A stretch of DNA of 51,693 nt, from contig JALSHG010000089.1 in assembly GCA_026982355.1 (NCBI GenBank), positions 1-51,693 on the forward strand, read 5' to 3'. The stretch comes from Thermodesulfovibrio sp. Its GTDB lineage: Bacteria > Nitrospirota > Thermodesulfovibrionia > UBA6902. The notes beneath the pieces were generated by a model. That model had not been told where the DNA came from. It did no database searches and saw only the letters and a program-made list of their open reading frames with translations. Each line of letters opens with the position of its first letter. Within the stretch, counting starts at the first letter, position 1. The translations under genes were made by a program, and so were the position numbers. Shown piece by piece: positions 1 to 51,693 of the stretch.

Positions 1-616
1 CTTCAAGCGCTGCGGGAGAGAGCTCATTTTCCGCCTCTCCTGATATGCCGTATTCCGCGAATGCATGAAAAAGCGCCCCGCTGCATCTCCTTGTCTTCAT
101 CTCTTCAAACTTTCCCCACAGGAACATTTCCATGGTCTGATGCCTTGCAATGATCGTGTCTCCCCGGATCATTGCAGGAGATGCCGACAGGTCGCGGGCA
201 AGCTCCCTCCCCGCGATATGTACGGCGTACCTGCCCGTACCGCGGCTCCCGGAAAGCTCCGCAAGCATGAATACCGGTTTCAGAAAGTCACCGTAGCCCG
301 CGCTGTAAACAAGATTGTGTTTGATGAGCGCGGTGCCGATCGCCTTCACATTAAACGGGGAGTAGCGTTTGCCCCGAATTTCTATCTCACTGTAGTCAAG
401 GCCCTCCAGCCCGCTCCACAGTTCCTCCCTTTCCTCTATCCATCTGCCTATGCTGTCGTGCCCTATCCTGTCCCAGGGGTTCAGGCCGTGCTCGATCCTG
501 TAGAGGTCCCTGAGTCTCAGGAGCAGGCCGCAGGGCGAGTAGAACCCCCAGTATTTTGCATCCGAGATGTTGCAGTTGCGCTTGACCTGCGCGGCAATGG
601 AGTCAATGTCCGTCAC
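1..616 (-). CDS. Conserved protein of unknown function, 3' end outside window (Sfum_1244-like)
   Basis: An open frame of 205 codons on the minus strand runs off the left edge, so the C-terminus is missing. I place the start at a GTG whose bases overlap the selB stop codon (GTGA overlap), with GGGAG about six bases upstream. The N-terminus contains NCNISDAKYWGFYSPCGLLL followed by a run of arginine- and leucine-rich residues (LRDLYR), then a WIEEREELW segment. This pattern resembles from memory an uncharacterised family called Sfum_1244 in Desulfobacterota and Nitrospirota genomes; that name is a recollection, not a search. No catalytic motif or membrane segment is visible. The overlap with selB indicates translational coupling and suggests, by inference only, a link to selenoprotein synthesis or redox metabolism. 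Confidence 0.7.
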   Translation of the reverse strand, partial: MTDIDSIAAQVKRNCNISDAKYWGFYSPCGLLLRLRDLYRIEHGLNPWDRIGHDSIGRWIEEREELWSGLEGLDYSEIEIRGKRYSPFNVKAIGTALIKHNLVYSAGYGDFLKPVFMLAELSGSRGTGRYAVHIAGRELARDLSASPAMIRGDTIIARHQTMEMFLWGKFEEMKTRRCSGALFHAFAEYGISGEAENELSPAALE

Positions 617-2511
617 TGTGAACTCCCGGCAAGAAACTTCCTGACTTCGCCGACCCTCAGGGTAATCCTGTTGCTGTCGAGATATTCAAGAAACGGCAGG
701 GCGTATTTCCTCGAGGTGCCCAGCACATCGCGGAATTCCCCAACGGTCATCTCTTTCTTTTTGCCGAAAAACTCCCGCAGGCGGTTCATCATTTCCGAAT
801 AACGTGTCGCGGGTATGTAGAGGGAGTCGTTTATCCTCACAAGTGTCTTTTCAGAGGCCATGATCCTGAGGAGTTCCCCGGCCTCTTCCTTTCCGACAGA
901 CACCGCCGCGGCAAGCTCGTCTCTCGAGGGGGGCTGGAATCCCGCCTGATCGAGTATCTTCAGTATCCTCTCTTTTATGAGCTTCTTGTCTTCACTCAGT
1001 GAAATGCTGAAGGTCTCCAGCCTGAGTATGTCCTTCTCGACCGCTATCTCACCGACAGGCGAAAGCAATGCCTCGAACAGCCTCTGGTCCAGGCCTTTGA
1101 AGGCCGCCCTCAGCGCCTCTTTGGGCATCCCGGGTTTCAGCGGGTTGTCCCTGTGGAAGTCACCGATGGTGCGGAGCGCCTTGCTGCGGAAATCATCAAA
1201 AACCTCCCTGTGCAGCAGCCTGTCATCGCACTGGATGACAACGCCCTCTGATATGAGCGCCCTTATCTGTTTGTTTATTTCGGTCGTCTCGGCCCTGATC
1301 CATCCGGCAGGTTCGGACCGGGCCGTGCCGTTCAAGCCGCTCAGGAGGATTTTAAGGGACAGTTTCTCCTTCAGGCTCCCGTGCTGAAAAATCTCAAGGT
1401 CCTTCAGCCTGTCTTCTTTTTTCCTGCGCCGCGGAGATGTGTCCAGGATCTCACCGCCGCCGATCGTGAGGAGCGGTGAAAACCTCCTTACTATGTACCT
1501 GTCTCCCGCCATGACCGCAAGCGGGCTCTTGAACCGGAACTGGCAGTACGCCCTGTCGCCGGGCTTCAGCTCGTCTTTGCCGTAAATGATAATCCTGCCG
1601 GTAAGCTCTGTTGCGGCAGTATGGAAATGCACGAGGCTCCTGCTTTTCAGCGCATTGACAGGGGATTCCCTCAACAGTTCAATCCCCGCGTCAATCACGT
1701 ACGTGGTGCGTATCCTGTCCGGTACGGTTATGACATCGCCCCTTCCGACCTCCTCCTTTGAGACGCCCTGGAGGTTTATCGCAACCCTCTGCCCTGCATA
1801 CGCTGTCCCGATGGGCTCCCCGTGGCTCTGCAGTCCCCTGACCCTGGTCCTGATCCCCCGGGGCAGTATCTCCACCGGCTTGTCAACCGAGATGCTCCCT
1901 GAGACGGCGGTGCCGGTAACCACCGTGCCGAACCCCCTGAGCGTAAACACCCTGTCCACCGGGAGCCTGAAAATGCCGTTTACGGGCTTGGGCTCAACGC
2001 TCAGGGCAAGCTCCCTGATCTTTTCCTTCAGCAGGCCGATGTTGTGTCCTGTCTTTGCGGAGACGGGGATAATCGCCGCATTTTCAAGAAAAGTGCCCTT
2101 GACGAACTCCCTTGTCTCATCCTCGACAAGCTCGAGCCAGTCTTCCTCGACAAGGTCCGACTTGGTGACAGCAATCAGTCCCCTCTTGACCCTCAGGAGG
2201 TTGCAGATATCGAGGTGTTCCCTGCTCTGGGGCATTATGCCTTCGTCGGCTGCGATTACCATGAGGACAATGTCTATGCCGCCCGCCCCGGCAAGCATGT
2301 TCCTGATGAGCCTCTCGTGGCCCGGGACATCCACGATCCCTATCTTCAGGCCGTCCGGGTATGAGAGTTCGGCAAAACCCAGATCAATGGTGATGCCCCT
2401 CTCTTTCTCTTCCTTGAGCCTGTCGGGGTCCGTGCCCGTAAGCGCCAGGACAATGGCGCTCTTGCCGTGGTCGATATGGCCTGCTGTGCCGAGAATTACA
2501 TAACGTTTCAT
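613..2511 (-). CDS. selB: Selenocysteine-specific translation elongation factor SelB
   Basis: SelB is the GTPase that delivers selenocysteinyl-tRNA to UGA codons marked by a SECIS hairpin. The 632-residue protein starts with a canonical GTPase domain: P-loop GHIDHGKS near residues 11-18, switch I in ERGITIDLGF, G3 DVPGHE, G4 TKSD and G5 SAKT. EF-Tu-like beta-barrels follow, and the C-terminal 250 residues have the leucine- and charge-rich look of the winged-helix repeats that bind SECIS RNA. Length fits the family (about 610-640). It lies downstream of selA on the same strand with 108 bases between them, and its stop codon overlaps the next gene. The organism should therefore make selenoproteins, although none of the usual ones (formate dehydrogenase, for example) is in this window. 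Confidence 0.96.
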   Translation of the reverse strand: MKRYVILGTAGHIDHGKSAIVLALTGTDPDRLKEEKERGITIDLGFAELSYPDGLKIGIVDVPGHERLIRNMLAGAGGIDIVLMVIAADEGIMPQSREHLDICNLLRVKRGLIAVTKSDLVEEDWLELVEDETREFVKGTFLENAAIIPVSAKTGHNIGLLKEKIRELALSVEPKPVNGIFRLPVDRVFTLRGFGTVVTGTAVSGSISVDKPVEILPRGIRTRVRGLQSHGEPIGTAYAGQRVAINLQGVSKEEVGRGDVITVPDRIRTTYVIDAGIELLRESPVNALKSRSLVHFHTAATELTGRIIIYGKDELKPGDRAYCQFRFKSPLAVMAGDRYIVRRFSPLLTIGGGEILDTSPRRRKKEDRLKDLEIFQHGSLKEKLSLKILLSGLNGTARSEPAGWIRAETTEINKQIRALISEGVVIQCDDRLLHREVFDDFRSKALRTIGDFHRDNPLKPGMPKEALRAAFKGLDQRLFEALLSPVGEIAVEKDILRLETFSISLSEDKKLIKERILKILDQAGFQPPSRDELAAAVSVGKEEAGELLRIMASEKTLVRINDSLYIPATRYSEMMNRLREFFGKKKEMTVGEFRDVLGTSRKYALPFLEYLDSNRITLRVGEVRKFLAGSSQ

Positions 2512-2619
2512 GAGATTGCCGGAAAACGCGTTCCGTGATCCATCCGCGGATAATGAATTTATTACGGTAATCCCTCCGTCATCCGCTCAACCCGAAGGAG
2601 AAGGACGGGGAGGGCAGGT

Positions 2620-4014
2620 TTAATCTCCAAAGGCAGCGATTATACGGTCTGCCAGTATCTTTACTTCCCTGTCCTGCACTGTCCTTGCATCTATGAGCAG
2701 GGCGTCTTCCTTGATCCTTGCAATTACAGGCGGTGAACCGAGCCTTAATCTTTCCTCAAGTGTGTTCACCGATACCTTCAGCGGCCTCACGGATAATACG
2801 AATGTCGGGAAACCGGCACCGGGCAGCGACCCTCCGCCTGCACGTGACTGCCCGGGCAGTATCTCCAGTTTTGCGCGGCCTGCAGCGGTCTTTTTCAACA
2901 ATGAATGGATCCTCCCCGCCCTCTTTTTTATATCCTTTGCGGACTGTGTCAGCATTTTCAGCGTGGGGATGTCCCTGACTGCCTTTTCTTCATCAAGATA
3001 CTGCATGAATGTCGCCTCAAGCGCCGCAAAGGTCATCTTGTCGACACGCACCGCCCTGAGCATGGGATTCTTCTGGATCTCGCGGACCAGTTTTCCCCTG
3101 CCGGTGATAATGCCTGCCTGCGGCCCTCCGAGGAGCTTGTCCCCGCTGAAGGTCACAAGGTCGGCCCCCTGCCTTATCACCTCCCGGACAGTGGGCTCGT
3201 TGTATATGCCGTATTTTTCAAGGCCGATCATGCATCCGCTGCCGAGGTCGGCCATGACGGGTATGTTGAACCTGCGGCCGAGCCGTGCAAGACTCTCTAT
3301 GGAGACCTCCTCTGTAAAGCCTATTACCTTGTAATTGCTCTGATGAACCTTGAGCAGAAGGGCGGTGTCGGCGGACAGGGCGTTTTCATAATCGTACAAA
3401 TGCGTCTTGTTCGTGGTGCCGACCTCCCGCAATACAGCGCCGCCCGCCTTCATCACCTCGGGTATCCTGAAGGAACCGCCTATCTCCACCAGTTCGCCCC
3501 TTGAGACAACGACTTCCCCGCCCCTTGCAAAGGTGTCGAGGCAGATGAGCACGGCGGCCGCGTTATTATTCACGACAACGGCGTCTTCGGCGCCGGTGAG
3601 CTCGCGGATGATATCTTTTGTATGCGAATACCTCTTGCCCCTCCTGCCCGCCGCTATATCATATTCGAGGTTGGTGTAAGCGCCTGCAACCGCCGCCATG
3701 TTCTCAACGGCGCTGCGGGAGAGTACGGACCTGCCCAGGTTTGTATGTATGACAACTCCCGTGGCGTTGATAAGGGGCCTGAGCCTGTAAGCGGAATATC
3801 TCCTTATCGCATCCTCCGCGGCGCCTGCAACGGCATCAATCGATACATCCGGGTCCCCGCCCGCCAGTATCTCCCTGCGTCTTGCATCAATGGCCTCCCT
3901 GACGGAGCGGATGACTATCTTCCTGTGGTATGTCTCAAGCCATTTCCGGCCGTGCGCGCTCTTCAGGAGTTCGTCGACCTGGGGGAGTTGTGAAAGCCTG
4001 TCCTGAATCGTCAT
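2620..4014 (-). CDS. selA: L-seryl-tRNA(Sec) selenium transferase
   Basis: SelA is a PLP enzyme that converts seryl-tRNA(Sec) to selenocysteinyl-tRNA(Sec) using selenophosphate. I start it at the ATG at 4014 (MTIQDRLSQLPQVDELL), giving 464 residues. A frame 31 residues longer exists upstream, but its extension is basic and unlike the family, and it would run into the preceding gene. Visible features are the glycine-rich VIHTNLGRSVLS segment, TNLEYD, and the PLP-lysine motif SGDKLLGGPQAG. E. coli SelA is 463 residues, so length agrees. The gene lies 31 bases after the cysteine-cluster gene and before selB, a classical selAB arrangement. No selD or tRNA-Sec gene was seen in the window. Confidence 0.96.
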   Translation of the reverse strand: MTIQDRLSQLPQVDELLKSAHGRKWLETYHRKIVIRSVREAIDARRREILAGGDPDVSIDAVAGAAEDAIRRYSAYRLRPLINATGVVIHTNLGRSVLSRSAVENMAAVAGAYTNLEYDIAAGRRGKRYSHTKDIIRELTGAEDAVVVNNNAAAVLICLDTFARGGEVVVSRGELVEIGGSFRIPEVMKAGGAVLREVGTTNKTHLYDYENALSADTALLLKVHQSNYKVIGFTEEVSIESLARLGRRFNIPVMADLGSGCMIGLEKYGIYNEPTVREVIRQGADLVTFSGDKLLGGPQAGIITGRGKLVREIQKNPMLRAVRVDKMTFAALEATFMQYLDEEKAVRDIPTLKMLTQSAKDIKKRAGRIHSLLKKTAAGRAKLEILPGQSRAGGGSLPGAGFPTFVLSVRPLKVSVNTLEERLRLGSPPVIARIKEDALLIDARTVQDREVKILADRIIAAFGD

Positions 4015-4045
4015 CCGTTTTTCTAACACAAGGGTATGTCCGCGG

Positions 4046-4720
4046 TCAAGTGACCTGCGCGCCTTTCCCTTTATTTCTCCTTTCAAATATTTCCATATCA
4101 ACGGCAAGCCGCCTCCAGTCGCAGGAGTGCAGTTCCCTGACCATTTTATGAAAGGCGCCTGTCTCCACGATCTTTATGCGCTCTGATTCTTTCTCCACGC
4201 CGTGGAAGGGGAGCATTATGAAAAACGCCTGGTCAACGTGTTTTTTTACAGGATCCATCACGTCCCCGCGCCTCGTGTAATAGGGGTCTTCACCTTCCCT
4301 GCACGGCGCGCCGAATACGTTAAACTGCCTGCATGCCATGGGCCTGAGGGGGTGTACGGAGCAGGCCCCTTCAATGAGAAAGGGACATGGAGAGTCTTTT
4401 CTGAACTCCGAGAGCTGTCTCCTGAGCATTTCCCTTGCACGGCCGGCAGTCTTTTCCGTGACATACCAGGATATGCCCCTTAATTCAAGCGGATACACGG
4501 GGATGTCCTTGTGTGTGCCGCAGCATGCGGAGCAACCCTTCCTGCAAGCGGGCCGCCTGCCTTTCCTCTGTTCGGATTCAATTGAGGCAGCCACCCCCCT
4601 GTCTATCACGAAATGGGCGTCCAGCAGCATCTTAAGCCATGAATGCCTCTTTTCGTCATCCGGGAAAGAGATCCTCTTCACCCGGTCGGAAGCCTTCCTG
4701 TTTTTCCTCTTCTTTGCCAT
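4046..4720 (-). CDS. YkgJ-family cysteine cluster protein
   Basis: This 224-residue protein carries the cysteine signature of the YkgJ/UPF0153 family: CRKGCSACC early in the protein, then CPFLIEGACSVHPLRPMACR and a further GAPC. The family is thought to bind zinc or an iron-sulfur cluster and includes flagellin N-methylase-like members; no reaction is firmly known for most. The N-terminus is very basic (MAKKRKNRKASDRVKR). The gene ends 31 bases before the selA start, so it probably heads a transcript with selA and selB. That context hints at a redox role but is not proof. A family I repeat lies 85 bases upstream. Confidence 0.85.
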   Translation of the reverse strand: MAKKRKNRKASDRVKRISFPDDEKRHSWLKMLLDAHFVIDRGVAASIESEQRKGRRPACRKGCSACCGTHKDIPVYPLELRGISWYVTEKTAGRAREMLRRQLSEFRKDSPCPFLIEGACSVHPLRPMACRQFNVFGAPCREGEDPYYTRRGDVMDPVKKHVDQAFFIMLPFHGVEKESERIKIVETGAFHKMVRELHSCDWRRLAVDMEIFERRNKGKGAQVT

Positions 4721-4804
4721 TTTCAGATTCCGAGCCTGCGGTCACCCCAACGTGCCCCCCCTTTAATCGGGAGGCGGGGGCGACCATTCCCGGCCCTCCC
4801 TCAA

Positions 4805-5018
4805 CCTTACAGCAGCATAAAAACATCGCCTGCGGGCTGTGGAGTCCGGCGGAAAAGCTTTATCCGCGATACCTTCAGGACATATCCCGCACGGCATATT
4901 GCCGTCTTTTTGGAATTTCACTCTCCGTTACGTCCTGCAACAAAGACATTTTCCTATATCCCATCGCTTTATAAAGGTTTTACGCCGGACTCCACAGCCG
5001 GCTTATGCAACATTAAGG
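4805..5018 (-). repeat. Family I inverted repeat, long (loop-insert) variant
   Basis: The 214-bp element begins CCTTACAG (A end) and finishes CATTAAGG (B end), with outer stems containing GCATAAAA and TTATGC and an inner stem built from GTGGAGTCCGG and CCGGACTCCAC. Between the stems is an insertion of about 125 bp that also occurs at 9663-9875 and 29026-29239. The element is flanked by TCAA on both sides (4801-4804 and 5019-5022), a candidate target-site duplication. It fills most of the 430-bp divergent space between the cysteine-cluster gene and the YmdB-like gene. Strand is given in the B-to-A direction. Confidence 0.85.
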
Positions 5019-5152
5019 TCAAGTCAGGATGTGCCGGGGATTTATCCCGTCGGTCATTTGATTTTTAACCGGCCTTTTGATATTCTTATCGTGCATTAAG
5101 GCTGTGCCGTTTTACTTTTCCGAACAACACTGCGCTACTATTATAATAAACC

Positions 5153-5935
5153 ATGAAAGTTCTTTTTGTCGGAGACATTGTCGGGAAGCCCGGAAGAAGG
5201 GCATTGAGGGAAGGGCTTCCGGACCTGATCAGTAAATTAAAGACCGACTTTGTAATCGCCAATGTTGAAAACGCCGCCGGAGGATTCGGAATAACAAAGG
5301 CGGTTGCCGAGGAGATTTTCTCATGCGGAGCGGATGTGCTGACATCCGGCAACCATATATGGGACAAAAAAGAGGCGGTCACCTATATTACAAAAGAAGA
5401 CCGCCTGCTGAGACCCGCCAACTACCCGCCGGGCGCCCCGGGACACGGCAGCATTATCATGAACGCGCCTTCAGGAGAAAAAGTCGCCGTTCTGAACCTG
5501 TCGGGCAGGGTGTTCATGCATCAACTGGACTGCCCGTTCCAGGCCGCGGGGAGGGAACTGCCTGCCCTGAAGGAACAGGCAAAGGTGATCATCGTGGATT
5601 TTCATGCCGAGGCCACTTCCGAGAAATCCGCCTTTGCCTGGTATCTTGACGGTGAGGTAAGCGCTGTCATCGGCACCCATACACATGTTCAGACAGCCGA
5701 CGAGAGGCTCCTGCCGAAGGGTACCGCATTTATAACTGATGTGGGAATGACCGGGCCGGTCAACTCGATTATAGGCGTGAAGAGGGAGCAGATAATAAAC
5801 AGGTTTCTGACACAGGTGCCCACCAGGTTTGAGACCGCAAAAGGGGAGGCCGTGCTTTCATGCGTCCTGCTGGAGATTGATGCAGACACGGGCATGGCGT
5901 CGTCGATTCAGAGGCTGCAGATTACATTCCCGTGA
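5153..5935 (+). CDS. YmdB-like metallophosphoesterase (TIGR00282 family)
   Basis: The 260-residue protein matches the YmdB family of dinuclear-metal phosphodiesterases, whose characterised members hydrolyse 2',3'-cyclic AMP and affect biofilm and sporulation in Bacillus. Visible metal ligands are D8 in FVGDIVGKPGRR, the NVENAAGG segment (Glu-Asn near residues 40-41), SGNHIWDKK, the DFHAEATSEK histidine and GTHTHVQTAD. Length (about 255-270) is normal. It stands alone on the plus strand, divergent from the selenium genes and convergent with HU. In many bacteria it lies near rny; that neighbour is absent here. The start is an ATG preceded by an A/T-rich stretch with no strong ribosome-binding site. 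Confidence 0.93.
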   Translation: MKVLFVGDIVGKPGRRALREGLPDLISKLKTDFVIANVENAAGGFGITKAVAEEIFSCGADVLTSGNHIWDKKEAVTYITKEDRLLRPANYPPGAPGHGSIIMNAPSGEKVAVLNLSGRVFMHQLDCPFQAAGRELPALKEQAKVIIVDFHAEATSEKSAFAWYLDGEVSAVIGTHTHVQTADERLLPKGTAFITDVGMTGPVNSIIGVKREQIINRFLTQVPTRFETAKGEAVLSCVLLEIDADTGMASSIQRLQITFP

Positions 5936-5972
5936 TTCGGCTGAACCACGCAATCATGATAAGCCGCCGCAC

Positions 5973-6008
5973 AGGAGAGGCCCGCCGGTCTTTACGGCGG
6001 GCCCTCCT
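5973..6008 (+). terminator. GC-rich hairpin after the YmdB-like gene
   Basis: AGGAG and GGCCCGCCG pair with CGGCGGGCC and CTCCT around a GTCTTTA loop, with one bulged A. The hairpin is strong and sits 38 bases after the stop codon, but no U-tract follows, so it may work as an mRNA 3'-end stabiliser or a Rho-assisted terminator. Confidence 0.5.
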
Positions 6009-6041
6009 GCATTGACTGATACTTTGAGAAGATGACTCGGG

Positions 6042-6061
6042 GAGCCCCTGGGTCGGGGCTC
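6042..6061. terminator. Hairpin between convergent YmdB-like and HU genes
   Basis: GAGCCCC pairs perfectly with GGGGCTC around a six-base loop and is followed by TTTC on the plus strand. It lies just beyond the HU stop codon, so it may serve both converging transcripts. The short T-tract makes this a moderate call. Confidence 0.5.
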
Positions 6062-6082
6062 TTTCAGGCTGGTATATTATTA

Positions 6083-6355
6083 TTACTTTATTCCTTGCTT
6101 GAATGCCTTTCCGGGAGAAAATTTCGGGAGCTTCGCCGCAGGGATCTTGATGGTTTCACCGGTTCTCGGGTTGCGGCCCTTTCTGGCCTTTCTCTTCGAC
6201 ACGGAAAAGGTTCCGAACCCGACGATGGTGACCTTGCCGCCCTTTTTCAGGGTCTTGGTGATTCCCCTGATAAAAGAATCAACGGCCTTGGACGCCGCCG
6301 CCTTTGAAATCCCCGCTCCGACTGCTACTACCTCAATAAGTTCTGTTTTTGTCAT
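6083..6355 (-). CDS. hup: HU-family DNA-binding protein
   Basis: HU is a small histone-like dimer that bends and compacts DNA. The 90 residues show the typical order: helical N-terminal half beginning MTKTELIEVVA, then GGKVTIVGFGTFSVSKRKAR, and the DNA-grasping arm region GRNPRTGETIKIPA. Length and residues are standard. The start codon is preceded by AAAGGAG, a strong ribosome-binding site, and a clear sigma-70 promoter lies 60-90 bases upstream. It is monocistronic, between the YmdB-like gene and folP. Confidence 0.97.
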   Translation of the reverse strand: MTKTELIEVVAVGAGISKAAASKAVDSFIRGITKTLKKGGKVTIVGFGTFSVSKRKARKGRNPRTGETIKIPAAKLPKFSPGKAFKQGIK

Positions 6356-6414
6356 ACATCCGCTCCTTTCTTTTTTCCGGTGATATAATGTTTATTAAAA
6401 AACATTAATGAAGA

Positions 6415-6444
6415 AAGATACCAGCAGGCATGAGTCTTTGTCAA
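6415..6444 (-). promoter_or_regulatory. Sigma-70-type promoter of the HU gene
   Basis: On the minus strand TTGACA (6439-6444) and TATCTT (6415-6420) are separated by 18 bases. A run of A/T-rich DNA directly upstream looks like an UP element. The expected transcript has a leader of roughly 50 bases. Confidence 0.75.
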
Positions 6445-6535
6445 TAGTTTTTTAAGATTTTTTTTGAATTTTTTGGGCAGGCGGATCTGCTGCGCCTTTT
6501 GCCGCATTAGCCGCAAGTTGCAGGATGCACGTAAA

Positions 6536-6595
6536 CCTTCCAGTGGCATTAAATTCCCGCCGGCGGACTCTCTGCCTGTGCAACCAACATTAAGG
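6536..6595 (-). repeat. Family I inverted repeat, short degenerate copy
   Basis: A 60-bp copy starts CCTTCCAG (A-like end) and ends CATTAAGG (B end), keeping part of the inner GGCGGACTC stem. The A end faces the HU gene and the B end lies 33 bases from the folP stop codon. No matching flanking duplication is visible. Confidence 0.65.
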
Positions 6596-6628
6596 TTCGC
6601 TGAATATATCTGCGGGCGGTCTGCCGTG

Positions 6629-7477
6629 CTACAGGAATCCCCTTTTTATGCGGTCCGCCGTCCTTGCCACCATCAGCATCTCTTTTACATCATGCACCCT
6701 TATGATATTCGCTCCGTTGAATATTCCGATGGCGACGGCCGCAGCCGTTCCCTCGAGCCTCTCCGCAGCCGGGAGTCCGCCGAGTATCCCGCCGATGAAG
6801 GATTTCCTTGAAGGGCCTATGAGTATGGGTTTCTCAAACCCGGTGAATTCGTTCAGCCGCCTGATGATTTCAAGGTTGTGCTCGACGGTCTTCCCGAACC
6901 CGATGCCCGGGTCTATGATCATCATGTCGTCCGGTATCCCGGCCTGCCTTGCAATGGCGATGCCTTGGTGCAGGTAGTCGGTAATCTCGGGAATAAGGGC
7001 CTTGTAAGAGGGGTTCTTCTGCATGTCAGCCGGCGTGCCCCTGATGTGCATTATCACGACCGCTGCCTTGCCCGCGGCGGCCACACCTGCCATTTCCGGG
7101 TCGAACCTTAATCCGCTTATATCGTTTATAATGGAGGCTCCCGCCGACAGGGCAGCCTCTGCAACGCGGGACTTGCAGGTATCGACCGATATGGGTATCT
7201 TCAGCTTCCCGGAGAGGGACTCGATGACGGGAACCACGCGCCTGATTTCCTCATTGACGGGGATTTTCGCCGCGCCGGGCCTGGTCGATTCACCGCCTAT
7301 GTCTATTATGTCGGCGCCTTCATCCTGCATCCTGAGGGCCTGCTCCACAGCGCCGGCCGTGTCGAAAAACCTGCCGCCGTCGTAAAAGGAATCAGGTGTG
7401 ATGTTCAGGATGCCCATTACAAAGGTGCGTTCGGAGAAGTCGAACGCACGGTTCTTAAAGACAAGTTTCAACGGCAA
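6629..7477 (-). CDS. folP: Dihydropteroate synthase
   Basis: FolP condenses p-aminobenzoate with hydroxymethyl-dihydropterin diphosphate in folate synthesis; it is the sulfonamide target. The 282-residue TIM barrel shows the family landmarks: MGILNITPDSFYDGG, DIGGESTRPGA, SVDTCKSRVAEAAL, INDISG, and the C-terminal GPSRKSFIGG and RVHDVKE motifs. Length is normal. It lies 60 bases downstream of ftsH on the same strand, an ftsH-folP order common in bacteria, and is probably co-transcribed with it. Nothing unusual is seen in the active site. Confidence 0.96.
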   Translation of the reverse strand: MPLKLVFKNRAFDFSERTFVMGILNITPDSFYDGGRFFDTAGAVEQALRMQDEGADIIDIGGESTRPGAAKIPVNEEIRRVVPVIESLSGKLKIPISVDTCKSRVAEAALSAGASIINDISGLRFDPEMAGVAAAGKAAVVIMHIRGTPADMQKNPSYKALIPEITDYLHQGIAIARQAGIPDDMMIIDPGIGFGKTVEHNLEIIRRLNEFTGFEKPILIGPSRKSFIGGILGGLPAAERLEGTAAAVAIGIFNGANIIRVHDVKEMLMVARTADRIKRGFL

Positions 7478-7537
7478 TCCTCCCCGGGGGTCATGGTGTG
7501 TGGATGAAGTTTACAACAGTATACGGCGGAACCGCCT

Positions 7538-9442
7538 TTATGACGCCGTTTCCGGTGCGGCGCTCATGCCCTTTGCCGATTCGACTTCGTCGCTGCCGGC
7601 AACATCATCTTTTTCCTGTTTTTCTTTGCCCTGTTCCCGCCCCGCCGGTGCAACAGGGGCGAGTTCCTTGCCCCGGATTATGGCATCTATCTCGGAGGCA
7701 TCGAGGGTCTCCCTTTCAAGCAGGGCCTGTGCGAGATTCACGAGAGAGGTCTTGTTGTCGAGCAACAGGCGTCTTGCATATTGATACCTCTCATTGACGA
7801 TGCCTTTGACCTCTTCATCTATCTCTTCCGCGGTCTTTTCAGAATAGTCCTTGTGCTTGGTAAGCTCTTTGCCGAGGAATATCTGCTCCTCGCGCTTGCC
7901 GAATGTAAGCGGCCCGAGTTTCTCACTCATGCCCCACTCGCATACCATTTTCCTTGCAAGGTCGGTGGCCCTCTGCAGATCGTTTCCGGCGCCGGTGGTT
8001 ATATGCCCCAGGGCGATCTCTTCCGCGGCCCTTCCGCCCATGAGAACGGCCAGTGTATTCAGGATGTATTCCTTGGAATGGGTATACCTGTCGTCTATGG
8101 GAAGCTGCTGGGTGACCCCGAGCGCCATGCCCCTCGGTATTATGCTGACCTTGTGAAGGGGGTCAGTGCCGGGGGTGAGTTTCGCGACAAGCGTATGGCC
8201 TGCTTCATGGTATGCGGTGTTGTTCTTCTCTTCTTCGGAGATTATCATGCTTTTTCTCTCCTTGCCCATGATAACCTTGTCTTTTGCGGTCTCGAAGTCC
8301 GACATCTCGACCCTGGTCTTGGACTGCCTCGCTGCAAGCAGTGCGGCCTCATTCACCAGGTTGGCAAGGTCCGCGCCTGAAAACCCGGGGGTTCCCCTTG
8401 CGAGAATATCGATGTCCACGTTGTCGGCAAGCGGGATGTTCTTGATATGGACCTTGATTATCTCCTGCCTGCCCTTGACATCCGGATGGGGGACTATAAC
8501 CTGCCTGTCGAACCTGCCGGGGCGCAGAAGCGCGGGGTCAAGCACATCCGGCCTGTTGGTTGCCGCAAGCACTATGATGCCCTCGTTCGGGGCAAAACCG
8601 TCAAGCTCCACGAGCAACTGGTTGAGCGTCTGTTCGCGCTCGTCGTGTCCGCCTCCGAGTCCCGCACCCCTGTGGCGGCCCACTGCATCTATCTCGTCGA
8701 TGAATATAATGCACGGCGAATTCTTTTTTGCCTGTTCAAACAGGTCCCTCACCCTTGATGCGCCCACACCCACGAACATCTCGACGAAATCGGACCCGCT
8801 GATGGAAAAAAACGGCACGCCCGCCTCGCCCGCTATTGCCTTGGCAAGCAGTGTCTTTCCGGCTCCCGGAGGGCCTACGAGCAGGACGCCCTTGGGAATC
8901 TTGCCGCCCAGTTTCTGGAACTTCTGGGGGTCCTTCAGGAAATCGATTATCTCCTGCACCTCTTCCTTCGCCTCTTCGATACCCGCCACGTCCGTGAAGG
9001 TTACCTTTATCCCCTTTTCGGATACGAGCTTCGCCCTGCTCCTTCCGAAGGAGAGCGCCTTGTTGCCCCCGGCCTGCATCTGTCTCATGAAAAACACCCA
9101 CAGGAACACGAGGAGTATGATGGGGCCGAAGTTGAAAAGCACGCTCATGTACCACGGCGTGTGATCAGGCATCGCGGCGATCCTCACCCCCTTCTTCTGA
9201 AGCTCTTTTATGAGGTCCGGATAGTCGGGGGCGTAGGTCTTGAATTTCTCCCCGTTTTTCAGTGTTCCCACGATCAGGTTTTCAGGTTTTTTGATGGTTA
9301 CCTCGGCTATCTCTCCCTGCTGGAGCATTGCGGTGAAATCGGAAAAGATCATTTCCTCGCTGGGTTTTGATGTCTCGAGCAGGTTGAAAACAAGGATCAT
9401 CATCAATCCGAACAGTACCCATATCGCTATGCTTTTATACAA
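7538..9442 (-). CDS. ftsH: ATP-dependent zinc metalloprotease FtsH
   Basis: FtsH is the membrane-bound AAA protease that degrades misfolded and short-lived membrane and cytosolic proteins. The 634 residues contain an N-terminal membrane helix ([16 protein letters not shown]), a periplasmic domain, a second helix near residue 110 ([14 protein letters not shown]), the AAA module with [17 protein letters not shown] and the second region of homology [20 protein letters not shown], then the zinc motif HEAGH. The C-terminal tail is rich in E, K and A. The best start is TTG at 9442, preceded by AGGAGGT at eight bases; no closer ATG fits. Upstream lie about 520 bp with no gene, holding two family I repeats. 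Confidence 0.97.
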
Positions 9443-9662
9443 ATAACAGTACCTCCTATACCCCTAAGGTTAACATATTTTATTTTCTATTGCCAATGGC
9501 GGGTTACAAAACAGGGGCGGCAAATTCACCCTGACATGAGCGTCTTTCAGTCAATCCGCCGCCTTGCGGCAAAAGAAAGATGCTGTTAGAAGTGAGCATG
9601 TCGCCGGTAAAATGCTTTATTTCCATTATAAAGGGTTTGCAACAGGTTTGTCTGCATGTTTA

Positions 9663-9875
9663 CCTTACAGTTGCATAAAAACACCGCCCGCGGGCAGGGG
9701 AGTCAGGCGGAAAAGCTTTATCCGCGATACCTTGGAGAGTATTCCGCACGGCTTATCGACATCCTTTGGAATTTCACTCTCCGTTACGTCCTGCAACAAA
9801 GACATATTTCCGATATCCCATCGCTTTATAAAGGTTTTACGGCGGACTCCCCTGCCGGCTTGTGCAACATTAAGG
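9663..9875 (-). repeat. Family I inverted repeat, long (loop-insert) variant
   Basis: This 213-bp copy has an A end CCTTACAG on the left and a B end CATTAAGG on the right, inner stem arms GGCAGGGGAGTC and GACTCCCCTGCC, and the same 125-bp loop insertion as 4805-5018. TTTA flanks both sides (9659-9662 and 9876-9879). The right-hand TTTA directly abuts a second, short copy, so two elements lie in tandem sharing one flank. Confidence 0.88.
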
Positions 9876-9879
9876 TTTA

Positions 9880-9968
9880 CCTTACAGTTGCATAAAATAC
9901 CGGCGGCGGAGCAGAGAAGTCCGGGGGTTTCCCGGCGGATTCCTCTGCTCGTTTATGCAACATTGAGG
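9880..9968 (-). repeat. Family I inverted repeat, short copy abutting a stop codon
   Basis: This 89-bp copy starts CCTTACAG and ends CATTGAGG (B end). The TAA stop of the NtrC-type gene begins at the very next base, so element and gene are flush. The left flank TTTA and right flank TTAA differ at one base. Confidence 0.85.
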
Positions 9969-11339
9969 TTAACTCTCTATACCGTAATCCTTGATCTTCG
10001 TCAGCAATGTCTTGTAGCTGACCCTGAGTATCTCGGCGGCCCTGGTTTTATTGCCGTGAGTCTCCTCGAGGACCTCTCTGATCCTTCTGCTTTCAGCGGC
10101 CTTAAGCGCGGCCTTTGCAACCTCGTCAAGGGTCCCCCCGGTGGTGTCCCCGGCGGCTTCCTCTTCTGAAGAGGCGGCGGAAATCAATCTGAGTTCCTTT
10201 TCGGTTATCGTATCCCCCTCGCACAGAATCAGCGCCCTTTCTATGACATTCTCAAGTTCCCTCACGTTTCCCTTCCACGAGTATTTCTTCAGTATGTCCA
10301 TGGCTTCCGGGCTGACCTTTTTATGCGGAATGTTCATTTCCGCCGCGTACTTGGATATAAAGTGCTCGACCAGCACGGGTATGTCATCCCTTCTCTCCCT
10401 CAGCGGCGGGATGGTGACGGGGAAAACACTCAGCCTGTAATAGAGGTCTTCCCTGAAGGTGTTGGCGGCCACGGCGGCCTCGAGGTCCCTGTTGCTTGCG
10501 GCTATGATCCGTATATCTATCTTGACCGAGCCGGTGCCGCCGACCCTGTCTATCTCACCCTCCTGGATGGTTCTCAACATCTTGGACTGCAGGGCCGTAT
10601 CCATTTCACCGATCTCATCCAGGAATATCGTTCCCTTGTCCGCAAGCTCGAGCTTGCCGAGCTTTCTCTCCCCGGCCCCTGTAAACGCCCCTTTTTCATA
10701 ACCGAACAACTCGGATTCAAGAAGTTCCCTCGGTATGGCCGCGCAGTTTATCGGGACAAAGGGGTGGTCCCTCCTCGGGCTCAGGTCGTGTATTGCCCTT
10801 GCAAAGAGTTCCTTGCCCGTGCCGGATTCGCCAAGGAGCAGCACGGTCGACTTTGTAGGCGCCACCTTTTGTATATTGCCGGCCACTTCGATCATTGCCG
10901 GGCTCTTGCCGATAATATCCGGGGTGCCGATACGGTGCGACAGGGTGTCTTTCAGCAACAGGTTTTCCGTAAGAAGCCTCTGGTTCTTCAGAGACCTGGT
11001 TATTAACAGTTGCAGGTAGTCCGTGTCAAGCGGTTTGGTAATGAAATCATAGGCTCCCGATTTCATCGCATTGACGGCGGTTTCAACGGAGCCGTAGGCG
11101 GTCATGACTATAACCGGCGCCAGGGGGTTTTTTTCTTTTGACGCCTTCAGGACTTCAAGGCCGTCCTTTTTCGGCAATCTGAGGTCCGTAAGGACGACAT
11201 CCACCTTGTTCTCCTTTATCATCTTTATTCCTTCGGCCCCGTCACGCGCGGTTATGACCTCATACCCCTCCATCTCGAGGGTCTCTTTCAGCATCCGCGC
11301 CATGGACTCCTTGTCTTCCACAACGAGTATTCTTTCCAT
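9969..11339 (-). CDS. NtrC-family sigma-54-dependent response regulator
   Basis: The 456-residue protein has three domains: a receiver (residues 1-120; acceptor D52 in LTDLRLPKKDG), an AAA+ sigma-54-activating domain with Walker A GESGTGKE, the GAFTGA loop that contacts sigma-54 and FLDEIGEMD, and a C-terminal Fis-type helix-turn-helix ending ILRVSYKTLLTKIKDYGIES. Such proteins open sigma-54 promoters after phosphorylation. No histidine kinase lies beside it, so its partner and targets are unknown; a sigma-54-type promoter upstream of fliK in this window is one possible target, by inference. The start has only the AAGG of the adjacent family I repeat end as a possible ribosome-binding site, at seven bases. 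Confidence 0.94.
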   Translation of the reverse strand: MERILVVEDKESMARMLKETLEMEGYEVITARDGAEGIKMIKENKVDVVLTDLRLPKKDGLEVLKASKEKNPLAPVIVMTAYGSVETAVNAMKSGAYDFITKPLDTDYLQLLITRSLKNQRLLTENLLLKDTLSHRIGTPDIIGKSPAMIEVAGNIQKVAPTKSTVLLLGESGTGKELFARAIHDLSPRRDHPFVPINCAAIPRELLESELFGYEKGAFTGAGERKLGKLELADKGTIFLDEIGEMDTALQSKMLRTIQEGEIDRVGGTGSVKIDIRIIAASNRDLEAAVAANTFREDLYYRLSVFPVTIPPLRERRDDIPVLVEHFISKYAAEMNIPHKKVSPEAMDILKKYSWKGNVRELENVIERALILCEGDTITEKELRLISAASSEEEAAGDTTGGTLDEVAKAALKAAESRRIREVLEETHGNKTRAAEILRVSYKTLLTKIKDYGIES

Positions 11340-11346
11340 ATCTTAA

Positions 11347-11434
11347 CCTTGCAGCGCCATAAAAACACCGGCAGCGGGCAGGAGAGTCCGGAGGTTTTAC
11401 GGCAGGCTCTCCCGCCTGTTTACGCGACATCAGG
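11347..11434 (-). repeat. Family I inverted repeat, short copy
   Basis: The 88-bp copy begins CCTTGCAG (A end) seven bases from the NtrC-type start codon and ends CATCAGG, a worn B end, near the gatB stop. Inner stem arms GGCAGGAGAGTCCGG and GGCTCTCCCGCC remain. Reading toward the regulator gene, the A end supplies CAAGG at ribosome-binding-site distance. Confidence 0.8.
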
Positions 11435-11452
11435 CATAACCTTCTTTTCGGC

Positions 11453-12880
<1,428 letters not shown>

Positions 12881-12916
12881 TTGAATCCTCTCCTGTTCCC
12901 GGAAAATTTTCCTTCA

Positions 12917-13050
12917 GAGGCTCTTGCAAAAGTCGTCTCACTGTCACCTGCAGCGGAGAGAGAGGTCTTTGTAACTCACCGCTGCCGAAAGGTTTCTCCC
13001 TCCGGTCGAAATGTCATATACAGACATTTTCATACTTTTGCAAGGGGCCC
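12917..13050 (+). repeat. Family II dispersed repeat, copy A
   Basis: The 134-bp element opens GAGGCTCTTGCAAAAG and closes with CTTTTGCAAGGGGCCC, an imperfect terminal inverted repeat. Its interior contains TTTCTCCCTCCGGTCGAAAT, shared with the other family II copies. TTCA lies on both sides (12913-12916 and 13051-13054), a candidate duplication. It sits between gatB and the tRNA genes and contains no convincing reading frame. Confidence 0.75.
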
Positions 13051-13152
13051 TTCAAGGATAATCAAGACGCACACATAAGGTCAATAGAGGCATTCTTAAT
13101 CATGTGCAACATCGCGGGTAATTCCCACCGTGAATTTGCCGGTTCCGGCATA

Positions 13153-13181
13153 TTGACGGATAATGTCCAAATCGGTAATAT
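13153..13181 (+). promoter_or_regulatory. Sigma-70-type promoter of tRNA-Gln
   Basis: TTGACG (13153-13158) and TAATAT (13176-13181) are spaced by 17 bases, ending 17 bases before the mature tRNA 5' end. Confidence 0.7.
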
Positions 13182-13198
13182 AGAAAAGTGCATTCAGA

Positions 13199-13272
13199 TG
13201 GGGAGTTGTGTAACGGCAGCACGGCAGACTCTGGATCTGCTTGTAGGGGTTCAAATCCTCTCTCCCCAGCCA
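13199..13272 (+). tRNA. tRNA-Gln (anticodon CTG)
   Basis: The sequence folds as a cloverleaf: acceptor TGGGGAG with CTCCCCA, anticodon stem GCAGA with TCTGC around loop CTCTGGA, T-loop TTCAAAT. The anticodon is CTG, reading CAG codons. The 3' CCA is encoded at 13270-13272. The T1 first base and the weak first pair are typical of bacterial tRNA-Gln. Confidence 0.95.
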
Positions 13273-13337
13273 CCCCCTGCTCATTAATTCAGTAAATCGG
13301 AAGCTGATCGGGCGGCTACCCTGACAGTGCATGGATT

Positions 13338-13367
13338 TTTACATTTATGCATTACGTCTGGTAGAAT
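13338..13367 (+). promoter_or_regulatory. Sigma-70-type promoter of tRNA-Glu
   Basis: TTTACA (13338-13343) and TAGAAT (13362-13367) are separated by 18 bases and lie about 25 bases before the tRNA-Glu gene, so this tRNA can be transcribed independently of tRNA-Gln. Confidence 0.6.
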
Positions 13368-13391
13368 GACGGGGATACATTTATCGGTTAA

Positions 13392-13467
13392 GGTCCCATC
13401 GTCTAGCGGCCTAGGACGTCGGCCTCTCACGCCGAAAACACGGGTTCGAGTCCCGTTGGGATCACCA
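13392..13467 (+). tRNA. tRNA-Glu (anticodon CTC)
   Basis: Acceptor GGTCCCA pairs with TGGGATC (one G-T pair), the anticodon stem TCGGC/GCCGA encloses CTCTCAC giving anticodon CTC, and the T-arm contains GGTTCGAGTCC. CCA is encoded at 13465-13467. It is 119 bases downstream of tRNA-Gln. It reads GAG codons; an isoacceptor for GAA is expected elsewhere. Confidence 0.96.
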
Positions 13468-13481
13468 ATATAAATAATAAA

Positions 13482-13546
13482 CCTTAATGCGGCGCAAACA
13501 TGCAGAGGAGCCTGCCCCGCAGGCGATGTTTTATGCCGCTGTAAGG
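13482..13546 (+). repeat. Family I inverted repeat, short copy
   Basis: The 65-bp copy runs from CCTTAATG (B end) to CTGTAAGG (A end). It is one copy whose outer arms both carry the GCGGC/GCCGC version, so they still pair. Inner arms GAGCCTGC and GCAGGC remain. It lies 15 bases after tRNA-Glu, with the A end toward leuB. Confidence 0.8.
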
Positions 13547-13658
13547 CAAAGTACTCGGTGGACAGTGCCGGTCAAAGAGCCTTTTCACCTACACTTCCAC
13601 ATGTACGTTCAATGAAAATACCGGCACTTCAATCCGTGACCGGCTGAATGGAGACCAG

Positions 13659-14726
13659 ATGCCGAAAACCTACAACATTGCGGTAATTCCCGGAGACGGC
13701 ACGGGCCCTGAGGTTGTTGCTGAGGGCGTAAAGGTGCTTGACGCAGTCTCTGCAAGGGCCGGCTTCAAACTCGACTTCCACAATTTCGACTTCGGCGGTG
13801 AGAGATACCTGAGGACCGGCGAGACCCTGCCTGAAAGCGCAATAGAGGAGCTGAAAAAATACGATTCCATCTATCTCGGCGCAATCGGGCATCCCGGCGT
13901 GAAACCCGGGATACTCGAAAAGGGGATCCTCCTGACACTGCGCTTCAGGCTCGACCAGTATATCAATCTCAGGCCGGTAAGGCTCTACCCCGGGATAGAC
14001 TGCCCCATTAAGGACAAGGGGCCGGAGCATATCGACTTTGTGGTTGTCAGGGAAAACACCGAGGGCCTTTATGCAGGCGCCGGCGGCGTGCTGAAGAAAG
14101 GCACCCCCGATGAGGTGGCCGTCCAGGAGTCCATTAATACGAGGAAGGGCGTCGAGCGCTGCATCCGTTTTGCATTCGAGTACTGCAGGAAAAGGAAAAA
14201 GGACGGTAAACTCACCCTGTGCGGTAAGACAAATGTCCTTACATACGCATTCGACCTGTGGGAGCGGGCGTTCTATGAAGTCGCAAGGGAATATCCTGAT
14301 ATAAAACCGGACTATGCACATGTTGACGCCATAACAATGTGGTTTGTGAAGAATCCCGAATGGTTCGACGTTATTGTCACGGACAACATGTTCGGCGATA
14401 TTATCACGGACCTCGGGGCCATGATACAGGGCGGCATGGGAATCGCCGCCGGGGGGAACATAAACCCTGAAGGGGTTTCGATGTTTGAGCCGATAGGCGG
14501 CTCCGCGCCCAAGTACAAGGGCAAGAACATGATAAATCCGCTTGCCGCCATATGCGCCGCGGGGATCATGCTCGAGCACCTGGGTGAGGAAGACTCCGGC
14601 AGGGCGGTTGAGCAGGCGGTCATGAAGGTGACGGAAAAACATTTAAAGAGCCTTGCCGCAGGGCGGATGGGGCTTACTACAACAGAGGTCGGGGACCTTG
14701 TGGCGAAATATGTTGCGGAAATATAG
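13659..14726 (+). CDS. leuB: 3-isopropylmalate dehydrogenase (leucine synthesis)
   Basis: This 355-residue beta-decarboxylating dehydrogenase oxidises 3-isopropylmalate with NAD. Family landmarks are [25 protein letters not shown], the KTNVL region with the catalytic lysine context, the metal-binding [12 protein letters not shown], and the NAD-loop region [17 protein letters not shown]. The segment [19 protein letters not shown] resembles, from memory, the actinobacterial LeuB subtype rather than the classical enterobacterial one; isocitrate or tartrate dehydrogenase is an alternative reading. GGAGA precedes the start. It is nine bases from asd, forming an amino-acid biosynthesis pair. leuA, leuC and leuD are not in the window. 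Confidence 0.85.
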
Positions 14727-14734
14727 GAGAGGGA

Positions 14735-15754
14735 ATGCTTAAGAAGAAAGATAAATACGTTGTCGCGGTCGTGGGGGCCACGGGCGCTGTCGGGAACGAG
14801 ATGATAACGGTCCTGGAGGAAAGGAATTTCCCCGTCGGGGAACTCAGGCTCTTTGCATCCGGACGCTCGGAAGGCAGCACCCTGAATTTTCACGGCAGGC
14901 CGGTAAAGGTGGAGGTCCTGACGGAGAGTGTTTTTGAGGGGATAGATATAGCCCTGTTTTCCGCCGGAGGCGACAGGAGCAGGGAATTCGCCCCGGCCGC
15001 GGCACGGGCGGGATGTGTTGTTGTGGACAATTCGAGCGCGTGGAGGATGGACCCCGGAGTCCCGCTGGTGGTGCCCGAGGTGAATCCCGATGATGTGGAA
15101 CGGCATAAAGGCATTATAGCCAATCCCAACTGCTCGACGATACAGATGGTTGTCGTGTTGAAGCCCATTCATGACGCCGCACGGATCAGGCGGGTTGTTG
15201 TAACCACTTTCCAGTCGGTGTCGGGCACCGGGAAAAAGGCCATGGACGAACTGCTGCAGCAGACCTCCGACGTGCTGAATTTCAAGGAGGTGAAGCCGGT
15301 CGTGTATCCGTACCAGATCGCATTCAACTGCCTGCCGCATATCGACAGGTTTATGGATGACGGCTATACAAAAGAAGAGATCAAGATGGTGAACGAGACA
15401 AAAAAGATCCTGGGGGATGATTCCGTAAAGGTCTCGGCCACCACCGTCAGGGTGCCTGTGTTCAGGGGGCATTCCGAATCTCTCAATATAGAAACGGAGA
15501 AAAAGCTTTCGGCCAATGAGGCGAGGGCCGTGCTTTCCGTTGCACCCGGCGTCATCGTCTATGATGCTCCCGGGAAAAATATCTACCCCGTCCCCGTTGA
15601 TGTTGCAAACAGGGATGAGGTGTATGTTGGAAGAATCAGGGAGGACGACACCATCGAAAACGGCCTCAATATGTGGATAGCAGCCGACAATCTCAGGAAA
15701 GGCGCCGCACTTAATGCAGTGCAGATAGCCGAGGAATTGATAAAAAGGGCGTAA
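14735..15754 (+). CDS. asd: Aspartate-semialdehyde dehydrogenase
   Basis: Asd reduces aspartyl phosphate to the semialdehyde feeding lysine, threonine, methionine and diaminopimelate synthesis. The 339 residues carry the NADP-binding [14 protein letters not shown], the catalytic cysteine in [22 protein letters not shown] and the C-terminal [10 protein letters not shown] histidine motif. The ribosome-binding site GGAGAGGG lies in the short gap after leuB, overlapping that gene's stop region, so the two are translationally close. The order leuB-asd is common. Length is normal. Confidence 0.96.
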
Positions 15755-15759
15755 CATAA

Positions 15760-15847
15760 CCTTATTGTTGCATAAGCTGGCGGGAGAGTCCGCCGTAAAA
15801 CCTCCGGACTCCTCAGCCGGCGGTATTTTATGCAAATATTGTTAAGG
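15760..15847 (+). repeat. Family I inverted repeat, short copy with ATAA flanks
   Basis: The 88-bp copy starts CCTTATTG (B-like end) five bases after the asd stop codon and ends TTGTTAAGG. ATAA lies on both sides (15756-15759 and 15848-15851), a candidate target-site duplication. Inner arms GGGAGAGTCCG and CGGACTCC are clear. The right, A-like end faces the deaminase gene. Confidence 0.83.
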
Positions 15848-15875
15848 ATAACCGGGAAAGGGGGATTGGAGAGTT

Positions 15876-17192
15876 ATGAAGAGGGCAGATTACATCTTGA
15901 GGGCCGACTACCTGCTGACCATGGAGGGCGATCTTGCCGTCACGGAAGACGGGGCCGTGGCCGTGTCGGGCAGCAGTATTGCGGATGCAGGGACATTTGC
16001 GGATATTTCAGCGAGGTTCACATCGGAAAACATAACGGACGGGAAGAACAGGGTTATATTCCCCGGCCTGATCAACACCCATACCCATGCGGCGATGGTC
16101 TATTTCAGGGGCCTTGCCGATGACCTGCCGCTGCAGGAATGGCTCGAGAAACATATCTGGCCATCTGAAATGAAGTGGATGAGCGCCGAATTTGTAAGCG
16201 ATGCCGTGGAGCTTGCATCACTGGAGATGCTCAAGGCCGGAGTCACGACATACGCCGACATGTATTTCTTTCAGGCCGCCGCAGCTGAAAGACTGGAAAA
16301 GACCGGCATGAGAGCCGTCCTGGGAGCGGGAGTGATTGATTTCCCCTTCACCGGATACGCACAGTCGGTTGAGGACTATTTCACCAATGCGGAAAAGCTT
16401 ATCAACGACTGGAAGGACAGCGAGCTTATAAGCCCCTGCATCGCCCCGCACGCAACCTACACATGCTCGCCGGACAACTATAAGAGGGCAAACGCGATCT
16501 CGGAAAAATACAATGTCCCCATACACACGCACCTTGCCGAGACTCAGTTCGAGGTCTCCGAGATACGGAAACGTTACGGCAAGACACCCGCCGAGCATCT
16601 TGACGGCATAGGGCTGCTTACGGAGCGTTTGTTTGCAGCGCACTGCGTGTGGCTGACGGATGATGAAATCGATTTGCTCGCAAAGAGGAAAGTCGGCGTA
16701 TCCCACTGCATTGAGAGCAATCTGAAACTTGCGTCGGGGTTTGCGCCCGTGGCCGACATGCTGAAGGCCGGCGTCAGGGTGGCATTCGGAACCGACGGGG
16801 CCGCCAGCAACAATGACCTCAGCATACTGGGCGAGATGTCCACGGCCGCCAAGGTACAGAAGGCGGTATCTAAAGACCCGACCGTGCTTGACAGCAGAAC
16901 GATTCTTCTGATGGCCACGAAAAACGGGGCTGAAATACTCGGACTGGGGGATGAAACCGGGACCATCGGCCCGGGCAAGAAGGCCGACCTGGTCGTTGCG
17001 TCACTGGAGCAGCCTCACCTGAACCCCATCTATGATATTTACTCGCACATAACCTACTGCATGAGACCCTCGGATGTTGAGACCGTGATGGTCAACGGGA
17101 AGATAGTGGTTGAAAACGGCAGGCCCGTCACCGTGGACGAGGCGGAGGTTATCGCAAGGGCAAGGGAGTGGCAGAAAAAGATTAAGGGCTGA
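15876..17192 (+). CDS. mtaD: MtaD-type amidohydrolase: methylthioadenosine/S-adenosylhomocysteine deaminase
   Basis: The 438-residue amidohydrolase-superfamily enzyme is closest in outline to MtaD, which deaminates S-adenosylhomocysteine and methylthioadenosine to inosyl products. Metal ligands are visible as NTHTHAAM, the histidine of HTHLAETQFE, HCVWLTDDE and the aspartate in GTDGAASNND. Residue E in HLAET is the expected proton relay. The family also includes aminofutalosine deaminase of the alternative menaquinone pathway, which cannot be excluded by eye; the UbiD-like gene at 41780 makes that alternative worth checking. GGAG precedes the ATG at 15876. It follows leuB-asd on the same strand, separated by a family I repeat. 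Confidence 0.85.
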   Translation: MKRADYILRADYLLTMEGDLAVTEDGAVAVSGSSIADAGTFADISARFTSENITDGKNRVIFPGLINTHTHAAMVYFRGLADDLPLQEWLEKHIWPSEMKWMSAEFVSDAVELASLEMLKAGVTTYADMYFFQAAAAERLEKTGMRAVLGAGVIDFPFTGYAQSVEDYFTNAEKLINDWKDSELISPCIAPHATYTCSPDNYKRANAISEKYNVPIHTHLAETQFEVSEIRKRYGKTPAEHLDGIGLLTERLFAAHCVWLTDDEIDLLAKRKVGVSHCIESNLKLASGFAPVADMLKAGVRVAFGTDGAASNNDLSILGEMSTAAKVQKAVSKDPTVLDSRTILLMATKNGAEILGLGDETGTIGPGKKADLVVASLEQPHLNPIYDIYSHITYCMRPSDVETVMVNGKIVVENGRPVTVDEAEVIARAREWQKKIKG

Positions 17193-17209
17193 GCGGGGGC
17201 ATAAAAAAG

Positions 17210-17283
17210 CGCCCCCTGCACGACTCGAACGTGCGACACCTGGTTTAGGAAACCAGTGCTCTATCCTGCTGAGCTAAGGGGGC
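17210..17283 (-). tRNA. tRNA-Arg (anticodon CCT)
   Basis: On the minus strand the acceptor GCCCCCT pairs with AGGGGGC, the anticodon stem CTGGT/ACCAG encloses TTCCTAA giving anticodon CCT, and the T-arm has GTTCGAGTC. CCA is not encoded; a run of six T follows, which could terminate transcription. It reads AGG, a codon used heavily in the genes of this window. It converges with the deaminase gene, 17 bases away. Confidence 0.95.
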
Positions 17284-17364
17284 GGATATCCGTCAACCTC
17301 TGTTCGCCGGGGACTATTATACAATTTTTGCACAAGATTTTGCTGCCTCCGGCAATAATCTCTG

Positions 17365-19149
17365 TCACTGTTTTTCCAGCTGATGTCTTCTCTCTATCTC
17401 GTACACCCTCATGAACCTGTACCGCCGGATCAGCACCGGATCAGTGTAATCGGCGGCTGACAGTCCTTTTTTCCTCAGAATCCCTTCCGCCGTCCTTACC
17501 GGGCCGTCGGCTATTATCAGTATCCGTCCGGCGGAAGCGGGATCAGCGGAAAAATACGTATCCGGAATGTTATACAGCCTGCGGTAATATACCGATGAAG
17601 GGTGTTGCTCAACATAGGCATCAATGACCCTGTCGCCGGGCCTGAGATATTCCTTGAGAAAAAATGTGACCGGCCTGTAATCATAAACAGTATCCGCCCT
17701 CTGTGAATGAAGCACATTCCAGCTTAACCAGAAAGAAAGCGCAACTGCGAGCACGGGCAATACAATCGCATGGAACCTGCCTTTTTTCATTCCGAGCAGG
17801 CGGGGTAAAAAAGTCACTCCCGCGGACGCCAGGCCAGTGTATACCGGCAGCAGAAACAGCCATATCCGGTTATCGGGTACCACACGCTGCGCTGCCACAA
17901 CGGAGAGGCACCAGATGACCGCCACCGCGGCTACGGGGACGCGGTAGGGGCTTAAGCGCCTGTGAAACACCAGCGAGACGATAAAGCCGCCTGCCAGGGC
18001 GAGACTTACCGCAGGGGGGATATCACTGTTCCAGTAGCGCCACAGTGAAACGAGTGAAGCCGGAAACCTTTCCGTGAAAAATGCCCATGACCTTGATACC
18101 ACCCATGGGTTCGCCACAAGCGCTTTGACGCCTGATACAGCCAGAACAGGGGCGTAAAGTATTGATGTTAAAAGCAACGTAACGGTGGTATATACAGACA
18201 GGGTTTTCAGTGAACTGCGGCGTCCGGCGCCTTTTTGTTCAAACATGATCGACAGGAACAGCCAGATCACTGCTATCCCGAACGGGTAGAGCATTATCGG
18301 GATGGTATAGAAACCGGTTGCCGACAACACGGCGAACAGAAGCCAGGCGCCCGTGTTTCCGCCCTGTTTGAGATACGGCGCAAGGGCAAGGATTGACAGG
18401 AAGATCAGGCATATTATGGAATATCCGCGGGCCGCCGTTGAATACCTGACAAGCGCCGACGAGGCGGCGACAAGGGCTGCCGCCAGGAGCGCTGCATTCC
18501 TGTTGTGGAAGATGCGGGTGAATATGTAGGATGCAGGGACCACGAGTATGCCGGCCACAAGCGCGGGCAGGCGGATCGCCCACGGATGATTGCCGAAAAG
18601 CATATATGAAATATGTGAGAGGAATGTATGGAAGAGATGATTGTTCGGGGCGGAATAATACGTAAGGCCGATGTATAAAGGTTTGGAGACATAGACGTTA
18701 AAGGTGTATGCCTCATCGGTATGCATGGGACGGGAGAGCGCCGCCACTCTCACTGCAATCGCCCCGGCCAGTATTATGAGAAACGCACAGATATGCATCC
18801 AGTCCTCTTTTTCCGCCGCATTCCTGACATCGCGTGCAACGGACGTGAAAAAGGAACGCAGTGATGCCAGGGCATCCGGAATATACTGCTCCGCCTTCCG
18901 CCTGACGGCATGCAGCAGGCCAGCTGCAAAAAACATGGCGGCGGCGGTGACCCTCAGCCTGAGCACTATTTTTTCAAATACTTCAATAGTGAACTTGTCC
19001 GTTGTTCCGCGCAGGGCATAAGAGTCCATCCGGATTTTCAGCCATTGAAAAGGCAGGTATGAGGCGGCAGAAAGCAAGAGCGCAGCCACGAGGAGGAGCG
19101 CCGTTATCACGGCAATGCATATACGGTAACGCCTGTACTTATCGTTCAA
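17365..19149 (-). CDS. Multi-spanning glycosyltransferase, family 39-like
   Basis: This integral membrane protein has about ten hydrophobic segments and the N-terminal acidic pair of the PMT/ArnT-like GT-C fold (RPMHTDEAYTFN), followed by SAPNNHLFHTFLSH and RLPALVAG. Such enzymes transfer sugars from polyprenyl phosphate donors to lipids or proteins on the outer face of the inner membrane; the acceptor here is unknown. I choose a TTG at 19149, with GGAGGG twelve bases upstream. An ATG at 19200 would give a longer form whose first residues (MQLQGK) lie in the family I repeat and lack a ribosome-binding site. A soluble C-terminal domain follows the last helix. The sulfatase-fold gene is immediately upstream. 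Confidence 0.8.
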   Translation of the reverse strand: MNDKYRRYRICIAVITALLLVAALLLSAASYLPFQWLKIRMDSYALRGTTDKFTIEVFEKIVLRLRVTAAAMFFAAGLLHAVRRKAEQYIPDALASLRSFFTSVARDVRNAAEKEDWMHICAFLIILAGAIAVRVAALSRPMHTDEAYTFNVYVSKPLYIGLTYYSAPNNHLFHTFLSHISYMLFGNHPWAIRLPALVAGILVVPASYIFTRIFHNRNAALLAAALVAASSALVRYSTAARGYSIICLIFLSILALAPYLKQGGNTGAWLLFAVLSATGFYTIPIMLYPFGIAVIWLFLSIMFEQKGAGRRSSLKTLSVYTTVTLLLTSILYAPVLAVSGVKALVANPWVVSRSWAFFTERFPASLVSLWRYWNSDIPPAVSLALAGGFIVSLVFHRRLSPYRVPVAAVAVIWCLSVVAAQRVVPDNRIWLFLLPVYTGLASAGVTFLPRLLGMKKGRFHAIVLPVLAVALSFWLSWNVLHSQRADTVYDYRPVTFFLKEYLRPGDRVIDAYVEQHPSSVYYRRLYNIPDTYFSADPASAGRILIIADGPVRTAEGILRKKGLSAADYTDPVLIRRYRFMRVYEIERRHQLEKQ

Positions 19150-19186
19150 TATTACTGCAGGCCCTCCATGATTTTGCCAGTCTTTA

Positions 19187-19274
19187 CCTTGCAGTTGCAT
19201 AAAACACCGCCCGCCGGACAGGGGAGCCTGGTGTTTTACGGCGGACTCTCCCGCCGGCTTATGCAACATTAAGG
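19187..19274 (-). repeat. Family I inverted repeat, short copy with TTTA flanks
   Basis: The 88-bp copy runs from CCTTGCAG (A end) to CATTAAGG (B end), flanked by TTTA at 19183-19186 and 19275-19278. It provides the last codon and TAA stop of the sulfatase-fold gene, whose frame ends inside it, and its A end faces the glycosyltransferase start. Confidence 0.88.
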
Positions 19275-21224
19275 TTTATTCATAATACTGTCATTGGCCT
19301 TCCCGAGGCCGTCCCGAATCAGAGACAGAAGCCGCCGTGCAGCCTCCGGCTCCCGGTCAACGAGATTTTCAAGCTCTCCGGGGTCGTTCTTCAGATTAAA
19401 CAGAAGGGATGTTTTTTCCTCCAGATTGTGTATGAGCTTGTAGTCACCGTCCCAGACGGCGATCACACCTTTTGTAATCCGGCGGCCGCGGCTTGGATTG
19501 GTCTGTAAATTCATGGAAAATTCCGGCCGTTGCTCTATATCCGCTCCTTTCATAAGGGGCACGAGTGAACGGCCTTCCATCCATGAAGGCACGGGTATGC
19601 CTGCCAGTGCGAGAATCGTGGCAGGGATATCAGCCTGCCCCGCAAGGTCATTGATGACTGTTCCCCCGCGCCGGCCGGGTTCTTTGATGATCAGGGGAAT
19701 GCGGGTCACCTGTTCATAGAGATGTTCGCCGCCATGCCGGAGATACCTGCGCTGGAAGCTCTCCCCGTGGTCCGAAGACAGGATGATCACGCTGTTTTTC
19801 AACAGATCCCTCTCTTGCAGTTCGTTGATGAAATCTTCAAACTGGCTGTCGCAGTAGCTTATGAATTCGTCATAACGAGCCCTTAAAATTCCGACCGCCG
19901 CTTCATTGTAACGGGCGTCGCTGATCCACATTTCCCTCTCCTGGCTCTTGCGCGTCCTGAATTGAGGGGATGAATCGAACATTCCCATGAAGGGTTCAGG
20001 AGGCAGATACGGAAAGTGGGGCGGAAAGAGATGTATCCAGGCAAAAAAAGGCTGCGCGGGCGGATTGTCGTCCATGATATCGAGAAAGCCTGCGAATGCC
20101 TTTGAAGGAGGCGTCACGGTCACCGCGTAGTCTCCGGAGAGGGCGCTCAGCATCCTGCTCAGAATGAAATTTTCCTTTATAACCCAGTTATACAGCCTGA
20201 TCTTCTCGCCGAATCTCCTGTACAGAAAGGCATCGGCAATCTCCACCAGTGATACGGGCGTGCTGAAGGCCGTTGCAGGCGGAGCGACATCAAAACTCTC
20301 CGCCACGCCCAGTGTCTGGACCGATGCGAGGTGGTTTACAATAAACGCCATGTTGTAGTAGCCGTTCTTTTTCAGCAGCAGCGGGAGGCTTTCCGTGCCG
20401 ATTCTGAAGGGCCTTGTTCCTTTCTCATGGTATGTCCGGTGGGTCCACGCCCTCTTGCCGGTCATGAGGGTCGATGTGGTGGGAGGAGTCCAGTTGCTCG
20501 CGGCCTCGGCCTTTGTAAATAATGCCGCTGTCTTCGCCCATTCGCTTATAAAAGGTGTTGTGGGCCTTTCATATCCGTATACCGACATGTCCTCGGCTGC
20601 AAGGGCGTCGAAGGTCACCAGTATGATATTCGGCCGCTCTTTATCCGCTGCGGGACGGATGATTTCCCTTTCCGCCGTCCTGTGCGGTTCTTTCCCCCAT
20701 GAGCAATAAGCCACAAGGGGCACGGAGAGCATCAGCCAGGCTCCGAACAGCCAGACCAGCGGAGTGATCCTGTCCTGTACGGCGTTCATCCACTGTACGG
20801 CCCTGTTGCGGAACAGCCATGACAGAAATACGGCCGCGGCAGTTATGCCCGAGAGTGCCGCAAGTTTCACCTGGAGCGTTGTCTGTCCGTGTTCCCAGAA
20901 AATCCTCTTGCCGAGCCATAGTGTTATGGACAGGAGCAGGAACAGGCATATAAACAGCATCCAGCGCTCCGGCAGGCCGGCCCGGTCCCCGCGCGGAAAA
21001 AACCGCTCCAGTGCTTTAAGCGGTATCCAGGCCAGCAGCGAGGCAAGCACTGATACGGCGCTCCAGAGCACAGTCGCCAGTGCGACGGCGGGCAGGAATT
21101 CGGAAAACGGCGCATAGTACCTGAAGCCGTCCCAGCGGAAAAAGGCATCCCCCAGCAGGTAAAGTGAAAACATCGTGAATATGAGACGGAATATTTTCCA
21201 GCAGGAAGAATTTGCGGGACCCAT
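19269..21224 (-). CDS. Membrane-anchored sulfatase-fold hydrolase or phosphotransferase
   Basis: The 651 residues comprise about five N-terminal membrane segments (to about residue 190) and a periplasmic alkaline-phosphatase-superfamily domain starting RPNIILVTFDALAAEDMSVYG. Metal-site motifs LVTFDA and LSSDHGESFQ are present. The nucleophile position reads NWTPPTTSTLMTG, with threonine rather than the Cys/Ser-x-Pro-x-Arg of true sulfatases, so a lipoteichoic-acid-synthase-like or phosphoethanolamine-transferase-like activity is as likely as sulfatase. The end MNKP and stop lie in the family I repeat, meaning the C-terminus may have been altered by insertion. It sits between two GT39-like genes, suggesting envelope glycan or lipid modification. 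Confidence 0.8.
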   Translation of the reverse strand: MGPANSSCWKIFRLIFTMFSLYLLGDAFFRWDGFRYYAPFSEFLPAVALATVLWSAVSVLASLLAWIPLKALERFFPRGDRAGLPERWMLFICLFLLLSITLWLGKRIFWEHGQTTLQVKLAALSGITAAAVFLSWLFRNRAVQWMNAVQDRITPLVWLFGAWLMLSVPLVAYCSWGKEPHRTAEREIIRPAADKERPNIILVTFDALAAEDMSVYGYERPTTPFISEWAKTAALFTKAEAASNWTPPTTSTLMTGKRAWTHRTYHEKGTRPFRIGTESLPLLLKKNGYYNMAFIVNHLASVQTLGVAESFDVAPPATAFSTPVSLVEIADAFLYRRFGEKIRLYNWVIKENFILSRMLSALSGDYAVTVTPPSKAFAGFLDIMDDNPPAQPFFAWIHLFPPHFPYLPPEPFMGMFDSSPQFRTRKSQEREMWISDARYNEAAVGILRARYDEFISYCDSQFEDFINELQERDLLKNSVIILSSDHGESFQRRYLRHGGEHLYEQVTRIPLIIKEPGRRGGTVINDLAGQADIPATILALAGIPVPSWMEGRSLVPLMKGADIEQRPEFSMNLQTNPSRGRRITKGVIAVWDGDYKLIHNLEEKTSLLFNLKNDPGELENLVDREPEAARRLLSLIRDGLGKANDSIMNKP

Positions 21225-21243
21225 TAGTTGTTTTCTATTATCC

Positions 21244-21378
21244 GAGGCTCTCTTGCAAAGGCCATCTGTTTGTCATCCCGAACGAAGAGAGACGTCTTAT
21301 AAGTCATCGATACCAAAAGTTTCTCCCTCCGGGCGAAATGACAATGCGCAGGCATTTTCATGCTTTTGCAAGAGGCTC
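21244..21378 (+). repeat. Family II dispersed repeat, copy B
   Basis: The 135-bp element has near-perfect termini, GAGGCTCTCTTGCAAAGG on the left and CTTTTGCAAGAGGCTC on the right, with the shared interior TTTCTCCCTCCGGGCGAAAT. It occupies about half of the 312-bp divergent space between the sulfatase-fold gene and the second glycosyltransferase. No clear flanking duplication is seen. Confidence 0.8.
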
Positions 21379-21464
21379 ATCTGAATGTTTTATGATGCAG
21401 AAAACGCAAGTGATCTTCAGATACATTTTTAACTATAACATTTTATGATGGTATTTGAAATACT

Positions 21465-21493
21465 TTGTTTTGAGATGCCGTTAGTGTTATAAT
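21465..21493 (+). promoter_or_regulatory. Sigma-70-type promoter with extended -10 upstream of GT39-like gene
   Basis: TTGTTT (21465-21470) and TATAAT (21488-21493) are spaced by 17 bases, and TG precedes the -10 box by one base. It lies about 45 bases before the ATG at 21537. Confidence 0.6.
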
Positions 21494-21536
21494 TCAAATT
21501 GTTCATAACAGTTTCTTGATACACCTGTCCCGCAAA

Positions 21537-23165
21537 ATGTCCGGACTCAGTACATTCATTGAACAGAGGCACAAGGCCCTCGTATGGCTCTTTTTTGCAG
21601 TTTTCCTTGCTGTCGGCGCGGTTGTCTTCAAGGATTACGGCATCTCCTGGGATGAACCCATTTCAAGACACGGCGGGGGATACGCGGCAATGTATGCCGT
21701 GCACGGCGACCGGGCGCTGTTTGACGACAACGAGAGGTATCATGGCCCGGCCTTTGAAATGTTCCTGGTCGGGGTCGAGAGCATTCTTAAACTGACGGAT
21801 GATCCAAGGGCCACCTTTCTCATGCGCCACCTGCTCACGTTCCTGTTGTTTTATGCGGGCGTCGTTTTTTTCTACGTGTTATGCAGGGACCACTTCCGGA
21901 GCTGGAAGATCGGCCTGCTCGGGAGCCTTTTCCTGATACTCAGCCCGAGGATATTCGCCCATTCGTTCTATAATTCAAAAGACATTCCTTTCCTGGCCAT
22001 GTTCATAATAAGCATATATACACTCATCAGGTATCTGGACAACAGGACACCGTACAGGGCGTCCGTTCATGCGCTGGCAAACGCATTTCTGATCGACATA
22101 CGCATACTGGGAATTATTGTCCCGTTCTTCACGGCGGTCTTCCTTGCGGGCGATTTACTGATAACCCGGTCAAAGAAGAGAAAAGGCGAAAAGATAATAC
22201 CGGGTTTTCTTGTATACACATTTTTGCTTGTATCTTTCACCATATTGTTCTGGCCGGTTTTATGGCCGGACCCGGTCTATCATTTCAAAGAGGCATTCAG
22301 GCAGATGTCGGCTTATCCATGGAGGCTGACCGTCCTGTATCTCGGAGAGTACATAAAGGCAACGGACCTGCCGTGGCACTATCTTCCCGTATGGATAGTC
22401 ATATCCACTCCATTGCTTTACACATTCTTTTTCATCGCCGGATCTCTTGTTTCAGTAAAGAAACTGGCGATGAACCCGGTACGCTTTTATACGACCGGAA
22501 GGAATGACCTTATATTTCTGTTATGGTTTTTTCTGCCGCTCGGGGTGGTGATTGCAAGCGGATCTGTTGTATATGATGCATGGCGCCACATGTTTTTTAT
22601 ATATCCGGCGTTTTTAATACTTTCCCTTGCGGGCATGATATATCTCTTCAATTTCATCGAGGCGAAATTCCGGCATGTCTCCCGCAGGCTCATGAAGGCG
22701 GCTTTTGTTGTCCTGACAGCGTTCAGCCTGATTTATACGGCCCGTATCATGGTGGAATATCATCCTTACCAGAACGTGTATTTCAACAGATTGGCGGGCG
22801 GGAACATGAAGGAGATAAAAAAGAACTTCGAGCTGGACTACTGGGGATTATCGTACAGGCAGGCGCTGGAGTATATCCTGAAAAACGATGGTGACAGGTT
22901 TGTGAAAATTTACGTAGCCAACCAGCCGGGGAGGGAGAATGCCAGGATCCTGCCGGCCGCGGACAGGAAGAGACTGGTTTATGTTGACGACCCTGAGGAG
23001 GCGGAATACTTCATCAGTAATTACCGCTGGCACAAGGATGAATATGCCTTTGGAGAAGAATATTATTCAATCAGCATTGACGGGGCAAAAATCATGACAG
23101 TGCTGAAACTTCCGGGCCACCGCGTAAGCCATCCCGAAAAAACGGATCCGGAATCCTCCGAATAA
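21537..23165 (+). CDS. Multi-spanning glycosyltransferase, family 39-like
   Basis: This protein of 542 residues has an N-terminal membrane helix, the acidic motif YGISWDEPISRHGG typical of GT-C enzymes, and eight to ten further hydrophobic segments, then a soluble tail. The segment SPRIFAHSFYNSKDIPF is a recognisable loop of PMT-like bacterial proteins. Donor is presumably a polyprenyl-phosphate sugar; acceptor unknown. I start at ATG 21537; a TTG seven codons upstream is possible but neither has a strong ribosome-binding site. It diverges from the sulfatase-fold gene and shares with it and the other GT39-like protein a likely envelope-modification role. Confidence 0.83.
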   Translation: MSGLSTFIEQRHKALVWLFFAVFLAVGAVVFKDYGISWDEPISRHGGGYAAMYAVHGDRALFDDNERYHGPAFEMFLVGVESILKLTDDPRATFLMRHLLTFLLFYAGVVFFYVLCRDHFRSWKIGLLGSLFLILSPRIFAHSFYNSKDIPFLAMFIISIYTLIRYLDNRTPYRASVHALANAFLIDIRILGIIVPFFTAVFLAGDLLITRSKKRKGEKIIPGFLVYTFLLVSFTILFWPVLWPDPVYHFKEAFRQMSAYPWRLTVLYLGEYIKATDLPWHYLPVWIVISTPLLYTFFFIAGSLVSVKKLAMNPVRFYTTGRNDLIFLLWFFLPLGVVIASGSVVYDAWRHMFFIYPAFLILSLAGMIYLFNFIEAKFRHVSRRLMKAAFVVLTAFSLIYTARIMVEYHPYQNVYFNRLAGGNMKEIKKNFELDYWGLSYRQALEYILKNDGDRFVKIYVANQPGRENARILPAADRKRLVYVDDPEEAEYFISNYRWHKDEYAFGEEYYSISIDGAKIMTVLKLPGHRVSHPEKTDPESSE

Positions 23166-23175
23166 CCCTTACAAT

Positions 23176-23220
23176 GGGAGTCTCTTGCAAAAGTCCTCCG
23201 TCCGTCGCCTGCCGCTGAAG
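23176..23220 (+). repeat. Family II dispersed repeat, truncated copy E
   Basis: GGGAGTCTCTTGCAAAAG followed by a stretch shared with copy C (CCGTCCGTCGCCT against ACGTCCGTCGCCT) shows the left end of a family II element. The rest is lost. It begins eleven bases after the glycosyltransferase stop. Confidence 0.5.
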
Positions 23221-23349
23221 GCCCCCCTGCCTGAAACAGGAAAATTTTTTCCCCACCGGAAAAACTTTTTCGCAATTCCACGCCGGTGTCCTTCCCGTCC
23301 TGGCTGAATATCTTTTGAAAATCAGTTGTTAGCGTATTTCCCCCTGTTC

Positions 23350-23365
23350 AGGCACGCCTATTGCA
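23350..23365 (+). promoter_or_regulatory. Sigma-54-type promoter of the fliK-flgD-flgE cluster
   Basis: AGGCACG, four bases, then TTGCA matches the -24/-12 consensus (TGGCACG-N4-TTGC) with correct 12-base phasing of GG and GC. Scanning both strands by eye found no comparable site elsewhere in the window. Transcription should begin near 23376, almost at the fliK start, which affects the start-codon choice. Confidence 0.65.
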
Positions 23366-23377
23366 TCAGTGGCCGGC

Positions 23378-25027
23378 ATGAGCGTTTATATACAGACTGC
23401 GATGGAAACCAAAGGGGTCGGCAGGCAGAATCCCGGACACGGCCTGAATCTTCGCAGGGGGGCGGGTCTCGACAGTTTCATGTTCGACTCCATGATAAGT
23501 AATTTCATGACACGGGAGACCGACAGGTTCCGGGGACAGGCCGCCGGAAAACCCGAGAGGATGGAAGACCGTCAGTATTCCCGGAAAACAGCGGAGCCCG
23601 CCGGGACGCGGAGGGACCCGGAAATCGACGGCCCGGGAAAAATCGATGCCGGCTCTCAAAAGCCGGCAAGGACCAGCGGGGCCGGGGAGCAGTGCCGCGG
23701 CAATGAATACGATGACATAAACGGTCAGCCCGCGCAGGCCGGCAAGTATGCGGAGGAAGACGGCAAGGCCGTAAATCAGAGTCCCGGCGCAGCAAAGAGA
23801 GATTCCGCCTCCCCCGGGAACAACCACGGGGCCGCAAAAGATGATCCCGATGACCTGGAGACAGCCGGCTTGCTGCTGAGGCGTGCCGGCCTGTCATACG
23901 GGGCCGCCGGTGCGACAGCAGGTAAAGGGTCGTCGCAACAGGCCGGTGACGCGGGTGCAGCGGCTGAGAACGCCCCGAAGATTCTCAGTCAAGATGGCTC
24001 TGACGGTGGCAAAAAATCAGTCAACAGGGAAAATGTGCAGCCGGCCGACACGAAAAATCCCCTGAAGAGCGGCGCGCCCCCGGAAGGCGTGCTGAAAAAC
24101 ACCGGTTCCGGACATGCGGACGGCCAAGGGGCGTTAACGGCAGGCGGTAAGGACCCGCAATCCCCGGCCGGTGACCTGGCAAGGACGGATAACGGACTGA
24201 AGGCATGCCCCCCCTTCCGGGAAAAGATAATCGGACTCACCGGGGAAAAGGGCATTAATAATATTGAAGAGATGATCAGAAAGCATATAAGGACCGCCGT
24301 TTCGGCTGATCCGAGGGCCGGGGAAGGTGATCTTTTCACACTTTCAGGCAGAAGCGCTCATCCGGCGGGACAGTTTTTCATGAGGCAGTTTCAATTGCAG
24401 GAGGCTGTTACGGCGACGGCGGGCGGTAACGGTGCAAGGATATTGCCCGGCGTGAGGCTGACGTCCGGACTTGCCGGAAACCTGAACCGTGAAGGCGGTT
24501 CCGGCAGTCAACCAAAGACCGCCCGCACTGCTCCGGGACACGGCAATACGGACACGGCGGGCAGCGGTGTAATCGCTCAGGCCGGGGGAAAGGGGAGGAA
24601 TATCCAGCACGCCGCAAGAGCTGCGGCCCCCCCCGCCTTCAACGACGCGGTCGACAGGATTGTTTATATTGCAAGGGGCGGTAACAGGCTCGGCGTCACC
24701 GTGGAAAACGAGACAGTGGGAAAGCTTAATATAAGCGTCAGCCTGAACAAGGGGATGGTAAATGTTCATATCAATGCCGCCGATAATGCCACGAGGGAAT
24801 TCGTTCAGAACAATATTCAGCACATAGTCGATTCCCTCGCAAAGAGCGGTGTCAGTGTGGGCGGATTCTCCGTGGGGCTGAGGAATCACAGGGACGGTGA
24901 AAGCGGTGAAAACAGGTATGCTTACGGCAACGGAAACACTTTTGATATTGACGGCGGGCGTGAGAGTGCATATCCGGCGGAAAAGGCAGGGCGCGGCGGC
25001 AGCGGCATGATAAGTGTTTTTGCGTGA
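23378..25027 (+). CDS. fliK: Flagellar hook-length control protein FliK
   Basis: FliK is the secreted ruler that measures hook length and switches export specificity. The protein (549 residues from ATG 23378) has a long, low-complexity, Gly/Ala/Asn/Asp-rich N-terminal region as expected of a ruler, and a folded C-terminal domain at roughly residues 425-510 with LGVTVENETVGKLNISVSLN and VNVHINAADNATREFVQNN, the Flg_hook pattern. The start is uncertain: GTG at 23369, ATG at 23378 and ATG at 23402 are in frame. The sigma-54-type promoter predicts a transcript starting near 23376, which would favour 23402 or leaderless translation. It is followed by flgD and flgE on the same strand. Confidence 0.85.
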   Translation: MSVYIQTAMETKGVGRQNPGHGLNLRRGAGLDSFMFDSMISNFMTRETDRFRGQAAGKPERMEDRQYSRKTAEPAGTRRDPEIDGPGKIDAGSQKPARTSGAGEQCRGNEYDDINGQPAQAGKYAEEDGKAVNQSPGAAKRDSASPGNNHGAAKDDPDDLETAGLLLRRAGLSYGAAGATAGKGSSQQAGDAGAAAENAPKILSQDGSDGGKKSVNRENVQPADTKNPLKSGAPPEGVLKNTGSGHADGQGALTAGGKDPQSPAGDLARTDNGLKACPPFREKIIGLTGEKGINNIEEMIRKHIRTAVSADPRAGEGDLFTLSGRSAHPAGQFFMRQFQLQEAVTATAGGNGARILPGVRLTSGLAGNLNREGGSGSQPKTARTAPGHGNTDTAGSGVIAQAGGKGRNIQHAARAAAPPAFNDAVDRIVYIARGGNRLGVTVENETVGKLNISVSLNKGMVNVHINAADNATREFVQNNIQHIVDSLAKSGVSVGGFSVGLRNHRDGESGENRYAYGNGNTFDIDGGRESAYPAEKAGRGGSGMISVFA

Positions 25028-25071
25028 AACTTTCTTTGCACGGCGGGAGAGCCCGCATGACACTTTATGAA

Positions 25072-25200
25072 CCTTAATGTTGCATAAACGTGCAGGGGAG
25101 TCTGCCGGAAAACCGTTATAAAGCGATTGGATGTCGGAAACATGTCCCTGTTGCGGGAAGTAACGGCAAGTGAAGCTCAAAAAGACATACATATGTAAGG
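25072..25200 (+). repeat. Family I inverted repeat, partly deleted long variant
   Basis: The 129-bp copy starts CCTTAATG (B end) and ends ATGTAAGG (A end) and contains part of the loop insertion in the opposite orientation to 4805-5018, recognised by TTATAAAGCGATTGGATGTC and CAAAAAGAC. The second half of the insertion and one inner arm are missing. Flanks TGAA and TGTA differ at one position. It lies between fliK and flgD. Confidence 0.75.
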
Positions 25201-25232
25201 TGTAATGTGAACATATCTTTGTGGGAGGCGGC

Positions 25233-25889
25233 ATGAACATATCCGGAGTAAACACCATTATTGATGTCAACGCCGGGAACACACCTCTCGGGAAAAAGAC
25301 CCTCGGGAAGGAGGATTTCATGAATCTCCTTCTTAAGCAGTTGAGCCACCAGGACCCGTTGAATCCCATGGACAGCAGGGAGTTTACCGTTCAGCTTACA
25401 CAGTTCAGTTCCCTTGAAGAGCTTAACAATATAAACGACACACTGGGCGATGTGCTGGCGTTTCAGCATTCGATGCAGAATGCGGCCGTAACAAACCTTA
25501 TCGGCAGACATGTCAAAATCAACGGCAGCAACGTCTATCTTGACGGCCAGGCGGATATCGGCTACCAGTTGTCACGGGATGCGTCTTCAGTAAAGATACT
25601 GATTCATGATTCAACCGGCAGGATTATCCGTACGGAAAATCTGGGGCCGCGCAAGGCCGGAGACGGAAGCTTCCTGTGGGACGGCAGGGACGATCTGGGC
25701 AACCGCATGTCCGCAGGCAATTATACCTTTGAAGTGGAAGCGCTTGACGGCTCTGGCAATCCTATCGAGGTGGAAACAAGGAGCTCGGGGAGTGTCACTG
25801 GCATTGTCTTCAGGGACGGGGTTACATATCTTGTGCTGGATAAGGCCGGAAAAGTCCGTCTCGGCGATATCCTGGCGGTGGAAAAGTAA
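25233..25889 (+). CDS. flgD: Flagellar hook assembly (cap) protein FlgD
   Basis: FlgD caps the growing hook and guides FlgE subunits. The 218 residues include the conserved N-terminal segment LGKEDFMNLLLKQLSHQDPL, NPMDSREFTVQLTQFSSLEE, and a C-terminal half with FlgD Ig/tudor-like signatures (FLWDGRDDLGNRMSAGNYTF). I start at ATG 25233, preceded by GGGAGG; the in-frame GTG four codons earlier would sit on top of that site. It is followed 59 bases later by flgE, with half of a family I repeat between. Confidence 0.95.
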   Translation: MNISGVNTIIDVNAGNTPLGKKTLGKEDFMNLLLKQLSHQDPLNPMDSREFTVQLTQFSSLEELNNINDTLGDVLAFQHSMQNAAVTNLIGRHVKINGSNVYLDGQADIGYQLSRDASSVKILIHDSTGRIIRTENLGPRKAGDGSFLWDGRDDLGNRMSAGNYTFEVEALDGSGNPIEVETRSSGSVTGIVFRDGVTYLVLDKAGKVRLGDILAVEK

Positions 25890-25890
25890 G

Positions 25891-25918
25891 ATGCCGGTAT
25901 TTTATGCAACTGTAAGGT
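25891..25918 (+). repeat. Family I repeat, half copy (A end only)
   Basis: ATGCCGGTATTTTATGCAAC followed by TGTAAGG is the right half of the element in the B-to-A orientation, starting directly after the flgD stop. The flgE ribosome-binding site lies downstream and is independent of it. Confidence 0.65.
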
Positions 25919-25948
25919 GAATATAAGTACGAAGGGAGGAATATAGAT

Positions 25949-27274
25949 ATGAGCATCACATCCATGTTTACGGCGGTCAGCGGTATGAACGTGAACGGAC
26001 AGGGACTTTCGGTGGTGGGTGACAATATCGCAAACATGAACACCCACGGCTTCAAGACAAGCACCGTGGTCTTCGGCGACATAGTGAGCCAGACAGTGGG
26101 CTCGCTGGGAATCGGAAGGGGTGCCCTGCTCAATGAAGTATCACAGGAATTCACACAGGGGGCGTTCGAGAACACCCCGAATGTCCTGGACCTCGCAGTG
26201 GACGGTGACGGTCTGTTCGTGGTGAAAAAGGGAAACAGCACGTTTTACACGAGGGCCGGCCAGTTCGGCATCGACAAGCAGGGCTATGCCACCAATCCGG
26301 ACGGCTACAGGCTCCAGGGTTACCAGTATTCCGTTACGGGCGCCTCCTCGACGGTGGTCAGCGACATCAACGTCGCATCGATAAACAGCCAGCCGAGGAA
26401 TTCCTCCAAGGCGACAATATATGCGAATCTCGACTCGAGGTCATCGACACCCTCGGCATTCAGCGTGAGCAGTCCGGAGACCACGTCGAACTTCACGAGC
26501 ACCATCACGGTGTATGATTCCCTGGGTAACGCCCACGTGATTAATGTTTATTACAGGAAAAACCAGGCCATCACCACGGCCAACGGCTGGCCCTCGGGTT
26601 ATCCCGCGCTCGGCGGAAACGAATGGCAGTGGTACGCGGTTGTCGGGTCGTCGGATACGACAAGCGGCAGTACCGAGATACAGGCCTACGGAACACTGGA
26701 GTTCAACACCAACGGCGCGCTTTACAAACAGAGCGCAACCACCTATCCCCTTACGTCGGGCGGTTTCGACTTTGCGGGGGGCGCCACCCAGGGGCAGGTG
26801 ATAGCCTTTGATTTCGGCGACGACATCGCCAATGACGGCGGAACCGGCCTGGAAGGGACAACGCAGTTCGGCACCACTTCCACGACATCATATCTGCAGC
26901 AGGACGGCTATGCGGCGGGCACGCTGAAAAACCTGACCATAAACAACGAGGGGTTGATGTCGGGTATCTTCACCAACGGCCAGACCAAGAACATCGCCCA
27001 GATCGTGCTGGCGAAATTCATATCGCAGGAAGGGCTGAAAAAGCAGGGAAACAGTCTCTATGCCGAGTCTTATGAATCGGGCCAGCCTATTGTCACCTCC
27101 CCGGGGAATTCGGGCACAGGCCAGATACTGTCGAACACCCTCGAACTGAGCAACGTGGATCTTGCCGCGGAATTCGTCAAGATGATAATACTGCAGCGCG
27201 GTTTCCAGGCAAACTCCAGGATGGTTTCCACATCCGACGACCTGCTGAACGAACTCGTCAATCTCAAGCGGTAA
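25949..27274 (+). CDS. flgE: Flagellar hook protein FlgE
   Basis: FlgE polymerises into the hook outside the cell. The 441 residues have the rod/hook N-terminal signature (TAVSGMNVNGQGLSVVGDNI, then ANMNTHGFKTS), a variable D1-D2 middle part rich in Ser/Thr/Gly, and the C-terminal heptad-containing segment ELSNVDLAAEFVKMIILQRG followed by FQANSRMVSTSDDLLNELVNL. GGGAGGA precedes the ATG at seven bases. Length is in the usual range (400-450). It ends the visible flagellar cluster; flgG, fliC and other structural genes are not in the window. Confidence 0.96.
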   Translation: MSITSMFTAVSGMNVNGQGLSVVGDNIANMNTHGFKTSTVVFGDIVSQTVGSLGIGRGALLNEVSQEFTQGAFENTPNVLDLAVDGDGLFVVKKGNSTFYTRAGQFGIDKQGYATNPDGYRLQGYQYSVTGASSTVVSDINVASINSQPRNSSKATIYANLDSRSSTPSAFSVSSPETTSNFTSTITVYDSLGNAHVINVYYRKNQAITTANGWPSGYPALGGNEWQWYAVVGSSDTTSGSTEIQAYGTLEFNTNGALYKQSATTYPLTSGGFDFAGGATQGQVIAFDFGDDIANDGGTGLEGTTQFGTTSTTSYLQQDGYAAGTLKNLTINNEGLMSGIFTNGQTKNIAQIVLAKFISQEGLKKQGNSLYAESYESGQPIVTSPGNSGTGQILSNTLELSNVDLAAEFVKMIILQRGFQANSRMVSTSDDLLNELVNLKR

Positions 27275-27300
27275 TGCCGGAGCGTTAAAGCGGTTGTGAT

Positions 27301-27346
27301 GCCGGCCCATTCCCCGTGCTTTCTCCCGGGAGGGGAAGTGGCCGGC
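27301..27346. terminator. Long hairpin between convergent flgE and the two-CW gene
   Basis: GCCGGCC and TTCCCC (27301-27315) pair with GGGGAA and GGCCGGC (27332-27346), separated by a two-base mismatch in the stem. It lies between two converging genes and four bases before the stop of the minus-strand gene. No U-tract follows on either strand, so it could be a bidirectional 3' end or stabiliser. Confidence 0.5.
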
Positions 27347-27350
27347 GATC

Positions 27351-27662
27351 CTATTTGAATGACGCCTGATAGACCTGTCCGGGTCTCAAGAGGGTGAAAT
27401 TGTCGACCCCCTCTTCCTCCCTGACCTTTTTCAGCACTTCACATGACATGCATGATACGGACTTCTGGGCAAAATCACCCTGTACCTTGCCCCCGCAAAA
27501 GGTGCCGGCTATGGCCCAGCATATCCTGCCGGCGTTTTTGCCGCTGTTTATCCCGTTGCACGACGTCTCCGAGGCGGCCGGACAGATGCCGAGGTCCTGA
27601 TTCTTGGCCCCTCCCGGCTCCCTGCCGCATTTCTTTATTTCCCAGCAGTTCAGTTTTGACAT
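27351..27662 (-). CDS. Two-CW domain-type small cysteine protein
   Basis: The 103-residue protein has paired cysteine-tryptophan motifs: NCWEIKKCGREPGGAKN with GICPAA, then ICWAIAGTFCGGKVQGDFA and a final VSCMSCEVLKKVREEEG. I recognise this as the small two-CW family, whose function is unknown; the cysteines could bind a metal or iron-sulfur cluster. The start is fixed at ATG 27662 by AGGAGGGG immediately upstream; a longer frame seven codons upstream overlaps that site. A sigma-28-like promoter lies 56-83 bases upstream, so the gene is likely expressed with late flagellar genes. It lies between flgE and cheB. Confidence 0.85.
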   Translation of the reverse strand: MSKLNCWEIKKCGREPGGAKNQDLGICPAASETSCNGINSGKNAGRICWAIAGTFCGGKVQGDFAQKSVSCMSCEVLKKVREEEGVDNFTLLRPGQVYQASFK

Positions 27663-27717
27663 TTGCCCCTCCTGTCTCGTCATGATGCATTCATGTCATT
27701 CTATTCTTCTGTATTTC

Positions 27718-27745
27718 TTATCGGCAGACAGGGCTGAAACCTTTA
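27718..27745 (-). promoter_or_regulatory. Sigma-28 (FliA)-like promoter
   Basis: On the minus strand TAAAGG (TAAA at 27742-27745) and a perfect GCCGATAA (27718-27725) are separated by 16 bases from the end of TAAA. The enterobacterial consensus has 15. The eight-base -10 match is unlikely by chance next to flagellar and chemotaxis genes. It would drive the two-CW gene. Confidence 0.65.
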
Positions 27746-27751
27746 ACTCCA

Positions 27752-27870
27752 GAGGCTCTTGCAAAGGTCTTACGTCCGTCGCCTCCAGCGGAGAGAGATG
27801 TCTTATAACTCATCGATGATACCAAAAGATTTTTCCCTCCGGCCGGAATGACATATGCAGGCATTTTCAC
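27752..27870 (+). repeat. Family II dispersed repeat, copy C (right end lost)
   Basis: The copy opens GAGGCTCTTGCAAAGG and contains TTTTTCCCTCCGGCCGGAAT, but the right terminal inverted repeat is absent beyond GCATTTTCAC. It lies just upstream of the sigma-28-like promoter and could influence it. Confidence 0.7.
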
Positions 27871-27910
27871 ACGTCACTTCAGGATCGGCGGATATCCGGA
27901 ACAACAGTCG

Positions 27911-27970
27911 CCTTACACCGGCATAAAATACCGGCGGCGGACTTCCCTGCCGGTTTATGCAACATTAAGG
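27911..27970 (-). repeat. Family I inverted repeat, short copy abutting cheB stop
   Basis: The 60-bp copy runs from CCTTACAC (A end) to CATTAAGG (B end). The cheB stop codon TAA begins two bases beyond the B end. The inner stem is reduced to ACCGGCGGCGGACTTCCCTG. The left flank GTCG and right flank TTTA do not match. Confidence 0.8.
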
Positions 27971-27971
27971 T

Positions 27972-29015
27972 TTACACCGAGTTGATAATCTCGCCAGCTA
28001 TTTCATCGAGAGGGGCTATCTTGTCGGCAATTCCCGCCTCTACCACGGCCCTCGGCATGCCGTAGACAACGCACGTCTCCCTGCTCTCCGCTATGGTCAT
28101 CCCGCCCTTGTTCTTGATTTCTTTCATTCCCTTTGATCCGTCGCTTCCCAGGCCGGTAAGAATCACGCCGAGCACCTGGCCGGAATAGTACTCCACAACC
28201 GACAGCATGAGCATATCAACCGAAGGTTTATATATGTATGTTCCGTTGTCTTCCGATATGGTTATAAGCGTCTCCGTCAGCTTCCTGCGGGTGACTCCCA
28301 TGTGTCCGATCCCGGGAGCTATGAACGCCACGCCTTTCCTGACGGGTTCCCCATGCTCCGCCTCCTTCACTTCAATGGCGCTTAACTGGTTGAGCCTTTC
28401 CGCAAACGGGCCGGTGAATGCCGCCGGCATGTGCTGGGCGATAAGTATGGGGACCGGGAAGTCTTTGGGTATCCTGCCGAGTATGTGCTGCAGCGCCCTG
28501 GGACCGCCGGTGGATGTGCCGATGGCAACGACGCCTATCTTCCTGTGAACCGTCTCAATGCCCCGTCTCGGCATGACAAGCGGTTTTGAAGGGACAGGCG
28601 GCCTTCTTCCCGATACCCGGCCGTTCCGGGCGACAGCCTTGATCTTTTCTATCAGGATGCCCTTGATTTTCACTATGTTGATGGAGAGGTCGGACAGGTT
28701 CTTGGAGACGAAATCGACGGCTCCCAGGTCCAGTGCGTCCAGTGTCACTTTTGCGTCTTCAGTGGTTAACGAACTGACCATGAGCACGGGGACCGGATGT
28801 CTCGCCATTATGTGTTTCAGCGCCTCGATGCCGTTCATTACCGGCATTTCCACGTCCATTGTTACGACATCCGGCTTCAGAGCGCTTACTTTTTCCACGG
28901 CCTCAAGCCCGTTCCTTGCAGTGCCCACAACGCTGATCCCGGGATCCGCTGAGATCATGCCTGACAGTGTGTTCCTCATAAACGCCGAGTCATCTACAAT
29001 CAGAACCTTTATCAT
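27972..29015 (-). CDS. cheB: Chemotaxis methylesterase/glutamine deamidase CheB
   Basis: CheB removes methyl groups from chemoreceptors when phosphorylated by CheA. The 347 residues consist of a receiver (acceptor D54 in VTMDVEMPVMNG) and, after a linker rich in Arg and Pro, the esterase domain with the catalytic serine in IGTSTGGPRAL (near S168), histidine in IAQHMPAAF and aspartate in LTGLGSDGSKGM. Length is standard. It is the last gene of the che operon but is separated from cheW by a 214-bp family I element. TAAGG from the flank of that element lies five bases before the ATG. Confidence 0.97.
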   Translation of the reverse strand: MIKVLIVDDSAFMRNTLSGMISADPGISVVGTARNGLEAVEKVSALKPDVVTMDVEMPVMNGIEALKHIMARHPVPVLMVSSLTTEDAKVTLDALDLGAVDFVSKNLSDLSINIVKIKGILIEKIKAVARNGRVSGRRPPVPSKPLVMPRRGIETVHRKIGVVAIGTSTGGPRALQHILGRIPKDFPVPILIAQHMPAAFTGPFAERLNQLSAIEVKEAEHGEPVRKGVAFIAPGIGHMGVTRRKLTETLITISEDNGTYIYKPSVDMLMLSVVEYYSGQVLGVILTGLGSDGSKGMKEIKNKGGMTIAESRETCVVYGMPRAVVEAGIADKIAPLDEIAGEIINSV

Positions 29016-29025
29016 CTTTGCCTTA

Positions 29026-29239
29026 CCTTACAGCGGCATAAAAACACCGCCTGCGGGGCACGGGAGTCTGACGGGGAAGCTTTATCCGCGATACCTTCAG
29101 GAAATATTCCGCACGGCATATCGGTGTCTTTTTGAGCTTCACTCCTCGTTATTTCCTGCAACATAGACATATTCCGATATCCAATCGCTTTATAAAGGTT
29201 TCCCGGCAGACTCCCGTGCCCGTTTATGCAACATTAAGG
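29026..29239 (-). repeat. Family I inverted repeat, long variant inside the che operon
   Basis: The 214-bp copy runs from CCTTACAG (A end) to CATTAAGG (B end) with CTTA on both sides (29022-29025 and 29240-29243). It contains the full loop insertion found at 4805-5018 and 9663-9875. ATCTTTGCC occurs just outside both ends, so the insertion may have hit a short tandem repeat. The A end points at the cheB start. Confidence 0.87.
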
Positions 29240-29274
29240 CTTATCTTTGCCGTGATATTTCACCCGTTGTTCCG

Positions 29275-29730
29275 TCACACCTCTGCGCCGTCACCGAGGA
29301 GCTTGTCGATGTCAATAAGTATTATGAGCCTGTTTTCAAGTTTGGCAATGCCTTTTATGAACCTGCTGTTCAGACCGGATGATATCTGCGGCGGCGGCTC
29401 CACTATGTCAGCCGGGATTCTCAGCACCTCTGATACCGAATCCACTATCAGCCCGTTTGTAACTCCCCCGATGTCCATTATTATTATTCTCGATGTATCG
29501 TCCGTCTCTTTTACCTCAATCCCGAATTTTTTCCTGAGGTTTATCACCGGCATCACCTTTCCCCTCAGGTTTATCACCCCCTCAATATAATCCGGCGAAT
29601 TCGGCACCTGTGTTATCTCTGTTATCCTGTTTATCTCCTGGACATTCAGGATGTCCACGGCGTATTCCTCGTCTTTGAGGGTAAATGAGACCAGTTGCAG
29701 TATTTCTTGCCCTGCAGTTGCAGTTGACAT
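29275..29730 (-). CDS. cheW: Chemotaxis coupling protein CheW
   Basis: CheW links chemoreceptors to CheA in the signalling array. The 151-residue protein is a single CheW domain with LQLVSFTLKDEEYAVDILNV, PDYIEGVINLRGKVMPVINL and a C-terminal GLIVDSVSEVLRIP segment. I start at ATG 29730, five bases after AGGAGGT; an upstream in-frame GTG precedes that site. It lies downstream of the CheW-CheZ fusion gene and is probably the regular adaptor of the array. Confidence 0.96.
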   Translation of the reverse strand: MSTATAGQEILQLVSFTLKDEEYAVDILNVQEINRITEITQVPNSPDYIEGVINLRGKVMPVINLRKKFGIEVKETDDTSRIIIMDIGGVTNGLIVDSVSEVLRIPADIVEPPPQISSGLNSRFIKGIAKLENRLIILIDIDKLLGDGAEV

Positions 29731-29781
29731 TGCGTACCTCCTGTTCACGTAATCACTTCATGCCTTCCGCCCGGCCCTTTT

Positions 29782-31044
29782 TCAGAAACCGAACTCGTTC
29801 AACAGCCCTTCCACGTCGGACTGTGTGATTTTTTCAGCGGCTTTTCCCTTGTGCGCATCCTTACCATCCTGGTCTGAAGCCTCCACGCCGGTGTCTGTTC
29901 CGGAAGGGGTCTTGACCTGCACCCCGAACTTGCCTATTAATGTGAGCAGCTCGGATTCAACATCGTGCACGAGTTGAATAACCTTCTTGATGGTCTGTCC
30001 TATGATATCCTGGAACTGCTGGGCGGTGAGAATATCGGTCATGTCATTATCCAGCGAAGCCTTGAACGCCTTCAGGTAACCGGCCGATTCATCGTGTCCT
30101 TTTATGTTCTCAATATGCCTTGAGAAGGTGTCCGATTCTTCAAAATATCTCTCGACAATCCCCATTGTCCTGTTGGCGGCGTCCTCTGTTTTCTTGATTA
30201 CGAACTGGAGCTTGTCTACCGCATCGGGGACGTCCGTCCTGGTGAGCCTTTCAAGGCCGTGATTTACGGCGCCCTTGAATTCATCCAGCGAGTTGTGAAG
30301 CTTTCTTGTTATCCTGCCCACTTCCCTGAAAAGGTCGCTGTCCGTGGCCTTGATCAGCCGGCTGACGATATCTTCCACTTTGTTGTACTCGTGAGATGAG
30401 AGGGCATCCATGAAGTCCAGCATTAATTTGAATATATTATGCCTCGGGTCGTTCTCGTCAATATTGGCATCAAAATATTCCCTGGCGTCATGCAACTCCG
30501 TGACGGTGATTTTTCCCCCGGAGGTTTCAACCTCTTTGACAACCTGCACTTTATCGCCGCCGTCGGTCTCCGATACCTCGACTATGGCGTCGTTCAGGAG
30601 GCTCATATCCTCCATGGGAAGGAGCTTCCCGGTGTCAAGCAGGACCACGAGCTTTCCGTTGATCTTTGCCACCCCCTCGACATGCTCTGCACCATTGCCT
30701 GCAAACCTCTCCGGGGGCTCTATGCCGGACGCATCGGTCTTGATGACGCCCGTTATCGAATCTACGATAACGCCGAATGCCACTTTCCCGGCGGAAATGA
30801 CGATTACCGTATCGGATGCGCTTTCGTCTCCGGGCGTATTCAAAAGGCCTTTCAGGTTTACTATCGGAATGATGGCGCCCCTTATGTTTGTAACGCCTTT
30901 TATGTACGGCGGCAGTTGGGGCAGCTCTGTGACGGCAGGCATTTTCATTATCTCGCGGACCGTTAAAATCGGGATCATATATTCGCCCGAGTTGAGTTTG
31001 AATCCTATGTACTGTTCCACTGAAACCTCCTCAATAGACTGCAT
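29782..31044 (-). CDS. CheW-CheZ fusion: array adaptor joined to CheY-P phosphatase
   Basis: Residues 9-145 form a CheW domain (EQYIGFKLNSGEYMIPILTV, YIKGVTNIRGAIIPIVNL, VEGVAKINGKLVVLLDTGK). A linker of about 85 residues follows. Residues 236-420 look like a complete CheZ: FREVGRITRKLHNSLDEF, VPDAVDKLQFVIKKTEDAAN, and the catalytic helix TAQQFQDIIGQTIKKV with D346 and Q350 in the D-x-x-G-Q spacing of E. coli D143/Q147. The last residues, SDVEGLLNEFGF, match the CheZ C-terminal peptide that grips CheY-P (E. coli DQVDDLLDSLGF). The parts are seen directly; that this protein tethers dephosphorylation of CheY-P to the array is inference. It is encoded between cheA and cheW. I see no frameshift or internal start suggesting two separate genes. 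Confidence 0.93.
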   Translation of the reverse strand: MQSIEEVSVEQYIGFKLNSGEYMIPILTVREIMKMPAVTELPQLPPYIKGVTNIRGAIIPIVNLKGLLNTPGDESASDTVIVISAGKVAFGVIVDSITGVIKTDASGIEPPERFAGNGAEHVEGVAKINGKLVVLLDTGKLLPMEDMSLLNDAIVEVSETDGGDKVQVVKEVETSGGKITVTELHDAREYFDANIDENDPRHNIFKLMLDFMDALSSHEYNKVEDIVSRLIKATDSDLFREVGRITRKLHNSLDEFKGAVNHGLERLTRTDVPDAVDKLQFVIKKTEDAANRTMGIVERYFEESDTFSRHIENIKGHDESAGYLKAFKASLDNDMTDILTAQQFQDIIGQTIKKVIQLVHDVESELLTLIGKFGVQVKTPSGTDTGVEASDQDGKDAHKGKAAEKITQSDVEGLLNEFGF

Positions 31045-31071
31045 TAACTGAAGGATTATCCTCCGGGCTCA

Positions 31072-32889
31072 TTATGTTGCTTCAACAAGGCTCCTCGACA
31101 TCGCCGTAACATCAAGTATGAAGACAACCTTGCCGTCGCCGGTTATGGACGCCCCTAAAACATACGAGGATGCGGTATCTATCCCCTCGAGGGTCTTTAT
31201 TACGACCTCTTCCTGCCCCAGCAGCCTGTCCACCGCAAGGCAGAATTTCTTCTCACCCAGTGATATAACCACCACGTACTTGTGGTCTCTGGCGTGGCTG
31301 CCGTTGGAGCCTGTGCCGAGGATTTCGTTAAGCTCAAACAGGGGACAGACCTTGTTGCGGATGACTATCACATCCTGGCCCGTGATGTTGTCTATTTCGT
31401 TCTTTGAAACCTTCAGGGTTTCTTCTATGGGGGAAAGGGGGATGGCATATTTTATGCCGGCCACCTCGACCATTAATGCCTGTATTATTGCCAGCGTCAG
31501 GGGTATGCATATCCTGAAGGTCGAGCCTTTGTCTTTCCGTGTCGACACCTCGACATAGCCGTTCAACAGTGAAATATTGGTATTTACAACATCCATCCCG
31601 ACACCCCGGCCGCTGAGCTCGGTCGCGGTTTCCTTGGTGGAAAACCCGGGCATGAAAATTATATTCACCGCGGCCTCGTCGGACATCTTGGCGGCCTCTT
31701 CTTCCGTCAACATGCCTTTTTCAACGGCTTTTTCCTTCAGCTTTTCAATATCTATTCCCTTTCCGTCATCCGAGATCTCGATGACGATCTGGTTGCCTTT
31801 CTGATAAGTGTTTACAACAATCCTGCCTTTCTCCGGTTTTCCTTTTGCGATTCTTTCCCCGGGAGGTTCAATGCCGTGGTCAATGGAATTTCTCAGTATG
31901 TGCGTCATCGGGTCGCCGATATGCTCTATCACGGATTTATCCACTTCCGTGCCTTCCCCGTAAATCTCTATTTCAACCTTTTTATTCACCGACGCCGAAA
32001 TGTCCCTTACAAGCCTTGGAAACTTGCTGAACACCTTCTGGATCGGCTGCATCCTTATTTTCATGACGGCAAGCTGCATGTCCGATGTCACGCGGTCCAG
32101 GAACGAGACCGCCTCCATCAATGTCTCAGTCTGTGCGTCGCTGCCGTAGCTCGCGTCAAAGTAACGGGATATGTTCAGGAGCCTGTTTCTTATAAGCACC
32201 ATTTCGCCTGCAAGGTCCATGACCTTGTCTATCCTTTCCACATCAACGCGGAGATTCTGTGCGGCCTCCTTTGCCCTGGGGGATGTATCCCTGGATGCCT
32301 GCGCGGGTTCCCCGGGTTTTTCAGCATTATCGTCTTCCCGGTGGTTTTGAGCCTCACCACTGTGCGGAGGGACCGGCTCTCCGGTGTTCCGTGCGTTATC
32401 GTCCGGCGACTGGACGGTTTCGTGTTTTTCTTTATCAGGGGGTTCTCCGGCGGCTTCATCAACCTTATCTTCCGGTGAACCCGATAAACTTTCCTTCAGC
32501 ACGTTTTCCAGTTCCTGCGTCAGGGGAGTGACATCCTCTTCCACGCCGTCTTTTTCCCTTAAATGCTCAAGGAGGAGCCTCAGCATGTCGATGGACTTCA
32601 GTATCGCATCCATCAGCGGCTTTGAGAGCGTGATTTCCCCGTCCCTCAGCTTTTTCATGATATTTTCCGATGAATGCGCGACATCCACTATCGACTGAAA
32701 GCCCAGGAACCCGGCCGCTCCCTTGATGGTATGCATGGATCTGAATATGTCGTTGAGCATGTCCGCATCATGACCCTTTTGCTCGAGCTCCACGAACAGG
32801 GGCTCTATCCTGTCAAGGGATTCCTCGGCTTCCGTAATAAACTCGGATATTATTTCTTCCATTTCGTCCGGCATTTTCTTCTCCGTCAC
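31072..32889 (-). CDS. cheA: Chemotaxis histidine kinase CheA lacking a P2 domain
   Basis: CheA autophosphorylates and passes phosphate to CheY and CheB. The 605 residues show P1 with H53 in [12 protein letters not shown], an acidic, Pro-rich linker at roughly 130-205 in place of a P2 domain, the P3 dimerisation helices ([20 protein letters not shown]), the P4 kinase domain with [21 protein letters not shown] and GRGVGMDVV, and a CheW-like P5. Without P2, CheY docking must be direct or through other contacts. Its ATG overlaps the cheY stop by four bases. Typical CheA with P2 is about 650 residues. Confidence 0.96.
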
Positions 32890-33275
32890 TTCCCGATTTT
32901 TTCAAATATTTTGTCTATTTTTTCCTTGAGGACTTCCCCCGTAAAAGGCTTTACTATGTAGTTGTTGACGCCTGCCTGTATGGCTGTCACCACCTTGTCT
33001 TTTTCAGCTTCGGCGGTCACCATCAGAACAGGCACGTCTTTTAATTCCTCGTCGCTTCTTATCTTTTTCAAGAGTGCGAGTCCGTCCATATTGGGCATAT
33101 TCCAGTCACTGATGACAAAACCGAACCCGCCGTTCTTTAACTTGGAATATGCCTGCGCCCCGTCTTCCGCCTCTTCTATATGTATATATCCCAGTTGCCT
33201 GAGAAGGTTCTTGACGATTCTTCTCATTGTTGAAAAGTCGTCGACGACGAGTATTTTTATATTCATATCAGACAT
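32886..33275 (-). CDS. cheY: Chemotaxis response regulator CheY
   Basis: This 129-residue single receiver domain is a classical CheY: acidic pair in [13 protein letters not shown], phospho-acceptor D57 in [12 protein letters not shown], the conserved threonine in [11 protein letters not shown] and lysine in [11 protein letters not shown]. The WNMP motif and [12 protein letters not shown] helix are the ones used by flagellar-switch CheY proteins. Phosphorylated CheY should bind FliM and be the substrate of the CheW-CheZ fusion. It overlaps cheA by four bases and abuts the preceding response-regulator gene. Confidence 0.96.
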
Positions 33276-33659
33276 TTAGACACCTCCTTTTGCAAACATG
33301 TCCTTTAAAATGCTTTTTATGTTCCGTGCTATTACGTCTCCTGTTATCGGTTTTACAACATATCCGTTTACACCGCTGTTAAATGCCTTCTCTCTCTCTG
33401 CATCGTCATTTTCTGTTGTAACCATTAATACGGGAATATCCGCAAGATTCGGGTCGGCCCTCAGGGTTCTTATGAACTCCATTCCGTCCATGTACGGCAT
33501 GTTGAGATCCGTCAGTATGAGATTTATCTTGTGTGTCCCGAGTTTTTCCAGGGCGTCAAGACCGTTTTCCGCAAACACCACCTTGTATCCCCTTGTCTTC
33601 AGGTAATGACCAAGGAGTTTTCTTGTTGTTTGGCAGTCGTCCACCACCAGTATATTCAT
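33276..33659 (-). CDS. Single-domain response regulator, second CheY-like protein
   Basis: The 127-residue receiver has ILVVDDCQTTRKLL, acceptor D51 in ILTDLNMPYMDG, VLMVTTENDDAERE and YVVKPITGDVI. It differs from the adjacent CheY in the helix-1 and helix-4 surfaces, so it may act as a phosphate sink, or control something other than the motor switch. Its stop is directly followed by the cheY start, indicating tight co-expression. Both regulators are likely paralogues. The cheR stop lies 140 bases upstream, in a stretch where I see no gene. Confidence 0.93.
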   Translation of the reverse strand: MNILVVDDCQTTRKLLGHYLKTRGYKVVFAENGLDALEKLGTHKINLILTDLNMPYMDGMEFIRTLRADPNLADIPVLMVTTENDDAEREKAFNSGVNGYVVKPITGDVIARNIKSILKDMFAKGGV

Positions 33660-33799
33660 TGGATCACCCCCACAGCAAAGTCTCTGAAACCCGCTCCCGG
33701 AATTACAGTCCCCGCCGGATGGAGCGCCCCGGGTTCAGATGTTTCAAAATCCGCTTTTAATTCCGTATATTGATTTCCGCATCCTACAGTCTTCATTTT

Positions 33800-34624
33800 T
33801 CATACCTTCTGATATGCGATTACTTTATTTATGACATTCGGCCTGAATGCCCTTGTAACGTTATGAAGGCTTTCAGAGGACCCTATGAATAAATAACCGC
33901 CCGGATTCAGGCTGTTGTAGATATTCGACACCGCCTTCTGTTTGGCCCTGTTGTCAAAGTATATAAGCACGTTCCGGCAGAAGATGACATCCATTCCGCG
34001 TAATGCTCTCAATCTTCTGTCGTCGACAAGATTTACGTTCATGAACCTGACGGTGTTTTTGACCGAAGGCTTCAGGGCATAAGACCGGTCACTGTTCAAA
34101 AAGTATTTCCTCAGGTACGCTTCGGGTATGTTTCTCACTGAATATGAATTGTATACCGCCCTTTTCGCCGAGTTAAGCACCCCTTCGCTTATATCCGAGG
34201 CACATATTTCAATTTGCCGCGGATTCAGCATTTTCTCCATCATTATTATCGAAATCGTGTAGGGTTCTTCACCCGTGGAGCATGCGGCGGACCATATCCT
34301 GATGCCTCTTGAACCCTTTTTCTGCGCCATCAGCTTCGGCAATATATTATCGAAAAACACATAGAACTGTTCCGCCTCCCTGAAGAAATATGTCTCGTTT
34401 GTGGTTATGGCGTCAAAAAGCCTGTTGAGTTCGCCGGAGTCGGCCCTGGACCTGAGGAGTTCAAGATACTCCTCAAAACTGTTCAGCCCCTTTTCCTTTA
34501 ATATCCCCGACAACCTGTTTTCAATCAGATACTTTTTGTTATCTGCTATATGGATGCCGCTCTTTTCATAGATATAGTCTCTTATCTCTTTAAATGTTGA
34601 ATCGACAAGAGGAATGTTCAGCAT
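33800..34624 (-). CDS. cheR: Chemoreceptor methyltransferase CheR
   Basis: CheR methylates glutamates of chemoreceptors using S-adenosylmethionine. The 274 residues include the helical N-terminal domain, ITTNETYFFREAEQF, the SAM-binding IRIWSAACSTGEEPYT motif, DVIFCRNVLIYFD and the C-terminal GGYLFIGSSESLHNV. Length is standard and no TPR extension is present. Its start overlaps the 3' end of the HEAT-repeat gene by seven bases, so the two are translationally coupled. Confidence 0.96.
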   Translation of the reverse strand: MLNIPLVDSTFKEIRDYIYEKSGIHIADNKKYLIENRLSGILKEKGLNSFEEYLELLRSRADSGELNRLFDAITTNETYFFREAEQFYVFFDNILPKLMAQKKGSRGIRIWSAACSTGEEPYTISIIMMEKMLNPRQIEICASDISEGVLNSAKRAVYNSYSVRNIPEAYLRKYFLNSDRSYALKPSVKNTVRFMNVNLVDDRRLRALRGMDVIFCRNVLIYFDNRAKQKAVSNIYNSLNPGGYLFIGSSESLHNVTRAFRPNVINKVIAYQKV

Positions 34625-36042
34625 GAATCCCCCGTCTTGATGTCAGACACATATTCCGCGGCGATCTCCCTGACGTAATCACTGTATTCATGTATGCGCG
34701 ACAGAAACACGGAGGGATTGATATTAAGCAGCGCCTTTATAAACTCACGGATAACATCATGATATTTCTCATTATGGAGAAACTTCATGAGAGGCTCAAA
34801 CGCGGCCTCTTCCCGTATCTTGCCGAGCGAGATGACGGCCGTCTTCCTGACGTGGCTGTCATGTTCATTAATCATATCGATAAGGCTCTCTTTCACTTCA
34901 TCGCCTCCTGCCTTGCCGAGGGAATTCACGGCAGAGCGTTTGACATCCCTGCACTCGTCATTTAAAAGTTCTATAAGTGCCGGGACAGCTTCACTGCATT
35001 TCAGATCTCCTATTATGTCCACGGCTATGGACCTTCCGCGGAATTTCATGGAGCGGTCGTTGAGAATATTCAGAAGATGCTCATTGCAGTCGAGGCTTTT
35101 CACAGCTTCCTTGATTATCGAGACCTTTTCTTCATTGTCCGGGACGGAGGTGTCGTAAGAGCCCGCTATATCAATCATATGTGGAATCGCGCTCGTCTCC
35201 TTAATCGCAACCAGCCCTTTTATCGCTGTTAACCGGTCTTCCCACTCCCCTTCCCTCAGGATTTCAACAAGACTGTCGGACATACCGGGTATTGAGGGGA
35301 CATCTCCTGTGCGGACGAGACTTTTTATGGCGGCGTTTTTTTCATATCCGTCGCTTCTTGATATATGCTCAACAAGGGGTTTGACCGACATGGGAGAGCC
35401 GATCTTCCCGAGCGCTTCAAGCGCTGCAAATCTTATGGCCTCCGAGGGGCTGTCCAGCAGGGCTTCAATCGAGCGCAGGCAACCGTCGCCTCCCAGGTCG
35501 GTAAGGGCTTCTATGGCGGAAAAACACACCCATTCCTCGTCTTTCAGCGCATCCATGAGATGCGGCTCCGCCGGCCGGTACTTCAATGCGCCCAGGGCCT
35601 TTGCAGCAGCGGCCCTGACATTGGGGTTGGGATCGTTCCTGAGAAGTTCCACCAGTTTTTCCGGATAATCGCAATATCTGATGTCCTGGATGAGGTCCAG
35701 GGCGAATTTCCTGACATCATCATCACGGTCCCTCAGGAGAGGAACGAGCAGCGGGACGGCTTCCCGGCCGATTTCCTTTATAATCATGATGGCGGTATTC
35801 CGCAGAAAGGCGTTTTCCCTTAGAAGAGGCAGCAGCATGTATGCCGTGGACTCTCCCTTTATCTCCATCAGGGAGCGGATCGCTGCGTCCTGAACGCCGA
35901 AGTTTTCATCCCTTAAAGCCTTTATCAGAGGATAAACCGCCCTTTCATCTCCTTCCGACAGCGCTTCGGCTGCATAGCGTCTTTTGGCGGAGTCGTGGTG
36001 GCGGAGATCCTTTACCAGTTTCTTAAGCCTTGCAGTATGCAT
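34618..36042 (-). CDS. HEAT-repeat protein heading the che operon
   Basis: The 474 residues are almost entirely HEAT/PBS-lyase-type repeats of about 31 residues: RRYAAEALSEGDERAVYPLI, then repeating units such as AAAKALGALKYRPAEPHLMD, AALEALGKIGSPMSVKPLVE and AVNSLGKAGGDEVKESLID. At least ten repeats are visible. Such solenoids bind proteins; there is no catalytic motif and no signal peptide. The ATG is preceded by GAGG and by a sigma-28-like promoter, making this the probable first gene of the operon. Overlap with cheR suggests an accessory or scaffold role in receptor methylation; this is inference. Confidence 0.9.
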   Translation of the reverse strand: MHTARLKKLVKDLRHHDSAKRRYAAEALSEGDERAVYPLIKALRDENFGVQDAAIRSLMEIKGESTAYMLLPLLRENAFLRNTAIMIIKEIGREAVPLLVPLLRDRDDDVRKFALDLIQDIRYCDYPEKLVELLRNDPNPNVRAAAAKALGALKYRPAEPHLMDALKDEEWVCFSAIEALTDLGGDGCLRSIEALLDSPSEAIRFAALEALGKIGSPMSVKPLVEHISRSDGYEKNAAIKSLVRTGDVPSIPGMSDSLVEILREGEWEDRLTAIKGLVAIKETSAIPHMIDIAGSYDTSVPDNEEKVSIIKEAVKSLDCNEHLLNILNDRSMKFRGRSIAVDIIGDLKCSEAVPALIELLNDECRDVKRSAVNSLGKAGGDEVKESLIDMINEHDSHVRKTAVISLGKIREEAAFEPLMKFLHNEKYHDVIREFIKALLNINPSVFLSRIHEYSDYVREIAAEYVSDIKTGDSC

Positions 36043-36077
36043 TTGAGACCTCGGTCAATTTTCAATTGTTTGATTTA

Positions 36078-36105
36078 CAATCGGAACTTCACCGGGATTT
36101 CTTTA
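36078..36105 (-). promoter_or_regulatory. Candidate sigma-28-like promoter of the HEAT-che operon
   Basis: On the minus strand TAAA (36102-36105) and TCCGATTG (36078-36085) are separated by 16 bases, exactly the spacing at 27718-27745. Five bases of the -10 core (CCGAT) match the consensus, so it is weaker than that site. Start of transcription would lie near 36070, about 28 bases before the ATG. Confidence 0.45.
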
Positions 36106-36186
36106 ACCTGTTCCGAGCGATTCTCAGATTGCCGGATGTGCCAGGTGTGCAGTTGTGGGGGTGCGGTTACAGCGGGAACAAGCCGC

Positions 36187-37524
36187 TCAACCCATGGCGG
36201 GGGCTATGCCGCCCATGACATCCTCTTCGGTCTTTACGCTATTCCTGCCCGACTCCTTGGCAAGGTAAAGCGCCTCGTCCGCCCTCTCGAATATCGTCGT
36301 GGCGTCGTCATCGCTGCGGAAAGAACTGATGCCTATGCTGATGGTCACGGGAATCTTCCTGTTTTTATATGAAAACAGTGAATTGTTGATGAAGCTCCTG
36401 ACGTTTTCACCGACTTTTACAGCATCCTGCAGGGAGGTATGTGACAGGATAACGGCGAACTCTTCTCCGCCGTACCGGGCTATGAAGTCGTTTGTCCTCA
36501 GTCTTTCTTTCAACAGGGCGGCCAGTTTCCTGAGCGTCAGGTCTCCGACTTTGTGCCCGTAGGTGTCGTTTATCTTCTTGAAGTGATCTATATCGCAGAT
36601 CATGAGGGAACAGGGGACATTATGCCGCTGCGCCGCGGCCAGTGCCCTGACTATCTCCTCGTCATACGCCTTGCGGTTCTTGAGCCCGGTGAGCCTGTCG
36701 TGGAAAGACTCGTTCTCTATCTCCTCAGCCTTCTTTTTCAGCTCATCGGCTTCCTTTTTGATATCCGAGATTCTCCGGCCCATTTCCTGCAGGGTCTTTT
36801 CCGTCTCTTTGAGCCTGAGCAGGTCCTGTTCCCTCTTTTTTTCAATGCTCCTGTTGATGTTTTCTATCTTGTCAAGGACGGCTTTTCTGATATCGTTGAT
36901 GTCGGTGCCGGAGCTGAAGTCCTGCTCTATCATACTCATGTGCGCTGATATGTCTTTTTCAAACGCCCTGTCGGCGTTGAACTTCTCCTGGTGGGCGGAT
37001 AACTCGCCCGTCAGGCGTTTCTCGGTCTCCGAGAGATACTGTATGGTCTGGTGTATAAAGAGCTCGAGCTCTTTGTTTTTGTTTGAGATGGAATCGATAT
37101 ATTTTCTTACGATCCTTATCGATGCATTCAGCCAGACCGTCGAATCCTCAAGGAGGCTCTCGTCGTCGAACCGGTCTTTCAGGTCCCTGAATTTTTCATT
37201 CATAAATGAAGGGAGAAGCTCGGAGAGCTTGTCAAGCACACCGTCGGCTATTGTCCTGAGGGGTGAGAAATCCTTTCCTCCCCTGCATTCTTCCCGGGCC
37301 GGACGGGCCAGCATCTGTTTGACCGTATCCTTTGTGAACATCTTCTCGGCGATAAGCCTGGCATTGAGCTGCTTCTTGTTCTCACGGGAGAGCTGCTTGA
37401 GGATATCAAGCACCTCATCGGCGATTATGTAGATGTTCCTCTCCAGCCTGGACATTTCCGTATCCGCGGAACCGCTGTTGTCATGATGAATGTTCATCTC
37501 GCTTTTTCCGGAAACCCTGTTCAT
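36187..37524 (-). CDS. Diguanylate cyclase (GGDEF) with long helical N-terminal region
   Basis: The 445-residue protein makes cyclic di-GMP, judged by an intact GGDEF domain: HDRLTGLKNRKAYDEE, ICDIDHFKKINDTYGHKVGD and the active-site loop RYGGEEF (GGEEF at 352-356). The inhibitory I-site RTND lies five residues before it, so product feedback is expected. Residues 20-275 are helical and rich in charge, with a coiled coil near 215-270 (MGRRISDIKKEADELKKKAE), and no membrane segment; the input is unknown. An alternative ATG lies nine codons downstream. It is directly upstream of the che operon, on the same strand, linking cyclic di-GMP to motility control. Confidence 0.93.
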   Translation of the reverse strand: MNRVSGKSEMNIHHDNSGSADTEMSRLERNIYIIADEVLDILKQLSRENKKQLNARLIAEKMFTKDTVKQMLARPAREECRGGKDFSPLRTIADGVLDKLSELLPSFMNEKFRDLKDRFDDESLLEDSTVWLNASIRIVRKYIDSISNKNKELELFIHQTIQYLSETEKRLTGELSAHQEKFNADRAFEKDISAHMSMIEQDFSSGTDINDIRKAVLDKIENINRSIEKKREQDLLRLKETEKTLQEMGRRISDIKKEADELKKKAEEIENESFHDRLTGLKNRKAYDEEIVRALAAAQRHNVPCSLMICDIDHFKKINDTYGHKVGDLTLRKLAALLKERLRTNDFIARYGGEEFAVILSHTSLQDAVKVGENVRSFINNSLFSYKNRKIPVTISIGISSFRSDDDATTIFERADEALYLAKESGRNSVKTEEDVMGGIAPAMG

Positions 37525-37579
37525 GAAATCCGTTCAGAAGACATATGCCGCCACTGTTGTCATGCCGGCGTAGTGTTTG

Positions 37580-37668
37580 CCTTACAGCGGCATAAAACAC
37601 CGCTTGCGGGGCAGGGGAGTCCGGCGGTTTCCCGGCGGACTCCCCTGCACGTTCATGCAATATTAAGG
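37580..37668 (-). repeat. Family I inverted repeat, short copy
   Basis: The 89-bp copy from CCTTACAG (A end) to TATTAAGG (B end) has near-perfect inner arms GGCAGGGGAGTCCGGCGG and CGGCGGACTCCCCTGC around a TTTCC loop, the cleanest short version in the window. It lies between divergent diguanylate cyclase and glnS. Flanks TTTG and TATA do not match. Confidence 0.85.
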
Positions 37669-37794
37669 TATATTATCGGGAAGCAAGGGCGATTTCTTTA
37701 ATTCTGTGGAGAATTTGTGCGGCGTTCATGTAAAATTGTTTCATAATCCCGGACCCTCCCGGACCCGGAGGGAATGATGAAAGGAGATGCATAT

Positions 37795-39480
37795 ATGAGC
37801 GGAGACGCCTCGGAACACACATCAGACTTCATACGTCATATCATCAGGGAGGATATAAGGGCCGGCAGGAACAACGGGAGGGTTCACACTCGTTTCCCCC
37901 CCGAGCCGAACGGTTACCTGCATATCGGCCATGCAAAGTCCATCTGCCTGAATTTCGGCGTGGCCCGTGAATTCAACGGCCTCTGCAACCTGCGGTTTGA
38001 CGACACCAACCCGAGCAGGGAAGAGGCGGAGTACGTGGAGTCGATCAAGTCGGATGTCAGGTGGCTCGGGTTCGACTGGGGTGACAGGTTGTTCTTCGCA
38101 TCAGACTACTTTGAACAACTGTACCGCTACGCCGTCGAGCTGATAAAGGCCGGTATGGCGTATGTCTGCGACCTGAGCGCTGAAGAGATAAGGCAGTACA
38201 GGGGGACTCTGACCTCACCCGGCAGGGAAAGCCCGTACCGCAACCGGACGGTCGAAGAAAACCTCGATCTCTTTGAGCGCATGAGGGCCGGTGAGTTCGA
38301 GGACGGCGCCCGCACGCTCCGCGCAAAAATCGACATGACCTCGGGCAATATCAACATGCGGGACCCGGTTATTTACCGGATACAGCACACAACTCATCAC
38401 AGAACGGGCGACAGGTGGTGCATTTATCCCATGTACGACTTCGCACACTGCGTCTCGGACTCCATCGAGGGGATTACACACTCCCTCTGCACCCTCGAAT
38501 TTGAAGACCACCGCCCCCTGTATGACTGGTTCCTCGATAAGCTCGGAATATTCCATCCGCAGCAGATCGAGTTTGCGCGTCTGAATCTCAGCCATACGGT
38601 CATGAGCAAGAGAAAACTCCTGAAGCTCGTGGAAGAAGGCCATGTCAGGGGATGGGACGACCCGAGGATGCCCACAATATCCGGCCTGAGGAGGCGGGGC
38701 TTCACCCCTGCCTCGATAAGGAATTTCTGCGAGCGCATAGGCGTTGCCAGGAGGGACAGCGTGGTTGACATCGCCCTGCTCGAGCACTGCATCCGGGAGG
38801 ATTTAAACAGGACGGCGCCGAGGGTGATGGCCGTGCTGCGTCCGCTGAAACTCGTTATAATCAACTACCCGGAGGGGCAGGTGGAGGAGCTTGAGGCCGT
38901 GAACAATCCGGAAGACCCGGGCGCCGGGACAAGGAAGGTGCCTTTTTCACGCGTTTTATACATAGAGCGGGACGACTTCATGGAGGAGCCGCCGAAGAAG
39001 TTCTACCGCCTCTCACCGGGACGGGAGGTGAGGCTGCGGTATGCGTATTTCATTACATGCACTGATGTGGTAAGGGACGGACGCACGGGCGAGGTTACGG
39101 AAGTACACTGCACTTATGACCCCCGGACACGGGGCGGGGACTCCCCTGACGGCCGTAAGGTCAGGGCGACCCTCCACTGGGTGTCGGCCCCGCATGCAGT
39201 CGTCGCCGAGGTGCGGCTGTACAGCCATTTGTTTACAACCGCCGACCCGGGCGAGATCGGCGATGACCTCGGTGCGCATCTGAATCAGTATTCACTGGAG
39301 ATACTGCGGTCCTGCCGTGTTGAACCGTCCCTGGCGGAGGCCCCGCCGGGCGGCCGCTACCAGTTCGAGAGAGTCGGATATTTCTGTGTCGACCCCGACT
39401 CCGCGCCGGGAAGACCGGTGTTCAACAGGACGGTGACCCTGCGGGATACATGGGCCAGGATCCGGAACTCGCGGAAATAA
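37795..39480 (+). CDS. glnS: Glutaminyl-tRNA synthetase
   Basis: GlnRS charges tRNA(Gln) directly. The class I signatures are [15 protein letters not shown] (HIGH) and the KMSKS-equivalent TVMSKRKLL, with [29 protein letters not shown] and two C-terminal anticodon-binding barrels. Similarity to E. coli GlnRS is visible along the whole length (for example MRDPVIYRI and [17 protein letters not shown]). I start at ATG 37795 with AAAGGAG upstream, giving 561 residues against 554 in E. coli; an ATG seven codons earlier is possible. Bacterial GlnRS is thought to come from eukaryotes by transfer. It coexists here with gatB and tRNA-Gln. Confidence 0.96.
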
Positions 39481-39508
39481 TTCATCACCCGGGCCATGGA
39501 GCGCCGCA

Positions 39509-39726
39509 TCATGCCTCAAGCACGTATATTCTCTCAGCGCCGCCTTGAAAAAGCTTCCCTTTTCAAAGCGCATAAGCCGTGAAGTCATCCATAAAAACAG
39601 GGCTTGCAGGAGAGGGATACCGATAAACACTATCGGTATCATCAGTAATACATACAGCATAATCTGTTCCGTGGAACCGCCCTTTATCCCCGCTGAAAGT
39701 GTCTCCAGCGCTTTCAGCTTGTCCAT
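39509..39726 (-). CDS. Small membrane protein, possibly frameshifted
   Basis: ATG 39726, with GGAG upstream, opens a frame MDKLKALETLSAGIKGGSTE followed by one or two membrane segments (IMLYVLLMIPIVFIGIPLLQ, then ALFLWMTSRLMRF). In this frame the reading continues antisense into glnS as far as 39292, which is unlikely to be natural. One base away, another frame would close at 39509-39511 with IYVLEA before the stop. I give that end and treat the gene as a short hypothetical or a frameshifted one. Confidence 0.35.
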
Positions 39727-39772
39727 GTCTTTTCTCCGAATCCTTTTTTTCTCAGCATGAAAAGATATATGA

Positions 39773-39967
39773 TTACGGCTGTCCGGTGGTAAGCACCAGG
39801 AGGACGAGCAACTTCCAGACAACCGCCTTGTATCCTGTAAGAAGCAGCGGCCCGGCTGTCACTACGGGTCTGAACAGGCCGAAGAACGAGATGATCGCAG
39901 AATATATGAGATAAACCAACAGTAGAATGATACCGGGAGAAAGCTTCGGAGACTTTTCAGCATTCAT
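39773..39967 (-). CDS. Small two-helix membrane protein, hypothetical
   Basis: A 64-residue frame starting MNAEKSPKLSPGIILLLVYL contains two hydrophobic stretches (GIILLLVYLIYSAIISFFGL and VVWKLLVLLVLTT) with a Pro/Gly turn between. It is on the same strand as, and 46 bases upstream of, the other small membrane ORF. No family recognised. The ribosome-binding site is not obvious. Confidence 0.4.
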   Translation of the reverse strand: MNAEKSPKLSPGIILLLVYLIYSAIISFFGLFRPVVTAGPLLLTGYKAVVWKLLVLLVLTTGQP

Positions 39968-40045
39968 AAGAAAATTTTATCACCTCTTTGCGCCGATGTG
40001 TGCCCAAACAATATTACGGAGTATTCTTCTTGAATCTTGAATTTA

Positions 40046-40100
40046 TCTTACGGCGGCGTAAAACCACCGGACTCCCCTGCCCGTTTAAGCAACATTAAGG
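40046..40100 (-). repeat. Family I inverted repeat, internally deleted copy
   Basis: The 55-bp copy from TCTTACGG (A end) to CATTAAGG (B end) keeps only one inner arm (CCGGACTCCCCTGCC). It lies between the divergent small membrane ORF and the RelA/SpoT-like gene, close to another half copy. Confidence 0.7.
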
Positions 40101-40149
40101 TAAACCGTTTTTGTTATACTATAACCCGTATTGATAAAACGGCGCGGGG

Positions 40150-40188
40150 AAGCCTGCGCTGCTGCCGTATTTTCATGCAACTGTAAGG
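40150..40188 (+). repeat. Family I repeat, half copy (A end)
   Basis: AGCCTGCGCTGCTGCCGTAT followed by TTTCATGCAACTGTAAGG retains the A end, 16 bases before the start codon of the RelA/SpoT-like gene. The UAAGG at its end is the only ribosome-binding-like sequence before that start. Confidence 0.6.
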
Positions 40189-40204
40189 TTGAAATGTAAA
40201 TGTA

Positions 40205-41728
40205 ATGGAAGGCGTAACGGACGGGATTAAAGACATAACATCGGGCCAGGAGCTTCATCATGAGATTTTCGGTTCCGTGCTGGACAGGACCGAAATGACC
40301 CCTTACCTGTTGTTGAGGGCGGGGGATTATGAAACCGCTCTCGGACAGGCTACAAAAATGATGGGCAACCGGGGGTTTGATACTGTTGAAGATGAATTGC
40401 ACGAGAGCGAGAAAAAACGGGCGCTGAAGTATGTTGAACAGGCATACCGTTATTTTCTTTATTCCATGTTCCCTTTTGTAAAAAAACAGCTTGAGGCCCT
40501 TTTGCCGTTGAATTCCGGAAACGCCCCCCTTTACCGGGATTGTCTCCGGAAGATCGGGGAAATAGAATCCACCCTGCATACACCCGAGTTCAGAAATATA
40601 GTATCCGATGATCCGCGTCATCTCTTCCTTCTGGCCTCCTCGAGAAAGTACCCGCGTGTGTTTTACGGCTACAGGGGAGGCGTCGATATGGACGTGCCGC
40701 GCCTGTGGCAGCAGATGGCCTGTTCGCTTCTGAAGATGGCCCACCTGATCAAGTCGATTGAAGAAGACAGCCAGGATATAAACGACTATGCCCAACTGGG
40801 GATGTTTCTGGAAGAGCAGGGACAAAGCCTGGAGGACTTATATAATTATGACTGGCAGCATCCGGAACTCATCCCTGAAAACGAGGCCGCCCAAAGGGCC
40901 TTTGTCAAGATTTCCACTTTTTTCCTCAAGCTCCGCGAATCGCTCAGGTTTGATCATGAAAAGGGATGCCTCGTGTTCAACAGCGGAGACGGCGTCGAGG
41001 TTGATATTGCGGATATCAAGTCCAGGCTGAAGAGCCCTGAGAGCATGTTTACCAAGCTGGGCAAGGATGTGCATGGAGAGGCCCATAATATCAGGGACAT
41101 ACTTGCCATCACATTCATTCTGAAGAGCAGAGATGATACACTTAAGCTTTTCCATGCACTTCAGAAAAGGGGCGTCATACTCCAGGAAAACACCATATCC
41201 CATTCCATAACCCAGACACTGTTCGACAGCCCGGAGAGCATGATTGAAGCGGTAAGGAGACTGATGATAAGCCTCTGCCGGAGCGAGGGCAAGGATATTG
41301 TGCCTGATGACAAAGAGCTGCTTGCCAATGCGAGAAGCTTCTACAACGCCCTTGGCGCCAACACGGCAAAAAACCCGTATTCTTCCTCGGGACATAAGAA
41401 GTTTCAGTGCAAGATAAATTTCTGCGTGCCTGTTCACCGCAAGGCCGGAAGCAACGAGATACTGATACCGGGCACACCGGACTACATGAACAGGCATCAT
41501 ATCGATAAAAAAACGGAACAGCACACACTGGCACTGGAGCTGCGCATATCGGACGAGGAAAGCTGGCGCAGGTCCGAACACGGGGGTGATTCCCATCATG
41601 ATGCGTACAAGTTCCGCCAGTTGATTGCTGTTATGAACAGGGTGTTTAAAGGTGTTTTTTATTTTCCGGAGGAGAGATTTGCACGGTTAAGGGAAGACCA
41701 GAGAAGACTTTTCCCCGGCGTTGCATAA
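40205..41728 (+). CDS. Uncharacterised protein with RelA/SpoT-like nucleotidyltransferase motifs
   Basis: I do not recognise this 507-residue protein with certainty (it may belong to an uncharacterised family such as TIGR04552, from memory). Residues 1-250 look helical. From 270 the motifs follow RelA/SpoT synthetase order: SRLKSPESMFTKL (compare the R-x-K-S-x-x-S-x-x-x-K ATP loop), NIRDILAITFIL with D298 at the metal-aspartate position, GHKKFQCKINF in place of the GYxSLH region, then LALELRI (E445) and SEHGGDSHHDAYKF resembling the end of the synthetase domain. Insertions of about 55 and 33 residues separate these. No HD hydrolase or TGS domain is seen. Its final residues and stop lie in a family I repeat. 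ubiD follows on the same strand. Confidence 0.6.
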   Translation: MEGVTDGIKDITSGQELHHEIFGSVLDRTEMTPYLLLRAGDYETALGQATKMMGNRGFDTVEDELHESEKKRALKYVEQAYRYFLYSMFPFVKKQLEALLPLNSGNAPLYRDCLRKIGEIESTLHTPEFRNIVSDDPRHLFLLASSRKYPRVFYGYRGGVDMDVPRLWQQMACSLLKMAHLIKSIEEDSQDINDYAQLGMFLEEQGQSLEDLYNYDWQHPELIPENEAAQRAFVKISTFFLKLRESLRFDHEKGCLVFNSGDGVEVDIADIKSRLKSPESMFTKLGKDVHGEAHNIRDILAITFILKSRDDTLKLFHALQKRGVILQENTISHSITQTLFDSPESMIEAVRRLMISLCRSEGKDIVPDDKELLANARSFYNALGANTAKNPYSSSGHKKFQCKINFCVPVHRKAGSNEILIPGTPDYMNRHHIDKKTEQHTLALELRISDEESWRRSEHGGDSHHDAYKFRQLIAVMNRVFKGVFYFPEERFARLREDQRRLFPGVA

Positions 41729-41758
41729 ACCGGCGATGTTTTTATGCAACTGTAAGGT
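41720..41758 (+). repeat. Family I repeat, internally deleted copy supplying a stop codon
   Basis: GTTGCATAAACCGGCGATG followed by TTTTTATGCAACTGTAAGG keeps the outer stem of the element. The TAA inside GCATAA is the stop codon of the RelA/SpoT-like gene. The A end faces ubiD, which has its own AAGGAG site. Confidence 0.7.
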
Positions 41759-41779
41759 AAACAAAAGGAGAATGCAACC

Positions 41780-43552
41780 ATGGATCAGGTTAAAGACCTG
41801 CAGGGTTTTATCGAGATGCTCAGGAAGGAAAACGAACTGCTCCTTGTCGAGACACAGGTGGACCCCTTCCTGGAGATCGCCGAGATACACAGGAGGGTCA
41901 TAGAAAGGGGCGGGCCTGCGCTTTTCTTTAAGAATGTCAGGGGCAGCCGATTCCCGGTTGTGACAAATCTCTTCGGCACGGAGCGCAGGATGGAACTCGC
42001 CTTCGGCAGGCGGCCCGTGCAATTCGTCAGTGAGATAGTGAAACTCGCGGAAAATATCTTTCCGCTGGACATAAGAAAACTCTGGAACGCGAGAAACATC
42101 TTCCTCCAGGGACTGAAGATCGGGCTCAGGAAGGTAAAGGATGCTCCCATCCTGCATAACAGGCAGAGCCCTCCCCGTTTATCGGAGCTCCCGATGCTGA
42201 CCTCCTGGCATACTGACGGAGGGCCTTTTATTACGCTGCCGCTTGTCTACACCGAACACCCTGAAGGCAGGGGGCACAATCTGGGAATGTACAGGATACA
42301 GAGGCATGACGACTGCACCACCGGTATCCACTGGCAGATACACAAAGGCGGGGGCTATCACTATGATGTTGCAGAGAAAAAGGGGCGGCCCCTCCCGGTC
42401 AGCCTGTTCATCGGCGGCCCGCCGGCGCTGATACTTTCGGCAATAGCGCCTGTGCCGGAGGACGTCCCGGAGCTCATACTGGCCTCGCTGCTGTTGGGAA
42501 AACGGCTGGAGATGGTTGATGACCCTCTCGGCGGGCATGCCCTGGTCGCCGATGTGGAGTTTGCCCTGAAAGGGGAAGTGCCTCCGTTTATCAGGAGACC
42601 GGAAGGCCCGTTCGGAGACCATTTCGGTTACAATTCGTTAAAACACGACTATCCCGTATTCAATGTCCACAGGATGTATTACCGCAGGAATGCAGTTTAT
42701 CCGGCCACCGTGGTCGGCAGGCCCCGGCAGGAGGACTACTACATCGGTGATTATCTGCAGGATCTGCTGTCGCCGCTTTTTCCGCTTGTCATGAAGGGAG
42801 TAAGACAGTTGAAGACATTCGGCGACACCGGCTTTCATCCCCTTGCCGCAGCCAGGGTGTACAACCGCTATCCCAGGGAGGCCTTTGCATCCGCAATGAG
42901 AATTCTCGGGGAAGGACAGTTGTCACTGACAAAATTCCTGATAATCACAGACGGGGATATTGATGTGTCGGATTTTCCAAGGCTGTGGACCCATGTCCTG
43001 GAGCGTGTCAACTGGCAGACCGACCTGTTTGTCTTTGACAATGTCTCACAGGACACCCTTGACTATACGGGGCCCGGGGTGAACAGGGGCTCAAAGGCGG
43101 TGCTCATGGGGCTGGGAAAAGAGCCCCTGAGAAAATTACCCGGGGAATTCAGGGGCCGGTTGCCGGACGGATGCGACAGACCCGTGGCATTCCTGCCGGG
43201 CACCCTTGTAATTGAAGGGAAGCCGTACGGCTCCGCTCCCGGCCTCGGCAGGAAAATAGCCAGGGACGGCGGATTGTCGGCATGGCCTGTGATCGTGCTT
43301 GTTGACGACAGCAGGGCTGCAACTCTTAACCTGAAGGAATTTCTCTGGACTTTTTTCACGCGTTTCGAACCGGCCGGCGACATCCATGGAAACAGGCCGC
43401 GGACACTCCGCTTCCATACGCGCCTGCGCGAGCCCGTGGTGTTTGATTGCCGCATGAAACCGTGGTATCCGCCCGTGCTTGAAGTGGACGAAAAGACCAG
43501 GAAGGCGGTGGATGAGAAAATAGGAGACATATTACCCGCGCAATGGCGCTGA
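41780..43552 (+). CDS. UbiD-family decarboxylase
   Basis: UbiD enzymes decarboxylate aromatic or unsaturated acids with prenylated FMN and Mn. The 590-residue protein shows the cofactor-binding stretch HNLGMYRIQRHDD, the active-site RRPEGPFGDHFGY containing the conserved glutamate, and ATVVGRPRQEDYYIG. Its length, well above E. coli UbiD (497), resembles the longer forms used in futalosine-type menaquinone synthesis; either that or quinone/aromatic decarboxylation is plausible. AAGGAG precedes the ATG. No ubiX-like flavin prenyltransferase is adjacent. The downstream membrane ORF starts twelve bases after the stop. Confidence 0.9.
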   Translation: MDQVKDLQGFIEMLRKENELLLVETQVDPFLEIAEIHRRVIERGGPALFFKNVRGSRFPVVTNLFGTERRMELAFGRRPVQFVSEIVKLAENIFPLDIRKLWNARNIFLQGLKIGLRKVKDAPILHNRQSPPRLSELPMLTSWHTDGGPFITLPLVYTEHPEGRGHNLGMYRIQRHDDCTTGIHWQIHKGGGYHYDVAEKKGRPLPVSLFIGGPPALILSAIAPVPEDVPELILASLLLGKRLEMVDDPLGGHALVADVEFALKGEVPPFIRRPEGPFGDHFGYNSLKHDYPVFNVHRMYYRRNAVYPATVVGRPRQEDYYIGDYLQDLLSPLFPLVMKGVRQLKTFGDTGFHPLAAARVYNRYPREAFASAMRILGEGQLSLTKFLIITDGDIDVSDFPRLWTHVLERVNWQTDLFVFDNVSQDTLDYTGPGVNRGSKAVLMGLGKEPLRKLPGEFRGRLPDGCDRPVAFLPGTLVIEGKPYGSAPGLGRKIARDGGLSAWPVIVLVDDSRAATLNLKEFLWTFFTRFEPAGDIHGNRPRTLRFHTRLREPVVFDCRMKPWYPPVLEVDEKTRKAVDEKIGDILPAQWR

Positions 43553-43564
43553 CCCCGGAGCCGT

Positions 43565-43960
43565 ATGATGAAAAAACCCCCGCATACGGTTTCAAGGTCC
43601 ACTGTTTACTGGTTTTTTCTGCTCGGCCTCCTGTCGGCCGTGGCCTTCAGGATTATTATAGTCTTTCAGCACATTGAACCTTCATGGGTAAGACCGGTAT
43701 GGTATGCGGGTGTCCTGGGATACCTGGTTTTCTTTCTTTACAGGTATTCCATTTCACGCAAAAGGAAAATGGCCATAAAGGAGTACGAACTGATAGAAAA
43801 GGTGAGGGCCAATGCCTGTCTTTCGCCGGAGGACAGGGAGGTGGTTACATATCTTCTGTCATCAATCGAAAAGTCCATGGAAGATGTCAATTACTATATA
43901 ATATTCATGCTCTCTATACTGGCGATAATTGCGGATATCGTCCTGAGTTTTATCCCTTGA
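43565..43960 (+). CDS. Small membrane protein of unknown function
   Basis: The 131-residue protein has two hydrophobic helices near the N-terminus (VYWFFLLGLLSAVAFRIIIV and PVWYAGVLGYLVFFLYRY), a basic then acidic amphipathic middle (SRKRKMAIKEYELIEKVRAN), and a C-terminal helix (YYIIFMLSILAIIADIVLSF). It follows ubiD by twelve bases and is probably co-transcribed. No family recognised; a role in a membrane-associated decarboxylase system is only a positional guess. ATG is doubled (ATGATG), so the start may be one codon later. Confidence 0.75.
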   Translation: MMKKPPHTVSRSTVYWFFLLGLLSAVAFRIIIVFQHIEPSWVRPVWYAGVLGYLVFFLYRYSISRKRKMAIKEYELIEKVRANACLSPEDREVVTYLLSSIEKSMEDVNYYIIFMLSILAIIADIVLSFIP

Positions 43961-43977
43961 TGTTGCATAAACCTTAA

Positions 43978-44060
43978 CCTTAATGCCGGCATAAGCCGGC
44001 AGGGGAGTCCGCCGGGGGAGCCGGTTCAGAGTCCGGGCAATAGTTTTATGCAACGGCAGG
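43978..44060 (+). repeat. Family I inverted repeat, short degenerate copy
   Basis: The copy from CCTTAATG (B end) to CAACGGCAGG (worn A end) spans 83 bp, with inner arms CCGGCAGGGGAGTCC and GGTTCAGAGTCCGG. A fragment of another end, TGTTGCATAAACCTTAA, directly precedes it, suggesting nested insertion. Confidence 0.7.
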
Positions 44061-44099
44061 TTATGTAACAGTTGGATGTTTGTGCAAGGAGGATTTGCA

Positions 44100-44570
44100 G
44101 TGCGCAGGAGTAAAAAGGAAATAAAAAACAAGTCGATAATTCTTAAGTTGCTGCATACCTGCCATGTGGGCAGGCTGGGGACCGTCGGCAGGGACGGCTA
44201 TCCGATGGTAAAGCCGCTTAATTTTGTATACGATGAAGGCAGGATATATTTCCATACGGCACTGGAAGGCGAAAAAATCGACGATATAAAGAGAGACAAC
44301 CGGGTATGTTTTGAAACAGACCTGCCCCTGACGTACGTAAGGGCGAAGAATCAGCCATGTGAGGCTGAATATCTCTACAGGAGTATAATCATAAAGGGCA
44401 GGGCGCATATTATCGAGGACCGTGCCGAGAAGTTGTTCGCCCTGAAGCGCCTCATGGAGAAATACCAGCCTGAAGGGGACTATGGTGAAATTCCGGAAGA
44501 AAAGCTGAGGATAACAGGTGTGGTCAGGATCGATATTGAAGAGATGACCGGCAAGGAAGATCTGGGCTGA
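44100..44570 (+). CDS. Pyridoxamine 5'-phosphate oxidase-like flavin-binding protein
   Basis: This 156-residue protein belongs to the PPOX/NimA-like split-barrel group that binds FMN or F420. Visible markers are HTCHVGRLGTVGRDGYPMVKP, IYFHTALEGEKIDDIKRDN and RVCFETD, followed by SIIIKGRAHIIED and the C-terminal RITGVVRIDIEEMTGKE. The substrate is unknown; many such proteins are redox or stress related. I choose a GTG start at 44100 because AAGGAGG lies seven bases upstream; the longer ATG frame at 44076 would include that site. Confidence 0.87.
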   Translation: MRRSKKEIKNKSIILKLLHTCHVGRLGTVGRDGYPMVKPLNFVYDEGRIYFHTALEGEKIDDIKRDNRVCFETDLPLTYVRAKNQPCEAEYLYRSIIIKGRAHIIEDRAEKLFALKRLMEKYQPEGDYGEIPEEKLRITGVVRIDIEEMTGKEDLG

Positions 44571-44680
44571 GCCTCATGCCGCATGAACCGGCAGGGGAGC
44601 CTTGCCCGGTTCAGAGTTCCTCCGCCGGTATTTTCACCGTAATGTTGCATAAACGGGCGGTATTTTACGCCGCTGCAAGG
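44571..44680 (+). repeat. Composite family I repeat between convergent genes
   Basis: About 110 bp hold a degenerate copy (CCGGCAGGGGAGCCTTGCC) joined to a second outer stem (AATGTTGCATAAACGGGCGG to CGCTGCAAGG). The right end lies one base from the DUF502 gene stop codon. The two converging genes have no other recognisable terminator here, so the hairpin might act as one. Confidence 0.65.
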
Positions 44681-44681
44681 T

Positions 44682-45224
44682 TTACTTTGCCGTAACTCCT
44701 CCTGATACGATAAATGCCATTATATCGCCGCTTTCCGCGGTCAGTGGGGTGACCTGCTCTTTGGGCACGACTATGAGGTTCCCTGCAAAGTTGTAGGACT
44801 GGGGAAGATACACGGCGACACTGTCCGCCAGTCCTATATTCTCCAGGCTTTCGCGTGTTACAAATCCTATGGCCTGGATGTTGCTCTCCGGGGAAAGCGT
44901 GACCAGCACGGGTTTGTCGAAACTCTTTTTGTCGCCCACAAATGCGCCTATCAAATCCTTGACGGATGTATAGATCATCTTCACAAGCGGCAGCTTTGAA
45001 AATATCTTTTCGACAAGACGCACCAGCCAGCTTGTTATGAAGTTTGACGATATGAATCCCACCAGGGTTATGGTCAGTATGGTGACCAGAAACCCCAGCC
45101 CCGGCATCCCGAATCTGAAAATAGAGTCGATCTTCGTGAACACGGCGTAAACAACGTAAATTGTGGCCACCAGTGGAATCAATACCAGCAGCCCTTCAAG
45201 GAAATACCTGGTAAGTCTTTTCAT
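44682..45224 (-). CDS. DUF502-family membrane protein
   Basis: The 180-residue protein has two N-terminal membrane helices (FLEGLLVLIPLVATIYVVYA and GLGFLVTILTITLVGFISS) and a cytosolic or periplasmic beta-rich domain with LPLVKMIYTSVKDLIGAF and VFVPQSYNFAGNLIVVPKE-like family motifs (here VYLPQSYNFAGNLIVV). The DUF502 family is widespread and of unknown function. AGGGGG precedes ATG 45224, which I prefer over the ATG five codons upstream. It is monocistronic. Confidence 0.9.
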   Translation of the reverse strand: MKRLTRYFLEGLLVLIPLVATIYVVYAVFTKIDSIFRFGMPGLGFLVTILTITLVGFISSNFITSWLVRLVEKIFSKLPLVKMIYTSVKDLIGAFVGDKKSFDKPVLVTLSPESNIQAIGFVTRESLENIGLADSVAVYLPQSYNFAGNLIVVPKEQVTPLTAESGDIMAFIVSGGVTAK

Positions 45225-45363
45225 AATAACCCCCTTCATTTACCGTACCGTTGCAGGAAATATCCCGTAACATCAGGCTACGGATAATTTCAGACGGTAT
45301 CTTAACCTCAACCGGTTGCAATAATAATATCGCATTCGGTTTTTTAATGCTATCCGTAACCAA

Positions 45364-45451
45364 CCTTAATGTTGCATAAAACCGCAGGGGGGGCGGCGTA
45401 AAACCTCCGGACTCCCCTGCCCGCGGGCGCTATTTTTATGCCGTTGCGAAG
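45364..45451 (+). repeat. Family I inverted repeat, short copy
   Basis: The 88-bp copy from CCTTAATG (B end) to CCGTTGCGAAG (worn A end) has inner arms GCAGGGGGGGCGG and CGGACTCCCCTGC. It lies in the 367-bp divergent space between the DUF502 gene and the P-loop gene, upstream of the latter's promoter. Apart from this and the promoter I see nothing in that space. Confidence 0.78.
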
Positions 45452-45517
45452 ATAATCAGGCACCGGCGGAAGTGGTAAAAATTCCATCCGGGGGCTATGA
45501 AATAGCATGCTGTTGAA

Positions 45518-45526
45518 TGTTATAAT
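45518..45526 (+). promoter_or_regulatory. Extended -10 promoter of the P-loop protein gene
   Basis: TGTTATAAT is a perfect extended -10 element. The -35 region (TGAAAT at 17 bases) is poor, which is common with extended -10 promoters. It lies about 65 bases before the start codon. Confidence 0.45.
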
Positions 45527-45591
45527 ATTCATTCACACTAAACGCCGGAAGTTCCCGGCACAACGGCACGGACGGAAAGGATACCGGGTTT

Positions 45592-47385
45592 ATGGCTGGT
45601 GCATCTGTTGTCAAAACGGCAAGACCATACGTTATAACAAGAAAGAAGGTGATATTCGACTATGCGGGCCTTGACTGCGACACCCCCGAGAAACTGTTGA
45701 GAAGCCCCCTGTTCCTTGAAATTGTCGAGAGGTTCATAGAGCGGATCGCATCAAAAGGCAGCTCCATTTTTGCCTTTCTCAGCGAGAGCCTGCCCGGCGT
45801 CAGGCGCGATGAAATGGCAGGCAGCCTCGTCAACCTCTTCAGGCTCCTTGCCGGCCATACCGCCGCGGAAGTGCTTGCAATGAACAGGGACTACGAACGT
45901 TTAATATCAAATCCCGAGTATCTGCACGAGTTTATCGAGGAACTGTACAACTACTGGAGGCGCATGGAGAGGTTCATCTACATTGAAGCGCCCAAAAGGT
46001 CCGGGTATGCAAAAAGCAATATACTTCACACCCGGTTTATCAAGGCCAATGATGAACTCAAGAATAACGTCCTTTACGTGTACAGGCGTGTCGGAGAAAA
46101 CCTGCTCGGAAAAAACCCGCGTGTTTACAGGCAGTTGCCGGCCGGCGCCAATATGGGGATGCTTCTTGAAAAGATAGAGTGGAAGTGCCCCAAAGAGCTT
46201 GAGGTGCTGCTGGATGTTCCGTTTATCAGGCTTTCACTGATAGAGCCTCCGTTGATTCTTTACCCGGAGATGAACAAGAGAAAGGGCAAGTTCAGTGAAA
46301 TAAGCGGGCTGAAGGACGGGATGCTTCAGATTGACCCCGGCGAGTGGTTCTGTTTCCCCGCAAAGGTCGGGGCATTGACCGCGCATATATATTTTCATCA
46401 GGACTTTATATCACTGGGGCTCTCCCTGAGCAATCTCTTTGAAATAGCGGATTTTGAAGACATTGAAGGCAGGCAGCCGGAAATAATGCTGCTTTTCGGC
46501 CTTAAGTACAGGGGGTTGCCGCATAATACGGCGTTTTACGAGGATCCGGAGACAGGCATCCTCATAGGCCTGATAGCCCACTCTGAGGAGGTTGATTATT
46601 TCGGCTATTTCAAGAAGATGACGCTTACACTGCATAACATCGCCATGCTCAACCGGGGATATATGCCTGTTCACGGGGCAATGGTGTATATCAGGCTCAA
46701 GGAGGGCGGCAGTGCCAATGTGCTGATAATCGGCGACAGCGGCGCCGGGAAGTCCGAGACCCTTGAGGCATTCCGCGTGCTTGCGGATGAGCATATCTGC
46801 GAAATGAGGATCATCTTTGATGATATGGGTTCAATCGCCGTAAACGACAGGGGGGAAGTAGTCGGTTACGGGACGGAAATCGGCGCATTTGTGAGACTCG
46901 ACGACCTGCAGCCCGGATATGCGTATGAAGAGATAGACAGGAGCATATTCATGAATCCGGATAAAGGCAATGCGCGCCTCATAGTGCCTATAACGCGGTA
47001 TTCCCATATAATCAGGGGGTATCCTCTCGATATCGTGCTTTATGCCAACAACTATGAGAAGATAGACGACGAGCACCCCATTATAGAGTTTTTTTCATCC
47101 ATGGAAGAGGCCCTTTCCGTATTCAGAAGCGGTGCCCGCTTTGCCAAAGGGACAACCGACGAAAAGGGTATAGTGCATACTTACTTTGCAAATCCTTTCG
47201 GCGCCCCGCAGCGCAAAGAGACCCATGAGAAGATAGTCAGGCGGTATTTCAGCAGGATGTTCGAGTCGGGGGTAAAGGTCGGACAGGTAAGAACCAGGCT
47301 CGGCATCGAAGGTTACGAACAGATGGGCCCTCACCTGGCATCCAAAGAGCTTTTTAATATTATCAAACAGATGCGTTCATCCTGA
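45592..47385 (+). CDS. Large P-loop protein with HPr-kinase/PEP-carboxykinase-like domain
   Basis: The 597-residue protein ends in a P-loop domain: GYMPVHGAMVYIRLKEGGSA, Walker A IIGDSGAGKSETLEAF near residue 380, and a Walker-B-like MRIIFDDMGSIAVND. GDSGAGKSE closely resembles the HPr kinase loop and its PEP-carboxykinase relatives. The first 350 residues form a helical then beta-rich region I do not recognise; it contains YNYWRRMERFIYIEAPKRSG and DPGEWFCFPAKVGALTAHIY. Function may be phosphorylation of a partner protein or an ATP-dependent sugar-phosphate step; no PTS gene is nearby. It stands alone with its own promoter. Confidence 0.72.
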   Translation: MAGASVVKTARPYVITRKKVIFDYAGLDCDTPEKLLRSPLFLEIVERFIERIASKGSSIFAFLSESLPGVRRDEMAGSLVNLFRLLAGHTAAEVLAMNRDYERLISNPEYLHEFIEELYNYWRRMERFIYIEAPKRSGYAKSNILHTRFIKANDELKNNVLYVYRRVGENLLGKNPRVYRQLPAGANMGMLLEKIEWKCPKELEVLLDVPFIRLSLIEPPLILYPEMNKRKGKFSEISGLKDGMLQIDPGEWFCFPAKVGALTAHIYFHQDFISLGLSLSNLFEIADFEDIEGRQPEIMLLFGLKYRGLPHNTAFYEDPETGILIGLIAHSEEVDYFGYFKKMTLTLHNIAMLNRGYMPVHGAMVYIRLKEGGSANVLIIGDSGAGKSETLEAFRVLADEHICEMRIIFDDMGSIAVNDRGEVVGYGTEIGAFVRLDDLQPGYAYEEIDRSIFMNPDKGNARLIVPITRYSHIIRGYPLDIVLYANNYEKIDDEHPIIEFFSSMEEALSVFRSGARFAKGTTDEKGIVHTYFANPFGAPQRKETHEKIVRRYFSRMFESGVKVGQVRTRLGIEGYEQMGPHLASKELFNIIKQMRSS

Positions 47386-47435
47386 TCATGCATATAAAGC
47401 GTTCGGTTCAAAGTTCTGAGTTCAGAGCACATACT

Positions 47436-47569
47436 GAGCCTCTTGCAAAAGTATGAAAACAGCTTGTATATGTCATTTCGACCGGAGGGGGAAATCTTTC
47501 GGTGCCGATGAGTTGTAAGACCTCTCTTTCCGCTGCAGGTGACAGGCGGAGGACTTCCGCAAGAACCTC
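47436..47569 (-). repeat. Family II dispersed repeat, copy D
   Basis: The element lies inverted relative to copies A-C: GAGCCTCTTGCAAAAG on the left, AAATCTTTCGGTGCCGATGA and CCGCTGCAGGTGACAG inside, GACTTCCGCAAGAACCTC on the right. It fills most of the 228-bp gap before mltA, leaving about 45 bases for the mltA leader. Confidence 0.75.
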
Positions 47570-47613
47570 GCCGTCAGGGTTTATCGCAGCGGTGAGATGC
47601 CTGATGGTGAAAC

Positions 47614-48828
47614 ATGGGCGCAGGGTTTAAGAGATATCTGCCGGTTTGCGCGGCAGCTTTGTTTCTTGTCTCAGTCTCGGCCGGCTGCGCCCTGCTGACG
47701 CGCCCACCCGCAAGGCCGGCCATCAAAGAATTATCCTCCATTCAGGTGTATCTTTATGGCTGGAGTGATGATATGGATTTCGCGGGACTTGAACAGGCCG
47801 CCGGCCGTTCGCTCCTGTACTACAGCCGGCTGCCCGGGGACATGACCTTTGAATATGACGGGCTGATCTATTCCTCCCGGGAGATGGCGGCCTCCATGAA
47901 GCTCTTCATAAGCATAATAAGGAACCATGAGGGCAGGGAGAGAACAGCCCTACTGAGAGAAAAGTTTCTGTTTTTTGAAAGCAGGAATGCCGGCGGCAAG
48001 GCCTTTTTCACGGGTTACTACGAGCCGGTGCTGGAGGGCAGCCCGGCACCCACGGAAAAACTTTCAGAACCTGTCTATAAAACGCCCGGGGATTTGATAG
48101 AGGTGGACCTCGGGCGGTTTTCGGAGAAGTGGAGGAACGAGAGGATCGTCGGGCGGTTGCAGGGCAGGCGTCTGGTCCCTTACTACTCGCTGGATGAAAT
48201 AGTTTACGGCAGGATACTGCAGGGGCGCGCCGAGCCGATTGCGTATGTCAACGGGATAGAACTGTTTTTCCTCCAGATACAGGGCTCCGGGCTTATAAGA
48301 CTGCCTGACGGCAGCCTTAAACGCATTAATTATGCACAGAAAAACGGCCGTCCATACAGGGCGATAGGCGCTGTCCTTAAAGACAGGATCCCGCCCGGAA
48401 AGATGTCCATGCAGTCAATCAAGGCGTATCTGTATGCCAATCCTGATAAGGTCCGGGAGATACTGAGCCATAATCAGAGCTACGTCTTCTTTCGCGAGAC
48501 GGAAGACGGGCCCCTTGGAAATATCAACGTCCCCCTTACCCCGAACCGTTCAGTGGCCATGGACACAAGGGCGGTGCCCAGGGGAGGGCTGGCATATATC
48601 GAGACAAAGCTGCCCGTGTTTGACGGCGACAGTATAGCCGGGTGGAGGCCCGTCAGGCGTTTTGCCCTGGTGCAGGATACCGGAGGGGCGATTCGCGGTC
48701 ACGGAAGGGTGGACCTGTTTCTCGGCCACGGCGGGGAGGCGGAGAGGATAGCCGGGCATCTGAAACAGACCGGCCGGGTGTTCCTGATTGTCGCGCGGAA
48801 AGAGTTCCTGGATATGAAGTCGCCCTGA
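47614..48828 (+). CDS. mltA: Membrane-bound lytic murein transglycosylase A (lipoprotein)
   Basis: MltA cleaves peptidoglycan with formation of 1,6-anhydro-muropeptides. The 404-residue precursor has a signal peptide ending in the lipobox VSAG-C25, so it is an outer- or inner-membrane lipoprotein. Family motifs are FTGYYEPVLEGS, FFLQIQGSGLIRLPDGS, YAQKNGRPYRAIG and the double-psi barrel end VQDTGGAIRGHGRVDLFLG with the expected catalytic aspartate. Length is close to E. coli MltA (365) plus an N-terminal extension. It converges with gspB. Confidence 0.94.
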   Translation: MGAGFKRYLPVCAAALFLVSVSAGCALLTRPPARPAIKELSSIQVYLYGWSDDMDFAGLEQAAGRSLLYYSRLPGDMTFEYDGLIYSSREMAASMKLFISIIRNHEGRERTALLREKFLFFESRNAGGKAFFTGYYEPVLEGSPAPTEKLSEPVYKTPGDLIEVDLGRFSEKWRNERIVGRLQGRRLVPYYSLDEIVYGRILQGRAEPIAYVNGIELFFLQIQGSGLIRLPDGSLKRINYAQKNGRPYRAIGAVLKDRIPPGKMSMQSIKAYLYANPDKVREILSHNQSYVFFRETEDGPLGNINVPLTPNRSVAMDTRAVPRGGLAYIETKLPVFDGDSIAGWRPVRRFALVQDTGGAIRGHGRVDLFLGHGGEAERIAGHLKQTGRVFLIVARKEFLDMKSP

Positions 48829-48835
48829 TACAGGA

Positions 48836-48863
48836 TGAACCGGGCGGTGTTTCTATTGCAAGG
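48836..48863 (+). repeat. Degenerate family I half copy abutting gspB stop
   Basis: TGAACCGGGCGGTGTTTCTA followed by TTGCAAGG resembles the A half of the element. The gspB stop codon starts at the next base, the same flush position seen at other stops. The match is short. Confidence 0.4.
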
Positions 48864-49676
48864 CTAAAACGCCCTTATGCTGAAACGCAGGCCCCTGTAG
48901 TCTAAAATGACGCCGGATATGGTGATCTCCTCCAGCTTCAGCCCTTCCGCAAGCGTATCCCCCTCGCGCATGATGATTCCGTTGATATTCACTATGCGTG
49001 ATGACGGGTCATCAGAATAAATGTGTCCTGTAATGGAAATCTCCGGCAGTTTTTTCCTGACCGCCTCCGGTATCCTGCTTATATCCGCAATTCCTTTTTC
49101 CCGTGCGCCTTCAGCATGTTCTCCGGCCCGGAGTTCCGGTGAACTGGGTTCAACGGCCGGCGAGCGTTCCTCCCTGATTTTTTCCCGGAGGAGTTCCAGG
49201 TCCTCGGGGGAGGGATTCAGGTCAAGCGCCGCCGTCTCACCGGTTATATCGCGTGCGGGTTGCTGTTTGCCGGCAACAGCTTTCCGATCCACGGCGTTGA
49301 CCTTTACATCGGCAGTGCCTCCCGTTTTCTGTCTGCGGGGACCTGAAGCGCCTTCTGTTTCGGTGGTATTTTGCACGGGCTGCGCCGGCTTCACGTCAAC
49401 GTGTTTTCCCCCGACAGATGGTGCAGGCCCGGATTCCGCGTGCTGTTCCGTGACTGTCTGAACGGCGGCCTCCCTGGTCTTTGACTCCCACGGCCGCAGG
49501 AAGGCCGCCAGGATGCCTGCGTTTATCAGCATGGCGGCCAGAAACAGGTAAGGCCACAGGAGGTGTTTTTCCGGCTCACGCGATGAACGGTAAGAATGCA
49601 CTGTCATTACATCAGGCACAGGCCCGCGCCTGCGGTTCCGTTCGGATTTCTTAAGTGCATCGAGAATAAAAGACAT
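48864..49676 (-). CDS. gspB: General secretion pathway protein GspB-like
   Basis: GspB works with GspA to place the type II secretion outer-membrane secretin through the peptidoglycan layer. The 270-residue protein begins with the characteristic MSFILDALKKSERNRRRG cytosolic peptide, has one membrane helix (LLWPYLFLAAMLINAGILAA), a long Pro/Glu/Thr-rich periplasmic linker, and a C-terminal T2SSB domain (LPEISITGHIYSDDPSSRIV, then NINGIIMREGDTLAEGLKLEEI). The gene follows gspA with one base between, a typical gspAB operon. No gspC-N genes are in the window. Confidence 0.92.
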   Translation of the reverse strand: MSFILDALKKSERNRRRGPVPDVMTVHSYRSSREPEKHLLWPYLFLAAMLINAGILAAFLRPWESKTREAAVQTVTEQHAESGPAPSVGGKHVDVKPAQPVQNTTETEGASGPRRQKTGGTADVKVNAVDRKAVAGKQQPARDITGETAALDLNPSPEDLELLREKIREERSPAVEPSSPELRAGEHAEGAREKGIADISRIPEAVRKKLPEISITGHIYSDDPSSRIVNINGIIMREGDTLAEGLKLEEITISGVILDYRGLRFSIRAF

Positions 49677-49677
49677 G

Positions 49678-51300
49678 TTACTTTTCCCCTCCGCCGGCGC
49701 TTAATTTCGGTGTGTCCATGCCGGCAGCCGTGTTCAGGTGTATCAGGGTCCTCGGACCCACGATTCCATCGGGAACCAGGCCCCGTGATAGCTGGAACTT
49801 CTTTACGTAATTTACAAGGGAACCGCTGAATTCCGTACCTTCAACGGGCCGAAACGGCCTGTCCTGGACAGCGGCCAGCTCCCTGTCTATCCAGCGCACG
49901 AGGGGGGCGGATTTGCCGGGCATAAGTTCGCCGCGGTAATCCGGAGGAGTGCGCCACAGTAATGTGTAATCACCGAGCCAGCGGGATTCAATGTCCCTGA
50001 CCGCAACATGCCTTGTTTCCGTTGCGGTTACGAGGGTCGCCGTGTCTGTTTCCAGCGCCGTCAATGCGGCGTAATACTCACCGCCCCGATCGTCGAAGAG
50101 CTTAAGTACAGCCGGCCTGTCGAGGCGCCGCAGGTCGTTCAGGCCGCCCGGTCCGCTCAGGCATTGCAGACCCTGTGATTCAGCCTGCCTGCACGGCGAT
50201 GGTTCTTCGCCGGGATTATAGGAAATGCCCCATAACCTGAAAAGCTCCATGAAGGCGGCGATATTATCCCTGTCACGGGGTCCAACGGAAGGCCACTGAA
50301 GGCCTGCGGTTTGCGGGGGGGTGTTTTCAGTGTTTCCGGCTGCACTTGACATGCCTGTTTTACCGCCCGTTGCTGTTTCCGACGGTATATTTTTATTGTA
50401 GTAAGCGGCTGACAGCACGGCCCCGAGCACTGCAAGTATGAGAACGGCCGTCACCCATACATAAGGCGTTACGCGGTTGCCGTGAGCCCCGTCTTCTCCA
50501 AGGACCTCGCGCGCCGCCTTTTTTACGAGGCTGCTGTTCACCGTGTTTTTTTCACCGGCGAAGGCGCCTAACAGGGCGCGGTCGCACAGTATGTTTATCA
50601 GGCGGGGAATTCCGCCGCTTAAATGAAATAATTTCTTTATGCTTGAACCGGTGAACAGTTTTTTCTGCAATCCAGCGACCGAGAGGCGGTGCGTTACATA
50701 CGCGCCTGTATCGTTCCGGGAGAGTGGCCCGAGGTGGTAACGGGCCGTAATGCGCTGAGAGAGCTGCCTGAGCGCGGGTCGGGAGAGCTGCTCTCTCAGC
50801 TCGGGCTGCCCGAGCAGGATTATCTGGAGCAGCTTATGCCGGTTTGTCTCAAGATTGGTCAGCAGGCGCAACTGCTCCAGGACATCAATACCCAGGTTCT
50901 GCGCCTCATCGATAATCAGAACCGCCTTGCGGCCCCCGGCGTGGACATCCAGCAAAAAGGCGTTCAAGAGGTCTGTAAACACCTTTATGCTTGTGTTGCC
51001 TTCAGGATACCTGATGCCGAATTCATCACACACCGTTGCCAGGAGTTCCTCAACAGTCAGTCTGGGATTAAAGATAAACGCCACGGCGGTATGTTCAGGC
51101 AGTTGTTCAAGCAGGCAGCGGCACACGGTTGTCTTGCCCGTTCCGACCTCGCCGGTCAGCAGGACAAAGCCCCCGTCACTGTTCAAGCCGTACACCAGAT
51201 GAGCCAGCGCCTCCCTGTGCTGTTCGCTCATGTAGAGATAGCGCGGGTCCGGGGCGATGGAAAACGGGGACTCCTGAAACCCGAAATATTCATTATACAT
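49678..51300 (-). CDS. gspA: GspA/ExeA-type AAA ATPase with peptidoglycan-binding domain
   Basis: The 540-residue protein starts MYNEYFGFQESPFSIAPDPR, typical of ExeA/GspA. A cytosolic AAA domain has Walker A TGEVGTGKTT and Walker B AVLIIDEAQNL, with sensor region QRITARYHL. A membrane helix (YVWVTAVLILAVLGAVLSAA) leads to a periplasmic part with a cysteine-peptidase-like or unknown region and a C-terminal peptidoglycan-binding module (VNYVKKFQLSRGLVPDGIVG, then PRTLIHLNT). It couples ATP hydrolysis to secretin assembly at the cell wall. Length is normal. Confidence 0.94.
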   Translation of the reverse strand: MYNEYFGFQESPFSIAPDPRYLYMSEQHREALAHLVYGLNSDGGFVLLTGEVGTGKTTVCRCLLEQLPEHTAVAFIFNPRLTVEELLATVCDEFGIRYPEGNTSIKVFTDLLNAFLLDVHAGGRKAVLIIDEAQNLGIDVLEQLRLLTNLETNRHKLLQIILLGQPELREQLSRPALRQLSQRITARYHLGPLSRNDTGAYVTHRLSVAGLQKKLFTGSSIKKLFHLSGGIPRLINILCDRALLGAFAGEKNTVNSSLVKKAAREVLGEDGAHGNRVTPYVWVTAVLILAVLGAVLSAAYYNKNIPSETATGGKTGMSSAAGNTENTPPQTAGLQWPSVGPRDRDNIAAFMELFRLWGISYNPGEEPSPCRQAESQGLQCLSGPGGLNDLRRLDRPAVLKLFDDRGGEYYAALTALETDTATLVTATETRHVAVRDIESRWLGDYTLLWRTPPDYRGELMPGKSAPLVRWIDRELAAVQDRPFRPVEGTEFSGSLVNYVKKFQLSRGLVPDGIVGPRTLIHLNTAAGMDTPKLSAGGGEK

Positions 51301-51479
51301 GGGCGTTAAAATACGGCTATGTAATCCTGTGCAACCATCACTCCCTCTTTGTCGTGGGAGGGTAGGGCAGGGAGGGGAACCGGTTGAAGAGCCGGTGTCA
51401 TTACCCCTGTAAGTGAACCCGGTTAATCGTATAGATATTATCAGAAGTCTCGACTGAAGGCAAGGGTTACCGGTGTTGA

Positions 51480-51563
51480 CTTTAATGCCGCATGAGCGGG
51501 CAAGGGGAGTCGCCGTAAAACCTCCGGACCGTCCTGCCCGGGGGCGGTGTTTTTACTGTAAGG
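51480..51563 (+). repeat. Family I inverted repeat, short copy in opposite orientation
   Basis: The 84-bp copy runs from CTTTAATG (B end) to CTGTAAGG (A end) with inner arms CGGGCAAGGGGAGTCG and CGGACCGTCCTGCCCG. Both neighbours are minus-strand genes, and here the A end faces the upstream gene, unlike the other co-directional copies. The rest of 51301-51627 holds only this element and the terminator; I see no gene there. Confidence 0.75.
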
Positions 51564-51570
51564 TGAAAAA

Positions 51571-51592
51571 AAGGCCCGGCGGACCGGGCCTT
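51571..51592 (-). terminator. Rho-independent terminator of the right-edge gene
   Basis: AAGGCCCGG pairs with CCGGGCCTT around a CGGA loop. On the minus strand it is followed by seven T, a classical intrinsic terminator, 36 bases after the stop codon of the partial gene. The plus side also has four T. Confidence 0.85.
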
Positions 51593-51627
51593 TTCTGAAT
51601 TACAAGGCTGGGTATATACTCCGGCGG

Positions 51628-51693
51628 CTACAGATCAGTCCATTTGAATGGTCCCAAAGTTTCATCATATGTGCCGTCACCGTCGGTGTCGAC
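51628..51693 (-). CDS. C-terminus of a calcium-loop protein, 5' part outside window
   Basis: Only 21 codons and a TAG stop are present. They read VDTDGDGTYDETLG then PFKWTDL. DxDGDGxxD is the calcium-binding loop of dockerin, EF-hand or thrombospondin type 3 repeats, or of some pilin-like surface proteins. Twelve residues after the first Asp is Leu instead of Glu, so a full EF-hand is doubtful. The intrinsic terminator downstream supports a real gene end. Too little is seen for a function. Confidence 0.55.
   Translation of the reverse strand, partial: VDTDGDGTYDETLGPFKWTDL

Follow-up and report, generated by a model that had tools for sequence, protein, structure and literature searches.

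The window analysed here, a stretch of 51,693 nucleotides from Thermodesulfovibrio sp. (contig JALSHG010000089.1), encodes a protein that, judged from its sequence and a structure model, is probably an active (pyro)phosphotransferase of housekeeping-like character whose donor and acceptor specificity is altered and which may be under N-terminal control. The products of RelA/SpoT-fold enzymes are (p)ppGpp, (p)ppApp or pyrophosphorylated tRNA. The gene product comprises two parts, a helical N-terminal domain and a C-terminal domain of the RelA/SpoT fold. The fold was computed, the donor-phosphate and metal positions were found to be kept, the base contacts to be replaced, and both halves of the gene to be under purifying selection. 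The gene and its two parts are as follows:

40205..41728, + strand: complete gene, 507 aa (ORF call, full-length relatives, dN/dS)
40205..40879, + strand: residues 1-225, predicted all-helical domain, no HD motif (structure model, invariance, TIGR04552 alignment)
40880..41725, + strand: residues 226-507, predicted RelA/SpoT-type synthetase fold (Foldseek, VIA, PF04607, TIGR04552/TIGR04562)

The reading frame from which the original prediction started was confirmed by the ORF call. Full-length relatives of the 507-aa protein were aligned over the whole length with 51-93% identity, and in close pairs dN/dS was 0.04-0.12 for the whole gene, indicating strong purifying selection, and at most 0.16 in each half. 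The stretch 40205-41728 is a functional gene and not a relic. It sits between a glutaminyl-tRNA synthetase gene and a UbiD-family decarboxylase gene. Genes of the family are standalone and single-copy, and among about 50 loci compared the neighbours were conserved only among close kin, with no shared partner gene.

Several other features of the window were recorded. It carries both GatB of the amidotransferase route (11453-12880, -) and the glutaminyl-tRNA synthetase (37774-39480, +), with tRNA-Gln at 13199-13272. A 420-aa ORF (29782-31044, -) matched CheW (1.6e-34) and CheZ (3.9e-34) and is an apparent CheW-CheZ fusion lying within a CheA/CheB/CheR cluster. The 597-aa protein at 45592-47385 (+) resembled P-loop families only weakly (HPr kinase C-terminal, AAA, PEPCK) and could not be assigned to a family, and the 634-aa ORF at 17365-19269 (-), which adjoins an arylsulfatase-like protein at 19269-21224, had no NCBIfam match.

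One scan of the genome collection yielded 44 loci with relatives. Of the 45 sequences collected, most came from Nitrospirota and two from Spirochaetota, and a single clade from Methylococcaceae lay nested among them. The carriers are scattered soil, groundwater and methane-eating bacteria, and the distribution is patchy: the family was detected in 12 of 198 Nitrospirota genomes (the window's own counted), 18 of the 37 genomes of the window's own family (itself counted, one being a 36-residue fragment), 13 of 101 genomes of a Methylococcaceae carrier's family and, counting matches of the strength expected for the family, 2 of 198 Spirochaetota. In a tree with an arbitrary root and some open forks, all ten Methylococcaceae/Methylococcales sequences grouped together in a single clade with full support, nested among those from Nitrospirota. 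This nesting suggests one transfer between the Nitrospirota and Methylococcaceae/Methylococcales lineages. One or two canonical long RSHs (RelA/SpoT/Rel) were present in five carrier genomes and in the window's own genome, where the canonical Rel is located on C116. In the Spirochaetales genome G199 (L066), a 418-aa frame besides Rel also exceeds the RelA_SpoT cut-off, at 76 bits, and is probably another short synthetase.

Structure prediction with fold comparison and a sensitive profile search had been proposed as checks on the original prediction of a possible divergent RelA/SpoT-like nucleotide synthetase. The structure model, built from 32 relatives, had a mean pLDDT of 80.8 and a pTM of 0.71. 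In the Foldseek search of the PDB, ranks 1-38 were all RSH (alarmone) synthetases, beginning with 2be3 (E 2.4e-3, probability 1.00), with a target-normalised TM of about 0.4-0.5. VIA-align gave Z 8.9 to Bacillus subtilis SAS2 (rmsd 3.8, 165 aligned), 8.8 to SAS1, 8.5 to RelSeq and 8.2 to Escherichia coli RelA on the ribosome, compared with 5-6 for DNA polymerase X and 5.8 for CapRel. Weak match scores are expected for a single domain within a 507-residue model, and a Z near 8, taken alone, would not decide the fold. The call is carried by the agreement of all top structural matches with the independent sequence signal, and the two together support a RelA/SpoT synthetase fold for residues 226-507, as originally predicted. 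In BFVD, the model matched phage RelA/SpoT-like proteins through similarity of fold alone. The top-scoring viral protein there was A0A6J5KIV2 (E 6.9e-5), a 1129-aa phage protein, DdrB-like by name, which ranked above the annotated phage RelA/SpoT proteins.

At the sequence level, PF04607 (RelA_SpoT) matched the window protein with E 3.9e-4 and 21.1 bits, under its gathering cut-off of 27, and 29 of the 32 members matched at E<0.1 (best E 4.5e-5), these members being related and the counts not independent. Residues 255-482 matched the NCBIfam models TIGR04552 (E 8.5e-20) and TIGR04562 (E 3.2e-19), and each model matched 32/32 members. The scores of the window protein (71.4 and 69.3 bits) lie below both curated cut-offs (125 and 140), but an E-value of this size shows common descent with TIGR04552/TIGR04562. 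Two true TIGR04552 members were compared, from genomes L090 and L099. The L090 protein, a true member of TIGR04552/TIGR04562 with 295-327 bits, scores 28.2 bits (E 2.5e-6) against Pfam RelA_SpoT over the full domain, above the cut-off, and BLASTP of the L090 and L099 proteins against the family gave best matches of E 1e-9 to 2e-6. The chain from RSH through TIGR04552 to the window family thus consists of steps that are each significant. Direct hhalign profile-profile comparison with 11 long RSHs reached no significance with either the whole protein or its domains (probability below 1%), although the best local placement fell on the expected motif. A profile search of PDB sequences returned nothing but weak matches to RTT109, which were judged to be due to chance. 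In the literature searched, TIGR04552 was mentioned once in passing, for a small indel in evolved Bdellovibrio (PMC9888234), TIGR04562 was not mentioned, and no functional paper was found for either. Databases recognise the domain family only as TIGR04552-like, with no known function in that literature.

The motifs quoted in the original prediction were all present in the order given there, namely R274-x-K276-S-x-x-S280-x-x-x-K284, R297-D298-I-L, G396-H-K-K, E445-L-R-I and S-E-H-G-G-D-S-H-H-D-A-Y-K. With their putative assignments they are:

41024..41065, + strand: R274-L-K276-S-P-E-S280-M-F-T-K284-L-G-K287, candidate donor-triphosphate motif in the RSH register R-x-K-x3-S-x3-K-x2-K/R
41096..41113, + strand: D298-I-L-A-I-T303, putative metal-binding Asp retained, D+5 Arg replaced by Thr (alignment with RelSeq D264, R269)
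41390..41413, + strand: G396-H397-K-K399-F-Q401-C-K403, G-loop position (sequence alignment, 45 sequences)
41537..41554, + strand: E445-L-R447-I-S-D450, putative second metal-binding Glu retained (VIA range ends, alignment with TIGR04552)
41573..41611, + strand: S457-E-x-x-G-x-x-H464-H465-x-A-Y468-K469, apparent counterpart of RSH A-E-x-G-x-A-A-H-W-x-Y-K (sequence alignment)

The donor-triphosphate ligands of FaRel2 are R64, K66, S70, K74 and R77, with catalytic D90 (PMC11782079); in RelSeq the metal-binding acids are D264 and E323, and the adenine of the ATP donor is held between R241 and R269 (PMC7983052). R274, K276, S280, K284 and D298 were invariant in 45/45 sequences, K287 was kept in 41/45, and E445 was invariant in all 44 sequences reaching the position. 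The pattern R-x-K-x3-S/G-x3-K-x2-K/R followed by D occurred in 144 of 100,000 shuffles of the protein, and the same core motif occurred once among 543 neighbouring ORFs, in the host's genuine Rel. In hhalign, at a probability of just 0.4%, R274, K276, S280, K284 and D298 aligned with the RSH R-x-K..S..K and Asp. In VIA, the ends of the aligned ranges pair model 460-461 with RelSeq 338-339 and model 461 with E. coli RelA 351; together with the sequence alignment bridged by TIGR04552 they suggest that E445 is the counterpart of E323 in RelSeq and of E335 in E. coli RelA. Both metal-binding acids of the SYNTH superfamily thus appear to be retained as D298 and E445, the two residues on which the original prediction had staked the fold.

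The positions for base recognition are different. The RSH G-loop G-Y-x-S-x-H reads G-H-x-K-x-Q in the window family and Y-H-S/A-V-Q in TIGR04552 members, and H397 (43/45 sequences, Gln in 2) stands at the RSH Tyr. A His at this Tyr position had been predicted correctly, but the Tyr had been taken as adenine-stacking, whereas in RSH it stacks the guanine of the acceptor GDP/GTP (RelSeq Y308, PMC7983052). T303 at D+5 (45/45) replaces the second adenine-sandwich Arg (RelSeq R269), so that of the two Arg of the sandwich R274 is kept and the other lost, and R447 at E+2 (44/44) replaces the Gln of E-x-Q (FaRel2 Q147), the RSH E-x-Q-x-R becoming E-x-R-x-S. The corresponding R, Q and Y are kept in RSH and in both TIGR04552 members, the latter retaining RSH-like D-x-x-G-x-R, Tyr and E-x-Q. 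Read from these alignments, the family has thus probably departed from canonical base recognition while retaining the phosphate and metal chemistry. With half of the adenine clamp lost, ATP binding could be weak or absent.

When the N-terminal domain was predicted with its linker helix in a 246-residue construct, it came out helical, and pLDDT fell below 50 only before residue 33, lying mostly at 85-96 beyond it. Its invariant residues are H19, D27, N55-R56-G57, D136-P137-R138, K177, K183, E186-E187 and Q190-D191. Residues 1-225 found no convincing match in the PDB, only low-scoring helical ones (Foldseek E>=0.49, VIA Z<=5.0). The helical character in the original prediction stood, but not entire novelty, as the domain aligns in parts (N55-R56-G57-F58-D59, D136-x-R138 and the helix of L176-K177; judged only by eye and with MAFFT) with an apparently related, shorter N-terminus in TIGR04552 members. 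A degenerate HD domain was rejected, there being no hhalign alignment to HD and no RSH among the fold matches listed, and TPR_17 at 183-209 was too weak (E 0.003, below cut-off, 8/32 members). Pfam gave no HD, TGS or ACT match, in line with the predicted lack of hydrolase, TGS and ACT domains. The two predicted insertions relative to RSH proved real, one at about 322-395, partly common to TIGR04552, and one at about 412-437, absent from TIGR04552 members and much reduced in L042.

Comparison with the closest known systems places the protein as follows. TIGR04552/TIGR04562 share the catalytic domain, K-S/T-x-x-S-x-x-x-K, D, E, S-H..YK and apparent N-terminal counterparts, but the window family is about 150 residues longer. 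RelQ/SAS1 and RelP/SAS2, the best structural matches, share the donor-triphosphate motif and two metal acids, but have neither the replaced base-recognition residues nor the extra 225-residue N-terminal domain. Long RSHs share the synthetase-domain fold, the catalytic D/E and the possession of a helical N-terminal domain, whereas the window protein lacks their HD hydrolase, TGS and ACT, and its N-terminal domain is not detectably related to HD. With the toxSAS FaRel2 and CapRel it shares the fold and the donor-site ligand spacing R-K-S-K-R/K, but no antitoxin partner or pseudo-zinc-finger domain was seen in the window family, which also lacks their G-loop Tyr, adenine Arg and Gln.

We propose a cytoplasmic enzyme, predicted to be active, in which R274, K276, S280, K284 and K287 would hold the donor nucleoside triphosphate and D298 and E445 would bind metal. 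Pyrophosphate, or another phosphate part, would be moved from the triphosphate to an acceptor other than the usual GDP/GTP, and the helical N-terminal domain (1-225) may control the catalytic domain, sensing a ligand, or may bind the acceptor. We infer catalytic activity, an altered substrate and a regulatory N-terminal role. More tentatively, the protein may be a conserved, non-toxic pyrophosphotransferase with an unusual donor and/or acceptor (not ATP with a G nucleotide or tRNA), controlled by a new helical sensor domain and yielding a modified metabolite or a new signal nucleotide. The change at both base-contact positions would also suit a catalytically dead RelA/SpoT fold serving as a nucleotide or alarmone receptor, but such a receptor would have no need for both acids, and neither the metal acids nor the R-x-K-x3-S-x3-K ligands vary among 45 diverged sequences, so that we consider it unlikely. 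A dedicated (p)ppGpp or pGpp synthetase, which would turn ATP and G nucleotides into the classical alarmone upon a signal sensed by the N-terminal domain, would have the same fold, catalytic residues and C-terminal H..YK element, yet other residues stand in place of the guanine-stacking Tyr, the second adenine-sandwich Arg and the E-x-Q Gln, and the carrier genomes tested already own either two long RSHs or a bifunctional Rel of the canonical kind. Given these separate long RSHs, the protein is not the sole alarmone-type synthetase and is probably not the cell's main ppGpp enzyme. Together with the changed base-recognition residues they make alarmone synthesis less likely, at least from ATP and GDP/GTP; the ppGpp synthetase reading is not supported and is quite improbable.

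It is still harder to credit an effector that stops growth, whether as a toxSAS-like tRNA-CCA pyrophosphokinase or in another way, for instance against phage, and that is restrained by its fused N-terminal domain. The fold is common to toxSAS, and regulation by a fused domain exists in CapRel, through its C-terminal domain (PMC9712102), so that N-terminal control of this kind is possible. Against such an effector, evolution is slow and purifying, and the G-loop Tyr required by CapRel is His here. No conserved neighbour and no adjacent antitoxin was found in about 50 loci, PADLOC defence models did not match the gene, and phage, plasmid and viral collections and PHROGs held no relative of the protein; a toxin-antitoxin, defence or phage origin was accordingly rejected.

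The preferred reading thus remains an active (pyro)phosphotransferase of altered specificity. The branch is new as a variant of a known fold, and its substitutions are specific: T303, H397 and R447 are testable predictions. The window family offers a way into TIGR04552/TIGR04562, and a slowly evolving, standalone branch that appears to keep the core and has both base contacts replaced would be a good candidate for an undescribed activity of the fold.
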